Part shown: positions 1 through 64,000 of the stretch, piece by piece
How positions within the stretch are numbered: position 1 is the stretch's first letter
Layout of the letters: every line of letters begins with the position of its first letter
DNA from: Phytomonas francai
Lineage: Eukaryota; Euglenozoa; Kinetoplastea; Trypanosomatida; Trypanosomatidae
Assembly (NCBI GenBank): GCA_001766655.1
Contig: MJCC01000010.1
Location: 328,589 to 392,588, forward strand
Direction of reading: 5' to 3'
DNA: 64,000 nt
The notes under the pieces: model-generated
Database searches by the model: none
Told to the model about the DNA's origin: nothing
Seen by the model: the letters and a program-made list of their open reading frames with translations, nothing else
Position numbers and translations under genes: made by a program

Positions 1-630
1 ACTAGCGCGGGAGTGCGGAGCCATTCGGGGGTGCTGAGGCAGCTTGCCACATGGCTTAGAGGTTCCCTTAGGCGTTGATTTCCCTGAGGTACATTTTACA
101 GGCGCCGAAGACGGCCTCGGCTTCTTGCTCTTTACTTCAATGCGGCTTAGTTTAGCAATCCTTCTATCTCTCGAGTCCTCTCGGTCCCTTTTGTTTGGCT
201 TTGCTGGGGGGCGTGAGGTGCTGCTTGTTGGTGTTGGCTTCTTTAAAGTGGGACCTTTTGAAGGAGTTCGAACAGGATGAGATGATAGTTTCGCTCCCTT
301 TGGTGGCACCTTCTTTTTCGTTTTATTAACCTCTTGATATTTTTTTGTAGGCTTGAGCACAGCCGCCCTGGGTACAGTGGTTGGGGGCTTAGCCTTTCCC
401 GCTTTTTTTGAGGGCACTGGTGGTACTAATTTCTTTTTCTGTGGCATGCTTTTCTTCGTTTTTACAGTGGACGGCGACACCGCGGCGCGTTTCCCACTAC
501 CTTTATTACCAAATGGAGGAAGTGATTTTGGCTTCCCTTGGGTCTTTTTAATGCATGCAACAGGCTTAGAAACGGACTTATTTGAATCATGACTTTTTTT
601 CCCCAACGGCAGAGTCTTCTTGGCAGTCAT
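1..630 (-). CDS. Lys/Pro-rich basic protein, C-terminus outside window
   Basis: The minus-strand frame is open from an ATG at 628-630 to the left edge, giving 210 codons without a stop, so the gene is cut by the window border and lacks its C-terminus here. A TAG lies in frame upstream of the ATG, so this is the first possible start. The product is extremely rich in Lys, Pro, Ser and Thr, with repeated K-rich clusters and almost no hydrophobic core, resembling histone H1-like or nucleolar/chromatin-associated disordered proteins. A basic cluster near residue 150 (KPNKRDREDSRDRR) could act as a nuclear localisation signal. No conserved domain is recognisable. The 5' region holds a polypyrimidine tract (transcript sense) at 804-827 followed by an AG at 799-800, a plausible spliced-leader acceptor giving a leader of about 170 nt. 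The coding call is firm; the function is inference from composition only. Confidence 0.75.
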   Translation of the reverse strand, partial: MTAKKTLPLGKKSHDSNKSVSKPVACIKKTQGKPKSLPPFGNKGSGKRAAVSPSTVKTKKSMPQKKKLVPPVPSKKAGKAKPPTTVPRAAVLKPTKKYQEVNKTKKKVPPKGAKLSSHPVRTPSKGPTLKKPTPTSSTSRPPAKPNKRDREDSRDRRIAKLSRIEVKSKKPRPSSAPVKCTSGKSTPKGTSKPCGKLPQHPRMAPHSRAS

Positions 631-2396
631 TGGCTTTCGTTCTCTCCCTCTATAGTTCTATCTATATATCCATATATATTAGAAAATGTTTGGATAGATC
701 GAGGTATTTTCGACAACCTCTAGATGCCTTGAACGGGAAAAAAACACAAGTTTCTTTACCTAATGGTTCTAGTTGTAGGGAAGAAAAACTAAACGGACTA
801 TATAAGGAAAAGAGAAAAGTGGTGAGGCAATAAAATAGTTTTTTTTCGTATCAAAAGATTATTTTATAGCGTATAATCTTAACCAAGCGCGTGAGCTGCA
901 TTTGTTCAGGAAGATAGAAAGTTTTAAAGATCAAATATATGACAACCATGGCCCAGGATCTACTTTATTTTAGGTTTTGATCACTTTTTTTTGCATTTAC
1001 ACAGAATAAAGAGGGTCAAAAAATACAAACTTCGAGTTATCTATAAAATGCTCCCACTTAGATAAAAGATACATAAATACTCAAAAAAAAGTGTGAGAAT
1101 GGTACACCAACAATCACCTAAAAAGAAGAAAACCCTTTCAAAAATGAGAATGAAAAGATTGCAGACGGAAGGCCTCCGGAGCTATGGTGCTTTAATATCT
1201 TTTCTATTATTTAGATGCTTACTCTAAAAGCATTTTATTCGCACCCTCAAGACAAAAATATAAAAGGTAAACTGCCAAGTACATGCAATCAAATTTGACC
1301 TCTCAATGTGAAAGTTGAAAAAACGGAGAAAAGGACATGGTTTCATATTCTAAAACTCTAATTATGCAATAAATGATTTAGAAGGCCACACAAATATCGT
1401 TTTATTAGCGAAGTTCTTGAATTTAAAAACTAGAACTGGTTGTGTATAAACAAATTTACAAACGCCCGCGTATACATATGTTTTTATTGCACAAAATATA
1501 TCTTCCGCATTATTTAAGATCCAAGTAAAGCGTTACCTTCAAACATCTACTGATTCTTCATTGTAATAAAGGCAAGCTTTCCTTTTGGTATATAAATATA
1601 TATAACAAACAAATTAATTTAAAGGACTACTTTGTCCAACAATAATAATACCAACAACAAAGGCTTTGAACAAGGATTTTTTCATCTCCAATTTATCTCA
1701 ATAACATGAGGCTAACTTTTCTATGACAGGTTAGTAATTACAGTATCCTTACCTCATATTTCTTCAGATCTTCATTCCTTTTCCCATGCCGTATGTACTT
1801 GTTTTTTTTCTAGCCTTTACTTTTGCTGCAGATTACCAACACTTAGGGGTCTAAAACTTAGGGTAGACTCAGCGAAAAAAAGAAAGTATACCATATATAT
1901 GTGTATATGCATGTATATGTATACATACCGACAAGACAACGTGCTTCTAAGGGGGGGGGGGGGGGGAAGTGTAAACAAAAAAAAGTTACTCTATGCTTTG
2001 ACTGCAGTTCCGTGCAGAACACAGAAAACTACATGTCATATAATTAGTGTGCATGAGGGTTTAGGAGAAGTGCTCCTTAGCCAGTAGGATGTACTATTCT
2101 GATCGTGCATTTTCAAACAGGTTAGACTTGAGAAGGTTTATTCACACCACAGATAAACACTCTACCAGGGGGATTATTGACTCTATTTTTGGACCCTGGA
2201 GATGGCTTATCCGTTCCTCCGCGAGAAATACATATACATACGGGTAAGCTACCGAAATACTTAGACTTCTCTTATCCTCCTTTGATGGATGGCGGACCTC
2301 AAAATTATAATCCCTAGATAAAGGATTTCTAGCAACGGCCTCTTATTGGGTGTACGCTCCCTGTCTTGCTACTCCATTTGCATGCGCTATCTTTAC
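631..2396. other. AT-rich intercistronic spacer, no gene seen
   Basis: The spacer is about 1.77 kb between PIF1-like gene A and the Lys/Pro-rich gene. It contains a 16-base G run at 1951-1966 (poly-C on the transcribed strand), a short TA/GTA-rich patch just before it, and many A and T homopolymers. A plus-strand ATG frame at 1099-1227 would encode 42 residues with a Lys-rich start, but nothing supports it as a gene. No tRNA-like box B or conserved ncRNA was recognised. Confidence 0.6.
799..827 (-). promoter_or_regulatory. Predicted trans-splicing acceptor for the Lys/Pro-rich gene
   Basis: Read on the minus strand, a C/T-rich tract (complement of 804-827) is followed by the first AG at 800-799, about 170 nt ahead of the ATG at 630. 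This is the polypyrimidine-AG arrangement expected for spliced-leader addition in kinetoplastids. It is a pattern call only, without transcript evidence. Confidence 0.4.
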
Positions 2397-5300
2397 TCAA
2401 AACGAGAACTCATTGACAGACAAATCGACTTCAGCGCCTTTGCTAGCGGGTTCCCCACCCCACCCGTTGGTCTTGGTAGATCCTTGGGCCACCGAGGCCA
2501 CTATGCCTTCGCTAGCCGCGAGTGCTGGAGGGGGGGAGGCGGGCCCTCCCCCTACCACTGCGGTGGCCTTTGCCTTCCGCCTCGACGCGCTCAGCTTGGT
2601 GGCGCGCTCGACACATCGGATCAACTTCCGCATCCGCCGCGCTACGATGACCGAGCGCTCGACCGACGCGAGGTGGTCGTCCTCCGGGGCCGGTTCGCGG
2701 CCAAGCCCGGGGAGGGGCCGGCCCGCCCCCCTGCCGTTGGCGCGCATCGTGTCCTGCAGAAGCCCGCGCAGGGAGGCGCCGCGGCGGCGGAGGTGGAAAA
2801 TCGTGTCGTTGCACCGCTTCCACGACGAGACGGGGTATCGCTGGAGCTCCTCCGGGGTGAGCGCCTCGGCGGTCTTCAGGTTTCGATCAAAGTTGACGCA
2901 GTCCTGGTTCGCCACCACCATGTTCGGCCGAAAACTCGAGAAGCTCAGCTGGTCCGGGTTCCGCACGCGGCTCATGGCGACGTAGAGGAGGTGCGCGCAG
3001 GGCCACATCCGCGAGAGCTCGAGGTGGACCCGCCCGACGAGCGTCAGGCCCTGCACCTTGTGCACCGTAAAGGCGTAGGCGAGCGTGAGCGGCAGCGCGA
3101 CGAGCGAGAGGCCGTAGTAGTTCGTCGCGGGGGTCCCGCCGACGTGGAACTCCCACGGCGGCACCGCCACCGTCTCCCCGCTGTGGAACTTCACGACCGG
3201 GACGAGCGGGATGGGCATGCCGCACTCCGTCACACAAAAGACGCGGTAGCGCTCGATGCAGGCCTCGATGTTCGCGTTCCGCAGGTACTCCGGGAAGTTC
3301 GCGAGCTTGCACTCGACCAGGTCGACGATGGTGCCGATGCTGCCGTTCACCAGGTTCGCGCTGATGTTCGACCGGAGCAGCACGCGACAGCCCTTTTTGA
3401 AGGTCAGCGGCTGCGCGATCGGGTGCTTCGCCATGAGCCGCTGCAGACACTCCTCGTTCTCGGGCGTGTGCAGGCCGTCCCCGTTCGGCACGATCTCGGT
3501 CACGGTGGCCCCAAGATTGAGGTCGTTGATGAGCCCGGCAACCTCCAGAAAGCGCTCGCGCATGGCCTCACGCCAGGCCACGCTCTCACTCGGCGGCAGC
3601 ACCACGCGCATTGCGTGGCCGTCCTCGTAGATGCGGTAGATGGACAGCAGGGAGGCCCGCGGAAAGTCAAGTGTCGCCTGCAGCAACGAGCGGACGTATT
3701 TGGCGAACAGCTCCTGGTCAAAGTTCTCCTTATTGGTGCGCAGTAAAAGCGTCACGGTGGCCTCGCACTTCAGAGAGGTGATGCCGGTCTCGGGTGTGAG
3801 GGTCAGCGGGTCGCCAGGGAGCCGCTCGAGCTCCCGCTCGTTCGCCACTTGAACCTCGCTGTTGGTAGGAAGTAGGTTGACGGCAGACTCCACCATGGTC
3901 CCAGGGGGGAGCTCTTGCACCATCTCCGTCAGATTGCTCGGGACGATGCCCAGACGCATCTGCTGTAAATTCTCGGCGAACTTTGGGAATGCGGATTGCC
4001 TCACCTGCGTCTCCAGGCGGAGCTTCACAAAATTGGTCTGGAAGATCTTAGAGTATATAACCGACTTCTCATGGATGCAGCCGAGCTGGAGAAAGTCTCC
4101 ACAAAGGATAATTTGTACCCCACCGAAGGGCAAATCGGGTGTTCCGGCCTCCTCACGCATCACACGATCGAAGTCCTCGAAGAGGCCCAGTGGGAACATG
4201 GAAACCTCGTCAATGATGATCACATCGTAGTCAAGGATATTCAAGCGACGCAGGAACTCGCCTTTCGATGAAACCCCCATGGTGTGGTGAAAGGTCGAGC
4301 CGCCAACATGGCAGCCCGCGACGCCGGTCGTGGCTGTCATCGCGACGCGCAGGTGATTCGCCCGCAGGCGCCGGTTCAGCGCGCGCAGAAGGACCGACTT
4401 GCCGGTGCCCGCACTTCCCCCGATGTACATGTGATGCCCTTTTAGGGCGATCCCGATCACGCGCTCCTGCTCGGCGTTGAGGTCGATCCCTTTGGTAAGA
4501 TCGTCGGATTCGTCGAGATAGTCTAGCATCGGTTTCCCGTCCACGTTGTTCCCCTCGTGCGAAGAGGAGGTCACGACCGAGGTGTACCTGCTCCGCATGA
4601 CGCTGTTCACCTTTATTTGGATCATCTGCCGGATCGCTTCGGCAGGATCGCTGATGGCGGGGTTCTTGAAGATCCCACCGAGAACGCGAGCTAACATGGT
4701 AGGCCACTTCGCCGGCAGTGTTGACGTCCCTATACGCACACGTTCTGCTAGTTTATTGATTTCCTCCGGTCTTTCAACGTAGATTTGGCGCTGCTCATTG
4801 ACGCCGAAGCCGATGTCCTTGAGGTAAACTATAGAGCTCGATGTCTCGCTCGTCATGCGACCCGTGAGCGCGTTATACACGAGGGTAGTTTGCTGAAAGC
4901 TGCGAGGGGCGCGCTCGTCCGATGGCAATTCGGAGAAGAAGGACAGCTCATCGAGGTTTGCGTCAAAGTCATCGTTTGAATCCACCTTGCGCTCTTTCGA
5001 GGTCTTTGCTTGCTTTCCTTCCGGAGAGGCCTTCTGTGACCCTTTTTTTGTGGCCTTTAATTTCTTTTCAGTCGATTTGGGCAACGGTGGGGTAATTAGG
5101 GAAGGGGCTCGCGGATTCTCTGGAATTTCCGAAATATGCGCTAGACCGCTGACTCCGTGGGGCTCAGGACCAATGACATTTGGTTTCTTTTGCGGTCTTC
5201 CGCGCCGCGCCGCGGTCTTTGGGGGGTTTTCCCCTACAGCAGCACTCTTCGTCGAGGCAAAGCGGCAAGAAGAGGCCAAAGCGGGGCGGCAAATGCTAAC

Positions 5301-5456
5301 AGGAAAGCCTACTTCAGATCTAGTTCTCGTCCTGTAAAACAAGGAAACCACTAGTGGTGATAATTTGGTTGCAAAACAAGGATTATTTGCCAACAGCAAA
5401 GTGTTGAAACAGCCCCTCGCTTGACATGTGGAACTACTACACAAACGACGAAGCAT
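2397..5456 (-). CDS. PIF1-family DNA helicase A, probably mitochondrial
   Basis: This is a 1019-aa superfamily 1B helicase of the PIF1 family, which unwinds DNA 5'-3' and acts on replication intermediates and structured DNA. Walker A (GGSAGTGKS) lies near residue 349 and Walker B (IIIDEVSM) near 412. Motifs V (HKVQGLTL) and VI (YVAMSRVR) fall at about 790-835. The N-terminus starts MLRRLCSSS and is rich in Arg, Ser and Cys with no early acids, consistent with a mitochondrial presequence. Residues 75-190 are Lys/Pro-rich and probably disordered. The start is the ATG at 5454-5456. The next gene upstream (6488-10585) is a second PIF1-like helicase, and bases 2943-3142 are identical to 6737-6936 in it. 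The 3' third of the gene is far more GC-rich than the rest. Kinetoplastids carry an expanded set of PIF1 paralogues, several of them in the kinetoplast; which one this is cannot be decided from sequence alone. Confidence 0.92.
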   Translation of the reverse strand: MLRRLCSSSTCQARGCFNTLLLANNPCFATKLSPLVVSLFYRTRTRSEVGFPVSICRPALASSCRFASTKSAAVGENPPKTAARRGRPQKKPNVIGPEPHGVSGLAHISEIPENPRAPSLITPPLPKSTEKKLKATKKGSQKASPEGKQAKTSKERKVDSNDDFDANLDELSFFSELPSDERAPRSFQQTTLVYNALTGRMTSETSSSIVYLKDIGFGVNEQRQIYVERPEEINKLAERVRIGTSTLPAKWPTMLARVLGGIFKNPAISDPAEAIRQMIQIKVNSVMRSRYTSVVTSSSHEGNNVDGKPMLDYLDESDDLTKGIDLNAEQERVIGIALKGHHMYIGGSAGTGKSVLLRALNRRLRANHLRVAMTATTGVAGCHVGGSTFHHTMGVSSKGEFLRRLNILDYDVIIIDEVSMFPLGLFEDFDRVMREEAGTPDLPFGGVQIILCGDFLQLGCIHEKSVIYSKIFQTNFVKLRLETQVRQSAFPKFAENLQQMRLGIVPSNLTEMVQELPPGTMVESAVNLLPTNSEVQVANERELERLPGDPLTLTPETGITSLKCEATVTLLLRTNKENFDQELFAKYVRSLLQATLDFPRASLLSIYRIYEDGHAMRVVLPPSESVAWREAMRERFLEVAGLINDLNLGATVTEIVPNGDGLHTPENEECLQRLMAKHPIAQPLTFKKGCRVLLRSNISANLVNGSIGTIVDLVECKLANFPEYLRNANIEACIERYRVFCVTECGMPIPLVPVVKFHSGETVAVPPWEFHVGGTPATNYYGLSLVALPLTLAYAFTVHKVQGLTLVGRVHLELSRMWPCAHLLYVAMSRVRNPDQLSFSSFRPNMVVANQDCVNFDRNLKTAEALTPEELQRYPVSSWKRCNDTIFHLRRRGASLRGLLQDTMRANGRGAGRPLPGLGREPAPEDDHLASVERSVIVARRMRKLIRCVERATKLSASRRKAKATAVVGGGPASPPPALAASEGIVASVAQGSTKTNGWGGEPASKGAEVDLSVNEFSF
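2943..3142 (-). repeat. 200-bp tract identical to 6737-6936 (copy A)
   Basis: All 200 bases match copy B at 6737-6936 in the neighbouring PIF1-like gene, in the same orientation and same reading frame. The tract encodes the stretch from GGTPATNYYG to RNPDQLS, covering helicase motifs V and VI. Both flanks diverge immediately at the protein level. Identity at synonymous positions points to recent gene conversion. Confidence 0.95.
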
Positions 5457-6487
5457 TCGCGTAGTATGTTCTCTATTGGTTTTCCCACACTATACTATCG
5501 TGTTTTCTGTCGAGATTCGTTTGCGACTAGGAATTAGGAAAGTACTGATTTAAATACTCTTTGAAAAAAGAACAATCTCTAGGCTGTTGTATGGTAGCAA
5601 ATGCTTAAAAGCAAGGTACAAACACAGTACTAAAAAAAAAAAAAAAGAATTGGGTAATGCTTCTATGATCAGTGATGGAACTCTTGATCTCTATTTATTC
5701 TCCCCTTGCGTGTCTCCTCTTCCTGTTACGTGATGTTTTACGGCGCGTGGAAAATAAGAGAATAGAGATGGCGGTATATTAAAGAAAAAAAAAGTCTAGA
5801 AAAAAATCGCACGCCGTTTGATTCACTTTTTAGAAAAAGCTGTGTAAGACGATATGTAGAAAGATATAGACCTTTAGAAAACGGGAAAAACAGTGTGTGG
5901 AAAATAAGAAATCTAAAATCTACTTTATTTTCTTTTTTTTAAGGGAGGGAGGGGGGCGAGGGGGCTTGCTGTCTAAATATAGACAGACAAGCAAAGCCCT
6001 GCAAAGTGTTTTATTGGTAAAACAACTACATATTATATATATAGAGAAAGAGAGAGAGAGAGATGATAAAATAAGTTGGGAAAAAAAGAGGAATTTTTTT
6101 CGTGTCGGTGTGATGGACTGGCATGGTAAAAGAATTTCGATTCATGATGTCATCCACCATACACAATGTTACGTGGTGCTGTATTGTATGACATTCATTG
6201 TAAATCTAATCACATCTTTATGCATATTCAGTTATTATCTACTATATTGAGGTAGGTGATACTCACCACCTTTTCCGAGTGTACCGATAAACTTACACAT
6301 CCTGAGCAGAATCGACCCAGGGTAATATCCTGCACGCGGAGCGGCGCTTCTCCAATGTAGACGGACTCCTTCTCGTGTCCGATGTCTTTGATGGCACTTG
6401 CGAAAGACCCCCCCCCTCCTCTTCCGATTTTTTTTCCGGTCATCCCATACGGATGCCTGCTGTTCATGCAGGGGGGGGGAGGGGGGA
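5457..6487. other. Intercistronic spacer between the two PIF1-like genes
   Basis: The spacer is about 1.0 kb and AT-rich, with A runs. It carries a purine tract at 5941-5964 (C/T-rich on the transcript, a candidate polypyrimidine tract for helicase A), a GA repeat near 6045-6062, a C-rich run near 6408-6420 and a G9-A-G6 run at 6471-6486 that starts directly after the helicase B stop codon on the transcript. No coding region was recognised on either strand. Confidence 0.6.
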
Positions 6488-9400
6488 CTAGAGGAGCTCG
6501 GACAGAATCTTCTCGGCCTCCCGATCGATCCGCGCGCGTTCGCGCCGGCGGCGCCTCTGGCGGCGGTGGGCGAGCTCAGCCCTTCGGCGCGCGGCCGCGC
6601 GGCGGGCGGGGGCGCGAAACCAGGTGGCCTGCACAAACTCCGCCCGCGGCCGCACCCCCCGCACCCCCGGCAGGCCGTCGTCGAAGACGAGGCAGGCCGC
6701 GCTCGCGCGGACGAGGCCGTCGTGGAAGCCGGCGAGGCTCAGCTGGTCCGGGTTCCGCACGCGGCTCATGGCGACGTAGAGGAGGTGCGCGCAGGGCCAC
6801 ATCCGCGAGAGCTCGAGGTGGACCCGCCCGACGAGCGTCAGGCCCTGCACCTTGTGCACCGTAAAGGCGTAGGCGAGCGTGAGCGGCAGCGCGACGAGCG
6901 AGAGGCCGTAGTAGTTCGTCGCGGGGGTCCCGCCGAGGCGGTGCGGCGTGGGCGGGATCAGCACCACCCGGCCGTCCCCGAAGTCGACCTCCGGCAGCAG
7001 CGGGACGCCGAAGCCGCGCTCGAAGCGGAGGAAGTCGATGTAGCCCCGGACCACGTCCTCGCGCTTCGCGCTCGCGGTGAGCCGCGGCGGGAGCTCGTCC
7101 GGGCGGAGCTCGCGGAAGCCCACGACGGTGCCCAGGCTGCCGTTCACCAGGCCAGGCGCGAGGTTCGCCCGCAGCATCACCCGCGCCCCGATTTTGAGCG
7201 GCAGCGGCGCGTTCACCGGCGAGTGCGCGGCGTATTGCTCCAAAATGTACTCATCCGCCTCCGTGTGAAGACCCTCCGCGCTCGGGATGATCTCGCGCAC
7301 CCGCACCCCGAGATCGGCGACCGCAGTCGAGGAAAGATAGTCGGTGAGACCCTCCATGTGAGCTAGTAAGCCATCCGTACCGTCAAATCCGTGCGGAATG
7401 CGCACCCGAAGCACCAGGGCGTCGGCGAAGAGAAGGTAAAGCACAATGTTCTGCTGCTCTAGCATCCGTGTCCACCAGCAATCCCACTCCTTCACCTTTT
7501 CAAAAAAGGTCCCAATGTACAGCTCTATCTCAAGCGCGATCTTCTTCAGATTCAGCTTTCCCTGGCTCCCCACGTGGAGGAGATAGGTCGGGCTCCAGGC
7601 GCCGGACAGAGAAGGGCTCAGCACCTGCGCGTTGAACTCGACCACCTCACCTGGAAGCTTCGCCAGTTCCTGCAGGTTTGTCTCCTGAACTTGCTTGTTC
7701 GTCGGAAATAAATTGACGGCATCTTCAACATAATGTCCTGAGGGAGGACTGACATGCGAAGCATCCGTATTTTGAGTTGGTGCCGCGCAGCCAAGCTTAT
7801 CAGCGCAACTTGGAGAGGTTATCGGAGCCTGAAGATTCTCTTTTCCAACCTCATGGCTCCCAACAACTGCCGCACTAAGGAGGTTCGTTTTCGCTTCAAG
7901 TGGGACGATATCGCTCCCGATGGGTGGAGTAGACTGCGGCGGGATCTCCTCGGGCTGTGTAGAGGTGGTGCCCATCGCGATCGCTTGCAGTTGTGCGCGC
8001 TGCCGCCGCCTGAGCTGCTCCATCTGGTGCGCTTCCTTGGCATCTCGTTTTGTGCAAAGGAATTGGACAGTGTTCTCCAATCCATGAGGCACACGGCCAC
8101 GTCGCAGGACTTGAAGCTGCAGCGCAAAAAGCGGATTCTCACTCTGCCGGATCACTTGCATAAGCTTGAGCATTGCAAAATTGGAACGAAACACCGGTGA
8201 GTGTATGATGGGCTCGGCGGCAATCGCACCCAACTGCATAAAGTCTCCGCACAAGATCATCTGAACCCCACCAAAGGGCAGATTCACGCCATTGGATCGT
8301 CGTAGCTGCCACTCCAAGGTCTCAAAAAGCTCCCGTGGGAGCATGGATACCTCGTCGATGATGATCACATCGTAGGCTTTTAACTCCTCCCGTCGTGTAA
8401 AGTCGCCGTACATGTTGATGCCGAAGCAGTGGTGCAGAGTGCAGCCTCCGATATGGCTGCTCGCGACGCCTGTGGTGGCGGTCACGGCCACGCGCAGTCC
8501 CTCCTGCCGTAGCGTATGCTTTAAAACGTGCAATAAAGACGATTTCCCGGTGCCGGCGCCACCCCCAATATACGTATGGTAGCCTTGTAGAACGAAGCGA
8601 ATGACCTCCTGCTGCTCCTCGTTAAGATCCTCCATCGTCAAGAGCCTTTTGTCGCCCTTCCAACGCATCGCGTCGGCGCGCGCAGCGGCCTGCGGAGGAA
8701 GAAGTTGTCCTGCCAATTCCTTTCCCACACCTTCGCTGGAGGTAGGCACCACCACCCCGGTGTTTTGGCGGTCGTACAGGCGCTGGTACTGCGCTCGTAG
8801 CAAGTCCTCGACCTTCGCCGCCGGATCCTCGATGTGTTTGTCGAGCATAATATATTTCAGCTGCGCGTAAAGAACCCCACGAGACCAGGTTTTCGGCCAT
8901 GAAAGACGGTTTTGCCGCATCGCCGTCGCCATCTCACGCAACGCGGCGGCGTCCTTCACCACTAATTCATGTGTTGTGTCGTCTACGGCGATTCCGAAAA
9001 GCGAAAGCGCGCGAACGGAGGTCGAGGCTTGCTTCACAACACGGCGGGTGAAGACGTTGAAAACTAAAGACTTTTGATCGCTTTTTACTGCATGATCGGG
9101 GTGTGCCGATAACTCGTCAATCACCTCGGCGTCATCGTCGAAGAGGCCGTCTTGGGATTCCTCTACAGACCCCACTCCTTGTCTGTGCGTGTGGTCCTCT
9201 AAAGCATCCAGAACTTCGTCCTGGATCGCTTTATTGTATTGCAAAGGTGCATTAGAACCCCCCTCCACGGGCTCTGCAATCCCCAGCGAGGGTCTGTTTA
9301 GGCTGTCGTTGGTGTCAGCTTCCTTGTTCGCCTCGGATGGCAAGATGACAGTTGAGGAACCAACGTACGAGGGAGAATGGAGTTCTTTTGCTGTCAAAGG

Positions 9401-10585
9401 GGTCTGCGTGCGGAGTAATTCGGGATCCATCAGCGGATAATCAGCCGCCTGCGAGAGCCATTCCACAGGATCAGTGATGATAGGACATGCGCTCCTGCGA
9501 GCTCGCGCGGGCATCGGCTCTTTTTTTTCTTTGGAACCTTTGCTATTATTCTCAGCATCAGTATGGATGGTCTCACTATGAGTGTGTTTGGATAGATGAA
9601 GAGGAAACTCTGGTTCATCCGCAGGGTTTTCCACTTCTTCTGGTAGAGTGTCGAATTGAACGATTTGACTAGGAGAAAAACCATTCTGCATGTTGGCCTG
9701 CACACCACCGCCCTGTTGGCAATCGCCCACTGTGCTGCGGAACTCTGGTCGGTGAAGTAAAGGGACATATTTACGCGGAGCCTCAGGTATGGTGCCGAGA
9801 TCAGAATCGCCCTCGGCGCTCCCGCCGTATCCTTCACCCGGAGAGTCCAAACTAGCGGTCAAATTACCGTCGTCGCTGCCAAGCCTCCAAGCCTTTGCCT
9901 TGCTTGCCCATCCCGGCACAGGAAGGTTTGCGCGGCGCTCCAAAAGCTGCTTTAACACACCTTGGCCCTCCTCGACGGGCCCTTTCGTCGCGACGTACGC
10001 ACCGGCGATCCTACTGAAATCCTTTCCGAGCCCTTCGATACCTGGATGGGGGGAAAGGGTGGATCTTTGAGAACCCCCGCATGTGGTGTGGGCCTTGGGA
10101 GGCCGCGCCTTGGGCGGCTCCACGCCCCCACGCGCAGCCTCAGCCCCATATCCCGCCGAAGACGACGGGGAGCCGCGTGAGCACCGCTGTAGACGAAGCG
10201 CCGCCGGGCCGTAATGGCTATCGAAGCCGCCGAACGCCGTGGACGACGGGCGCGCGCTCGTGGTTCGCCAGCGCCTGCAAGGGGGAATGGGGGGACAGGT
10301 GAGCCCCTTTCGGCCTCCGGGAACGCTCGGGCGATGGTGGCCGACATTGGCCCCACAAACTCCTTGACGAGCCCAAGCGGCGTCCGGGCTGGAGAGGGGC
10401 GCTACGGCGGTTGGGGATCGCAATGGCCTTTCTGACAAGACACGAGGTCCTGTGAATAACGATACAAGCGCTGAGGCACGGTCGGTAGAATGTCGAGATG
10501 GCGGTATCGGATATAAATACTTGAAGATGAGCTGTGTACACAAAAAATGTCTAACTACTTGTTCCAGGACACTTCGTCTTTCCAT
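6488..10585 (-). CDS. PIF1-family DNA helicase B with long N-terminal extension
   Basis: This 1365-aa PIF1-family helicase starts at the ATG at 10583-10585; the open frame extends 36 codons further but only to a TTG. Walker A (GGGAGTGKS) lies near residue 670 and Walker B (IIIDEVSM) near 742. Motifs V and VI at about 1217-1283 are encoded by the 200-bp tract shared with helicase A. The first 600 or so residues are Pro/Ser/Gly-rich, low in predicted structure and unlike helicase A. An insertion of about 100 residues between the motif III region and the later motifs (around 845-960) is also low complexity. The N-terminus (MERRSVLEQVV, then hydrophobic and basic residues) could be a targeting sequence. 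The C-terminal 50 residues are Arg/Ala-rich. The helicase call is firm; cellular location and substrate are not decided. Confidence 0.9.
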   Translation of the reverse strand: MERRSVLEQVVRHFLCTQLIFKYLYPIPPSRHSTDRASALVSLFTGPRVLSERPLRSPTAVAPLSSPDAAWARQGVCGANVGHHRPSVPGGRKGLTCPPIPPCRRWRTTSARPSSTAFGGFDSHYGPAALRLQRCSRGSPSSSAGYGAEAARGGVEPPKARPPKAHTTCGGSQRSTLSPHPGIEGLGKDFSRIAGAYVATKGPVEEGQGVLKQLLERRANLPVPGWASKAKAWRLGSDDGNLTASLDSPGEGYGGSAEGDSDLGTIPEAPRKYVPLLHRPEFRSTVGDCQQGGGVQANMQNGFSPSQIVQFDTLPEEVENPADEPEFPLHLSKHTHSETIHTDAENNSKGSKEKKEPMPARARRSACPIITDPVEWLSQAADYPLMDPELLRTQTPLTAKELHSPSYVGSSTVILPSEANKEADTNDSLNRPSLGIAEPVEGGSNAPLQYNKAIQDEVLDALEDHTHRQGVGSVEESQDGLFDDDAEVIDELSAHPDHAVKSDQKSLVFNVFTRRVVKQASTSVRALSLFGIAVDDTTHELVVKDAAALREMATAMRQNRLSWPKTWSRGVLYAQLKYIMLDKHIEDPAAKVEDLLRAQYQRLYDRQNTGVVVPTSSEGVGKELAGQLLPPQAAARADAMRWKGDKRLLTMEDLNEEQQEVIRFVLQGYHTYIGGGAGTGKSSLLHVLKHTLRQEGLRVAVTATTGVASSHIGGCTLHHCFGINMYGDFTRREELKAYDVIIIDEVSMLPRELFETLEWQLRRSNGVNLPFGGVQMILCGDFMQLGAIAAEPIIHSPVFRSNFAMLKLMQVIRQSENPLFALQLQVLRRGRVPHGLENTVQFLCTKRDAKEAHQMEQLRRRQRAQLQAIAMGTTSTQPEEIPPQSTPPIGSDIVPLEAKTNLLSAAVVGSHEVGKENLQAPITSPSCADKLGCAAPTQNTDASHVSPPSGHYVEDAVNLFPTNKQVQETNLQELAKLPGEVVEFNAQVLSPSLSGAWSPTYLLHVGSQGKLNLKKIALEIELYIGTFFEKVKEWDCWWTRMLEQQNIVLYLLFADALVLRVRIPHGFDGTDGLLAHMEGLTDYLSSTAVADLGVRVREIIPSAEGLHTEADEYILEQYAAHSPVNAPLPLKIGARVMLRANLAPGLVNGSLGTVVGFRELRPDELPPRLTASAKREDVVRGYIDFLRFERGFGVPLLPEVDFGDGRVVLIPPTPHRLGGTPATNYYGLSLVALPLTLAYAFTVHKVQGLTLVGRVHLELSRMWPCAHLLYVAMSRVRNPDQLSLAGFHDGLVRASAACLVFDDGLPGVRGVRPRAEFVQATWFRAPARRAAARRRAELAHRRQRRRRRERARIDREAEKILSELL
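6737..6936 (-). repeat. 200-bp tract identical to 2943-3142 (copy B)
   Basis: Direct-repeat partner of 2943-3142, about 3.8 kb away. It spans helicase motifs V and VI of PIF1-like helicase B. The boundaries are sharp: the base before the tract and the base after it differ between copies. Confidence 0.95.
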
Positions 10586-12060
10586 ACCTAAGCAAAAGAC
10601 TCGACTTTTTGCTTCGTGCTGCTTGTGCTTCACTTGTATCTGGTATATGGTGATACTACAGTGAGCAGAACTAGCCCTAAATGTCTGGAACAATACAAAA
10701 GCCGAATAGACATATAAAAAAAAAGGAAATATACCCCTTTAACAGCTTCCTATTTTGTTCTGTCAAGTCTATGAGCGTGTGTCTGTGTATGTGCGCGTGA
10801 AAGGGTAGGCACAAGAATGGTGAATCAGACCTTATACAAGTCTATATTGTTTGGGAAAAAGTAGCTAAAACGATAATTGTAATAAATATGAAAGGCGGTG
10901 AGTTTAGTCCTTCCTTTTTTTTTTTTTTTGCGGCTCCGAAGAGCCTTAAATGATACTTCTATGTAATATAAAGCGCCTTTCCAATGGAAAGAAATATGAA
11001 ATGGTTTCCTTTTGTGTGCCTATACAAACAAAGAGTCTAGGAGTTTAAAAAATCTGCCTTCTTGTTGGGCCACATGACGCTTTCTTCTATGTAAAGCTTC
11101 TGTAGCCTCTTAGGAAAATAAATGCCAAAATAAATCTATGTGCGTTTCCTACTTTAGCCTCTCGTAGGTGTTACTTCTATGTTGTTATGTAAGATGTATG
11201 ATCAAGATTAAACTTTGCGCTTCTACTTGACAAGACTTTTTTACTCCTTTATAACAGAAAAAAGGCGAAGCCAAATGCTTCTCAAAGCTTCAATACTAAG
11301 AAAAGTAGTTATGAGGAAGCTCTAGGTTAAATTATAGTTCCACGGAATAAGTAAAAAATAGACTTTTTTTTTGTTATCTTTGACGGCTTTGTTGGCTTTT
11401 GTTGCCCATCTTTAGTCCAGATTTGTTTATTGATTCGACGTTTCCCCTCGTAGATGGGATGTCGCAAAGCTAAAGCAAACAGATGTATAAAGGGAAAATC
11501 ACTCTCAAAGGCATACAGACGCATCGTTCTAATTACCCCTTTATAATCAGAATCATATCACAGATATTTAATAATATGGAGACAAATCTTCTATAATTAT
11601 TGACCCAGATCAAATAAACAACAACAACAACAAAAAAAGCATCCTAATTTTTTCCCAAAAGGTTTATCAGAACATATATAAGGGCCAATTTTCTTTTAAA
11701 AATATGTCACAACAATTGGAATTGGTATCTCATAGATGTTTAGTATCATCTGTTCTTTATTATTAAAAGAAGGGTTTGCTGTTCAGCAAGATAGTTTATA
11801 TAGTGATGGGTCGCAATATTTAGGAAAGTTTGATTTTTTTAATGCTGATAGAGAAGCAATAATTTTTTTTGATTTCTCTTCTCTTTCTCGGGAGGTGCAC
11901 CCTCCTCCTCCTCCTCCTCTAAAAAAAAAGATATATTAGTATTTACAGGTTTAAATGCATCCTCTCTAGTGTAAATAAGTACCGACACACTCTTGAAGCT
12001 GTTTTTAACGCACACATTCTGATACTATCTATGTGTTGCTCATCCACCCTTATTTTTCAG
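10586..12060. other. AT-rich intercistronic spacer, no gene seen
   Basis: The spacer is about 1.5 kb. It holds a CCT repeat at 11901-11920 (AGG repeat on the transcribed strand, a possible RNA tetraplex), T runs near 10915-10929, and three near-copies of the word TTCTATGT between 10950 and 11180. Open frames in it are short and AT-driven. I see no structural RNA. Confidence 0.55.
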
Positions 12061-15000
12061 TTAGCTCTGAACTCCTTCCTTACTCATTCGAATTATTTGC
12101 AGCTTTTGAAGCTCGATCATCCGAAGGTGGGACTGCATCATATCCGAGGCCGATATCGCAGGGACGAGCATGCTAAAATCACTTACCCAGCAGTTGATCA
12201 TGTGTATCCCCCGCTCACCGTGGTCCGACGAGACGCCCTCCCAGCAGAGGTGCCCAAACAGAAACACCCGGCACCGCTTGGAGCCCTTCATCTCGGGCAG
12301 CACCGCGCTCGCGTCCTCGCCGCAGCAGAAGAGCATTTTGGTCTCCGGCGGCAAACTCCGCAGCCCCGCGAGCGGCCGCCCCGCGAGCTCCCCCGCGCCG
12401 AAGAGGGTCGCGAGGGCGTCCTTGGCGAGACAGTAATAGGGCTCCCCGACGCGGGAGACCGTGTCGACGACCGGCATGCCCCACTTCGCGTGGTGGAAGC
12501 GCGTAAACCGAAGCGTGAAGCCGTAGTAGGCCTCCCGGGCGAAGTCGGGCCTCGGCAGAGCCCCCCTTTTGGGGATGGTCGAGCCCCCACTACGCGTACT
12601 TTCCGCCCCGCCGACGCCGTCGTCATTGCCGGGTTTGCCGCCGCCGGCGGACTCCTTCGTGCCCCGCTTCCGCTCGTCCTCGGCGGATGGGGGCGGAACG
12701 GCGTCCGCGAGCAGCTCTTCCAGCGTCTTTGGCGTGATGGTGATCTGGCGGTTGGCGTAGACGTTGAGGTCGTGTACGAATTGATTGAGATAGATAACGC
12801 TCTCCGCAACGCTGAGCTTGGCGCCCGCCGCAAAGGTGACGGTGCAATACGCCTTCGCCTCTGTGAAAGAGGTCGTACCGGTGTACAAGACGACACTCCC
12901 ACTCTTGTTCTCCTGCTTCCATGAGGTGGGAGCGAGAAGTTTCTTCACAAAGAGCTCGACGAGATGCGGCCACGGCACCGGCTCTTGGGCAGACGCCTCG
13001 CTCATGGAGGCCAGCACCGTCCGGGGAACGGACCCAGGTAAGGAAAGGGTGCGGGAGACATTGGGGCTGAAGCTTGGGATGGTTTTGCCGCTTAGGGTGC
13101 GATGGATGAGTGTCCCCTGGGGTGCATTGAATAGCTTCAGGTCTGATGTTAGGAAGGCGCTCCCGATCATGGAGTTCTGCATCGATGCGGATTGCTTCTC
13201 CGTCAACGACGTTGACGGCATCTCCACCTGCGACAACGCCTGTCGCTTCAGCAGCGGCTGAAAGTAGCGCTCGTTTCGGTAGACGGCGAGTTGATTCGGC
13301 ATGGGCCCGAATCGCTTTAGGAGCTCCATCAACTGGTACGCCTTACGCTCTATGAGGGACTTGTATACCGACGCCCACTCGCCGGGGATGATTTCCGCGC
13401 CGTTCAAGCTGGTGCACAGGCCTAACGTAAGGGAACCATCGGCCTCTTCGAGGCCAAGGATGGAGAACATCTCCGTGGGGCCGCGGCAATGCGGCGGCTG
13501 GCAGGGCGGGGTGGGGTGCAGCTCCTGCGGGCACGGAATCGCGCACTGAACAAAGGCCATCAGTGGCTTCTCCCCCTTAGAAGCTCCAACACCCGCCCTT
13601 GCGATAGAGTTGTTGTAGCTGCCATCTACGGAGCTGACGCTAGAGAGAGTGGACTGAGTGTAGGGTCGGCGCAACCGCAGCGCCTCTTGTTGCTCGGGGT
13701 CCAGCGAGATGGAGGGGCTGAGGTAGCGCAGCATTTCCAGCGGCGGCACCTCGTGAATGGGTGAACGGTAGCGAGAGAGGAGGATCAGCAGGTTATAACC
13801 TAGGCGCTTTACCACACAATTCTGCATCAACATAGGTGTGTACTCATAAGCAAAGGTGTCCTTCGTGTCGAGGAAGTCAGGGTCGTCTAGTAGCACAGTT
13901 TGGAGTGTTCCTACGTTCGCGTTTGGAATTCTTGCTGTAAAACGCAAAGCTACAATCTGCTTGTCGCAGCCCTCGCTACTCCCTCCACCCAAGTGACGTT
14001 CTTCGCAGAGTAGGCCTCCCCGTTCCCACTTAACGAACCAACCGGACTTCTGGTTCCACTCACGTATCGGCTTCAGCAACACCATCGAGAAGGGAGCCCC
14101 GTAATTGGTGAGTTGCTCTACAATCGCAATCTCTTTGTCAGTGAGGGCTGGCAGGCAATACACATGCGTTTGGTCTCTACCTCTAAGGTTAATCTCCGAA
14201 AGAGGACCAGATGCTGTGTGGGAGTGGGGCTGCGAGGGAGGGTTGGATGCTTTTTCTTCTTGTGGGCATTCCTTTTCCAACGACGTTTTCACTAGGGGAG
14301 ACTTCGCGATCGTTTGTAACGGTGCTGAACCTAAATCAGATGAATTGCTCGCGCAAAATGCCTTGACTGAACCGCTGCCCCGACTTACAATCGGGTTTAC
14401 CACCTCCATGAGCCTCGGCACCCACCTTTCGTTTTGCGCTCGGCTATAGACCCCCTTCAATGTCTCGATAAGCGCAGGTCGGAGTCTTCCAAGGCCAGTA
14501 ATCAGCATCGAAACTACCACCAGTGGTGCGACCAGTGTGTCCACTATGAGGCCAATTGAATAATAGGGGAGAAACATAGCAATCACAAGTTGCACCAGCA
14601 CGTACACTATCCAAATTCTTCCAAAGAAGCTTTGCAGGAGTTTTTCTATGGCAGCTGCGTTCTGTAAGGGAAATCCGATCCGTTGGACTACTTTCTTCAG
14701 AAGTGGCAACTTGACATCTCGAGCGACTCCGAAGCTGGGGGGGAGGGAATTAGGGTTTGCTTTTAGCGCACCCTGTCCAAGGGAGCTGCTTGGCAGAGGG
14801 AAGAGCTTGTTTAGGAACTGCATCCTGTTGGCGTCACAGACAATGCAGTCCTCGATCCAGTTTTGGGCTTTCTTCATACCCTTCTCGTCTTCTGGTACCA
14901 AGATATCTGCAGGTTTCAATGATGCGCAGGAAGACTCCGTTTGAGTTAACCTTGGGACCTTACGAACACGAGATTGCTGTTCTAATGTCAACGGGATGGA

Positions 15001-15939
15001 TAGGATAAATAGGAGTAGAGCCGTCACGGCACTATTGCAGAAGTAGGTGCCCCTGTAAAAGGCCCCGACAAGTATTAACACGAGGAGGAAAAGTGCCGTG
15101 TGCTGCGGGTCTCGCCAACCCCAAAGATCCCACAACCGCAGAATCACGACATCGTACATGTCGTAAAAAGTTGAGCAAGCTTCATCACTTCTGTTCAGCG
15201 CAGTGGAGCCGCGAGGGCTGCTTTCAGAGGTGGTGGCGTTCAACAGTGGCGTCGAGAAAGTGCCTTCTTGATGAATGTTACGACGGGTCGCAGTTGATAC
15301 CGCCCCAGTAGCGCTCATGTCCATCTTTGGCAAAAGAGAGCTCTGAGCTAATGGAGGTAGTGAACTCTCCCCCCGTTTGCCAGGAGAAGGGGACTTCTTT
15401 CCGACATCCCCGTCTGCGGCCTCTGCCTTCTTGCGAGAGAGCTGTTCCAGCAGATCAGTGTACAGGGGCTGCCACACCTTTTCAATGAAAATCTCAAGCC
15501 ACCAGGCTTGATGATCCCCACTGTCCTTACTGTCGAAAGGAACCGTGTTTGTGCCCCTTTTCACAGCAAGGCCTGCCTTGAGAATAGACGCCCAGTCATC
15601 TAGAATATCCTCCATATTGTCAGCCACCGCCACTACCGCAGGGTTAAAGTCGATTGAATTACCAATTATGTCATTAGCAGGGACACCTGTGATCTTATTG
15701 TGCTTTCTGGAAACTTGTTCTATTTCCGTATTGGAGTTGGACAAGTCTAAGGGTTTGTTAATGTATATGATCCTGAACGGCTTCAGGCCTTTTTCTGAAT
15801 GCACGCACTGTTGAATATTTTTACCCTTATTTGCCTCCCTTTCAGTATTCTCTTGGACACAGAAATGTCTCAAACCACTAGTAACCGTATTCCATCGGCA
15901 GTGTGTGTGAGCGATGAAAGGAGTGGATAGAATAGTCAT
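12061..15939 (-). CDS. Membrane protein with START-like lipid-binding regions
   Basis: This is a 1292-aa protein from the ATG at 15937-15939; nine further upstream codons lead only to a TTG. Two hydrophobic blocks at about residues 276-315 and 440-485 each look like one or two transmembrane helices. The C-terminal half is soluble. Residues about 600-720 contain a pattern reminiscent of a START/Bet v1-like fold (a DDPDFLDTKD stretch, then a hydrophobic strand, then RYRSPIHEVPPLEMLRYL), and a second similar region seems to occupy about 1000-1290. This would fit a membrane-anchored lipid-transfer protein at a contact site. That reading is inference from weak fold-level resemblance. A Gly/Ser/Arg-rich linker near 1110-1150 falls within a GC-rich block (about 12240-12760). 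A large conserved hypothetical membrane protein is the conservative alternative. Confidence 0.5.
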   Translation of the reverse strand: MTILSTPFIAHTHCRWNTVTSGLRHFCVQENTEREANKGKNIQQCVHSEKGLKPFRIIYINKPLDLSNSNTEIEQVSRKHNKITGVPANDIIGNSIDFNPAVVAVADNMEDILDDWASILKAGLAVKRGTNTVPFDSKDSGDHQAWWLEIFIEKVWQPLYTDLLEQLSRKKAEAADGDVGKKSPSPGKRGESSLPPLAQSSLLPKMDMSATGAVSTATRRNIHQEGTFSTPLLNATTSESSPRGSTALNRSDEACSTFYDMYDVVILRLWDLWGWRDPQHTALFLLVLILVGAFYRGTYFCNSAVTALLLFILSIPLTLEQQSRVRKVPRLTQTESSCASLKPADILVPEDEKGMKKAQNWIEDCIVCDANRMQFLNKLFPLPSSSLGQGALKANPNSLPPSFGVARDVKLPLLKKVVQRIGFPLQNAAAIEKLLQSFFGRIWIVYVLVQLVIAMFLPYYSIGLIVDTLVAPLVVVSMLITGLGRLRPALIETLKGVYSRAQNERWVPRLMEVVNPIVSRGSGSVKAFCASNSSDLGSAPLQTIAKSPLVKTSLEKECPQEEKASNPPSQPHSHTASGPLSEINLRGRDQTHVYCLPALTDKEIAIVEQLTNYGAPFSMVLLKPIREWNQKSGWFVKWERGGLLCEERHLGGGSSEGCDKQIVALRFTARIPNANVGTLQTVLLDDPDFLDTKDTFAYEYTPMLMQNCVVKRLGYNLLILLSRYRSPIHEVPPLEMLRYLSPSISLDPEQQEALRLRRPYTQSTLSSVSSVDGSYNNSIARAGVGASKGEKPLMAFVQCAIPCPQELHPTPPCQPPHCRGPTEMFSILGLEEADGSLTLGLCTSLNGAEIIPGEWASVYKSLIERKAYQLMELLKRFGPMPNQLAVYRNERYFQPLLKRQALSQVEMPSTSLTEKQSASMQNSMIGSAFLTSDLKLFNAPQGTLIHRTLSGKTIPSFSPNVSRTLSLPGSVPRTVLASMSEASAQEPVPWPHLVELFVKKLLAPTSWKQENKSGSVVLYTGTTSFTEAKAYCTVTFAAGAKLSVAESVIYLNQFVHDLNVYANRQITITPKTLEELLADAVPPPSAEDERKRGTKESAGGGKPGNDDGVGGAESTRSGGSTIPKRGALPRPDFAREAYYGFTLRFTRFHHAKWGMPVVDTVSRVGEPYYCLAKDALATLFGAGELAGRPLAGLRSLPPETKMLFCCGEDASAVLPEMKGSKRCRVFLFGHLCWEGVSSDHGERGIHMINCWVSDFSMLVPAISASDMMQSHLRMIELQKLQIIRMSKEGVQS

Positions 15940-16458
15940 CGTAATGTACTCGAATCTAGAGGCCAAAGGTGAAAATTTGTAAAATAAGTGGCTAAGTTAT
16001 CCTATGAGTACGCCTTTTGTCTTTTTTTTACAAACTAAAAATTAAACAAAGGTTTCTGATTTGAGCTATTTAGCCCTATTTATGAATCCATTTGTTTTCA
16101 ATATCTTTTACGTATCCACGATGTGTGGAAAAGCGACGGAGAACCAGACAAATATAGCACTCATTTTTTCGTGTAACGCACATTTGCGAGACATCCCTGT
16201 TGAAGCTTACGGAGTTGCCATTCATGTTTCTATATTGTTGTGAAAACATTAAATCTGATTGACACAAGAGAAGTCAGATAAAACGCAACACAAACACATG
16301 CTTTCCCCAAGTTAGTTGTAGGAGGTGATAAAGCATAAACCACCATAGTTGTGGTGTTGCGAGAAGTTTACATCAAATACTCAGCCAAGGATGCAAAATT
16401 AATGTTGGGGGGTCATAATTGATACTTTCTGAGGCCCTTTTTCTTTACATTTTTAAAC

Positions 16459-16497
<39 letters not shown>

Positions 16498-16744
16498 AGA
16501 ACCTAAAGGTACAGTAGTGGATTCACTGGTCAAGTTTTTGAATCAGTATGTTCCTCTCCATTGCATATTATATATATATATATATATTCCCTATATAGGG
16601 TTGAATGTTTGATAAAAAATCCTGCAGGTCTCGCGCCCTCATATTGCAGTCACTCTGAAAAGTTACACTCTGAATGTAAAAAACAACAAACCACCGCACG
16701 TACCCAAACTAAACGCCCATGTAGGCGGATTGGGGTCCTAGCTG
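15940..16744. other. Spacer with TA microsatellites
   Basis: The spacer is about 0.8 kb. It contains a long TA repeat at 16461-16495, a second at about 16568-16587, and a 12-bp perfect palindrome (CCCTATATAGGG) at 16589-16600. No gene recognised. Confidence 0.6.
16461..16495. repeat. (TA)n microsatellite
   Basis: About 17 uninterrupted TA units in the spacer downstream of the START-like gene's start. It is self-complementary and likely length-variable. Confidence 0.95.
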
Positions 16745-19700
16745 TTAGCCACTCTGTCTCTTCAAGAGCATCGGCAGGTTTTCAATTTTTTTTCTTAGTG
16801 GCCGTAGCACAGAGCGGCGCAGGAAGATTTCCAGTCTTTGGTGCAGCGGAATAAGGGGGTTGGGTTGCTTGAAGTGGCACAGCACGCAGAGAAACTGGGT
16901 GAACCCGTCTAATGTTAGTACTCGCACTTCATGACGTTTTGACTTACCAGTGTTACGGGGGAAACTGCCGGTGGAACCACCTACCATAGATCCATCGGTA
17001 GTCGTGAGATGGGGGTTCGATGACGCACCGACTCTGCTTGATGGAATACGAAATTCGATTTTGTTGTTGACCCTATCCCGGGTTCGGCCGTTGAGGTCCC
17101 TAGAGAGAGCAATCGCGTGTTCTTCAACGGATTTACACAGAGTGCTGCATTTCTGGAAAATTTCGGAGATCATATATTGCGTTGTTTCAGTACTGGTGAG
17201 CATGGCGTCCCGCATGAGCTGCAAGAGGTTCTCTTCCTGCATACAGATCACACCATATATCTCCTTGCTGTAGAATTGGTAAACAAGCAGCAGGGCTGAG
17301 CTGTACTTAGTAAGAACTTCTTGGGTTGGGATACCCATTTGGATACGCTTCAGGACTGCCTGAGGAGTCTTCTCGAAACGAATACTATCCTCTCGCAGAG
17401 TGTAGTCATTCAAAAACTGTGTAATAGCATCGCCTAACCAAACTATCGGAGGCGAAGATGGGGCATTTCCCTCACTCTCACCACGATGCTTTGCGCTGCC
17501 TTCATCAATGGTCATCTTGGCAGAGGCGATTTCGGGCGGGAGAGGATGGTAGAGCGCGTCCACAAGGAATATCAAGGCGTTTACAAAACCCGGGAACAAC
17601 AGATATTCTGAAAGTAAGGCAGAGTGGAGCTTCGGAGATAGAATTTTGTTGCCTACCTCGGTCCGTTTTCTCTGGTCATCAACTACCGTACTGGAGGCAC
17701 AGCCAAAAACATTTAGGTCACAGCTCTGCATAAAATTTTTACCTTTATTATCATCCAAAACCCCGCTCTCTAATACATCCGAGAACTTGTCAAAGCTTAG
17801 TGCAAAATCGCTTGCCGAGTGAGGTGTTCCTGGAAAATTGTGATCACTTTCCTTATTTGAAAGAAACGAATTGAAGTCCTCGTAAACATGGAGGTGGCTG
17901 GCTTTGTTAAAAATGTCAGAAATAAAGTTAAGTTCCAGCGGCTTAACCCCTCCCGCGACCCCAGGGGGGCATTTCCCCGCGCCTTCCGACTTTCCTCGCT
18001 CGCGCTGAATCTTTACAATCCCGAGATCAACACAAAAGGTGCGCCACTCCGACAAGTCCATCACTGGAAGAGCCAGTTCTGGTTGTAATGACGCGTTGCA
18101 TAGAAAGAGGTTCATAATGTCGTTCGTGACGACACTCAACACCTCCTTAAGCTTCCGTTTTTCGCAGGCCACATACGTATTCTTCCAGTCACTGGAGTAA
18201 GGCGACGGGCAGTTAGGGTCTGCATTTGGGGGGCATAGAGCCATTACGCGGGCCTTCCGTTTCGCGTAAACATGTTCGAGCTTCGTGGAGTTGAGCGACG
18301 GCAAGAGTGACACCCCTTCCTGCGCCATGCCAACACGAAGCGCCACTGGAGACGCTCGCGGCCCCGTGAACACGCCACGACTCACTCTCGAATAGTTGAT
18401 GACTGGAATTAGACAGGAGAATAGGATATGCCAGCGGTGAATCTGCAAAGAACGATTCAATGCCATCCCTAGTTCGCCAAGCAGATTCGCAAGCTGCGGC
18501 GATTCAAAGGCATCGCACGGCCAGAAGTTCCCACGCAGAAGAAACGGGTGAGCGGGGGACCCAAAAATAGGCACGCAACGCTCCTTAAAAAGTTGCCATG
18601 GACTCTTATCCTCGTCTATCAAGCGTTCCAGAATCTCATCCTCGATCCATGTTGAATGCTGTGGTTTTTGTCGTTCCTGTAGTCGGCCGTCCTGCTCTTC
18701 GGCACTCTTTTCCTCCGTTTCGCTTTTCGAGAATTGCAGGTGACGGGTCGTGGAGCCGCTGGTGTAGCCTCTGGGGTTCAGAAGGTAAAAAATAGCCTCC
18801 TTTTCAACAATGGCGCTCTGTCGAGATTTGTGATTAAACGGATGGGCGAAGCGGACGTACAGGATGGCGAGGAGGGTGATTATTGAACTACGCTCCCCCA
18901 TTGCCAAGGCATGGGGGTCCACAACTTCATGCAACTCTATCGTGGGGACGGTCGGGGGAAGAGTAATTCCTGCGGTAGCACTCACGATGTTCAGCACTTG
19001 CTGTCGTTTCAGCGCTACCGCATCACTCATGAAAGTGGTCGAGCCATTGAGAATCTGCGAGGCGAAGTGCAGCAGCATCGCCATTCGATCGGCGGGGGGG
19101 ATATTTAGCAAGTCTCCAAAGCATTCCGAATATACAGGGAAGGGGGCATCAAGCTGGACGTTGCGTTGCTCCAAAAGCTGCTGACGGCGGCGCATAAATA
19201 CCTCCGCATAGAGCGTGTCGATGTGCTTGTTCTTTTCGTCTTTTCCATCCTTGGTTTCCATAACCGCCGACGCTTCCACATGGATTGCCTCAGTTGAGCG
19301 TTCATCGCTGTTTGCATTGCGCTGCAAGTAGCGGGGCAGAGCTAGATAAAACAACAATCGACTAAGTAAAACCCCGCTCCGCACCTCCTCAGAGAAGCTT
19401 CGAAAACGCAAGGAGAGGGCGCCACCTTTAAGATCATCTAACGATTCAAGGTCATCGAGACAGCTGTTTGCCCAGTCCTGTAGAATTATCATGGCACTCG
19501 GGAGCTCCGTAGTGGAGGAGAGGACAATAGGAGCAAGCTCACCAAACAAGCGCTCCTCCTCCGCCTCGCGAGTGGCCTGTGTGCTGACGATGCTACCCCC
19601 TCCTTCACCAGAGAGAAACAAGGAATTGTCATCCTCCTTGGGGGATTCCTCAACGTCTTGGAACTTGTCGCCGCTCAACTTCTTATCAGATTCCTCGTTG

Positions 19701-22591
19701 TGCGAGTCATGAGTCTTCTCCTTTCCGTCGGAACCCCTTTGTTCATCGATCTTCCTCGGCTCGGAGCGCATGCGCCGTTCATCGTTGGTCTCTGAAGCTT
19801 GAGTAGAGACCCCGCATAGTTCACCGGCAATTCGCATAGTAACACGCTGCCATGGCCGAATACGATGCGCGCGGAGGCGCGACCTGAGCTGAATTATAAG
19901 CTTTTCCTTATCCATAAGTTGAAATTCCTTCTTCTGGAAAAGGTTGCAGTAGTAAAGTTTCTCCTCAAGTGTGCGCACGAGATCGTCCTCGAGGGTCCGG
20001 TTACGTTTTCGTAAACCATTCCGCTCACGTTCCAACATTTGTATTTGTTTGCGCTGGATCGCGATCTCGCTACGTAGGTGTGTACACACCTCATTTTCCT
20101 CTTGAAGAATATCCAAAATCTTATCAAAGGTGAAGTCTTTGGCCAAAGTACGGCGCTCAGAGCTTGAGTTTACCGACAAAATGGGTTGCACTTCGGACAG
20201 CAATGGCGAGCTCGCCGAGGTGGACATTGAGAAGTTACAATCAAGAGCAGCCGTGGGTGGGAACTTATTGGCCCCTTTTTCTTCGTCAAGTTTTTTTCTC
20301 TTCTCGACGGGCTTCTGAAGAAAACTTTCAACGGTTGGTTGGTAATTCGTCGACGATATGGTACTTTCTTGATCCCCCATCTGATTCTGAGCTTCTGTCA
20401 TCTGGGGCTCAACCCTGTTCGGAGATATGGATGTCGCCATCTCCATTGAGGGGGTGGCTACACTTAATGTCTCCTTCACATGTTGTGCGTTTTCAACCAA
20501 CTTTCTAGCCAGAAACCTGGAACGGGTGAGCGCGGTATTACCCTCGTTTCTGATGCTGCGCTTTCCTTTTGAGAGACTCACCGTCGACGGAGCCTGTATG
20601 GAGCTACTCGGCAAGAATACCGATTCCGTTGAAATGCATGAGCTGTTCATGATGGAGTTGTATTTCTTCTCGACGTAATTAAGGTACGATTTCTGTTTGC
20701 CTTGAAGGCTTACAAATCTCCATGATCCGAAAATTTTCTGCAACCGCAGCCTCCACCGAACTCGCAGCAGCATTTTGCTGACAAGCTCGAGCGAGGCGAA
20801 GCGCCGGCGGAAACCCATCATGCAGCGCCGCCACGAGCGCAGCGCCCAGTGCTGCAGCACAGCTTCCATGTACTGTGTATCCTTACGGCACTGCTGTGTG
20901 GCGTCTGCACTCAGCAAACGCATGCTCGAGCGCAATGGGATCTCTGAAAGCCGCACGACTTTTTCGCTTAATGTCCCATTTGACGGTAACACAGAGGTAT
21001 ACAAGGCAAAATTATCGTAAATGTGTGGTAGCAGATAGCTATGGAAGAGCTCCATGGCGAAATCTACGTCGGGCACGCTCGCTGCGCACTGTCGCAGCAC
21101 CTGCCATATCAGTGCTACACTTGTTGCTGTCTCAAGGGCCATCAGGGGCTTGATAATTCGCTCCTCCGGTAGCGATACTACGGAAGGGGTGATGGCGCCA
21201 TTTAAAACGGCGTCCTTCGTGAGGTTCTGCTCGATCTGACACAACTGATTGATGTACTCCTTCTCCTTTTCGGTGTGATACAATTTTCCCTGCGTCATCA
21301 ACCCCTTTTCACCCCTTCCATAGGTGGAGTCAAACGTTCCCTTTCTCAGGTTGACGAAATCAGTGCCCCTATCAGAGACATCGCCTTCCTTCTCATCTCC
21401 TTGTGTCGTGTAGGTGTACAAACGCATCGGGAAGGTTTGCAACAGCGATACCGTCCGCTCATGCAGCTGGGCGCGTAAACTTACAAAAAAGCTTTTCATT
21501 TTAGATGTCGGAACTAAATTACTGAATTGCCCTGAGCTTGGGGGTAGATCATCCCGACATGTTTTTAGACCATGCGTGCCCAAAGCGCGACCACCGCTGT
21601 TACACACGGTATCCATCGGTGCGGTTGCTTCTCCATCCGCCAGCCTCAAGAGCTTAGGATTGACAAACACGGTTTTATTTGAGACGGTTTCCCCCAGTTT
21701 CTCCAACTCGCCCAGCTTCCAGGTGTACTCCTCTTGAGAAATGATGCTACTTGTCAGATTTTCTAGATCGCTGTAAATATATGATTCTAATTCGTCACGG
21801 AATCGGAACAACCCACGCATTGCAAGGCGTTTCCTCCAGAGGTCATAGAGTCGCTCGCCGGCGGGTGAATCGGCATTCCCGTGGAGGCTCTGGACGTTAC
21901 CGTTGGCACGCAGACCCTGCGATGCCCCGGAGGCTAAAGAGTACTTCGAGAGCGCATCGGATTCACAAAATATGTTGCTCCCACACACATTTACATTCAC
22001 TTCTTCCCCAAAAGCCGGTGAAGGGAGATGATGCAGATGGGTTGTCGGCTTGCAGGTGTAGAGGCTCACAGCAACTTGGGGGGAATCGTCGGCGGATGCC
22101 CGCTTGGAATGCAGGCAGCAGCTCTCAGGAGCCGCGCCAACCTCGGCATTCTCCGCAGCTGCCGTCTTTGCCTTTTCGTTCGTGGACCCCACAAACATGG
22201 GCAGAACCTCCGGCTGAACCAGATTCTGATTACGGAGAAGGTTGATTTCAACCACCTTAGCACTGCCATTTCCATGCAGACTTCTATCCTTTGGCGAAGC
22301 CCGTAGCTCCCTGCTCCTCGTTGCTTCGTGACATTCCCTTCCACCGGACTGGACTTTCCATGGTATGGGGGCTAAGGTATTGAATTTCGACGCGGCCGTG
22401 GTATTCGACTGTCGCTGTTTCCCCCCAAGTTGAGGTACCACCTTCGCTTTGGGTTGCAACGCTGAGGGTTTGTCCTTGTCAAGCACAGTATAAAGCTTGG
22501 AGAAGCGAAAGGAATAATCCTGGAAAACCCCGCCGTTGCGTGCTGGTACGGATGATCCGCTCTCCGCCTTCGCGTTGAGCTTTTGGCTCAT
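16745..22591 (-). CDS. Giant coiled-coil protein with calponin-homology-like region
   Basis: This 1948-aa protein is the longest in the window, with its ATG at 22589-22591. The N-terminal 500 residues are Ser/Thr-rich. Residues about 584-635 contain two Trp/Arg-rich helices (HWALRSWRRCMMGFRRR and VRWRLRLQKIFGSWRF) that resemble IQ or Sfi1-type motifs, which bind calmodulin or centrin. Residues about 820-915 form a clear coiled coil rich in Glu, Arg and Leu. Residues about 1027-1090 resemble the start of a calponin-homology domain (LQDWANSCLDDL, then RSGVLLSRLLFYL), and the following 150 residues could complete it. The combination suggests a cytoskeletal or flagellar/basal-body protein. The C-terminal 700 residues have no recognisable domain. 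Domain assignments are by eye and moderate in strength; the coding call is firm. Confidence 0.6.
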   Translation of the reverse strand: MSQKLNAKAESGSSVPARNGGVFQDYSFRFSKLYTVLDKDKPSALQPKAKVVPQLGGKQRQSNTTAASKFNTLAPIPWKVQSGGRECHEATRSRELRASPKDRSLHGNGSAKVVEINLLRNQNLVQPEVLPMFVGSTNEKAKTAAAENAEVGAAPESCCLHSKRASADDSPQVAVSLYTCKPTTHLHHLPSPAFGEEVNVNVCGSNIFCESDALSKYSLASGASQGLRANGNVQSLHGNADSPAGERLYDLWRKRLAMRGLFRFRDELESYIYSDLENLTSSIISQEEYTWKLGELEKLGETVSNKTVFVNPKLLRLADGEATAPMDTVCNSGGRALGTHGLKTCRDDLPPSSGQFSNLVPTSKMKSFFVSLRAQLHERTVSLLQTFPMRLYTYTTQGDEKEGDVSDRGTDFVNLRKGTFDSTYGRGEKGLMTQGKLYHTEKEKEYINQLCQIEQNLTKDAVLNGAITPSVVSLPEERIIKPLMALETATSVALIWQVLRQCAASVPDVDFAMELFHSYLLPHIYDNFALYTSVLPSNGTLSEKVVRLSEIPLRSSMRLLSADATQQCRKDTQYMEAVLQHWALRSWRRCMMGFRRRFASLELVSKMLLRVRWRLRLQKIFGSWRFVSLQGKQKSYLNYVEKKYNSIMNSSCISTESVFLPSSSIQAPSTVSLSKGKRSIRNEGNTALTRSRFLARKLVENAQHVKETLSVATPSMEMATSISPNRVEPQMTEAQNQMGDQESTISSTNYQPTVESFLQKPVEKRKKLDEEKGANKFPPTAALDCNFSMSTSASSPLLSEVQPILSVNSSSERRTLAKDFTFDKILDILQEENEVCTHLRSEIAIQRKQIQMLERERNGLRKRNRTLEDDLVRTLEEKLYYCNLFQKKEFQLMDKEKLIIQLRSRLRAHRIRPWQRVTMRIAGELCGVSTQASETNDERRMRSEPRKIDEQRGSDGKEKTHDSHNEESDKKLSGDKFQDVEESPKEDDNSLFLSGEGGGSIVSTQATREAEEERLFGELAPIVLSSTTELPSAMIILQDWANSCLDDLESLDDLKGGALSLRFRSFSEEVRSGVLLSRLLFYLALPRYLQRNANSDERSTEAIHVEASAVMETKDGKDEKNKHIDTLYAEVFMRRRQQLLEQRNVQLDAPFPVYSECFGDLLNIPPADRMAMLLHFASQILNGSTTFMSDAVALKRQQVLNIVSATAGITLPPTVPTIELHEVVDPHALAMGERSSIITLLAILYVRFAHPFNHKSRQSAIVEKEAIFYLLNPRGYTSGSTTRHLQFSKSETEEKSAEEQDGRLQERQKPQHSTWIEDEILERLIDEDKSPWQLFKERCVPIFGSPAHPFLLRGNFWPCDAFESPQLANLLGELGMALNRSLQIHRWHILFSCLIPVINYSRVSRGVFTGPRASPVALRVGMAQEGVSLLPSLNSTKLEHVYAKRKARVMALCPPNADPNCPSPYSSDWKNTYVACEKRKLKEVLSVVTNDIMNLFLCNASLQPELALPVMDLSEWRTFCVDLGIVKIQRERGKSEGAGKCPPGVAGGVKPLELNFISDIFNKASHLHVYEDFNSFLSNKESDHNFPGTPHSASDFALSFDKFSDVLESGVLDDNKGKNFMQSCDLNVFGCASSTVVDDQRKRTEVGNKILSPKLHSALLSEYLLFPGFVNALIFLVDALYHPLPPEIASAKMTIDEGSAKHRGESEGNAPSSPPIVWLGDAITQFLNDYTLREDSIRFEKTPQAVLKRIQMGIPTQEVLTKYSSALLLVYQFYSKEIYGVICMQEENLLQLMRDAMLTSTETTQYMISEIFQKCSTLCKSVEEHAIALSRDLNGRTRDRVNNKIEFRIPSSRVGASSNPHLTTTDGSMVGGSTGSFPRNTGKSKRHEVRVLTLDGFTQFLCVLCHFKQPNPLIPLHQRLEIFLRRSVLRPLRKKIENLPMLLKRQSG

Positions 22592-22897
22592 TGTGAATTA
22601 TGAAAAAAGAAACTTTGCTTGAGGCTAGTAGTGAGTGATTAAGAAATTTGATAAATAGTAATACTACTACTAATAAAACACGCACATGGGATCCGCAAAC
22701 ACATCGACTCAAGAACCAAACAAAAACTGAAAAAGAGCAAAACTCGCAATGTGCATTCATCCCCCCTCCCCTTCCCTTCCCTTCCCCCTCGCCTCTTTCC
22801 TAGAGGCGCCGGATTACGACCAGTACGTTTGCAAACACCGCGGACGATGCCCTACTCCTTTCGGTTCTATTATTCCCCCCCCTATAGAACCCCCCTT
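22592..22897. other. Short spacer with G-quadruplex-prone tract
   Basis: About 306 bases between the Sec20-like stop and the giant gene's start. Its main content is the pyrimidine block at 22761-22800 on the plus strand, which reads as repeated G runs on the transcript. No gene. Confidence 0.6.
22761..22788 (-). other. Predicted RNA/DNA G-quadruplex on transcribed strand
   Basis: On the minus strand this reads as five G runs of 3 to 6 bases separated by one or two A residues, which satisfies a canonical G-quadruplex pattern with very short loops. It sits between the Sec20-like gene and the giant coiled-coil gene, where a polypyrimidine tract would be more usual. Confidence 0.55.
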
Positions 22898-23608
22898 CTA
22901 TTCCACCGTCACGTACTCCACGACCGGGAAGAAACGACCGACGCGCTGCAGCCCGACGAACAGCACGGCGGCCGCGAAGACGGCGACGCTGACGCGGAGC
23001 AGCCGGGCGTCGTGGGACTGCGCGGCGAGGAGGTGCCGCACGAGCCGCCGCGCCTGCGCCATCCCGGCGTGGACCTCCCGCAGCGAGTGCGCGAGGACGC
23101 CGAGGGTCTCCGCGCTCGTGGCGAGCGCGCGCACGGTCGCGCCGACCTTCCCCAGCTCCGTCTGCAGCATCGCGCGGGTGTGCGAGAGCGAGCGCAGGGC
23201 GGCCGCCGCGTCGGCGTCGGCGTCGTCTTCGGAGTGGCCGTCAGGGGGGAGGGGGGGGGCCTCCTCGAGAAGCCGCACGGTGCCGGAGAGGCGGCGCCTG
23301 AGCTCCGCCCGACACGCGTCGAGGCGCAGCAGCGCCGACGGCGGCCCCGCCGCAACGCCAGCGTCGCCGGCGGCACGCCGCGCCTCCTCCTCCTCCTGTT
23401 GCTGCTGCTGCTGCTCGAGTTTCAAACGCAGGGTTTCGCTAAAGGGTAGTAGTCGGCGGGCTTCCGAGACGGCCAGGAGAAATGCGCCGTGGGTTTCCGC
23501 GTTGGGCGCCGCTGTAAACGCGCTTTGAGCGCTGAGTAGCTCACGCAGAGCGCGCTGGGTGCGGCTATCAAACGCGAGGATAATATCCTCCAAGATATAC
23601 TGAGGCAT
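22898..23608 (-). CDS. Sec20-like tail-anchored SNARE
   Basis: A 236-aa protein with a single C-terminal transmembrane helix (residues about 208-228) followed by only a few residues, i.e. tail-anchored. The preceding 90 residues (pattern TRAMLQTELGKV, then LREV, then ARRLVRHL) follow the spacing of the Sec20/BNIP1 family, a Qb-type SNARE for Golgi-to-ER retrograde fusion. The N-terminal part is helical. A poly-Gln/Glu run (QQQQQQEEEE, CTG/CTC repeats at 23394-23415) sits mid-protein. I chose the ATG at 23606-23608 (MPQYILEDI). An upstream in-frame ATG at 23692 would add 28 AT-coded hydrophobic residues atypical of a SNARE N-terminus. The gene is strikingly GC-rich over 22900-23450. Another coiled-coil tail-anchored protein is the alternative. 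Confidence 0.68.
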   Translation of the reverse strand: MPQYILEDIILAFDSRTQRALRELLSAQSAFTAAPNAETHGAFLLAVSEARRLLPFSETLRLKLEQQQQQQEEEEARRAAGDAGVAAGPPSALLRLDACRAELRRRLSGTVRLLEEAPPLPPDGHSEDDADADAAAALRSLSHTRAMLQTELGKVGATVRALATSAETLGVLAHSLREVHAGMAQARRLVRHLLAAQSHDARLLRVSVAVFAAAVLFVGLQRVGRFFPVVEYVTVE

Positions 23609-24172
23609 ATACAGAAATATAGCTAATCGAAACAATTTATTTTGGTACAAACAAACAGGAAAATATACACACTTTTCCAGTCTTCGAAACATCCACCGAT
23701 AAGGAGAACAAACATGAGGTGAAGGGAGATAGGCACACGAGGAATCTGAATAGGTTTCACTCTAATATTCACAACTTTGGCAAGCGCGAAGCCTGTATTT
23801 GATTAGAGTACACTACCAAGCGACTTGTTCACTTGACTACTCAGTTCCTTCATGGAAAAGTTGGTCGAAGTTTCTATAATTCTTCATTCTTATCTACCAA
23901 GACGTTTTTCACCGGGGATTATTCTCCAGAAAGAGTGTAAACAATGTCAGAAAAGAGTTTCGCTCTCTATTAAAAATAATCTCACACATTTTGACAGGTG
24001 CATTCTATCAAGTACAATATATTAAAGGATGCTATGCTATCCCCATTTTTTCATGTTGTTGTTGTTGTTGTTTGAGCCTTCTATGATGACTTTCCAGACA
24101 TCTCTGGGTTTTCCTAGTATTCTCCCGGTGCTGCTGTTCTGACTGCATACACCCCATCCCATACCGTCAGAG
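23609..24172. other. AT-rich spacer with GTT microsatellite
   Basis: About 560 bases. A GTT repeat of six units occupies 24055-24073. Nothing else recognised. Confidence 0.6.
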
Positions 24173-25768
24173 CTACACCTTGAACCTGACATGGATGCTA
24201 TCGTTCGATGAGAATGCTTCCGAGTTTCTCATTTTTTTGTTTTGAAAACTTTCCCTCTCATTCAAGCCTATATTTTTACTCCTAAAGGTCACTTCACTCA
24301 CAAAAGATGACATCAAAGTCGTGTTATTCGGATCATTCGAACGGTACGCTGGTGAAGAAAATGATGACAAACCGTTTGTTTTGCCTTCACTGTAGCCCCC
24401 TTTCGGCGCGTGGGTAACCCCTAGTCGGTCCGTCGTATCGGATCGTAGCGCCTCGGTAGCGGGATTTTCGCCAGATCGGTGGATGCCGCCAAAGGGCGAT
24501 AACCGCGCGTTTTCACTGTGCCCAAATTTACGTGCGGAAAAGACGTTCAGTAAGTAATCCATCGGATCATCACAAATCCCTGCCAGTTTCGAGTCTCCTG
24601 CGACTAAGGGATTCTCTGTAGGATGATATCCTTGAGGCGGATAAGTGAGCTGTGTCTTCAGCATTTTGGTGTGTCTGTTGCTTTGGAAAAGGGGCGTGCG
24701 TTTTTTTTCGCTGCACGTACTCGAAGCGTCTTCGAGATTGGTCATAGGAGGATGGTTTCTATCGAGTGGTGTGTCGTATCGTAACTCTCTCGAAATACAA
24801 CCCAAAGATTCATTGGAGAGAAAAGGATCGCTTGCGTAAGAGGCACGGCGATGATTGGGTCCTTCCCAAGTTTCGGCATCGTCCGGACTCGAGATGGAGG
24901 ATACTTCAGGGATCGTGGCGTACTCCGCAGTGCTATCCTCACCCCACGTCCTCTTCGCCCGCGCGGTACGTCCCGCATTTGACGCTGACCGCAATGTGGA
25001 GGCGGATTTGTGCATAACCGAAACTATTTGTGAACACTTCTTTTCATTTCGGCTCAGCGGGCGTTGCCCCCGATCCCCCTCTTCACTCCTCGCTAGGGAG
25101 GTAGACCTGTTGCCTGCAATAAAGGGCTTCTTGCCGCCTTTTTTGAGCGAATCCCTTGTATTTACTTCCATGGGTATACACTGAGAAGCGACTGAATTAT
25201 GGGCTCGATTCAAGTGCTTCATTTCATGCCGTGCATCATGGTCCGCTTCTGGCTCTCTAGCGTTACTCAGACTCTCTTCGTGAGAGTTGCGAAGACGGTA
25301 AGCCAGCTCATCTTCAACAGCATGGAGGATGGACTGGCGGACATGTTCTCGAGTTACCCGACGCACTCTCTGCGCCATGCTCGACGACAAACGTTTGTCA
25401 ATCTCTTTTAGGTAGTGCTCCGCGGCTTCTCGAACCATCTTATCAACAAGTTCGAACAAGGCCCCCCCCTCGCTTCCTGTTTGGTGTTCAAAGGCAACAA
25501 GATGTGCCTGTGGTGAAGGTTCATTCCTGTTTCTAGCTATCTCATTCTTTAGGCGGTGTATTTCTTCCTGCTGTTCGAGGGCCTGATGTGTTAATTCCTT
25601 TAGAACCGTTTGATAATGCTCAAGAAGCTCGTCAGCGCTAGGTATTTTTAAGGGAGTCGATCTATTCTCTGCAGAGCACGAAGAAGAAAAAAGGAAGCTG
25701 AAAGGGTGTGCGTCTGAGCCCACCGGAGCTGTGGAAGCAGCATCTTGAGGAAGGGGCGGCAGAATCAT
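24173..25768 (-). CDS. Unknown 531-aa protein with N-terminal coiled coil
   Basis: The frame starts at the ATG at 25766-25768 and is stop-free for 531 codons in a moderate-GC block between AT-rich spacers, which supports coding. Residues about 45-80 form a short coiled coil (HYQTVLKELTHQALEQQEEI). Residues 105-160 are another helical, charged segment with RRVTREHVRQSIL. The remaining two thirds are Ser/Asn/Arg-rich and probably disordered, with many potential phosphorylation sites. I do not recognise a family and see no signal peptide, membrane segment or catalytic motif. A cytoskeletal or scaffold role would fit the composition, but that is speculation. Confidence 0.7.
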   Translation of the reverse strand: MILPPLPQDAASTAPVGSDAHPFSFLFSSSCSAENRSTPLKIPSADELLEHYQTVLKELTHQALEQQEEIHRLKNEIARNRNEPSPQAHLVAFEHQTGSEGGALFELVDKMVREAAEHYLKEIDKRLSSSMAQRVRRVTREHVRQSILHAVEDELAYRLRNSHEESLSNAREPEADHDARHEMKHLNRAHNSVASQCIPMEVNTRDSLKKGGKKPFIAGNRSTSLARSEEGDRGQRPLSRNEKKCSQIVSVMHKSASTLRSASNAGRTARAKRTWGEDSTAEYATIPEVSSISSPDDAETWEGPNHRRASYASDPFLSNESLGCISRELRYDTPLDRNHPPMTNLEDASSTCSEKKRTPLFQSNRHTKMLKTQLTYPPQGYHPTENPLVAGDSKLAGICDDPMDYLLNVFSARKFGHSENARLSPFGGIHRSGENPATEALRSDTTDRLGVTHAPKGGYSEGKTNGLSSFSSPAYRSNDPNNTTLMSSFVSEVTFRSKNIGLNERESFQNKKMRNSEAFSSNDSIHVRFKV

Positions 25769-26316
25769 ATATCTATGTATATTTCTATTGAAAATATAGC
25801 TTTATAAAAGGGGTAATGTTTATTAGTTTTGGAAAAACAGACAAAATCTATTGCAGACGTGCATAAAAAAATAAAAAGAATATAATGATACTCTCTGTGC
25901 AAAAATAAAAATAAAAACTGATAGAGTTGAGTGTGTGCGGCACACTCTCTAGGGTCTGCCCTATGTTTGTTGTAAGTTGTTGATCGGGGGCCACTAAATC
26001 TATAGTAGTCTCTAATTAAAGCTTCTTCGCTTTTATTACCTATTCCCCTTTCTATGCAACTCACGTTAACAATGCGTACTAATGAGAACAATCTAATTTC
26101 GTTACAAGAAAATAAAGTTTACTCCCAGCAAGAAATTTCGTTAAAAAATGTGCGATTCCGGGCACAAAAGCCTATCCTCACTCTTTTTTCCCCCTTCCAC
26201 CACATTGTCCTGGCGAATAAAGACCCATAAGTGACAAGAGAAAAGGTATTATTGAACAGCCCTATAAGAACCTTCCTTTTCTCCCCCCTTTTCCAATTTG
26301 TTTTGATTTTGAACTC
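25769..26316. other. AT-rich spacer, nothing recognised
   Basis: About 550 bases with A/T runs. The open minus-strand frame in its 3' part (25765-26091) begins at a non-ATG codon and has AT-driven composition, so it was not called. Confidence 0.5.
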
Positions 26317-27585
26317 CTAATGTGCAGCTAAAAAATGTGTGGAAGTGCCGAATTTGTAGACTTGCTGCCTCTGATACCCCATATCCTTCATAAAACCACC
26401 GTATCGCCAGAAGCCACCCTGCCAGTAGGTAAAATTAAAAATAGGGTTTACGCGTCCGCACACGTAGCTGAGCATTGTCTGCGGACCGCACACCAGGATC
26501 TTTGGGCGATACGTTTTAAGCGCGTCGCCTTGGGTGCCCACACCGCTCGGGGTGTGGGCGTTGGCAAAACTCAGCGGTGGTGGAAGGGCAGCCCGGAGGG
26601 TGGAAGGATCAAGGTTCCCGATAAAGAGATTCACATGGAGCCCCAGCCCCGGGTCCGGTGTCTTTCTCATTGTGAGGGTGTTGTAGCGGACAGCGATACG
26701 ATCCGGGTTTCGGGCCTGAAGAGGGTCGAAGTACGTCTGCTTGAAAGGAATATTCACGGGCGTGTGATGACAGTAGAGGATAGAGAGTTTCGTCCTGTCG
26801 TTGGGGTCCTTGTTAATAATGTTCATAAGCTGCAGCGCCACGGATGCACCGCTGGTGCTGCAGATGAGACCAATCTCAGGGGTCTTGTTCTTTTCATAGT
26901 TAAACTCCTTCATCCAGCGACCTAGGTATACAACGTCGCCTCGCTCCAGGTACCGCAGCCGGCCTGACATTCGCCCTGGATCGCAATCCTTGATTGCGAA
27001 CTCGATAAACCCACGCTCGCGGGGGTGGCTGATCGGGGTATACCACCGCGAGAGCGAGGAGAGCTGCTTGACGCGTCCGCTGTACATGCGCACCGAGCTC
27101 ACCGGCTCGTACCCGGCGTAATCGTAGGAGTGGGGTAGTGCAAAGCGGTAGACAACCATAGGACTCCCATTCTCTCGGTTTTTCTCCACGAGCGTGATCG
27201 GGACGTGTGGACAGAAGAGATACCAGCGCCGCGCGAGCGGTTTCATCTCCTGCCAAGGAACTAGAAAGGCCTGATAGATGCAGTAGCTTGTCCCCACCGC
27301 AACCCCAGCCACGGCGAGCACACGTGCGACGTAGCCCTTGTTGATGTCGTTGAGAGTGCGCAACACCATGTCGGGGATATCCTGTAGGACGTAGGACCAT
27401 CGCTTAGGGGGATTCCGATGCCTCTTGCTCGTTTGGGCGTTCGTTGGGCCAGTTTGTTGCCGCTTATGCGTATGGTACGCACTATCACTGAAGTTGGCTT
27501 CCTGCTGTTGTTGATGATTGGAATGCGATCGGAAGTCGCTGCTAGCACTCTTGGGGTCCGGCAGCCTTTGTGAAGGAAGTGGCAT
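26317..27585 (-). CDS. Cytochrome-b5-reductase-like membrane protein, eroded NAD site
   Basis: A 422-aa protein with ATG at 27583-27585. Residues 1-75 are Gln/Ser/Arg-rich, followed by one hydrophobic helix (about 88-111), then a ferredoxin-reductase-type module. The FAD signature RxYT is present (RWYTPIS, about residue 178), as are the G-x-MS-x-R turn (about 205) and the C-terminal CGPQTML (about 363-369) typical of NADH-cytochrome b5 reductases. The usual GGTGIxP dinucleotide-binding loop is replaced by STSGASV, and the GPxG loop by LGRWMKE. Flavin binding may survive while NAD(P)H binding looks altered. The architecture fits an inner-membrane-anchored mitochondrial protein, but no cleavable presequence is obvious. 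It could be a structural or electron-transfer subunit rather than a free reductase. The fold call is fairly secure; activity is doubtful. Confidence 0.75.
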   Translation of the reverse strand: MPLPSQRLPDPKSASSDFRSHSNHQQQQEANFSDSAYHTHKRQQTGPTNAQTSKRHRNPPKRWSYVLQDIPDMVLRTLNDINKGYVARVLAVAGVAVGTSYCIYQAFLVPWQEMKPLARRWYLFCPHVPITLVEKNRENGSPMVVYRFALPHSYDYAGYEPVSSVRMYSGRVKQLSSLSRWYTPISHPRERGFIEFAIKDCDPGRMSGRLRYLERGDVVYLGRWMKEFNYEKNKTPEIGLICSTSGASVALQLMNIINKDPNDRTKLSILYCHHTPVNIPFKQTYFDPLQARNPDRIAVRYNTLTMRKTPDPGLGLHVNLFIGNLDPSTLRAALPPPLSFANAHTPSGVGTQGDALKTYRPKILVCGPQTMLSYVCGRVNPIFNFTYWQGGFWRYGGFMKDMGYQRQQVYKFGTSTHFLAAH

Positions 27586-28131
27586 TACCTTTTTGGGTCT
27601 ATCACTACTAAGTCTCCAGCAGGGAGTTTTCTCACCCCTTTCTATGGGACCTAAGACTACAATCGTCCTAAAGACTAAGAAAGGTCAAAGAATTTGGGAA
27701 AAGGAGTTTGGAAGAAAGCAATTAAGTCCCCCTTTTTTTCGGGGCTTTCGGACTTGAGGAACTGACACACCCCTTTTTTACACATTTTTATTTTGTTCTA
27801 ATTCCTCTTAACCTTTTACAGCTGACTCATTATTGGATACTCTCAATAGCAACTATCCTTTGACATAAGAAATTAAGGGGAGGGAGGTGCCCCCTTTTGA
27901 ATTCTATCAAATTGCTACCAAAAATAAGAAAAAAGAGAGGATCGCTACTTTCCTTTGGGTTTGCCACGGTACTGTCTTTCCGCTATCGTCTACTTGGCTA
28001 TTATCCAGAATCGATGATTCGCCCCTAAATACCACCGGATACCTTTGTAGAGATTCACAGTGGTGCACTTACTACTAAAAGGCTTTGTTTTACTTCATAA
28101 AGTGACATTTGAAGTCTTGCCTCTTGCCCCC
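27586..28131. other. AT-rich spacer, nothing recognised
   Basis: About 550 bases between the reductase-like gene and the PEPCK-like gene. Contains T and A runs and short frames only. Confidence 0.5.
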
Positions 28132-29919
28132 TTAGATCCGCCCTTCCTTTGAAAGTGTGTCTAGGAGGTCCCTAGCCTGACTCGGTGGCACTACCTTGAC
28201 GCTTCTAGCCTTTTTGAACGCATCGTCAAAGGCGGCCTTCAGAGGTGCCTCCTCGGCATACAGGGCGGACCTTTCTCGTAGCTCATTCAAGACCGCTTCC
28301 GAGGCATCGTTGCCCTCACCAATGATAACCACGTCCACGTCTTCGATCGGGAAGCGGCTTGGACGCACCTCATGACCGCTCAGCTCGTTCTTCTTTGGGG
28401 CCTTGAAAAGATTTCCAGCGGCGTACGCCTTGGTCGCCACGTCCTCGGTGTAGTTGTGCGGCCATTTAAAGCCGTATTCTGAGACATGACGCCTGCCGTG
28501 GAGGCGGTGGGAGAGGGATTTCGGGAGCCCAATTCGCGTTGGCAGGCTCTGCTGAACGCGACCAAGATCCGCCTCGATAAGGTCGGTGGGCTGAATGCTC
28601 CGGGCCTGATCAAGCGGCACGGAGACAACATCCGAGGTGCGCGAGACTACGCCGTTCGCGATCCGGTGATGACGGCTTCCGTAGAGATACGGGGAGTTGC
28701 GCAGGAGATCCGCCTCCTTCTCAGGGGCGACGACCAACGTCAGGTGGCCATCCTCCGGGGAGAGCACCGACTCGGCGGGGACCGTGAGGAGGCCCTTGTC
28801 ATCCGCGTAAAACCCCCAGCGCGCACAAAGAAAGGCGACGGTATCCATGAGAACATCGCAGCTCGGCTCCCCACCGATCACCGCCTTCATTGGGATGCTG
28901 TACGGCTCTAACGCGACGAATCGGTTGGTGGATAGTCCCATATCCTTCGGCCGCGGCCCGCCGAACTCCTCGACAATACGCGGCGCCTCAAAATCGTAGG
29001 CGGGGGCGTGATAGACGAGCACACCCGGGCGCCGCCAACCCCACTCATCAATCGGGGACTGCGAGACGCGCTTCACCAAGGTGACTTCCTGACGGGCCAC
29101 ATAGTTAAACTTGCGTAAGGCAGCTAACGTGGCATAGTAGGCGTGTGTTGGGTTATCCGTGATAATGCGGTAAGGTGTGCAGGTTTCTAGGTCACTGCCG
29201 AAGACGCCATCCACCAAGTAGAACCGCAGGCCGTTTCCGAGGTGATACTGGACCTCGCGCAGAACCCGTTTCCCGTGCAGCGCGCTGATCTCCGCGTAGC
29301 CTTTGTTCGCTGGGTTCTTCATCCGGCGATGCATCTCGTGCTCCTTTGTGTGCGGAAAGACGAGCCGCTGGGCGGGGGTCGCGAGGCTGCCGTAGTGGAC
29401 GGATACGGCGCCACTTGAGGGGTCCTTTTGCCCCCACGTCCGGCCGCGCAGCTCGTGCGGGCGCAGGTTGTACTCCCCGATGCCGTAGGTGAAGCGCCAG
29501 ACCCCGGACCACATCCCTGCATTCGCGTAGTCCCCCACCTGGGCCCAGTTCGAGACCAACGTGCTGCTGTTCGCGTTCCACCACGGCCCGGGGTCCTCGT
29601 TGGTTTTGAGAAAGAGCGTCAGGGAGTCGTAGCCCCAGCGGTGCATCGCGCGCAGATAATTGGCCTCGCCCGCGGGGCCGGAGGGCCGCCGCGGCATCAC
29701 CTCCGCACGGAAAACGGGCTTCCGGCGCTCCTCCTCGGCGTCGGGGTTGCAGCAGATTTCGTTGAGGATCGACATCTGCCCGGCGGTTTGGCCTGGGATC
29801 GGTTTGAGCGTTTCCTGAATGCTGGTATAGCGCACCCCGCGCCGTTGGAGACGGAGAGCCCCGGTGGCCCCCGTTGGGGCCTTGAGAAGAGGCTTGCATA
29901 GCAAAGAAGGACGCAACAT
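28132..29919 (-). CDS. PEP-carboxykinase-like mitochondrial protein, probable pseudoenzyme
   Basis: A 595-aa protein with ATG at 29917-29919; the open frame continues six codons to a TTG. The first 35 residues (MLRPSLLCKPLLKAPTG, then RLQRRGVRY) look like a mitochondrial presequence. Segments follow the order of ATP-dependent PEP carboxykinase. Residues about 168-190 (SSGAVSVHYGS) correspond to its GAL-V stretch. Residues 231-255 (FYLVDGVFGSD, YRIITDNPTHAYY) match the family's VVDxFxGxD and HALF region. Residues about 310-355 (FVALEP, VIGGEPS) match the strand before the nucleotide site. Where the family has the kinase-1 P-loop (GxxGxGKT), this protein has VVAPEKEADLL (about 395-405), and the metal-binding GDDE is GSRHH. 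ATP and metal binding therefore appear lost. A structural or complex-subunit role is plausible. The homology is by eye and distant. Confidence 0.6.
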   Translation of the reverse strand: MLRPSLLCKPLLKAPTGATGALRLQRRGVRYTSIQETLKPIPGQTAGQMSILNEICCNPDAEEERRKPVFRAEVMPRRPSGPAGEANYLRAMHRWGYDSLTLFLKTNEDPGPWWNANSSTLVSNWAQVGDYANAGMWSGVWRFTYGIGEYNLRPHELRGRTWGQKDPSSGAVSVHYGSLATPAQRLVFPHTKEHEMHRRMKNPANKGYAEISALHGKRVLREVQYHLGNGLRFYLVDGVFGSDLETCTPYRIITDNPTHAYYATLAALRKFNYVARQEVTLVKRVSQSPIDEWGWRRPGVLVYHAPAYDFEAPRIVEEFGGPRPKDMGLSTNRFVALEPYSIPMKAVIGGEPSCDVLMDTVAFLCARWGFYADDKGLLTVPAESVLSPEDGHLTLVVAPEKEADLLRNSPYLYGSRHHRIANGVVSRTSDVVSVPLDQARSIQPTDLIEADLGRVQQSLPTRIGLPKSLSHRLHGRRHVSEYGFKWPHNYTEDVATKAYAAGNLFKAPKKNELSGHEVRPSRFPIEDVDVVIIGEGNDASEAVLNELRERSALYAEEAPLKAAFDDAFKKARSVKVVPPSQARDLLDTLSKEGRI

Positions 29920-31849
29920 GGGGAGGGGTATAAGCAAGCCTGCGCTTCTGCAAAATTAGATCTTGGAACAAGCCACGGGTCAATAAGTACTAAATACTAA
30001 TGCTAAGAAACACCTACAAAATGTGATACTATGAAACTACACACTCCTTTTTCCCCTATCGCTAAATCTTACCTTTTTAAAAGCGATAATTGTGAACAAA
30101 TGCAGATAATCGAAGATTTAGTGAAGACACTATTACAGATGCGTTCTGACCATCCGAAGCCACTATTTCCCTCTCTTCGAAAATGTCGTAAGTAATAAGC
30201 ACTTATTCGTTCTTTTTTTTTTAAGGAAAAGAGAATAAACTTGCTCACCTAGAGTTTTTGTGGTGTACCTAAGCGTTCAGGGATCGATACATCGATTCAT
30301 TATACCGGAGCACATAAAAAAAAAATAAGCGCCCCTACTCTTCCCCTAACTAAATAAGCCAACCTACTAGTCAAACCGAGCATCTCAGGGTATTTCAGTA
30401 CTAAAAAAGACATTGACCATCAAGACGAGTATTTTATGAGGGTTTGAATGATTATGAGGGATTAAAAATAGGAGAATTTACAAATATTTCGCCCTCCTTG
30501 TTCGATGTATATTTAGGGATAATGATAGCTATCTAGTTTTTTTATCGTTTAATTGTTAAAGGTAGATTTGTTAGAAATTAAGACAAAAAAAAAGAAACAA
30601 AAGAGTCATAATGGATGAAAACTTAAATGGACTTGCAAAATATTCCAGAAACATTGAGACAATTAAGCTCATGTAATTTCTTTGTTGTCTTTTTAAAATA
30701 AAACACAAGCATTGAAAGATCAATAAGAATACACGTGCAAAAGTTATTGAACCGTAACTCGTGCAATAGCTTTTATCTAAAATTTATACATAACATTATT
30801 CCAATCATAGAGTGGAGAAAGAAGGATATCAAATAAAAAACAGAACATGATAATAAAAAATTTCTCCCAAGCCAGCATAGAAACAACAAGAAAAAAAAAC
30901 GCATCAGGAGCGCTACAAAGTGGCGAAATATCTTAGGAAATCGAAATAATACATGTGTCGATTAAAATTTAGTTTTGCACTAGGTTCCAGACTTCGGGGT
31001 AACATATATGAATAAAAAGTATCCAAACGAAGCAATCAGCGGACAGGTATAATGAATCCCTTGAACATCTATTATTGTTACCATATTTACCAAAACGATA
31101 TAGTATGAGAACCATAAGAGTATTTAATCATTTGAGAAAGTTTCTTCACTTTGACACCAAACTCGGTTATTTATTTAAAATAACCCAGTATTTTTAAGGT
31201 GAAGCAATGTTATAGGTATGTATACATTCAGAAGTAAAATATACGTGTATACTACTGCATATCCATATTACCAAATCTATAGCTGCGTGAAGGAACTCGC
31301 TCTGATTTACTCCTTTGGTTGAGTATACTCAGTGTATTAGTTAAGTACAATATAACTAAAAAGAGGGTATATATATATATACATACATATACATAAAAAC
31401 ATATATATGCATATACCTATATCTATATATTTAAAGACTAAATAAATGTTATTATTATTACTGAAAACACTGCTTGAATGGGAATGTATGGAAAGACACG
31501 TTGTTATAACCATTAATTTCAAAATCAACGAAATATTAGTGGAGTTATTATACACAATCACCAAAATAGTATTTACTTTTCCTACAAGTGGTGTTATATC
31601 AAGTGGAGCTACTCATTGCATTTATTTGACTTATATAAAAAGCGTTTGAATAATAGGAAGAGATACAAAAATAGATTCATGAGGAATGTTACAACATTCA
31701 AAGAATGATACAATTCACTCCTTGTATTAGGAGAGACAAAGGAGAAGAACAGATATTTTAAGTCACAAGCGGAAACACGTGAGGGTACATCACACCCGTA
31801 CGCCTATACATGTACATAATTCATCACAACAAAGCTACAATCACCTAAG

Positions 31850-31886
<37 letters not shown>

Positions 31887-31917
31887 TTTAAAATGCTTCG
31901 CATATTTATTTATTTAT
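29920..31917. other. 2-kb AT-rich spacer, no gene seen
   Basis: One of the two longest spacers. It has very low GC, with many A/T homopolymers, an ATCGAT-containing palindromic patch near 30285-30298, and a TA microsatellite at 31852-31882 lying in the predicted 3' UTR end of the kinase gene (only about 35 bases after its stop). No structural RNA or coding region recognised. Confidence 0.55.
31852..31882. repeat. (TA)n microsatellite in kinase 3' UTR
   Basis: About 15 TA units starting some 35 bases beyond the stop codon of the CaMKK-like kinase on the transcript. Confidence 0.9.
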
Positions 31918-34900
31918 CTAATACTTTTCTGAGGCATCCTTGTTCAGTGGATCCGTGCGATGACTCAGGGCAGGAGACACATGGCTGACTTCTTTCAAGC
32001 AAGTTTTTGCAGGGGCAGTAGAAAACAAGTTCAATATAGGGGGTAGCTGAGTTGGGGCCTTTGACCATGTCGCTTGGGGTGTGAGGGGGTTGAAAGGTGA
32101 TAAAGTCATGGGATTTGTCTTTGGATCCTTAATCATACTAATCTTAGTCGTACTACTCGATGGATGGCCTTCTTTTTTGTTTCTGCTGAATCTCGAGCTT
32201 GGAGGGGCTTTTAGCATGTATGGAAGGTTCATCGAGTCTTTTGGTCGAGGAAACGTGTAGATACATTTGAGCGAGCCCAGGAACGAATCAGTAGTCTGAT
32301 TCTCGGCGTTTGCACCACTTGCATTCACGGGAACCTCAGAGTTTCCGGTCACCAAACTTGAGCAATTTGCTTGTTTGTCGAACATTCCGGGAAATTTCAT
32401 CGAGGGTTCCGAATATCTGTTTTTTTTCCCGTATGCCGGGTTTGGCAAGTCGCCCCCCGAGATGCAGAACCGCTTCCATCGGCATCTTGGACAACAGCGT
32501 CGGTCAAACGTCTGCGGTTCGTTGGTGGACAACACGCTGCTCGGTGGCGTACTCAGGGGCTGTTCAGTGGGCGATGAGGCCCCGAGCGTGGGCTTCTCCG
32601 GACATATCAAATCAGACTCTATTCCCTTCTGCTCAGGGGATCGTGGTGAGATCAACTTCCTCTGCGATTCGAAGCTGCTCATCCTGTTAAGTTCATGTCC
32701 AATTCCCTCAGATGGACTCAGTTGTTCGTCTTGGGGAATACTGTCGGTTATTTCGACCGCCTTCGTTGAATGCTGCTCAGTTTGCGTTTGGATAATTTTT
32801 TTGACATGAAGACGGGCGCGCGACACCGTCATACGTTTCTTCGGATCACGCTCCAGCATCCCTTTCAGCAGTTCCACCCACTCAACTCCATACTCGGTCG
32901 GAATCACCGGTTTTGTGGGGTCTCTGACCGCATCAATAGTTGTGAACGGAAGCCGCCCCGTAAGCAAGGTAAACAAAGTGACCCCCATCGCCCATATATC
33001 CACTGGCTTCCCATTTATGCTACTCCCTTGCCAGATCTCCGGCGCAATAAACAACACAGTCCCCTTCACGCCCCAAATCTTCTCCACATGGTCGTGCGCA
33101 TCGTTGGTTAGATCTTTGCTCAGAGCCATACTCTTCTCCATCATTTGGTGCATCCGATGGAGGTATTGCTTATCGAAGACCTCGGCAAGACCAAAATCGG
33201 AGAGGTACACCACTCCATTGCTGTCTAAGAGAATGTTTTGTGGCTTAATATCACGGTGTACGACGTTATGGCGGTGCAGGTACTCCAACCCTGCCAGGGC
33301 CTGCCGTGCAATTTGTACAAGCTGCAATGGTGGAATGGGCTCGCAAACCTTATCCGTGTTGTTGTTCACCTGTATGTCGGCAACCACACCCTTGTCTACG
33401 TATTGCATGACGAGATAGAGCTCATCGGCATTTGGGTCATCGATCACTTCGTAGAGGTGGACGATATTTCGATGCCGTAGACGCTTCATGACCGATACCT
33501 CGCGCATGAAGGATTCATGGTTGAGCTGCGCCTGTGTGGGGCCGCCGAGCCGTTGTTTATGATCCGCGCGCAGGACCTCCTTCAATGCCACCAAACGAGA
33601 ATTTACGCTGTCATAAGCTAGCTTCACTCGCGCACACGTACCATGCCCGATATCCTCTAGAATTTGGTACTGGTTGATGAAGCGGAACCCGGACTTCGTC
33701 TTCCATTTCCGCAGCTTGTTCATCATGCACATATCCACGACATCTGAGATACTGGCGATGCTATTGTCGTCGCTGTCTAGCGAGAAGTTGGACGGCGTCG
33801 CGCTCGAACTTGGCACTTGGGTTATGTTGATAGAAGACCAATTGTAAGGGGGAGCGGGCCGCGCGCTCGAGGATTGTATGTTGTCGTTGCTTTGAGTAAT
33901 ACAGTCGCAACTATACGATTGATTGTCAACACCTTTGACGATATTACGCCAGCTGTAGATTGAGCCTCGGCTCTGAAAGCTAATCATGCGCTTAGCGTAA
34001 CTTGTATATCCGCCCCCCATGGTTATCTCAGAGCCCATGCTGTATTTACTGCGATGCGAATCAACTTTGACAAATGATTTAAACGAAGGGAAATATGAGA
34101 TTGGCATGTTTTTCGAGCGTGCAGTATCCTTTATTTCTCGCTCTACAAAGCTCACCGTGGTTGGTTTCGTTCGTTGCTGGTTGGGAACCGCGGCAGCATT
34201 TTCATCCTCATCCACCGCATTTACATCTTTTGCAGCAACCACATCTTTGGGGGCATCAATAGAAACATTTCCACAAGTAGTATCATCCGAAATAGTGAGT
34301 GATAGAGTTGGCACTGATGTTGGTTGGGACAGAAGATTTTTCGTAGTAATATACTCTAAATCTGACAGAACACGTTCGCTGTTTCCGGAGCTGCTAATCG
34401 GGCCAATTTTGGCATCATAGCTTCTCTCCGTCATCTTTTTGCTTTTGAGAGAGACTAAAGATTGAGATTCCAGGGAATAGTTATACTGCTTTGGTGCCTC
34501 GGTATACTCCTTCGTAGAAATGTTATCCTCCGATTCAAGAAGTCCGACCTTCTCAGTCTGGGCAAAATTTTTGATCACAGAATGGAGGGAGTTGAGCTCT
34601 ATTTTTTTGGAAAGATTCAACACATATGGCGATTTAATGCACTTCGCTGCAGTAGCGGAGGAAACTGTTTCGTAGGAACTGCTGTTGCTGGGCTGTGTGA
34701 GGATAGATGTGCTGAAATTAAGTGAGCCGAAGGTCATGTTGTATGGCAACGTATTCTTTCCTCTAGAAGGCTTCGTATTGAAGTGGTAATTGCTAGTACA
34801 GCTCTTCAGGTTCAAAAGAGAGCTTGGCGTATAGTTCGCTTTCCGGCTATCATTTTGGCTTCCTACCAAATCAGCCTTTTCAGTTCGAAACGGTGCCCCA

Positions 34901-35127
34901 ATAGACGCGAAGCTGACTATGTCGTCATATTCGATATTCGGTGTTCTAGGCGAAAATGCATATTTACTCTTAACAATCGAACGACAAGAAACATTTTTGG
35001 TCGTTTCAGGAATCGTAATCTTATTGGAGACTTCCAAATTTTCACTTTCATTTCCCTGTGTAACAATACCAGGATTTTCGGAAGGGCTAGTTGAGTAAAG
35101 TCGAGCGTATGGCTCGAGTTTACTCAT
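31918..35127 (-). CDS. CaMKK/SnAK-like Ser/Thr protein kinase
   Basis: A 1069-aa protein with ATG at 35125-35127. Residues 1-480 are Ser/Thr/Asn-rich and probably disordered. The kinase domain covers about 485-775. It has a glycine loop (IGHGTCARV), the VAIK-type lysine (ALKEV), the HRDIKPQN catalytic loop (about 624), DFG (about 643) and APE. The stretch LYEVIDDPNADELYLVMQYV and the WAMGVTLFTLLTGRLPF segment are characteristic of CaMKK/LKB1-type upstream kinases that activate AMPK/SNF1 relatives. All catalytic residues are present, so it should be active. The segment between DFG and APE is about 48 residues, clearly longer than usual. The C-terminal 290 residues are again low complexity with a Cys/Arg cluster (RRCCPRCRWKRFC). 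Exact substrate is unknown. Confidence 0.87.
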   Translation of the reverse strand: MSKLEPYARLYSTSPSENPGIVTQGNESENLEVSNKITIPETTKNVSCRSIVKSKYAFSPRTPNIEYDDIVSFASIGAPFRTEKADLVGSQNDSRKANYTPSSLLNLKSCTSNYHFNTKPSRGKNTLPYNMTFGSLNFSTSILTQPSNSSSYETVSSATAAKCIKSPYVLNLSKKIELNSLHSVIKNFAQTEKVGLLESEDNISTKEYTEAPKQYNYSLESQSLVSLKSKKMTERSYDAKIGPISSSGNSERVLSDLEYITTKNLLSQPTSVPTLSLTISDDTTCGNVSIDAPKDVVAAKDVNAVDEDENAAAVPNQQRTKPTTVSFVEREIKDTARSKNMPISYFPSFKSFVKVDSHRSKYSMGSEITMGGGYTSYAKRMISFQSRGSIYSWRNIVKGVDNQSYSCDCITQSNDNIQSSSARPAPPYNWSSINITQVPSSSATPSNFSLDSDDNSIASISDVVDMCMMNKLRKWKTKSGFRFINQYQILEDIGHGTCARVKLAYDSVNSRLVALKEVLRADHKQRLGGPTQAQLNHESFMREVSVMKRLRHRNIVHLYEVIDDPNADELYLVMQYVDKGVVADIQVNNNTDKVCEPIPPLQLVQIARQALAGLEYLHRHNVVHRDIKPQNILLDSNGVVYLSDFGLAEVFDKQYLHRMHQMMEKSMALSKDLTNDAHDHVEKIWGVKGTVLFIAPEIWQGSSINGKPVDIWAMGVTLFTLLTGRLPFTTIDAVRDPTKPVIPTEYGVEWVELLKGMLERDPKKRMTVSRARLHVKKIIQTQTEQHSTKAVEITDSIPQDEQLSPSEGIGHELNRMSSFESQRKLISPRSPEQKGIESDLICPEKPTLGASSPTEQPLSTPPSSVLSTNEPQTFDRRCCPRCRWKRFCISGGDLPNPAYGKKNRYSEPSMKFPGMFDKQANCSSLVTGNSEVPVNASGANAENQTTDSFLGSLKCIYTFPRPKDSMNLPYMLKAPPSSRFSRNKKEGHPSSSTTKISMIKDPKTNPMTLSPFNPLTPQATWSKAPTQLPPILNLFSTAPAKTCLKEVSHVSPALSHRTDPLNKDASEKY

Positions 35128-36667
35128 GATACGTGAATAGAGGAGATTTACTCAGATTGATAACACTGAAAGGGGAAAAAAAAGCAAATCCGATGAAAAG
35201 GGAAATGTTTCAGAAACAATAAAAAAAAAACTACACTGAAAAGGTTTAATATATCGCTAGGAAGTAGTTGTGTAGGGGATTATTTACCTACACTTTGTTA
35301 ATATTTTTGGTGTTGGAAATGCTGTACTTGTTAGCCGACGTCGGCATAATCACCCAATGGCACGTGTAAGAGAATGTATCTTAGGGATACTTTGAAACGT
35401 GCCTATATTAATAAATTTCCTTCTTCCAAAAAGTTATTATAGAGGTACCACACCAGAAAAAACAACAATAGAAAAGGACAGAGGGGGGGATGGATATCTA
35501 CCCTAAATCTCAATTAGGGTTAAATATATATTCTAGAACTGGAGGAAGGAGAAAGTTTTGTATAAGAAAGTCACAAAAATAAAGCTCCAAAGGTAACTAA
35601 TCGAATATATTTAATGCAATATAATGATCCTAATAATAACCTGCTAAGCACGAGGGGCAGGTTATGTATATTAAAAAGAGTTGAAAATATAATTTCCACA
35701 GAAGCTGGTATTTAGCTGAAGCCTATGTAAATATTTTTGACTAATAAGAGTAAGAACTTGTTAATATGACTTTCGAAAATAGATTTATCTGTTTCTTCAC
35801 ATGAAAAAAAAGAAGGAAAACTATAGGGAGAAAAGGGGCGTAAAATCGAAACAATGAGTTATGTGAAACTATACACATTCATTTTTGGACCCTAATCAGA
35901 TGTGCAGCTTACGATTCTTCATCTGTGATTTTTTAAATTTTCATTCTTTCTATTAGAGATAATAACATGGCATAGACGGTAGAAGGAAGAACGGATAAAG
36001 TAGATTGGGGTATCACTACGAGTGTCAACAAGCAGTGTTACTAGACTCAACTCACGCCACATACATTTTCCTCATATGCTCTTTGCTGGTTTTCTTTTCT
36101 TTATATACTTGCTGTCCATTCAAAACGATTCATTTTTTTCCGATGAGAAAAGAAACCACACTTTCCTTATTCGTTCACGGGAAGCTTTCAGGTTTTCAAA
36201 TGATACCACCTATACCCTCTGAGCTTAGTTATTATCATTATATGCGTAATACAAAACTTAGTCACCACGAGTTTTTGCAAAAGTTTGCACAAAAAGATAC
36301 AAATAACTTGTGGGATATCATCAAGAAAGAGGATAATCATTTGTCTAGCCCCCTTCCCAGCGTATATTCGATATATGCTAACGAATCAAAATACTACTTT
36401 CGACAAATAATATATTGAAATACTGAGCAATTGCACAGCTCAAATTCAAATCATTTTCTCTTCTACCACCCTCGAAAGTTTCTTTTAAAAAAACAAGGCG
36501 GTAAAGTGAAAAACAACAAAAAAAAACGAATCACAAACACGAACCACACCTCTCCGTAAAACCTTCTGCATCCTCCTCGAGATGTACTGTGGCATTAAAT
36601 GGTTTTCCCCCCTTTCGTCTGCTTGCTTTGTGATCCCAGCATTGTGCGCGTTGGAGTAATAATGGTG
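35128..36667. other. 1.5-kb spacer with a possible plus-strand ORF
   Basis: AT-rich spacer between proteasome alpha-4 and the kinase gene. It contains a 12-bp perfect palindrome (GCCGACGTCGGC) at 35334-35345 and a plus-strand frame open from about 35999 to 36418, with its first ATG in that frame at 36143-36145 (91 codons). The latter opposes the direction of every other gene and was not called as a CDS; see findings. Confidence 0.5.
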
Positions 36668-37411
36668 CTACTCTTGTTCTGCCTGGCGCTCCTTTCTAGC
36701 AGACTCCTCTTCCCTTTCCTTCTCAACTTCCTCTACAAACATGCTGAGCTCCTCATCACTGAGGTAGCTCGCCTTTTTGTACTCCAGAACCAGAAGCTCA
36801 ACATTTTTAGATCCACTCTCAACCACCTCCAGGAGTGACTTAATTGCGAAGTGCACACACTCGTCGCGCGTCATGTTTTCTTTATACAACTTCTCCATAT
36901 ATTCAATAACCGTTTGGTCATGCCTGCCAATAGCCGTCGCCTTCCACGCAGAGGTCATCCCAGAGGGGTCTGTCTTCCATAGGTGAGGCTGCCCGTTTTC
37001 GTTGAAGCCTCCGACGATGGTGGATACGCCAAAAGGTCGACTGCCACCACTTTGCGTGGACTTTTGCTGAACGCGGGCAATAAAGCGAACCAACAGGTCA
37101 ACATCCATGGTGTCTTCATAGTTCAGCCGAAAGCGCTGGCACTCTAGCTGGGCCTTGTTAACGAGCACACGTGCATCCGCGGAGAGTCCTGCAAAGGCAA
37201 GGTAGATGTGATCATCGACTTTGCATATCTTTCGAATCGTACGGCTATCTTGCAACTTCTGAACAGAGCGCTTCTCGATCGCGATCACGATGCTGTCTTT
37301 CCCCAGCACACCAACCGTCGCTAGACCCTTCCTGACGGCCTCCTGCGCATATTCCACCTGGAACAGGTGACCGTCAGGGGAGAAGACTGTTATAGCACGG
37401 TCGTAGCTCAT
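36668..37411 (-). CDS. 20S proteasome alpha-4 subunit (PSMA7/Pre6 type)
   Basis: A 247-aa protein, the usual length for an alpha subunit, with ATG at 37409-37411. The N-terminus (YDRAITVFSPDGHLFQVEYA) is the alpha-ring signature that gates the channel. Further family landmarks are the VGVLGKDSIVIAIEKRSV strand pair, ICKVDDHIYLAFAGLSAD, the RPFGVST segment and DPSG. The sequence pattern, especially SPDGHLFQVEYAQEAV and KLQDSRT, is closest to the alpha-4 type. Alpha subunits are non-catalytic and form the outer rings of the 20S core. The Glu/Arg-rich C-terminal tail (KEREEESARKERQ) is typical of this subunit. Neighbours are unrelated, as expected in a kinetoplastid polycistron. Confidence 0.95.
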   Translation of the reverse strand: MSYDRAITVFSPDGHLFQVEYAQEAVRKGLATVGVLGKDSIVIAIEKRSVQKLQDSRTIRKICKVDDHIYLAFAGLSADARVLVNKAQLECQRFRLNYEDTMDVDLLVRFIARVQQKSTQSGGSRPFGVSTIVGGFNENGQPHLWKTDPSGMTSAWKATAIGRHDQTVIEYMEKLYKENMTRDECVHFAIKSLLEVVESGSKNVELLVLEYKKASYLSDEELSMFVEEVEKEREEESARKERQAEQE

Positions 37412-38030
37412 AATAATGTATTTGTAGTATGCGAGTGTCGCTTTATTTTACTTAAATATTACTAAAGATGCTTTCTTTCTCGAATAGTTTAAAATATAAA
37501 AATAAGTTCGGTTTGTATATATCCATACTAAAAAAAAAAAATGCGCTGATGCAATTTCTCAGAATGAGCCTAAATACAGTAATGCATATATAACCACCCT
37601 CGAACTTTTTTATTTGAGTTTTGAATAGCAACACCAGTGAGACTAAAGCAATCCCCCATTCTAGAGTGAAAAGACAGCAGAAACTTGTCTAATCAAAAAT
37701 ATATAAGGAATATACTCTTCCCATTTTTTTCTTGAAGGGAATGCTCCTATGTAGGTATGAAACACACAGCAGAAGAACCCTTCAGGAGACAGAAAGGTGC
37801 GCTGTTTCATAGCACCAACACACAGCTTAACAGGAAAGATAGTAGCAATACATAGACGCATTCTGTGTGGAAAGAGGTTGCAAGTGTGTGCAGCATTACC
37901 TGGCCTTGTGGCACGACTCGCAGACTAGAACCCCTCGTGGGTGTACCTTTTTGGTTCACAAACTCTCTTTTTCCTTTCTACAATATTAAGCAGCCCTATA
38001 CCAGGAATAAATCTGATGAAAATAAAACAC
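37412..38030. other. AT-rich spacer, nothing recognised
   Basis: About 620 bases with A and T runs; the minus-strand open frames here are short and hydrophobic by composition only. Confidence 0.5.
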
Positions 38031-39179
38031 TCAAATGCTAAGAAATTGAGGCACTGAGGTATAGTCCCATATATCTAAGCTGTTTAGCACTTCGTCACCA
38101 CAGGCTTCTTCGACGGTTTCCGCATGTGGCGCGCACTCCTCTCTCAGTGACATGCCCTCCACATCCGTCGCGGACAACTGTAGGGCCAGTTCCCCCGTGC
38201 CGCAGAAAGAACTCTTCGTAATAGCGAGCAGGTGAGTGCAGGTACGCATGCCCCTCACAATTCGATGAAGGTGCATTCGAAGGTTAACGGCGTGGTATAG
38301 GACCGGTCCGAGGCTTCCGTTGTTGCTATTCATCGACGTCTCGAGGGGCGCCACTGTGAAGAACCTGCTGGCTAGATTCGATGCGCATTGCGTGAGCAGC
38401 AGAACACACACGTTACCCTCACTTGCAAGATGTTTCATGGCCTGAACCGCGGCGTGCACGGTCGCTTGACGTTGTATGAGATCACCAAGGTGAGTGAACC
38501 CTGAAAAGCTTCGCTGCACGAGCTGGGTGAAGTGGTCGACAACGACAAGCCGCGTGCGGGGATGCTGCTGTAGGTGCTGACAAAGGACGCTACCAAACCC
38601 GCCACCAGGATGCGTTCTTGGCAAAAAGTTTTCGACGCGCTGAACTGGCATGCAAAAGAAGGATGACAGGACCATGGTGGGATTTCCCCCCACGTGCGGC
38701 GCGAACACAGAGAAGATCTGATCCACAACCGCCGCTTCGGGCCCGCTGTACAGCCACAGAACCTCGCCCCCGCTGCGTGTGATGTGGGCCGCCCATTGGA
38801 GGGCGAGCCGGGTCTTCCCGCACCCTGTCCTTCCCGTCAGCTCCGCGACGAGCGCGGGCCGAAGCCCGCCCCGGAGGGCCTCGTCCAGCCTACGCAGCCC
38901 CGTCCCGACGGCTGCGCCCGGCGGCGGGCCGCGGCTGAGCGGGACCGGCCGCGGAGGGGCGTGAAGGGCCGCGATCCCCGCCAGCGCCCGCCCCGCCGCG
39001 CGCTCGGAGAGGTCGAAGTCGCGCGCGAGGGCGCCCGGCGGCCGCAGGAGCAGGCGACGCGCCGCACGGCTGGCGAGCAGGGGCAGCGCGGGCGCCCGGC
39101 GATGGCCCGGCGGGGGCCCCATGACGGCAGCCCGCCGATCCCCCGCAACGCCGCCCATCGCCCTCTTTTCGCCGGGCAT
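38031..39179 (-). CDS. RAD51-family recombinase paralogue
   Basis: A 382-aa RecA/RAD51-fold ATPase with ATG at 39177-39179. Walker A (GRTGCGKT) is at about residues 113-122, preceded by the family's TGLRRLDEALRGG stretch. Walker B (RLVVVDHF) is at about 206-214, and LLLTQCASN looks like the L1/L2-adjacent strand. The first 75 residues are Arg/Ala/Pro-rich, with a short helical piece (DLSERAAGRALAGIAAL) in the position of the N-terminal helix-hairpin region. Divergence from canonical RAD51 indicates a paralogue of the XRCC2/XRCC3/RAD51D kind, acting in homologous recombination and replication-fork repair; which paralogue is uncertain. Bases 38780-39170 form a very GC-rich block covering the N-terminal third. 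A purine tract at 39344-39370 and the CT at 39336-39337 mark a likely trans-splice acceptor upstream. Confidence 0.85.
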   Translation of the reverse strand: MPGEKRAMGGVAGDRRAAVMGPPPGHRRAPALPLLASRAARRLLLRPPGALARDFDLSERAAGRALAGIAALHAPPRPVPLSRGPPPGAAVGTGLRRLDEALRGGLRPALVAELTGRTGCGKTRLALQWAAHITRSGGEVLWLYSGPEAAVVDQIFSVFAPHVGGNPTMVLSSFFCMPVQRVENFLPRTHPGGGFGSVLCQHLQQHPRTRLVVVDHFTQLVQRSFSGFTHLGDLIQRQATVHAAVQAMKHLASEGNVCVLLLTQCASNLASRFFTVAPLETSMNSNNGSLGPVLYHAVNLRMHLHRIVRGMRTCTHLLAITKSSFCGTGELALQLSATDVEGMSLREECAPHAETVEEACGDEVLNSLDIWDYTSVPQFLSI

Positions 39180-39616
39180 GATACCCTACATGGACTTCCT
39201 CCTTACGCGTTCGCTTTCCCGATAATTGGGTATATATAGCGGCGGGAGTGGGTATGCGTGTTTGTGTGTGCGGGGAGACCTGTCACGCCCGTCCCACCCA
39301 CCCCCTCTGAGTGCACTAATGTAGAGATTTTTTGACTTTTCAAACGGGAGGGAAAGGGAGGGGGGGGGGGAAGCGAGGTTTGAGGCTCGATGATTCAGCT
39401 TCGAATGCAACCAAAGACTCCTCTACATCAACTACCAAAGTTATTTACAAGTATCCGGTATTCAAGAAAGAGCTAGCCATATACACAGTAAACAATAATC
39501 AATTAAAAAGGGAAAAAAAATCAAAATGGATACTTTTTCTAAAGGCTGGAGAACGTCTTTTTTGTAGTAGGCTGTTTTATTTCAAGGAAGAAACTCCAAT
39601 ATCCTATTGTTCGAAT
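39180..39616. other. Spacer with strong polypyrimidine tract on transcript
   Basis: About 440 bases; contains the trans-splicing candidate described separately and otherwise AT-rich sequence. Confidence 0.6.
39336..39370 (-). promoter_or_regulatory. Predicted trans-splicing acceptor for the RAD51 paralogue
   Basis: The transcript strand has an 11-base C run within a longer C/T tract (complement of 39344-39370) followed by the first AG at 39337-39336, about 157 nt before the RAD51-like ATG. Confidence 0.45.
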
Positions 39617-39952
39617 TCATTGACTCATGGTAGAGTATACTTTATTCATTTCCATCGCTAGATCCATATCCTTCTGCGTTATGCTATTCCCCGCGTCGTG
39701 TGTGGTCAACTCCACGTGAACTCGCTTGTGAACATTCGTCCAGGTAGGGTGGTGCTGCATGCGCTCACAAATCGGACCCACACGGAGCATAAAATCCAAT
39801 GCCTGAGGAAAGGTTTTGAACGTGTAATCGCGTTCCATGATGTGCGGCGTCGCGCCCCGCAACCTCCATCCATACAGATCCTGCAAGGCTTGTGTGACAG
39901 CAGGTGCGGAAAGGGGCCGTGGGGAAAGGAACCTAGGACTTTGACGCCACAT
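39617..39952 (-). CDS. Pterin-4a-carbinolamine dehydratase
   Basis: A 111-aa protein, the normal size for the PCD/DCoH family, with ATG at 39950-39952; the frame extends three codons to a TTG. It carries the family's core: YTFKTFPQALDFMLRV, then MQHHPTWTNVHKRVHVELTTHD with the two catalytic His residues and the second-half THD, then KDMDLAMEMN. The enzyme dehydrates 4a-hydroxy-tetrahydropterin and so regenerates tetrahydrobiopterin after aromatic amino acid hydroxylation. The first 15 residues (MWRQSPRFLSPRPLS) are basic and hydroxylated, compatible with mitochondrial targeting. Key residues are intact. Neighbours give no pathway context. Confidence 0.93.
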   Translation of the reverse strand: MWRQSPRFLSPRPLSAPAVTQALQDLYGWRLRGATPHIMERDYTFKTFPQALDFMLRVGPICERMQHHPTWTNVHKRVHVELTTHDAGNSITQKDMDLAMEMNKVYSTMSQ

Positions 39953-40255
39953 GATGACCAAAACTTTTTTTCGGAATTTTTACACCTCGCTAACTTTGTA
40001 AAATGAGTAATCGAACTGATCCTCGTAATGTGTAAACCTCTGGACCCTCAAGAGACAAGAAAAGCGCTAAAGCTAATAACCATATGTTTGAGAATAGGAG
40101 AGAAACTATAAAAAGAAGTATCGCGTGAATTTGAAATCAGTAAAACAATGCGTAGCAATGAGATCTATGAGACCTGGTGAATCAATCTGAAGTTGGGCTT
40201 TATATACTTCTGGAACCATCCAAGGCAAGGGATATCCATTCCTCAGCCGTGTTTA
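39953..40255. other. Short AT-rich spacer
   Basis: About 303 bases with no feature recognised. Confidence 0.5.
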
Positions 40256-40474
40256 TCAAATTTCAGCTCCCTGGTTTGATTTTTCACTCTCAGAATTCTC
40301 CAACGCTGCTAAAAGTTTAACTTCATCTTGTTTTAATCTTTCAAGTACAGAAAGCATCTGTCTCCTTTCTTCTTCTAAATGCAGGGTACGCGTGTCAAGG
40401 TATTTCAGGAGGGCTTTTATAGTCACAGGCAAGTCATCTGCTTTATTTTCGGATAGTGTTGATCTACTTTGCAT
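40256..40474 (-). CDS. Small 72-aa coiled-coil protein
   Basis: A short frame from an ATG at 40472-40474 on the coding strand of the unit. The product is almost entirely one amphipathic, highly charged helix (residues about 17-62, core LEEERRQMLSVLERLKQDEV) with a polar tail. Its acidic/basic balance and heptad-like Leu spacing differ from the random AT-rich frames around it. I do not recognise a family. Small coiled-coil subunits of flagellar, kinetochore or membrane-tethering complexes have this appearance, but no assignment is justified. The main doubt is its size. Confidence 0.5.
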   Translation of the reverse strand: MQSRSTLSENKADDLPVTIKALLKYLDTRTLHLEEERRQMLSVLERLKQDEVKLLAALENSESEKSNQGAEI

Positions 40475-42709
40475 TTGGAGTCCAAAAAAAAACTTTTAAA
40501 TGCGTGTATGCACATGCATAGGGGAAAAAGGGAAATAAATGCTGATGTTTGCCAAGCATTATGTCTCTAAATTGCAAATTTTATCTTAAAATAAGATGAA
40601 TTTGTGTCGCTGATGGCTTTCAAGAGCACACAGCAGCGGTAACGAATTGGATTCACTCGTAAAAGATGAATTTTCGGAGTTCTGAGCAAAGGTGTTCTTG
40701 ATTCAGGAAGCAACACCAATATACAGATACGAATACAGAATAAATAAGCTGTAGTAACCAAAGCGAGAAAACTTCTGAGAAGTCTCATTGACCTAATTAT
40801 CCTCCCCCCCCCACTAAGGGTTTTTTTTTCACCACTCTCATCAAGATGTCTTTTGGATCTTTCGTAGTTCCACATCTACCGCAACACTATGGTTCTGTAC
40901 TTCTGCTGAAAATGTTTTTGGATCTAGCTTATCGAGGGGACTGCAGAACTGTCGACGATTTTTCCTTGTCTCTACATGGGCCAGTGTGCTACCGCGGCTG
41001 AGACACCCAATCTATAGGTACCTTAATTCTCCATGCATAAAACCATAAGAGGCTTGCAAATGATACTAGCATGGAGATGTAATTGTGCCCACAAACTTAC
41101 AGAATAAAGTACGGCACTTTTATGCTGAAATACGCTGTGGAGGAATACGGCAATCACGTATGAAGTTACTCTGAGAGACAAATTGGACTTAAGCAAACCA
41201 AGTTTGTCTTAAGTTGGACAGGATAGCTGAATGATGTTCATTGGGGCCGCTTCAGGGAGAGTGATTTTTTTATATGTGTAAATGGCACTATGTTTACCAC
41301 ATGTAACTAAACGTATGGTGACGATAGATCTTTTTTTTGCATCATGAAAAGTAAATAATTGGGAAGAAGATTTTAGAAAAGGCTAGTTTGGGGCGAAACA
41401 TTAATCTACCTTCTTTGAGGAAGCCAGTTTTGGGGGTAACTAGAAAAATAACAATAACTAAATTTCTTCAAAGAAAAAATAGGATTAACAGACTTTATCC
41501 ATATATGTAGAATAGTAATTAGTGAATTTACGAAACTTAGAACAAATCATAGAGAATAGGAGGAAAAATGCAGCTTTCTTGATTTTGGTACATTTTAATT
41601 ATGAAGCTGCCATGAACATAGAAAAAAAAAATAGAATGCTCATTCCCAATTTATTTGTATATAAGATAAGATGTGCAACAATAAGCATACAAGAGTGGGA
41701 AAAAAAATGAATAATACAATAAGGCTTGAAATATAGAATAAAAAAATGTAAATAAATACACTTTTTGAAAGTTTGGTAACCAAAATAGTTATGAACAAAA
41801 AAAGCGCTTGATGGTATCTCATCCTAATTCCTTTGAACAGTTACTGATATATCTTTCTTAACTTATTAAACTATTTTTGATATAATGTTTTGCCCTAATA
41901 ATCTAACAACAGCCATGGCGACAAAGCTGGAAGCTTATGTTTCCCTACAAGACAATGTGGGCTCTCCTTACAGATGGGAAAAACTTTCACGCTCTTTTGT
42001 AAGATTCATTCCAAAAACGAAAATGTCATTTTAAATCCCTGATACATATATTTTCTATCTTTATATTCAAATTTCTACAGATGAAGCTTAGAATTAACAA
42101 GTAACCATCACTAGTTAAAGTGACATAACTGGAATAGGATGCGTTCAATCGTATCTTAAGATGGAAAAGGCAGAAAATGTGTACTATACCTAGATGCATT
42201 AATATTCACTAGAAAATGATTTCAGGCATTGGGATATGATTTGATGTTCTTGTTAACTTTATGCATGAGGTTGATGAAAGGAGATTTACTACGTAACAGC
42301 ATAAGAGTCAACGAGCGTATTTTCTCTAAAAAAATGGTCATATTTCAGATGACCAGTCTCTTTTACCCTAACAGTGATTTTGCATATATGTGCAATCTAT
42401 CACAAATTATAATCTGGCAAAAAAAAAATGCATAATCTTTTTATTGGAGAGTGCTATGCTTTCCACTGTGCCTGCATACGTAATGTTTTCGATTAAAAAC
42501 AATGGGAGGGGTGACATCGCAAAAATTACCATGTTAAACCGATTCACTTTTTCAGGCAATGGTGAAGCTTGTGTATTCAAGAAAAAATCTCCTGTGATTG
42601 ATCATCTGATTTTCTAAAACTAGTGAGGGCTTTATTCAATTGTGCAAAACAAATTTCAATATCTAGCCATACATCCGGCTGCGTTCACAAACTGATAGAG
42701 TTTCTAGTG
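40475..42709. other. 2.2-kb spacer, longest in window
   Basis: The part from about 40850 to 41260 has higher complexity than usual spacer. It contains a 12-bp stem, 3-nt loop hairpin at 41187-41214, a C-rich run at 40803-40812, and a minus-strand ATG frame at 40567-40875 (102 codons, one hydrophobic helix) that I could not validate. A plus-strand frame at 41915-42034 (39 codons) has a favourable ATG context. The rest is AT-rich. No tRNA or known snRNA was recognised. Confidence 0.5.
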
Positions 42710-44014
42710 TTAAAAATTTTTTGTGCCTCTAATTTTTCGGAGATTCTTCCACATGTAATGGGACTCTTTTATCACTTGCATGGCAAACGCCTTGTTTTTG
42801 AACTCGCCGTTGAACATAAACTTGTTTTCGACGCCGCCTTGGCAAATCTTGTAGACCCGAAACCACTCTCGTATAGCATCTAAGCAACCGGGAAGGAACT
42901 TTGGTACATCGTCGATATCCTTCATAAACCGCGTAATAGGATCGTTCACAGAGATGCAGACAACTTTCCAGTCCATCTGCGCGTCGTCGATCAGGCCGAG
43001 AATCCCGAGTACCTTGACGGGGTGCACATCCCCCACACGCATCTGCTGCATTCCTATCTCGACTGCGTCGATGGGATCATTGTCGCCTTTGTAATCCTCG
43101 TGAAAGGTCACCTCCGTACTTTCCCACGTCTGCGGCATCGCGCCGTAATTCCACATCATATCCCCGTGCTTGTAGAAGCGTGGCACGCCGTTTTTAATAT
43201 CTTGCTTGATCGGATTGAAGGGCTCATCGGTGGCGATCTCAAACTTAGCGCGGGTCCACTTGGGAATTTCACAGATCATGTTGTAGCGGTTTGCCGGGAT
43301 GTGCTCGGGTTTCGTGCGCAAAGGATCACACACACGCAGGAGGATGTCATGCCAGGGGCTCACCTGCCGCACGTGGCCGGTTTCGAGATCCTTGAAAAAG
43401 TACTTGATGCGGTAGCTCGGAGTGAAATTCTCGCCTTCCTCGCTTTTTTTAAGCTGCTGCTGATGATAGGGGACAGAGAAGTCGGCGGATACGAGTGAAA
43501 AGGCTTTTTTTGTTATGCTGCTGTCCGGGCATTTGACCCACCAATCCCAGAATTGTTCAAAAGTGACCTTATTATCACTCGAGCGTAGCTCCGAGAACAT
43601 CTTTTCGATTGTCTCAGCGCTAATAGAGCGACCAACGTACTCGCAAAGTTCCTTCAACCTGGAGATATCAAGATAGTGCGTCTGTTGAACATCGAAGGCA
43701 GTGAACATGCGTCTCATAATTTTCTTTTGTTGGTATTCTGTGAGCCCCTCCTTCGTGTACGCCGCTCTGTCAAACTCCGTTACTCTTGAAAAATCACCTT
43801 TTTCCTCGTACGGCGACCCAACCGAATTGCTTCCGTTCAGTTCCATCATCCCAACGTCAGTAGAGGAGATACCGGTCCCAAATTTTCTCACCACATTTGT
43901 CGGGCACTTCACTTCCACCGACGGGCTGAATTCTTGAGCATCGGAGGCAACACCATCGTCAAAGGAATAGTTTCCATCCAAGATGTTGTCGGATTCGCAG
44001 TGGAAAAGGTTCAT
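42710..44014 (-). CDS. VSP1: Soluble inorganic pyrophosphatase with EF-hand (VSP1 type)
   Basis: A 434-aa protein with ATG at 44012-44014; the frame extends three codons to a GTG. Residues about 90-165 form an EF-hand pair. The first loop (DVQQTHYLDISR) keeps most positions but has Arg at position 12, and the second is degenerate, so calcium binding may be weak. The C-terminal half is a family I soluble pyrophosphatase. Its signature GDNDPIDAVEIG (about 308-319) contains the catalytic DxxD-type aspartates. Other landmarks are KHGDMMWNYGAMPQTW, DVHPVKVLGILGLIDDAQMDWKV and the KNKAFAM segment. The EF-hand plus PPase fusion is characteristic of trypanosomatid vacuolar soluble pyrophosphatase (VSP1), which hydrolyses pyrophosphate and short polyphosphate in acidocalcisomes. 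Overall the assignment is strong; localisation follows from the family. Confidence 0.92.
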   Translation of the reverse strand: MNLFHCESDNILDGNYSFDDGVASDAQEFSPSVEVKCPTNVVRKFGTGISSTDVGMMELNGSNSVGSPYEEKGDFSRVTEFDRAAYTKEGLTEYQQKKIMRRMFTAFDVQQTHYLDISRLKELCEYVGRSISAETIEKMFSELRSSDNKVTFEQFWDWWVKCPDSSITKKAFSLVSADFSVPYHQQQLKKSEEGENFTPSYRIKYFFKDLETGHVRQVSPWHDILLRVCDPLRTKPEHIPANRYNMICEIPKWTRAKFEIATDEPFNPIKQDIKNGVPRFYKHGDMMWNYGAMPQTWESTEVTFHEDYKGDNDPIDAVEIGMQQMRVGDVHPVKVLGILGLIDDAQMDWKVVCISVNDPITRFMKDIDDVPKFLPGCLDAIREWFRVYKICQGGVENKFMFNGEFKNKAFAMQVIKESHYMWKNLRKIRGTKNF

Positions 44015-44328
44015 GTTTAACACTTGGAATCAGTTTATTTTAAGGTTATATACGCGTAAACTGGATCTTCAAAAAAAAAAAAAACGGCAATAAGCACGAA
44101 ACAAAATTTGTACATGTTACTCATTTTCTGCGTAGATTCCTACAGCAAAATCCGTCTATAAAAGAAGAGGCAAAAAATGTTGTATGCAAAGGGAGCATTA
44201 TCACGTTGTGTTATATACATGTATATAGCTACATGTATATAAATGTATATCAGTACAGATGTAACGTTAGAAAAGAACCTTCTAGCCCCTTTTTTGTCTT
44301 ACTAAGCAGTGAACAGCATCACTCGATC
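44015..44328. other. Short AT-rich spacer
   Basis: About 314 bases including an A run and a TATACATGTATATA-like repeat near 44212-44250. No gene. Confidence 0.5.
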
Positions 44329-44829
44329 TCACATGTGCCGCTTTGTAGTGGCCAAGACGGACTCCATCGTTTTCACAGCGACTTGTCTCTTCTGCACCTC
44401 TGAACTCAGGTGGTTCAGCAACGCAAAGCGTCCGGTCTGATGAATCTTTGATCGAATGCCCGCTTGCAGTTTCCCCACGCTTTTTCGCAGCTCCACTAGA
44501 ATGCCATCTACTTGTTCAGTCTCTGCAAAAACACCACCAGTCGGTGATGCTGTTGTCATCAGCGAGCGACACACCACTTCGACAAGCCGGGTATAAGTCT
44601 CGTACAGTTCATCAACCTGCCGAAGCAGCTCCATGGTTGTGGCTGGGAACGGGGGAGGGCCATCATTCGGAGTTTCAGCACCCTTCTCATTCCTACCGCC
44701 GGGAGCCTCAGCACCACCCGCGATCGTATCGATGCTTTTTACCAGCCTGCAGAGCGCCTGCGGCATATCCGCACTAGAAGCCTTATCCCTAGAGTTATAA
44801 CTCTCACCAAACGCGTTACTGTTTAACAT
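44329..44829 (-). CDS. Unknown 166-aa helical protein
   Basis: Frame from the ATG at 44827-44829; a longer open frame starts only at a GTG. Composition and GC content are gene-like. The product is a predicted helical protein: residues about 20-40 and 70-160 form long amphipathic helices separated by a Gly/Pro/Asn-rich linker (about 45-65, GGAEAPGGRNEKGAETP). There is no membrane segment, signal peptide or catalytic motif. I do not recognise a family. The helical pattern (VDELYETYTRLVEVV, then LVELRKSVGKLQAGI) resembles small subunits of multiprotein assemblies. An internal ATG (MPQALCRL) is an alternative start. Confidence 0.6.
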   Translation of the reverse strand: MLNSNAFGESYNSRDKASSADMPQALCRLVKSIDTIAGGAEAPGGRNEKGAETPNDGPPPFPATTMELLRQVDELYETYTRLVEVVCRSLMTTASPTGGVFAETEQVDGILVELRKSVGKLQAGIRSKIHQTGRFALLNHLSSEVQKRQVAVKTMESVLATTKRHM

Positions 44830-45389
44830 CGTTCTTACTATATGCAACGATTCGGGCACATTCCCATAAACAGGTAAGACCTTAAGACAGATAAAAAGAG
44901 GAAAGATTTAAATAGCTTCAGAATAGATAATCAAAAAGTGTCGGTACGTTTCCCTCATAAACAACAACAGTAACAATTCGTGGACTTGAGAATACTGTAC
45001 ACTTGATTCGATGAATCAAAGGATATTCATAATATTCGGGCAAAAAAAAAGAAGATGTGCAACTATTTGAACTACTAGGACCCATGAATCCATACAGCGT
45101 CCACGTATGCAGACCATAACAAGTGTTTTAAAAAACCGTAACCATACCGTTAATGGTCTAAGATTTCTTTGGACACCATCCATAAGGTACATTCACCACG
45201 GATATCAGATTGCCCATGGAAACCTATGATTTCAACTACAGACAAATCTCTACTTCACGCTTTTGTGGATTATCCGTTGCGCCTTCCACGGTATCGATGC
45301 GTACAACCACAGCTTGTTGTAGTTCCTACACCTACACACACCATCACTCAACGTTTTTTCGTCGTAGGGTATGCTACTCTTTTCCCGTA
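44830..45389. other. AT-rich spacer, nothing recognised
   Basis: About 560 bases. Plus-strand frames here run into the 3' end of the DEAD-box gene and are shadows. Confidence 0.5.
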
Positions 45390-47204
45390 TCAACTAGTCG
45401 AGTGGGAAAATGGGGCATCCTCACGCAGGTACTCGAGTTGCTTCCTTCTGGTCTCGGCCGATAAGTGCGCATTCTCCTCCGACAGTGTCTGCAAGGACCC
45501 TGCCGTGGAAAAGTGATCGCCGCGCAGCATATCCGCGACCGTCTCCAGCCTCCCGGGCTTGAAGGAGAGATCCAAGGAGCGGCAAACCTGCTGAACAGAT
45601 CGCCCGGAAGACGGCGGGAAGAGAACGATGACGTCGCCCTCCGCGCCCATGCGGCCTGTGCGGCCAGCGCAGTGCACAAAGTGCGTGGCGGGGGGGCAGC
45701 TGCCGTAGAGGATGACGTGGGTGATCCCGTCTACATGCAGACCTCGGCTGGTCGCGAAGCTGGAAACCCCAATTAGAAGATCCCCCTCGTTGAACTTGGA
45801 GAGGGCGCTGCTATCCCGGACGTAGACATGACGCGGCTTCGTAATTATCTGGCTCCGCCGCGGGCCCGGGGGGGCGCCAGTGCTGGGACTACCTCCGGCG
45901 ACGTCCATGGCCCGTGCAGGTGCCGACGTATCGTCCTCTTGCATCTGCGGTAGTGTAGAGCACAAGGGGGCGGCAAAGACACGTCCACGGCCTCGCTGCC
46001 CGGCTCTCAGAAAGTGCTCGGACTCTGGAATGTTGGGCTGAAGCTGCTCCTTGAGGATTTGGCAGAGCGGCATGACCTGCTCCTCCTCCGTAAATAGAAG
46101 AATACGCGGGGTGCCTACCTGTCGACAAATCAGTCTCAAGATGAGCTCCAGTCCCTTGGGGAGTGGGTAAGCGCGATTCTCGGAAAAAAAGTAAAAACTG
46201 ATCGTTGGGGGGATGCTGTGCTCCACAAAGCTCGTGGTCAGCCGCACGGCCTTGTCGTTGCGCGTCCACGTGTTGAGTAGCTGCGCGGTGGCACCGTCTA
46301 CAGTAGCACTAGCGGCGATTAGCTGGGCCGGTACCTCGTCGTTTTGGCTACGGAAGATGCGGTCGACGATGTTGGCCCCGCTCAACTCTTGCCGTCCGTA
46401 CTTGACGGTCGTTGAAAGAATAAGGTCCGCCTCGTCGAGCACGACGCAGTCCACCTTCCGGCGAAGCTTCTCCCCGATGATCGTCGGGCTGTGGCGATTA
46501 ATGTCGGCAATACGCTGCGGTGTCCCCACCAGCACGTGGGGCTGAGTGTTGTGCAGCCTCGCTAGCTGGGCTTCAAGAGGGATGCTGTCGATGGCGGCCT
46601 GCACAACTTGCGATGTGCAGCCGCCAAAGTGTCGGAACCACTTGTCGTACTGTAGGGCCAGCTCTTCCGTCGGCACCAGGATAACCGTGTGAAGGCGATA
46701 GTTGATGCTACCGCGGATAATGCGGTTCGCGACGGCGAGCGCGATAGCAAAGCTCTTTCCAGTACCCGTTTCCGAGTGCGCGATAACGTGTTTGCCCTTG
46801 AGAATGAGGGGAATAAGGGCGCCTTGCAGCTCCGTGAGTTGTCGAATCTTAAGCCGTTTTAGAGCTATCACGAGGGGAATACAGAGGCCGGCCTCGCGTG
46901 GAGAAGTCTGTGCGTAGTACAGCGGATGCGCGCTGTTATAATTGCCGATTTGGTGCTTCGACGGAGCTAGCATCTGCGCGGCACCAAGCCGAAGCTGGAT
47001 CATCTTTTGCCTCTGCATGATCCCGTCCTGTTCATCTTTCCCTTTTTCATAAAAATACTGCTGGGAAGTGGGCACATTGGAGGCGTGCCGTGATGCACTG
47101 TCGAGCTCCAAATAACGCTTAACGAGGCTAGCGGCAGAGCCCCCAACGCGCGCGCGCGTACCAGATAAGTATTTTAGCAGGCAGATGGTGCCGTGCCTCA
47201 ACAT
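45390..47204 (-). CDS. DEAD-box RNA helicase, probably mitochondrial
   Basis: A 604-aa protein with ATG at 47202-47204; the longer frame starts at a TTG. The N-terminus (MLRHGTICLLKYLSGTRARVGG) is basic and free of acids, consistent with a mitochondrial presequence. Helicase motifs are in order: I as SETGTGKS (about 140), Ia as PTEELA, Ib as GTPQR, II as DEAD (about 254), III as SAT (about 296), V as TSRGLHVDG and VI as HCAGRTGRMG (about 508-518). Motif VI has Cys where the family usually has Arg, and motif V has SRGLH rather than ARGLD. Between motifs IV and V lies a low-complexity insertion of about 70 residues (Gly/Pro/Ala-rich). RNA remodelling in mitochondrial RNA processing or translation is the natural expectation for a kinetoplastid, but no specific complex can be named. 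Confidence 0.9.
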   Translation of the reverse strand: MLRHGTICLLKYLSGTRARVGGSAASLVKRYLELDSASRHASNVPTSQQYFYEKGKDEQDGIMQRQKMIQLRLGAAQMLAPSKHQIGNYNSAHPLYYAQTSPREAGLCIPLVIALKRLKIRQLTELQGALIPLILKGKHVIAHSETGTGKSFAIALAVANRIIRGSINYRLHTVILVPTEELALQYDKWFRHFGGCTSQVVQAAIDSIPLEAQLARLHNTQPHVLVGTPQRIADINRHSPTIIGEKLRRKVDCVVLDEADLILSTTVKYGRQELSGANIVDRIFRSQNDEVPAQLIAASATVDGATAQLLNTWTRNDKAVRLTTSFVEHSIPPTISFYFFSENRAYPLPKGLELILRLICRQVGTPRILLFTEEEQVMPLCQILKEQLQPNIPESEHFLRAGQRGRGRVFAAPLCSTLPQMQEDDTSAPARAMDVAGGSPSTGAPPGPRRSQIITKPRHVYVRDSSALSKFNEGDLLIGVSSFATSRGLHVDGITHVILYGSCPPATHFVHCAGRTGRMGAEGDVIVLFPPSSGRSVQQVCRSLDLSFKPGRLETVADMLRGDHFSTAGSLQTLSEENAHLSAETRRKQLEYLREDAPFSHSTS

Positions 47205-47285
47205 GCTCAGACTATTGGTTAAAAATATGCACAACGTTGTGGAAGAAGAACAGAGGACTTTAGATGATAACCAGTCGCAGCATTA

Positions 47286-47315
47286 CCCCCCCCCCCTCCT
47301 CCCCCTCTCTTTTCC
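47286..47315 (-). other. G-rich intercistronic tract (transcript sense)
   Basis: In the 274-base gap between MCT-1 and the DEAD-box gene the plus strand is a C/T tract, i.e. purine-rich with long G runs on the transcript. This is unusual where a polypyrimidine tract is expected, and it is G-quadruplex-prone. Confidence 0.5.
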
Positions 47316-47478
47316 ATAAAGAAACATTTTATAGGCAAAATGTTTACCAAAAGATGCGTAAGCATCTTGTCTTGCTTATCTTCTAAAAGTTTCATCACAG
47401 AAACCAATAGCACTTCTTTGTATTCAAAGTATTGTTACCGACTTACAATTTTTCTCACTCTTCACCCCCGCCCAACCA

Positions 47479-48069
47479 TCATGTGCTTATATGCGAAGCG
47501 CTGAGGATTGGATTCATCCAAAGCCCATCCCCGAGATGGTGGACGTTCACGATGCATGGACCAGAATTCACACTCAAGATTTCATCGGATGACATCAGCA
47601 TGATCCCGAGCGCCACGGCGTGCTTCTTGCCCTCGATGTAGATGCCCACGACAGTCCCCGGCGGGAGCCCAGGTTGGATGCGCCCACCGTCGGAGGTGAG
47701 CCCCTGGCACATGATGTTGGCCCCGGACACGACGCTGCGGCAGCCCCCGAAGTCCACCTGATGCCCTTCGAGCAGAAAGGGGTACTTGTGAAGCAGACGG
47801 AGGTGGGGCATGTAGGGGCCATCGTGGTGGTTAAAGAAAAGCACCTCGGGTTGGGAGCTTACCAGCGTGATGCAGCGCACCTGGCCCTGGCAGCGGATGA
47901 TGAAGATATCCTGCTTCGGCGGCAAGACCTCGTCCCAGTAGTCCTCAAAGACGGGGAACTGCTCCCGAAGCTCCTGTCGCACCGCTTGCTGCTCCTTGCG
48001 ACTGCTGCTGGCGATTTGGGCAACATTCTGCAGGGTAAATCGTTGAAAAAGATCCGAAGACGAGATCAT
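47479..48069 (-). CDS. MCT-1/Tma20-like PUA-domain translation factor
   Basis: A 196-aa protein of normal length for the family, with ATG at 48067-48069. The N-terminal half (FQRFTLQNVAQIASSSRKEQ, then PVFEDYWDEVLPPKQD) matches the DUF1947-like domain of MCTS1/Tma20. The C-terminal half is a PUA domain with FFNHHDGPYMPHLRLLHKYP, SGANIMCQGLTS, IEGKKHAVALGIM and GDGLWMN, all family hallmarks. With its partner DENR/Tma22, MCT-1 recycles 40S subunits and supports reinitiation. No defect is visible. The DENR partner is not in this window. Confidence 0.93.
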   Translation of the reverse strand: MISSSDLFQRFTLQNVAQIASSSRKEQQAVRQELREQFPVFEDYWDEVLPPKQDIFIIRCQGQVRCITLVSSQPEVLFFNHHDGPYMPHLRLLHKYPFLLEGHQVDFGGCRSVVSGANIMCQGLTSDGGRIQPGLPPGTVVGIYIEGKKHAVALGIMLMSSDEILSVNSGPCIVNVHHLGDGLWMNPILSASHIST

Positions 48070-48854
48070 TATTTTCCTTTTTAGTTGAAAAAATTCTGTG
48101 GAGCACCCGTATATACATATATGTGCAAAAATGGAGAGACACGAGGTTTAAAAGAAATACAGATGTGAGAGATAATAAGTTCAAACATGCAAAATGCAAA
48201 CGATAGAGAGTAGTATTAAATCCAATTTTCCACAGCATCGTAACCTCTTGTGCAAATTCACGCTCTCCTAGGCTACACGCGTAGTGCACCTCGTCGTGTT
48301 TATGCCACAGCGGCCAAGAATCCTCGGATTTTGAAAGCGGTTTCTTTTGCAAAACCTTTTCTGATTGCTTTTTTTATATTCAGAACTGCCTTACCAAAAT
48401 CCTGACCTTTACCCCCCAATTTTTTTTTAAAGAATGCTGAAGGTTGACAAAAGAAAGTGAAAGCTTAACATGCTTACCCAGTCGTATTAATAATTCCTTC
48501 CTGAAGTACCTTCATTTTCCTTCCACCATGTCGAAACGGTTCTTAAAAAAAAAATAGTGGATTAGTAAACTTTATAAATGCATGCAAACCGACATCCAAG
48601 CGAGTGATAAAGAAAATGTATTTAAAAAAAGAGCAATGGAAAATAGATTAAAAAAAAAAAACTGCATTTTTATTTCCCTTTACCCCAACGCAAACAAAAG
48701 GGAGGAATAAATGCAAAGGATGAATTCTTCAGTAAATAAATAACCCATAGTCAAATACAGACACGATGTTATTCCACAGCAACAAAGCTACCTCCCCTTA
48801 GTGTGAGTGCTTAAACATTATAGAGTCTCTCATCTGGATATTCGTGATATCGTG
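48070..48854. other. AT-rich spacer, nothing recognised
   Basis: About 785 bases. It has several A/T homopolymers and short frames, some overlapping the MCT-1 gene end in another frame. No gene called. Confidence 0.5.
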
Positions 48855-51800
48855 CTAATCCCTTTTTGAAAAGACGCTAGCAGTGGCAGAAACGGTGCTG
48901 CCCATCGCCTTGAAACCCTTTGCCACCGCCCTACCGGTCACCTCGAAACCTGCCAAAAAATTCGGATGCACCACCCTCTCGACGGCGTTCTCCGCCTCCC
49001 TAAGATCAATCCAACTGTTCAGGTCGGAAACGGCGCTGCTAAGTTGCAAAGGAAAGTGCTTCGCCGCGGCAAGCTCCGGCATCACCTCGCTAAGCCGCTT
49101 TTGCCATAGTGGGATGAGCAGGGTGCACTGGGTATCAAACTCCTTCACACACTCGCGCATCTGTGCGAAGTCCCGCTCTCCCGCGTCGTACGCGCCCTGC
49201 AGGGCGTCCTGGATGCTCGACTGCATCCGCAGCGTCGCGTGGGAGACCGTCGTCCCGCAGACGCTCCTCGCGACGGTGTACTGGAGAAGCTCCTTGAGCT
49301 GCGGGATGCGGCGAAAGACGTAGTCCATCGCGTCCGCGAACCCTTCCTCGGCGACAACGCCGTCCCGGTATGGAACCCTGGCTTGCCCCTCCAGCTGCGT
49401 CTTCCAGTAGGCGTAGGAGAAGGTCGGTTTCAGACGCTCCTCAACTTCGGCAGTGAAGGCACCTAAAAGTTTCTCGATCCCTTTCTGGAGTGGTTTAGAG
49501 AAGAATGCGGCGCACTCGGCTAGCAACCGCGGCGATCCCATGATCTGCTCCTCGTTTTGGTTATCATCCGCGACCCAATGAAGCATAAACTGCTGCTCCA
49601 CACACGAAACGAGCACCGGGATGGCCGCACAGGTCGACACCAACGTCGCGAATTCCAGAACGGCGCGGGGGCTAATGGTCATGAGGCGTTGCTGTAGAAA
49701 CTCCGCCGCGGTGCGAAATAGAACGGATATATACTTCATCAGCATTTCATCCACGTTATTGAGTTCAGACTGCCGGATCGCTGAAAAAGGGTCCACCACC
49801 ACCACCGAGTAGCACTGAGAGATGAATTTGAGTACCATGTTTCCGACAGAGGGAACGATAAGGCTGTAGGGCAGCTTTACAAGCCCAGATGTGTACGTCT
49901 TTGGGATAGGCAATTCCAAGGAAGTGCACGTGTTTAGGTAAAATCGGCTCACATTGGACTCGAACTGCAGGGCATCGCTAACGTTAAGAGGACGCAAGGA
50001 ATCCATCAGGATGATTTGGGAGCACTCTAAGCACGCGTCTTGTAGCCAGGTACTGGTGAGTTGGTCCGTGATGGACTCCACGACGCGGAATAGTACCAGG
50101 GAGTTCAACTCGACGCACTTCACGGCTGTACTGGTCATCTGAATCAAGCGGCGAAGGATGTTGAACACCTCAACCATCCGTTCGGAGTAGGATGGGTCTG
50201 AGGAGAGGGTCTTAGACACCGTCCACACGCGGTCCGCTATCGCGGAAGCCACGAGACCCCACGTCTTCAAAACCTCGGAGCTTGACAGCGGGGATGGTGC
50301 GGTGGCATGCCAGACGATGTCCTCAATAAGCATAAACCCCAGTGCTGTCGTGCAGTATGTGGTGAAATTTTTGACAAGCTCCTCCCCAGAGATGTTTTCC
50401 ACCGCGAGGGGATACTCCAGGATGCTGGACTTTGCCTGTTCGGTGCGGCCCTCTGCGTAGTATTTGCAAAAGTAGTCCCCACGCCGAAGCTCATGGAATA
50501 CGCTCTGGATGGATGCCCCGCTCACAATTTTGGCAATTACATCGACCTGAGCAAACTTCTCGGATACCATCGAGGCATTTTGGTAGCATTCAGTCAGACT
50601 CCACTTGCTTTCCTCTTGGACAAACACAATACTCTTGGTGAACGACCCGGGAGTGATGCGGCCGCCCCAGGAAAGCGCCGCGGCTCCCATGAGGCTTGCC
50701 TGGTCGTTCAGCAGCTTCAGCCACTCGTTCAGGTGCTTTGTGGCGTGTGTGAAGACCGTTTGCAAGATGGCCGGGACGCGGATTTGCAGAACGTAGACCC
50801 CGAGCGTCGACTCCGCCATCGGCACTGCGAGCTGGACCAACTCGCGCAGGGACGCGATGGTGCCGATGAGCTGCTGTTTCTGCAGCTGCGTCTCGACCGT
50901 CTCCAAGTACTCCACCACGGCGATCGACTTTTGCAGGAGATCACGGACGCGGACGAGGTTATCGCGCGAGCTCTGGCATTGAAGCAGGCTCGCGGCGGCC
51001 TGCTTGATGTTCAACACGGCCGAGCGCACGAGCGCGGTCGCCCCACTCAGCTCCTCGCCCACGCGCTGCGCGTCCTTCTCGGAGATGGTCAGACACTTCT
51101 GGGATACGTTGATCAAGGTCGGGTAGTGATGCTCGCAGAGAACCTCCACCTGGTGTTCGTTTTGTTTGATGAAAACGGAGAGGTCGTTGAGTAGGCTCTC
51201 ATCCTCGTGACGGATGTACGCGTTTTTGAGCGTGGTGTAGTCCACAAACTCCCCGTCCACTAAGGACATGACGGAGATATAGCGCGAGGGCGCGATCTGC
51301 TGGAGCCCTTGGCTCCCTTCCCCCGCAGCCAATGAGGTTGAATTCGTGTAGAGCTTCTTGGACTCGTTTGCCGTTCGATGCAAAACGGCCAGCGCCGTAT
51401 CGTCCGCTTCGCTGCCGGAGGAATCCGAATCCCCATTCCCTCCCTCTTCCTCTGCGGTGGCCTTGCCGCCGACCTCCCAACTCGTCTTCGACGCCATACC
51501 AACCTCCTCGAGCTCTAACAGCGCGCCCATGCGCTGGGAATTGTGCACGAGTAGGTTTATTTTGTCAGCTATCGCATTTGCGTCGAAGGAGGAGTTGGCC
51601 TCGAGGGTGACTTGAATGAAGTCGTCCTTGTCTGTGGCCTTGTGGGCCCCGGCTTCATGGGCGCCCTTGTCTTCCCTTGAATTTCCGTTTATGGTTTGCG
51701 ATGTGGATATCATCGAGGAAAGGGTAAGCTTTTTCTGTCTTGCCTCGACAAGAAGGGTACGATTAGGCCAGCGGTGGTATAAATGGTATCCTTTTTTCTT

Positions 51801-51962
51801 GATAAGATAGGTGTAGAACTTGGTCGACGCAAGAAGAACGTGCTTGCGGGTGCCATGTCGTGGCAAGAAGATGTGATCCGCCGTGAGGAAGAGGACTCGG
51901 GGAACGTCGCAATGTTCTCGCAAAATTTTATGAATTCTACGGTCTAAAATGGTGCCATCCAT
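48855..51962 (-). CDS. SEC15: Exocyst complex subunit Sec15 (EXOC6)
   Basis: A 1035-aa protein with ATG at 51960-51962; the open frame extends 19 codons to a TTG. From about residue 240 the sequence follows Sec15 architecture. A helical N-domain (LNDLSVFIKQNEHQVEVLCE, then KSIAVVEYLETVETQL) is followed by the LRRGDYFCKYYAEGR region (about 490). Then come TTALGFMLIED (about 540-550) and the long alpha-helical C-domain with VPSVGNMVLKFISQCYSVV. Sec15 is the exocyst subunit that contacts Rab11-type GTPases and tethers secretory vesicles to the plasma membrane, in trypanosomatids at the flagellar pocket. The first 230 residues (LFLTADHIFLPRHG, then HRWPNRTLLVEARQ) are an extra domain reminiscent of a PH-like fold, as seen in Sec3, followed by a Glu/Asp/Ser-rich linker. 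Sec15 is favoured over other exocyst subunits on the core region; the extension is unusual. Confidence 0.78.
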   Translation of the reverse strand: MDGTILDRRIHKILREHCDVPRVLFLTADHIFLPRHGTRKHVLLASTKFYTYLIKKKGYHLYHRWPNRTLLVEARQKKLTLSSMISTSQTINGNSREDKGAHEAGAHKATDKDDFIQVTLEANSSFDANAIADKINLLVHNSQRMGALLELEEVGMASKTSWEVGGKATAEEEGGNGDSDSSGSEADDTALAVLHRTANESKKLYTNSTSLAAGEGSQGLQQIAPSRYISVMSLVDGEFVDYTTLKNAYIRHEDESLLNDLSVFIKQNEHQVEVLCEHHYPTLINVSQKCLTISEKDAQRVGEELSGATALVRSAVLNIKQAAASLLQCQSSRDNLVRVRDLLQKSIAVVEYLETVETQLQKQQLIGTIASLRELVQLAVPMAESTLGVYVLQIRVPAILQTVFTHATKHLNEWLKLLNDQASLMGAAALSWGGRITPGSFTKSIVFVQEESKWSLTECYQNASMVSEKFAQVDVIAKIVSGASIQSVFHELRRGDYFCKYYAEGRTEQAKSSILEYPLAVENISGEELVKNFTTYCTTALGFMLIEDIVWHATAPSPLSSSEVLKTWGLVASAIADRVWTVSKTLSSDPSYSERMVEVFNILRRLIQMTSTAVKCVELNSLVLFRVVESITDQLTSTWLQDACLECSQIILMDSLRPLNVSDALQFESNVSRFYLNTCTSLELPIPKTYTSGLVKLPYSLIVPSVGNMVLKFISQCYSVVVVDPFSAIRQSELNNVDEMLMKYISVLFRTAAEFLQQRLMTISPRAVLEFATLVSTCAAIPVLVSCVEQQFMLHWVADDNQNEEQIMGSPRLLAECAAFFSKPLQKGIEKLLGAFTAEVEERLKPTFSYAYWKTQLEGQARVPYRDGVVAEEGFADAMDYVFRRIPQLKELLQYTVARSVCGTTVSHATLRMQSSIQDALQGAYDAGERDFAQMRECVKEFDTQCTLLIPLWQKRLSEVMPELAAAKHFPLQLSSAVSDLNSWIDLREAENAVERVVHPNFLAGFEVTGRAVAKGFKAMGSTVSATASVFSKRD

Positions 51963-52545
51963 TTCGTCAATTGTATCCGCAACTGGGTATAAGGCCTTGA
52001 TAAAATGAAAAGAATGCAAGTCAGAAGCAGATAATGGTGATGTGCGCGGTGTGCGCTCGGTTGGAGGGATGCAAAAGGAAAAAATACTTATTTACTCTTG
52101 ATAGGTAAGCTAGTCAAGATGCACCTTCCCTTGTTTAGAACAAAATTTAGTTTTGTGAGGGCAATGAGGGGGGGGGGGGGGGGGAAGAATTCATATAGGT
52201 AAATTCTAGAGGGAATTAATCGCACCATTAAGAGAACAAAGACCACTTTTTTTCCTGTCTCCCTTGTTCGCCCATTCCCGAAGAGGGAAAAAAGATATGC
52301 TGGAAGTCTATCGAAGATATTTCAATCTAAATCAGTACGGTCTAAAGGCATGATAGACCTCTCTTAAAACAACAAGAACAGTAGAAATCTAATACAACAT
52401 GTAAACTCTATAGTCCCCTTACTAGTACAAAAGCACGGTTGAGCTATTGACTTCCAAATGATTGAGCAAAAACACTTCGTGTGAAGAGAAAATCAGGAGG
52501 ATGAGAGGCTTGATAAGTGCAATAAGCATCTTATGCAGCTTATGT
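51963..52545. other. Spacer with 17-base G run
   Basis: About 580 bases. A G run at 52168-52184 reads as poly-C on the transcript, about 200 nt before the Sec15 ATG, and could serve as its polypyrimidine tract. Nothing else recognised. Confidence 0.55.
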
Positions 52546-54831
52546 CTATTCCGTCGTTGGTTGGTGTGGATCGGTATTCTTTTTCCTTCGTTTGAACCAA
52601 GGAAAAAGACATTGAAAAAGTTCCTTAGAGCCAGACTTTTTTTTCCCTTTGCTACATCCATTACAGTTTCTACCGCAGCAGCACGGCTTCCTTTTTTTCT
52701 CAGATAATGAGCACGGTGGGGTTGGAAATACGATAGAGGAGCCCCTTGATAGTGATAGAAAATTTTGAGGTGGATAAGCTGCGCGATTGACATCTGTATT
52801 AGAAATTGTGTTCCCATTATTGTCTGGGAGATGTAAAGTAGCTTGCTGAGTGCTTCCTTTCTGATCGTCGGGCCGAGACTTTGTATTGGCGGCTGGCGCA
52901 GAGCCTTCTTCCGCAAAAGGCTCAAAGATTTGAGGGTCTTTTCGTTGAGAATTTGATGGTCTGCGCGCACTAGATTCTTTGTCGTGTTTATTGAAAGGAG
53001 CTTTTACCGTCGGCTGATTCTCCTCTTGGACAGGCTCTGTAGGAAGTGCAGGTTCACGAGAGGTTGACAGAGGCACGTACTCGGTACAGAAGAAGTCTTT
53101 GATTCCCTTGCTCCGAGAGGGAACCGTCTTGACATTTGGATTCCATAGAAACCGATTGGAGGGGTCCGTGGAGCTATTGAAAAGGGTGATCGCTGCTGGT
53201 GGGGGCAATGTCCGGTTTCCCTGGTTGGCTGGATGCGCAACACTCAATGACTGGGCTTCCGAGCCGTAGTACGGGATAGGGGAACATTGGATAACCTGCT
53301 GTGGATGCTCCGGGGATTCTACAGAGATTTCCTTCTCCTGTGGAGGCATATGAAAACTCCCTGAGGCGGTACGCGAGGTCCGTTTAGCAGTGAGGCTGTC
53401 GGCGGGTCCTAGGGGGCCAGGACTACGCGATAATTCGTCAGAGAGTTTCTGCTGTTCGGCATGCAAATTTTTCTCTCTCTTTCTAAGTGTCAACTCCTTA
53501 GCTGGATCGTCACTAACACGGATAGCATCTGACGACGGTATCGCTGTCGCAGGACTGGCCCCTTCATCGACCTCAGCATGAGGGGCGTCCTTGGTTCTAT
53601 TTTCCACCGATGGCGACGTATCTAATACGGAAAGAGCATTTGTAGACAGGTTGGTACCACACAGCTGAGAAGAATGAACTAGGTCCGGTGCGGAAACGAT
53701 TATGGGAAGTTCAAGTTTTCCGTCTGGCTGCAACGATGTCGGCGTAATGAATGGCTTTTGAAGTGGCTGACCCTCTATTTTTTCATCCACGTGCCGCTCC
53801 GCACTGACGTCTTTCACTATTCGCCCCTTTTCTACCCTAATAAAAACTGTTTTATCCGAAAGTATTGGTGTGGAGTCTGCTTTTAGGGTTTTATTTGGGG
53901 GTGTAACGTGTTTCACAGAAGAAGGTGAGTGATGCATGACCTCTTCAAATTTATTCTGCCTATCCCCCTCGCTATGATGTATTTTGGGTTGCTCCCTCAC
54001 GTGACCAAATGGAGTGTCCTGAGAAGAAAAAGTGTCATTGACCTTCGTCGGATACCCGGCAGAGACAGGCTCCGACTGATGTCCACTGCTGCATGCTATG
54101 CCCCGCGTGGGATCGCCGGCAACCTCCACTGTACTCCCTTCAAGTGTACAAGGTTGAGGCGAATCACAAATCATATAATTCACCGTATTTGTATTAGAGT
54201 CCTCAGGTACCACAATTTTTTGTAAACATGCAATGGTATTGCTTTTGAGGCTTGTATTGTCGTGCAAAGTCTGTCGCTTCACTTCGTCCAGTAAATACTG
54301 TTTTTCGTTAAGAAGCTTAAGCTCCAGCTTCTTGAGGGACCTCTCCTTCTCAAGGATGGCATTGCATGCCGCCGCAGCGGCTAGCTCTAAATCTTTTCTC
54401 GTGAGCGTCGCTGGATGAGATACCTTGCCAGCATGCTTCCGGCCCTCGGAACCCGCACTGCTTCTCCCAGATGCGTTCGAGGAAGTTGAACGTGATGTGT
54501 AGCTGTAAGTATACTCAGAGTACGAATATTCAGACGATTTGGTCAAGGGTGTCGAAGCTCCCTGGACAAGTCTGGAACGTCCTTTTGTATCAATGTAGCG
54601 TTGATTTTGGGGCTCTAGATGACGCTCGGGTGACTTCGGTGGCGGCGGCAGCAATGAGATTTGTTTTTTGGTACGGTTATGCGCCAAATTACCGGAATCC
54701 TCAGTATTAAAATAGGAATGGGGCGGCTTTGAAATTCTGTCATCTAATGTACCGTGTGAAAGCCTACTGTTGCTAGCCGCAGAATCATGATATATCTTGA
54801 TCTTTTCCTTGAAATAATTATTTTTATGCAT
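52546..54831 (-). CDS. Unknown 761-aa disordered protein with Cys-rich basic tail
   Basis: ATG at 54829-54831, stop-free over 761 codons. Residues 1-140 are Ser/Tyr/Thr-rich with a run of SYSEYTYSYTSR. Residues about 150-195 are a coiled coil (ACNAILEKERSLKKLELKLL). The central 500 residues are Pro/Ser/Glu-rich and look disordered. The C-terminal 50 residues contain CCCGRNCNGC followed by Lys/Arg clusters (KGKKKSG, FKRRKK). Clustered cysteines beside a polybasic patch suggest palmitoylation and membrane or flagellar-membrane association, or alternatively metal binding. No family is recognised. The function remains open. Confidence 0.65.
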   Translation of the reverse strand: MHKNNYFKEKIKIYHDSAASNSRLSHGTLDDRISKPPHSYFNTEDSGNLAHNRTKKQISLLPPPPKSPERHLEPQNQRYIDTKGRSRLVQGASTPLTKSSEYSYSEYTYSYTSRSTSSNASGRSSAGSEGRKHAGKVSHPATLTRKDLELAAAAACNAILEKERSLKKLELKLLNEKQYLLDEVKRQTLHDNTSLKSNTIACLQKIVVPEDSNTNTVNYMICDSPQPCTLEGSTVEVAGDPTRGIACSSGHQSEPVSAGYPTKVNDTFSSQDTPFGHVREQPKIHHSEGDRQNKFEEVMHHSPSSVKHVTPPNKTLKADSTPILSDKTVFIRVEKGRIVKDVSAERHVDEKIEGQPLQKPFITPTSLQPDGKLELPIIVSAPDLVHSSQLCGTNLSTNALSVLDTSPSVENRTKDAPHAEVDEGASPATAIPSSDAIRVSDDPAKELTLRKREKNLHAEQQKLSDELSRSPGPLGPADSLTAKRTSRTASGSFHMPPQEKEISVESPEHPQQVIQCSPIPYYGSEAQSLSVAHPANQGNRTLPPPAAITLFNSSTDPSNRFLWNPNVKTVPSRSKGIKDFFCTEYVPLSTSREPALPTEPVQEENQPTVKAPFNKHDKESSARRPSNSQRKDPQIFEPFAEEGSAPAANTKSRPDDQKGSTQQATLHLPDNNGNTISNTDVNRAAYPPQNFLSLSRGSSIVFPTPPCSLSEKKRKPCCCGRNCNGCSKGKKKSGSKELFQCLFPWFKRRKKNTDPHQPTTE

Positions 54832-55668
54832 TTTTTACACCTGCTTCGAAATAATGTATCAAGCAAACGGTACCCAAAAATGTATATAATTTTTAAAAAT
54901 TAGTCAATATCATGTAGGGAAGAGTGTGTGCTACCCATTTTAAAAATCTCGGCAAGTTTAACTTATATGTTCAATAAAACCGCAGGTGTGCAAAATTGAT
55001 ACCGCTTAAATATATAGACATTCGAGAATGACTTTCGATTAATTTTATACATTGCAACTAGCCCAGACGTGAAAAGGAATAGTTCTTTTGCTAAATGTTT
55101 AAAATTTCCACCGCTTGGTTATACATGTTTCTATAAGCATATTTGAACTCATTTCGATATTCCATTCTGACCTATCCATGCGTCACCATAACAGACGAAT
55201 TTTATCCCATGCAATAGTTTAATATTTAATGTGATTTCAATGCTTTTAAATTTGGAAAGTGGTAACAACCACTCGGAAGCAAGAGAATAACCTTCATCGT
55301 CAAAGTCACAGCAATGCGTTTGCTATTAATTTTTTACATTAAAAAAAAAAATTGCAATGCAACACATTTACCTTAACACATTCCCAACAATTCAGTCAAT
55401 AGTTTCTGCTCTCTGCTACCTCATAAGTATGACCAGAAGACATCTAGCATCTCTACGATAAAAAGAATTCATAGAATTTATATTTTAATTTTAATATCAT
55501 TTTAACTGTGATGCAAGATACAAGTAAAAAGTAATGGGGTCAACTTTCCCATCCATTTCTTTTCTTTACTTTGCTCGATGACAGAACCCAACTATTCAAA
55601 AATAAAACGCCACTTTCAGATTCTGCCTTGTAATGATAAAAAAGGATCAAGTGATAATATACCGCATC
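54832..55668. other. AT-rich spacer, nothing recognised
   Basis: About 840 bases with low GC and no supportable open frame. Confidence 0.55.
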
Positions 55669-56499
55669 TTACGAAGGTGTGTCTGGTTCCATCCAGATAC
55701 GCGCTCGGAACGTCTTGTATAAATCCCTCACTAAATTACGAAAGTCCAGTCTCTGTTGTGCCTGGAAAAAAAATGTCAGCTTGCGTCGGTCAAACTGATA
55801 CTCTGCATCCACAATCCGCATGTTCAACCCATGTTCCTGCACCTTTTCTTGCGCAACCTCGACAGCACGCGTTTCCAACCCCGTCTGAACACTCTGCAGT
55901 TGCTCCACCTCCTTTGTAGTGGCCACGCGAAGCACCTCACCGACGCACTTCGACCATGAACGGTCTGCCTGACTGGAAGAATCTCCGTCGGCAGTCTTTG
56001 AATGAGTCACCAAGCCTATATCCTCGCCGCGGTCACCCCCTACAACCACATACTCCCCTGGGGCTACGTAATAGGAAGATGAGTACTGCGCAATTCTCTT
56101 TCGCTTAAACTGAACCAACACCTGGCAAGAAAGATTGTAGTCTTTTGGTGGTGCATGATCCGAATGCTTACACGTTTCCTCGCCATGATCCGGACTAACT
56201 TGTATAGCACTTTTCACATCATCTATTAGGGTGTCAAAATCAATATGGTCGTGGACGGTAGACGGCGAAATCATGCTCTGAGGCGCGAGCTCATTAGAAA
56301 TGGGCTGAACGGGCGTGAGAAGTGGATCATCCATGGCATTTTCCTGTCCTGATGTCTCTCCTGAAAAATGGACTTCTAATTGTTGAAGTTGCATCATAAA
56401 GGAATGGTATGCCGATTGCAGACTCTCCGAGGACACTTCATACCAATGATCTATCACACGCTGGGTCTCATCAATTTCTTGAAGGAAAATGGAGTTCAT
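55669..56499 (-). CDS. PSP1 C-terminal domain protein
   Basis: A 276-aa protein from the ATG at 56497-56499; the open frame runs 32 codons further but only to a TTG. Residues about 130-275 match the PSP1 C-terminal domain. The early strand is VQFKRKRIAQYSSSYYVAPGEYVVV with RGEDIGLV, and the late part is HGLNMRIVDAEYQFDRRKLTFFF with DFRNLVRDLYKTFRARI. This domain occurs in yeast Psp1 and in bacterial RicT, and in trypanosomatids is found in several RNA-associated proteins. The N-terminal 120 residues are helical then disordered. Upstream, a C/T-rich block (complement of 56515-56531) lies in the leader, with an AG at 56584-56583 a possible splice acceptor. RNA-related function is inferred from family members only. 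Confidence 0.85.
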   Translation of the reverse strand: MNSIFLQEIDETQRVIDHWYEVSSESLQSAYHSFMMQLQQLEVHFSGETSGQENAMDDPLLTPVQPISNELAPQSMISPSTVHDHIDFDTLIDDVKSAIQVSPDHGEETCKHSDHAPPKDYNLSCQVLVQFKRKRIAQYSSSYYVAPGEYVVVGGDRGEDIGLVTHSKTADGDSSSQADRSWSKCVGEVLRVATTKEVEQLQSVQTGLETRAVEVAQEKVQEHGLNMRIVDAEYQFDRRKLTFFFQAQQRLDFRNLVRDLYKTFRARIWMEPDTPS

Positions 56500-56865
56500 T
56501 CCGCGTGTGTATAAAGGGGAGGAGGAGGGGGGGGGATAACAGCGAGAGTACGAAATAGACGATAGATGTACAACTCCAATGCCTGTGAAAGGCAATAACG
56601 AATAATAAAAATAATATTGGTAGTAGTAAATAAATATACTAAATATAAGAATTAAAAATGTAAGAAGTACTAAACGAGAAATTTTGGTTTCGGTATAAAA
56701 TGCATGAGTTGACGTTTTTTGGGTGGGATTGCATTATCGTACATATAGAGTTTCAAAACTATTGGTCTGTGATTTGGTACAATTGGACTAAGATTCTCAT
56801 CTACACAGAGAAATAACATCCAAAATTAGCGTTACGAAAAAAGAGTATAATAAATGGTACGAAAG
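56500..56865. other. Short spacer with polypyrimidine leader
   Basis: About 366 bases between NIF3-like and PSP1 genes; holds the C-run described for the PSP1-domain gene and otherwise AT-rich sequence. Confidence 0.5.
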
Positions 56866-57693
56866 CTACCAGGTCACCAGGGGATCATGATCTTCCTCAG
56901 AGACATAGAGAGTAATTTCATTTCCTAGCTCTTGTTGCAACTTCGCGAAAAGAATTTTCTTCAGGTAGCCTCGCTCGGTATTGGTGTGCTCACAGAGGAT
57001 AACAGCCTGTCCAGCAGCGTTGGCACCCAGGACGTCGTGATGGCCCATCTCACCCGTCAGGAGCACATCCACTCGGTTTTTCAGCCTACTGAACACGGAA
57101 CTTCCACTCCCCGCGCATACTGCAATGGATTTGATAGGATGCTCGGACGTCCATGCGGCAGGCAGTGCCACTCTCACCGTTGGTATCTCTAACTTTTCCT
57201 TGATGTTTGCCACGAGTTGACTAAGTAGAACGGCGTTCGCGAGGGTGGCGACGCGGCCGTATCCAGTGTCGGTGTTTTCTGACCCCTCCAGAACTTTGGC
57301 GACGATCGGGACGCTATTTTCGACCTCCCCGACGGCCGCGTGCACGAGCCAGTCGTTGATGCCACCTTTACACGCGTCCAAAGAGGTGTGTGGGGAGAAG
57401 ATGGACATGCCCTCGCGTACTGTGCGGAGGATGATGTTCGTCTTTGGGTCTTTCAAGAGGAGCCGCCCCATGGGTTTGAATATGGGTGGATGATAGGAAA
57501 GAATGACTTCCACATTCCTTTGCACACACTCTTCCATGACCTGTGGGGTGAGGTCTATAGTAAGCATGACAACGTTGCTCTTGTTGGAATTGGGAGACTC
57601 GACAAGGATGCCAACTGGGTCCCATGAGGTGTCTGCGAGGGCGAGGGGAGCGATTTTCTCCATCGCAATCGCCACCTTAGTGATTAAAGACAT
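56866..57693 (-). CDS. NIF3-like (DUF34) metal-dependent protein
   Basis: A 275-aa protein of the NIF3/YbgI family, with ATG at 57691-57693. Landmarks in order are PLALADTSWDPVGILVE, the ILSYHPPIF motif (eukaryotic YHPP form of the metal-binding HHP), TSLDACKGGINDWL, and the C-terminal GEMGHHDVLGA and HTNTERGYL with the remaining metal ligands (His, Glu). The family binds two metal ions and is proposed to act in metal or nucleotide-cofactor metabolism; the biochemical role is still debated. All ligand positions look intact. Length is typical of the short eukaryotic/bacterial form. Confidence 0.9.
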   Translation of the reverse strand: MSLITKVAIAMEKIAPLALADTSWDPVGILVESPNSNKSNVVMLTIDLTPQVMEECVQRNVEVILSYHPPIFKPMGRLLLKDPKTNIILRTVREGMSIFSPHTSLDACKGGINDWLVHAAVGEVENSVPIVAKVLEGSENTDTGYGRVATLANAVLLSQLVANIKEKLEIPTVRVALPAAWTSEHPIKSIAVCAGSGSSVFSRLKNRVDVLLTGEMGHHDVLGANAAGQAVILCEHTNTERGYLKKILFAKLQQELGNEITLYVSEEDHDPLVTW

Positions 57694-57939
57694 CGGAAAT
57701 TTTAATAGGCTGTTTTCGTGTTTAATGGAATCGGTGACTCAGATAGCTCATTCTTAAATCGTAAAAGCGGAAGATGATCAAAGGGGAGATTTAATTTTTG
57801 TTCAGTACAACGCACATACATTGTGAAAAATGAGAAAAACTAGGAAATTCTTAAAACGCACAACAGCGCATGTAGTATAAGATATGTAGATATAGAATAG
57901 CCTCTAGCAGTAAATAGAACACAGAAACCTTATTGTCCT

Positions 57940-59187
57940 TTAAATATGATGAGACCTTCGTCGTTTCCACTCTAGCCATCTGAAGGTGTTGTGTGCAGGC
58001 AACATCAAGTCTGACGGCCGACATGCAGAGGGAGGGACGGTGAACCACTCATCCTGTAGAAGCTTTTCGGCCTGCAAGCGTTCGGATGGCTCGAGCTGCA
58101 ACATCTTAGACATAAATGTGACTTCCCTGGGTTGAATAGAAAGGTTAGCACAACGCGACGCTAATGTGTTGGACTTGCCAACTGGAATGCGTGTTATATA
58201 CGAACGAAAGTCTTCGTTTGAATATGTGTAGCTCTTTGGAGATGGAGACCCAAGCCAATCAAAAATACTCGAAATCGCCTCCACCTCATTGTGCCCACTT
58301 ACAAACAACGTGCCACCACTGAGCATCTCGAAAAGAATGCACCCGCAGCACCATATATCTAACGGCATCTGATAACGAGTAGCATGGGACCCCACCAGCA
58401 GAAGTTCTGGGGGCCTGTAATTAACTGTACAAGGGGGGCCTGTCAGCTTTTGATTTACATCTGAGGCCAAGTATCTTGACCACCCAAAATCAATCAACTT
58501 CAGAATCCCGTTCATGTCAACCATGACGTTGCTCGGTTTAAGGTCCCTATGAATGACCTTATGTTTATGCAGATAAGCCACAGCTGCAAGGAGTTGCCTG
58601 AAAATACACTTTATGACAGGAAGGGGCATCCTCAGGGCGCTTGTTACTCGTCCCGAGGCGGTGACGTTCTGCCAATGCCTCATTAGCGAGACCAAGTCGT
58701 ATGAAATGACGGGCATGAACACAATTAGGGTCCCATTAAGCAAAATATGATAGTCTACTGCCTGTACTATGTTTGGATGTGAAAGTGTAGTCAAAAAATG
58801 CAGCTCGCGGAAGGTAGTATTGTGAAGGCCAAAAAGGGATCTCTCACTACTGTGCAGAAACCTAATCATATGCTTCATCGTTAAATATGACTTGGCTAGA
58901 GTATCGTAAACAAGGAATACTTCACCAAAACTACCCTCACCAATTTTTACAAGTTTGCGATAGCGACTATTGATATCATCAATTCCTGGCACTAAAGATA
59001 CAGAAGCACCATTGTCTAGCGCAGATGTTTGTGCGACTAGAGCCTTGTATTGCTCTATCACATCGTGCGTGTGTTGTTCTGTCTCTTCCATCGGCTCACG
59101 GTAAGGTGAAAAGGAACGTTTTCTTTTTACAGAGGTAACAAGGGTGTAATCCCGCTCACATTTGTCATCTATTTTAGAGCTTTCCAT
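57940..59187 (-). CDS. CDK-like Ser/Thr protein kinase (CRK group)
   Basis: A 415-aa CMGC kinase with ATG at 59185-59187; four further codons lead to a GTG. It has the glycine loop IGEGSFGEV (about 82-90), the ATP-binding Lys in YLTMKHM, a FRELHFL helix in the position of the PSTAIRE cyclin-binding helix, HRDLKPSN (about 210), DFG (about 232) and the CMGC-type NYRPPELLL activation-segment end with Thr/Tyr region. It should be catalytically active. An insertion around QNVTASGRV lies in the N-lobe/C-lobe hinge region. Kinetoplastids have about a dozen cdc2-related kinases controlling cell cycle and transcription; I cannot assign the number. The C-terminus is basic (WLEWKRRRSHH). Confidence 0.87.
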   Translation of the reverse strand: MESSKIDDKCERDYTLVTSVKRKRSFSPYREPMEETEQHTHDVIEQYKALVAQTSALDNGASVSLVPGIDDINSRYRKLVKIGEGSFGEVFLVYDTLAKSYLTMKHMIRFLHSSERSLFGLHNTTFRELHFLTTLSHPNIVQAVDYHILLNGTLIVFMPVISYDLVSLMRHWQNVTASGRVTSALRMPLPVIKCIFRQLLAAVAYLHKHKVIHRDLKPSNVMVDMNGILKLIDFGWSRYLASDVNQKLTGPPCTVNYRPPELLLVGSHATRYQMPLDIWCCGCILFEMLSGGTLFVSGHNEVEAISSIFDWLGSPSPKSYTYSNEDFRSYITRIPVGKSNTLASRCANLSIQPREVTFMSKMLQLEPSERLQAEKLLQDEWFTVPPSACRPSDLMLPAHNTFRWLEWKRRRSHHI

Positions 59188-59529
59188 TATAATGAGCACC
59201 TTCCTTAAGCTTAATATGGACAGTACGTATTAATGAAAAAATATAAACAAGGGGCATCGTGAAGAAAGTAAAAAATGATTCATTGAAGTATAATGTCATG
59301 TTCTTATTAATCACAGGATTTAAATACTAATTTTCCCCTCAACATGTTCATTTTCGCGCATAAATTTGAGATTTTAATGCTGAAAAAATTCCGCTTATAT
59401 AGGTGATACAGCATTCCATATTATTGTTTTTTTATTATTATTAACGCTTATGAATATTCCAAAGCACACACTATATCGAACCTTATATTATTTAATTATA
59501 AGCGATACCAATCGATTTAACATATATAT
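59188..59529. other. AT-rich spacer, nothing recognised
   Basis: About 342 bases with T runs near 59426-59440 and no gene. Confidence 0.5.
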
Positions 59530-60948
59530 TTACTCAGCGGCAGGGGTCGCTTTGGGAAACTGAAGCATCTCCATTCCCATCATATACGGCCGAAGCACCT
59601 CTGGTATAATGACACCTTCGTCTGTTTGGAAGTTTTCACAAATACAGCACATCACTCGTGTGACGGCGCACAGTGTACCGTTCAACATATGGCAAAACTC
59701 TTTGGCGGCGGTAGCTGAGGTCCCTCGGAGGTTCGGGCCGTAACGGCAGTTGACAGATCGTGCTTGATAGTCAGTACAGTTGCTGCATGAGACCAGCTCA
59801 CGGAACGCACCTGATCCTGGGAACCACCCTTCCAGGTCATACTTCTTGGCAGCAGCATTGTTAAGGGCGCCTGAGCAGATGGAAACAACACGATAAGGCA
59901 GACCAAGGCTTTCATTGAATTCTTGGGAGGTTTTAATGAGATCTTCAAGCATTTGCCACGATACATCGTCACGTGGAGAGCACAAAATGAACTGTTCAAT
60001 CTTGTCAAACTGGTGAACACGAAAGATTCCAAGTGTGTCGCGTCCGTGCGCACCAGCTTCCTTTCGGAAGCAGGACGACATTCCGGCATACTTGAGCGGT
60101 TCCTTTAGCTCTGAGAACCATTTACCACGGTGATAAGCCGCGATAGGCATTTCACTGGTAGCGATGAGGTACTTATCCTCCCCATCGCCGGATACTTTGT
60201 AAAGCGCGTCATCGAAGTCCGAAAGCTGTGCCACCTCACCAGTTACATCTTTGTTGAGAAAAAAAGGTGGGTAAAAGGCCTCGTAGCCACGCTGAATAAG
60301 AAAGTTTAAGCCATATGAGATAAGAGCGACCTGAAGCTGCACAAGACCCCCACGCAGAACAAAGGCACGTCCGCCTGACATTGAGGTGACTGCTTTTGAG
60401 GTGTCCATGAGTCCGAGGCGCTCCATCACGTCAACGTGATTGAGCTGCTTGCGAGATGTGACGTCGCCCCAGGTGCGAATCAGGAGGTTGCCGGTATCCT
60501 CATCCTGGGAGATGGGCACGCTCTCATGAACGATATTGCCTACCTCAGAGAGTATTTTGTCTCGCTTAGACACCAATTCATCCGCATCTTTACCCAGATT
60601 ACTCACATGTGTGGAAAGTTCCTTTGACAGCTCTATAAGCTGTCGGATACAAAGATTGGCGAGCTTGTCAGTGACCAACTGACCCTTTTTCATTTCGTCG
60701 ATGATGTCTGCCGGGATCGTAGATACGTCACCATCCGCTTCTTTCGCCTTCTTCTTTGAACTTACAGCCTTGCTGCAGTTGTTGATCATTTTCTTTGTTG
60801 ACTCTGTGATATATTGAGTCTCTCGCCATGCTTTGTCCAACTCGATGATCTTGTCCACAATAGCAGGATCAGCAAACCGTCGACGCTCGGACTCACGAAC
60901 TAAGTCGGCGGTAGTTTCCTCACGAAACAGCTTGATATCTAAGACCAT
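59530..60948 (-). CDS. Seryl-tRNA synthetase, cytosolic type
   Basis: A 472-aa class II aminoacyl-tRNA synthetase with ATG at 60946-60948; nine upstream codons lead to a TTG. The start MVLDIKLFRE and the long N-terminal coiled coil (about 30-140), which binds the tRNA-Ser extra arm, are typical. Motif 2 is present as FRKEAGAHGRDTLGIFRVHQF (about 290-312), and motif 3 near 418-445 (LNGTLCAVTRV and EGVIIPEVLRPYM). The enzyme charges tRNA-Ser and tRNA-Sec. Kinetoplastids usually have one SerRS for cytosol and mitochondria, so dual localisation is possible; no separate presequence is visible. A purine tract (61021-61051) with CT at 61011 marks a likely splice acceptor 63 nt upstream. Confidence 0.97.
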   Translation of the reverse strand: MVLDIKLFREETTADLVRESERRRFADPAIVDKIIELDKAWRETQYITESTKKMINNCSKAVSSKKKAKEADGDVSTIPADIIDEMKKGQLVTDKLANLCIRQLIELSKELSTHVSNLGKDADELVSKRDKILSEVGNIVHESVPISQDEDTGNLLIRTWGDVTSRKQLNHVDVMERLGLMDTSKAVTSMSGGRAFVLRGGLVQLQVALISYGLNFLIQRGYEAFYPPFFLNKDVTGEVAQLSDFDDALYKVSGDGEDKYLIATSEMPIAAYHRGKWFSELKEPLKYAGMSSCFRKEAGAHGRDTLGIFRVHQFDKIEQFILCSPRDDVSWQMLEDLIKTSQEFNESLGLPYRVVSICSGALNNAAAKKYDLEGWFPGSGAFRELVSCSNCTDYQARSVNCRYGPNLRGTSATAAKEFCHMLNGTLCAVTRVMCCICENFQTDEGVIIPEVLRPYMMGMEMLQFPKATPAAE

Positions 60949-61010
60949 TTGGATCTTCTTTTTTTTTAAGGGCAACTAAATACTGAATGAGTTACAAACT
61001 AATAGGACAG

Positions 61011-61051
61011 CTTCACGTAAGGGATAGGAAAAGGAGAAGTAAAGGGATGAA
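61011..61051 (-). promoter_or_regulatory. Predicted trans-splicing acceptor for seryl-tRNA synthetase
   Basis: On the transcript a T/C-rich tract (complement of 61021-61051) precedes the first AG at 61012-61011, giving a 62-nt leader to the SerRS ATG. Confidence 0.45.
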
Positions 61052-61201
61052 AGTTTCTCTCTTTTTTTTCGAATGCAACACAGGCATCAGCAGCTAGCAA
61101 AACTGAACACATTCAACTCAGGAGCAATGAGAGAAAATATTTCCCTCCAATAATCATAGCAGCTCTTGCTACATAAACATGAAGCTTTCGGTAAATGTAG
61201 T

Positions 61202-63220
61202 TTACATATCAGATATTCTGAGAGAAAGTATTTCTCTTTCAATCATGGGGCCGGGGTCGGCGCTGGCGCCTGGAACAGTACCCTCTTTGTCGCTTTCACA
61301 ACATTTAAGACAAATCAGTACGACAGCCTCGACGAAATCCTCTAGCGTTAATTCAAAATCGGCCGCTACTTCAGCATCAAGGGCAGACCCACCTCCGCTC
61401 GCTTTTTCAAACACTTCGTAACCAAGGTCACCTTGAGGCGTATTGAACCCAGATGGAAGCGGACCCGATAACTGTGTGGTGGTGGAATAGCGCGTGCGTA
61501 GTGGGAACAGCACACATATCGTACTCCGTAACTCTAGTCCATGCTTAACTAGCAAAGGGCCAAGAAAACGCATTAAGAAGCGCACCGAGAGGAAGCGGTG
61601 TGTTGCATCGTTGTGTTCCAGTTCAACTAGTGCATGAAAGATCCGCTGCAAAGAATTAAGGTACGGCTTCACGTTAGCCTGATGAGTCCTTGTCTGGGGG
61701 AAGAGGGGGCTCACAGAGACGTTGCCGGAAAGTCGCTCCTCAACAAAATTGTTCAGCTTGTGGGCCAAAGTAACAAAGGAAGGTCCAACCACAACATTGT
61801 TCGCTAACCGTATCAGTACTTCGGTGAATTGTCGATAGTTGAGATTTGCTCTCAAGGTGTGCGCATCGTCGATAAACATGCTTTTGCTTTTACTCTCCTC
61901 ACTAGCGATAGACTCAGAGTTGTCGATGGTATAGTTATCTGTTCTTTCAGCTTGAATAGTGGCGACGACAGCAGAAACCACGGTACTCAGCATTACGACA
62001 CCACCTAGAATATGCATGTCGTTAAGAAACCGAAGAAGCTGCGGCATACTGACAAGCCCAGGTAAACGATGCTTCCACCACTTATTTGGTGTGGTAATAA
62101 AAGAGACATCATTTTGTAAGCAGCAACATTTATGAAATAGAGACTTTATCAACGTGTTAAAGCGAAGTAATATGGCCTTCGCGGATGCCACCACATGAGC
62201 CTTGCTTTCATCCGCTATGGTGCAAAGGTCTTCAATGTAGATAGAGGAAACGACATCTTCACATCCTGGGACAGACAGTGATGGGAGGTTTTGTGGGATG
62301 TTATTCAAGAAAGTAGCGTAGAACGGTTTGCTGATCGCACCGGTGAACTTGCAGGTACCATTCTTTTTTCCATCCTGCCAATATCCTTCAAAACGGCTGC
62401 CATCGGCATAGTAAAATGTACCTTTTCCTTCACGTATGCCATCTGAAAAGCTACCCTCGTAGATGTTGGTGTCGCAATCAAGCGGGATCATAAATTCCCC
62501 TGGTGTAACAAAGTCTTGTTCATTGATGGGATTATATATTGGCACATCGCTTGTATCTAGGTATGTAATGATTGTGGAGCGTCCTTGGCCAGAGGGGCGT
62601 CCTCGCACCCACGTGCCTTCGTATAGCTCGATATACTGTGTGGTACCTTTTCGCCATCCCATTTCACCGTTCCCGTGACGCTCATCTCTGAGCCAATCCC
62701 CCTCATAGCAATCGCCGTTGCTATAGATAAGAGTTCCGTGGCCATGCCGCTGGTCATCCAGCCACTCGCCATCATACGTATTACCATCCGGAAACTGCTG
62801 CCATCCACGACCGTTCCGTTTCCCATGTGCCCAGCCACCCTGATAAACGGCGCGACCACGGTGTGAGATGAACCTGCCAGATCCCTGACGAATAGAATTG
62901 ACAAGGTCCCCTTCATAATAATCACCATTTGCCCATATAAGCTGGCCTTTTCCGTTGGCTGCACCATGTTTAAAGTTACCTTTCACAGTATAACCATCCG
63001 CCCAGCGCATAACACCGGCGCCTTCCATCCGTCCGTTGCAAAAGGCTCCTTCGTATGTGAACCCCATAGACGTTTCTACTCGGCCAAACCCGTCAAGCTG
63101 ATCCTTTTCATTGACTTCACCCTCACAGTAGTTTATTATGCATGAAGGAAACACCCATGTCTCTGGAACCGTAAGCGCGGTAAGTATCTTATATGTAACT
63201 TCAGCTTCACTAGAGTCCAT
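61202..63220 (-). CDS. MORN-repeat protein, radial spoke head 10 (RSPH10B) like
   Basis: A 672-aa protein with ATG at 63218-63220. Residues about 45-310 contain nine MORN repeats (for example YEGAFCNGRMEGAG, YDGEWLDDQRHGHG, YEGSFSDGIREGKG). The repeat layout, with an insertion between repeats seven and eight and a late YYADGSRFEGYW unit, resembles radial spoke head 10 homologue B. The C-terminal 350 residues are helical (FNTLIKSLFHKC, NYRQFTEVLIRLANN) and similar in position to the RSPH10B C-domain. Radial spokes transmit signals from the central pair to dynein arms in the motile flagellum, which fits a flagellate. A generic MORN scaffold is the alternative. A splice acceptor is likely at 63251. 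Confidence 0.82.
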   Translation of the reverse strand: MDSSEAEVTYKILTALTVPETWVFPSCIINYCEGEVNEKDQLDGFGRVETSMGFTYEGAFCNGRMEGAGVMRWADGYTVKGNFKHGAANGKGQLIWANGDYYEGDLVNSIRQGSGRFISHRGRAVYQGGWAHGKRNGRGWQQFPDGNTYDGEWLDDQRHGHGTLIYSNGDCYEGDWLRDERHGNGEMGWRKGTTQYIELYEGTWVRGRPSGQGRSTIITYLDTSDVPIYNPINEQDFVTPGEFMIPLDCDTNIYEGSFSDGIREGKGTFYYADGSRFEGYWQDGKKNGTCKFTGAISKPFYATFLNNIPQNLPSLSVPGCEDVVSSIYIEDLCTIADESKAHVVASAKAILLRFNTLIKSLFHKCCCLQNDVSFITTPNKWWKHRLPGLVSMPQLLRFLNDMHILGGVVMLSTVVSAVVATIQAERTDNYTIDNSESIASEESKSKSMFIDDAHTLRANLNYRQFTEVLIRLANNVVVGPSFVTLAHKLNNFVEERLSGNVSVSPLFPQTRTHQANVKPYLNSLQRIFHALVELEHNDATHRFLSVRFLMRFLGPLLVKHGLELRSTICVLFPLRTRYSTTTQLSGPLPSGFNTPQGDLGYEVFEKASGGGSALDAEVAADFELTLEDFVEAVVLICLKCCESDKEGTVPGASADPGPMIEREILSLRISDM

Positions 63221-63250
63221 TGGCGTTTTTTATTCGACTTTTTCCCTACA

Positions 63251-63280
63251 CTATGTTGAAGAAAGAGGAAGACGAAAAGT
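63251..63280 (-). promoter_or_regulatory. Predicted trans-splicing acceptor for the MORN gene
   Basis: Transcript-strand C/T tract (complement of 63258-63279) with AG at 63252-63251, about 30 nt before the ATG at 63220. Confidence 0.4.
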
Positions 63281-63447
63281 ATGAAATTGATGTTTTTATT
63301 CAGAAAACATATAACTGAAAAGGGGGAAAAAACGTAGGATTGGGGTCCGTATGTTTATTTATTTACATTAACATTAATCGAATATAGACGTTTGATCATT
63401 TTTTTATTTTTAAGACAAATAATCTGCATGAATATATTACGTGGCAA

Positions 63448-64000
63448 TCATTGCCTTTGAGGAATGTACTTCGAAATAAAACTCTCGATAAATTCCTTGT
63501 CATCAAGAATTTTATTGTTCACCTTCTCATCTCGATTATACTTCTGAATTTTCATTTTTTTGCGCACTATACGACCTTGGCGTCGACTCAGCATCAAGTT
63601 GAGCTTGAGCTTGTCGACACCCAGCGTATCTCGTTGGTTTGTCCCATCTAGCATCTTGACAGAGTGCAACGCCATTGATTTATTACGAAACGTCAGCACA
63701 GCGTACTGTGACTTATTCAGCAGACTTCCCTTTTGGGTAATACGAAGCTCTACCTTGGGCTGATATGCATCAAAAACACTCCGCACAGTGTTTTTGCTTG
63801 TTCCGGGTTCTACAAAGCAATGCAAGCGGTACTCTTTTTTGGCATCCTTTTTGACAGATTTTTTCCCCTTAGTGACCTTTTTTTTAGCGCTAGCACCTTC
63901 ATCATTGCTATCAACATCTGAAAGAAGGTCTTCATCTTTTTGAACAGACTCTGTCATGATTTCTGTTCGCATTACCTTCTTGGTTGCACCTCGACGTTTT
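63448..64000 (-). CDS. RRM-like basic RNA-binding protein, probably 5'-incomplete
   Basis: The frame ends at 63448 and is open to the right edge, so the N-terminus may lie outside the window. An in-frame ATG at 63970-63972 would give 174 residues, but the nine codons before it (KRRGATKKV) look coding. After an acidic, Lys-rich linker (residues about 15-50) comes a domain with an RRM-like alternation (YRLHCFVEP, then VELRIT, then SQYAVLTFRNKSMALHSVKML, then LKLNLML). A Lys/Arg-rich tail follows (RRQGRIVRKKMKIQ). This would suit a nucleolar or ribosome-associated RNA-binding protein. The RRM call is by pattern and moderate. Confidence 0.6.
   Translation of the reverse strand, partial: KRRGATKKVMRTEIMTESVQKDEDLLSDVDSNDEGASAKKKVTKGKKSVKKDAKKEYRLHCFVEPGTSKNTVRSVFDAYQPKVELRITQKGSLLNKSQYAVLTFRNKSMALHSVKMLDGTNQRDTLGVDKLKLNLMLSRRQGRIVRKKMKIQKYNRDEKVNNKILDDKEFIESFISKYIPQRQ

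What the first reader, a model, noticed from the sequence alone, without database searches (positions are those of the whole stretch)
28132..29919. Mitochondrial PEPCK-like pseudoenzyme
The order of family segments of ATP-dependent PEP carboxykinase is recognisable, but the P-loop position reads VVAPEKEADLL and the metal-site GDDE reads GSRHH. An enzyme fold retained without its ATP and metal sites, behind a mitochondrial presequence, suggests recruitment as a structural or regulatory subunit.
Basis: partly seen in the sequence, partly recalled or inferred. Interest (0 to 1): 0.75.

Follow-up and report, generated by a model that had tools for sequence, protein, structure and literature searches.

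The report
Complex I subunit with dead-PEPCK fold

The parts
28132..29919 (-). coding sequence of the NDUTB12/NDUEG2 orthologue, 595 aa plus stop
29827..29919 (-). putative mitochondrial presequence, residues 1-31 (Arg/Lys-rich, poorly conserved: mean majority 0.35)
   Evidence: targeting and cleavage site inferred, not tested
29542..29826 (-). N-terminal extension, residues 32-126: conserved in the 42 aligned proteins (mean majority 0.67, 90 of 95 columns counted) but pLDDT 30-58 in blocks of ten residues, outside the PEPCK match; inferred to be a contact that orders on assembly
28135..29541 (-). PEPCK-like domain, residues 127-595
28948..28971 (-). EEFGGPRP, family signature (53 of 54 homologues; 0 of 120 PEPCKs), residues 317-324; residues 313-320 have pLDDT under 50 in the isolated model
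28885..28902 (-). YSIPMK, residues 340-345, in the place of PEPCK YAGEMK(K); Tyr, Met and first Lys kept, the second (metal-ligand, recalled) Lys replaced by Ala346
28702..28734 (-). VVAPEKEADLL, residues 396-406, at the P-loop position; poorly conserved, with indels (mean majority 0.49 for residues 397-411)
28666..28680 (-). GSRHH, residues 414-418, at the position of PEPCK GDDEH; the stretch 412-418 is fairly conserved in the family (0.71) but as a different sequence

Best explanation
This is the Phytomonas-type orthologue of NDUTB12 (trypanosomatids) / NDUEG2 (Euglena), a nuclear-encoded accessory subunit of mitochondrial complex I. An ATP-type PEPCK was recruited in a euglenozoan ancestor. 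It kept its fold but lost the P-loop, the metal ligands and the C-terminal end of the enzyme. It is imported into mitochondria (inferred from the N-terminus) and sits in the matrix 'FAS domain' at the tip of the complex I peripheral arm (shown for Euglena in print, inferred here), together with NDUTB17/NDUEG1 and the MDR-type NDUTB2/NDUTB3 (NDUEG3/5). There it works as a scaffold or stabiliser without PEPCK catalysis (inferred). PEPCK activity in this organism is expected from a separate intact gene on another contig.
Against: No biochemistry on this very protein. Identity to Euglena NDUEG2 is only about 20%, and confident sequence similarity covers one stretch of about 160 residues. That NDUTB12 is this exact family rests on the published NDUTB12 = NDUEG2 table plus my NDUEG2 match; I did not hold the T. 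brucei accession XP_828770.1. The gel bands in PMC8312217 were not pure complex I: ATP synthase subunits, alternative oxidases and a 2-oxoglutarate dehydrogenase component were found in the P. serpens sample too. Placement in the FAS domain is transferred from Euglena; I saw no structure of kinetoplastid complex I (paper search; PDB sequence searches).
Confidence: 0.94

Rival explanations
1. A catalytically active, divergent mitochondrial PEPCK with a nucleotide site rebuilt elsewhere in the chain.
For: The fold is kept, and Tyr340, Met344 and Lys345 at the PEPCK Y-x-x-E-M-K position are 42/42 Y, 42/42 M and 39/42 K (3 R) in A1; 2 of 42 rows have a Lys at the column aligned with the P-loop Lys. 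One T. cruzi record is named 'Phosphoenolpyruvate carboxykinase, related'.
Against: G.SGTGK in 0 of 54 homologues; the only GxxxxGK[ST] strings (2 of 54, P0048 and P0050) lie near residues 486 and 469, not at the P-loop position. The columns aligned with the metal ligands read A346, P381 and R416 here. The match ends at E. coli residue 464 of about 540, so the enzyme's C-terminus is not matched. The organism has an intact PEPCK. Euglena FAS-subunit activity was not detected in print.
Confidence: 0.02
2. A PEPCK-derived regulatory subunit: the remnant substrate pocket (Tyr340/Lys345) still binds a small carboxylate or other metabolite and tunes complex I assembly or activity.
For: The remnant pocket positions are almost invariant in the 42 aligned proteins while the P-loop region is variable. 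In Euglena the subunit is at the peripheral-arm tip.
Against: Invariance can equally reflect folding or a subunit interface. Gly and Glu of the same motif became Ile and Pro in 42 of 42, and no Arg is conserved at the column aligned with PEPCK Arg43 (weak part of the alignment). No ligand of NDUEG2 is mentioned in the passages read.
Confidence: 0.1
3. The resemblance to PEPCK is chance and the protein is unrelated to it.
For: Sequence-only evidence is marginal: hhalign probability 24%, and one of 20 shuffles came close; no Pfam hit for the window protein itself.
Confidence: 0.01

Closest known systems
NDUEG2, Euglena gracilis complex I accessory subunit (PDB 8iuf, 8j9h; PMC10884005)
   Same: Best sequence-profile and best fold match; PEPCK fold without ATP sites; shared PRIVEEF...G stretch
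   Different: About 20% identity; 467-472 residues against 595, with about 49 residues before the matched part against 126 here; GGPRP and YSIPMK are not conserved in the aligned Euglena chain
NDUTB12, trypanosomatid complex I accessory subunit (PMC8312217, PMC12699882)
   Same: Same family by the published NDUTB12 = NDUEG2 equivalence; detected in complex I bands of a congeneric species, P. serpens
   Different: No difference known; this is taken as an orthologue from another isolate or species
ATP-dependent PEPCK (PF01293; E. coli PckA, T. cruzi glycosomal PEPCK 1ii2)
   Same: Overall fold over residues 127-595
   Different: P-loop, metal ligands and C-terminal end lost; N-terminal extension and family motifs gained; inferred mitochondrial instead of glycosomal

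Membership tests
NDUTB12/NDUEG2 complex I accessory subunit | Sequence homology to NDUEG2 | tested here: met
   E 2.4e-10 (single sequence) and 6.4e-22 (profile)
NDUTB12/NDUEG2 complex I accessory subunit | Same fold as NDUEG2 in the complex | tested here: met
NDUTB12/NDUEG2 complex I accessory subunit | Physical presence in complex I | not testable with these tools
   In print for P. serpens, N. esmeraldas, S. podlipaevi and Euglena; not this isolate
NDUTB12/NDUEG2 complex I accessory subunit | Occurs in an organism that has complex I | tested here: met
   51-kDa family PF01512 matches at C32, E 4.8e-42
ATP-dependent PEPCK (catalytic) | PEPCK fold | tested here: met
ATP-dependent PEPCK (catalytic) | Kinase-1a P-loop G-x-SGTGK | tested here: not met
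   0 of 54 homologues and not in the window protein; 120 of 120 listed PEPCKs
ATP-dependent PEPCK (catalytic) | Metal ligands Lys/His/Asp (E. coli K213, H232, D269; roles recalled) | tested here: not met
   Aligned residues A346, P381, R416; in the 42 rows none has K at 346 and 1 has D at 416; the alignment has low probability, but GEMKK and GDD are also absent from 54 of 54 homologues by plain search
ATP-dependent PEPCK (catalytic) | Catalytic activity | not testable with these tools
   Not detected for the Euglena FAS subunits in print

The most novel reading that the evidence does not exclude
In kinetoplastids the dead PEPCK has been turned into a ligand-sensing or assembly-gating subunit: the kept Tyr/Met/Lys of the old substrate pocket, within the new motif Y[S/A]IPM[K/R], binds a metabolite, and the conserved but disordered N-terminal extension couples this to complex I, which in Phytomonas serpens is reported as the only respiratory-chain proton pump (PMC8312217, passages).
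Probability: 0.08. Interest if true: 0.6.

Novelty: already known. Interest (0 to 1): 0.25.

Why it matters
It is a clean example of an enzyme recruited into the respiratory chain and stripped of catalysis, and an independent recovery, from raw sequence, of a published conclusion. The kinetoplastid conservation map (variable P-loop region, near-invariant new motifs, conserved N-terminal extension) points to the parts likely to matter for complex I assembly in this group, for which I saw no complex I structure.

Tried and rejected
Pfam and NCBIfam on the single protein gave no hit. A paper search for 'PEPCK-like' with complex I and Euglenozoa gave 0 papers. The T. brucei respiratome paper (PMC3186196) is not held, so it is known only as cited by others. 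Catalytic PEPCK was considered and rejected (motifs, unmatched C-terminus). Chance resemblance was considered and rejected (fold search). A tie to complexes III/IV was thought unlikely: the cytochrome c1 and COX15 families gave no match in the assembly while the gene is kept; both searches could miss very divergent genes, and their controls are prokaryote genomes (matches in 1 of 14 and 7 of 14). I looked for evidence that the neighbouring b5-reductase-like protein is a complex I subunit and found none: no Euglena complex I chain among its 17 PDB matches at E <= 1. PMC12854811 calls Tetrahymena NDUTT2 the homologue of NDUEG2, whereas PMC10884005 equates NDUTT2 with NDUEG1; I follow the latter, primary source (passages).

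Rows dropped before counts: alignment A1 holds the window protein and 41 of the 54 homologues (13 left out to limit redundancy); alignment A2 holds the genome's own PEPCK and 44 of 120 listed PEPCKs, themselves the best of 8000 hits. The motif counts use all 54 and all 120. In the regional conservation figures, columns with fewer than 20 residues were skipped (1 of 31 in residues 1-31, 5 of 95 in 32-126, 1 of 469 in 127-595). E. coli residue numbers for PEPCK (R65, Y207, K212, K213, H232, K254, T255, D268, D269, R333) and their roles are recalled; several are named in titles of PDB entries listed.

Full report
What is there. The minus-strand ORF 28132-29919 encodes 595 aa from the ATG at 29919. 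Its closest relatives are Phytomonas sp. Hart1 (84%) and EM1 (82%), then Leishmania, Leptomonas and Trypanosoma, the free-living Neobodo designis, and many unnamed environmental sequences: 54 proteins listed at E <= 1e-3, with only the 7996 candidates sharing most words scored. The window lies in a 17.4 Mb, 37-contig assembly where the protein search gives one match.

Is the active site gone? Yes. In the profile alignment five P-loop positions (Gly-Thr-Gly-Lys-Thr) fall on E400-K401-E402-A403-D404 and the two GDD aspartates on S415-R416. The metal-ligand Lys and His positions (roles recalled) hold A346 and P381. The alignment has low overall probability, so single positions are provisional, and 2 of 42 rows do have a Lys at the P-loop-Lys column. 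The regular-expression counts do not depend on it: 0 of 54 homologues carry G.SGTGK, GDD or GEMKK, against 120, 119 and 119 of 120 listed PEPCKs. Two of 54 carry a generic GxxxxGK[ST], but far downstream of the P-loop position. The P-loop region is poorly conserved (mean majority 0.49, with indels), like the C-terminal part (0.47); residues 281-391 are the most conserved region measured (0.75); the GDDE-equivalent stretch is itself fairly conserved (0.71) but as a different sequence. Family signatures not found in PEPCKs: Y[SA]IPM[KR] in 54 of 54 and EEFGGPRP in 53 of 54, both in 0 of 120 PEPCKs. Tyr, Met and the first Lys of the PEPCK Y-A-G-E-M-K-K motif are kept (42/42, 42/42, 39/42 with 3 Arg), while Gly and Glu became Ile and Pro in 42 of 42.

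What it is. The only informative sequence match in the PDB is NDUEG2 of Euglena complex I. He et al. [quoted passage not shown] A 2025 diplonemid study (PMC12699882, section 13 read) equates NDUEG2 with DIPPA_18104 and T. brucei NDUTB12. NDUTB12 was found by LC-MS in NADH-dehydrogenase bands of Phytomonas serpens and two other trypanosomatids (PMC8312217, section 13 read); those bands also held ATP synthase subunits and other proteins, so they are not pure complex I. NDTB12 was found in purified Euglena complex I (PMC6018760, passages). So the family, its location and its probable lack of catalysis are in print.

Fit with this organism. The assembly holds an intact PEPCK on another contig (651 bits; its frame carries GLSGTGKTTLS and GDDE). 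It has matches to the complex I 51-kDa family and to alternative oxidase but none to cytochrome c1 or COX15, as reported for Phytomonas, which lost complexes III and IV (PMC7828693, passages); in P. serpens complex I is described as the only respiratory-chain proton pump (PMC8312217, passages). Keeping the gene in such a genome fits a complex I subunit, though one genome is weak evidence.

How it most likely works. Shown here: fold, loss of the site, homology to NDUEG2. Shown in print: presence in complex I preparations and in the Euglena structure. Inferred: import by the Arg/Lys-rich N-terminus; a scaffold role at the peripheral-arm tip; residues 32-126, conserved like the core (0.67 against 0.64) but of low confidence in the isolated model, and likewise the near-invariant loop 313-320, also under pLDDT 50, acting as contacts that order on assembly.

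Verdict. Observation confirmed, interpretation supported, already known. The small additions are the kinetoplastid motif map and the N-terminal extension. A ligand-sensing role for the remnant pocket is not excluded but has no direct support.

Noticed in passing
window 26317-27585 (-): Neighbouring gene is a cytochrome-b5-reductase-like flavoprotein (PF00970 E 1.1e-7). Its FAD motif R-x-x-T-P is kept in 49 of 49 aligned rows, but the NAD-site motif reads CSTSGASVA here, and the Pro of the usual G-x-x-G-[IV]-[TS]-P form is present only in 4 of 49 rows (P0219-P0222, the more distant homologues; the usual motif is recalled). It may be a second eroded oxidoreductase.
   Followed up: partly
window 26317-29919; names: The b5-reductase-like gene and the NDUTB12 gene carry consecutive tags in T. 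congolense (TCIL3000_11_7570 and _7580), so the neighbourhood looks conserved, which in trypanosomatids need not mean shared function.
   Followed up: partly
window 2397-5456 and 6488-10693 (-): Two large ORFs with Walker-type GGSAGTGKS / GGGAGTGKS motifs look like divergent PIF1-family helicases and share an identical stretch near the C-terminus (GGTPATNYYGLSLVALPLTLAYAFTVHKVQGL..., by eye), suggesting gene conversion or recent duplication. Family name recalled, not searched.
   Followed up: no
window 42710-44023 (-): ORF looks like a soluble inorganic pyrophosphatase with an EF-hand-like N-terminal part, like the acidocalcisomal enzyme of trypanosomatids (recognised by eye, not searched).
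   Followed up: no
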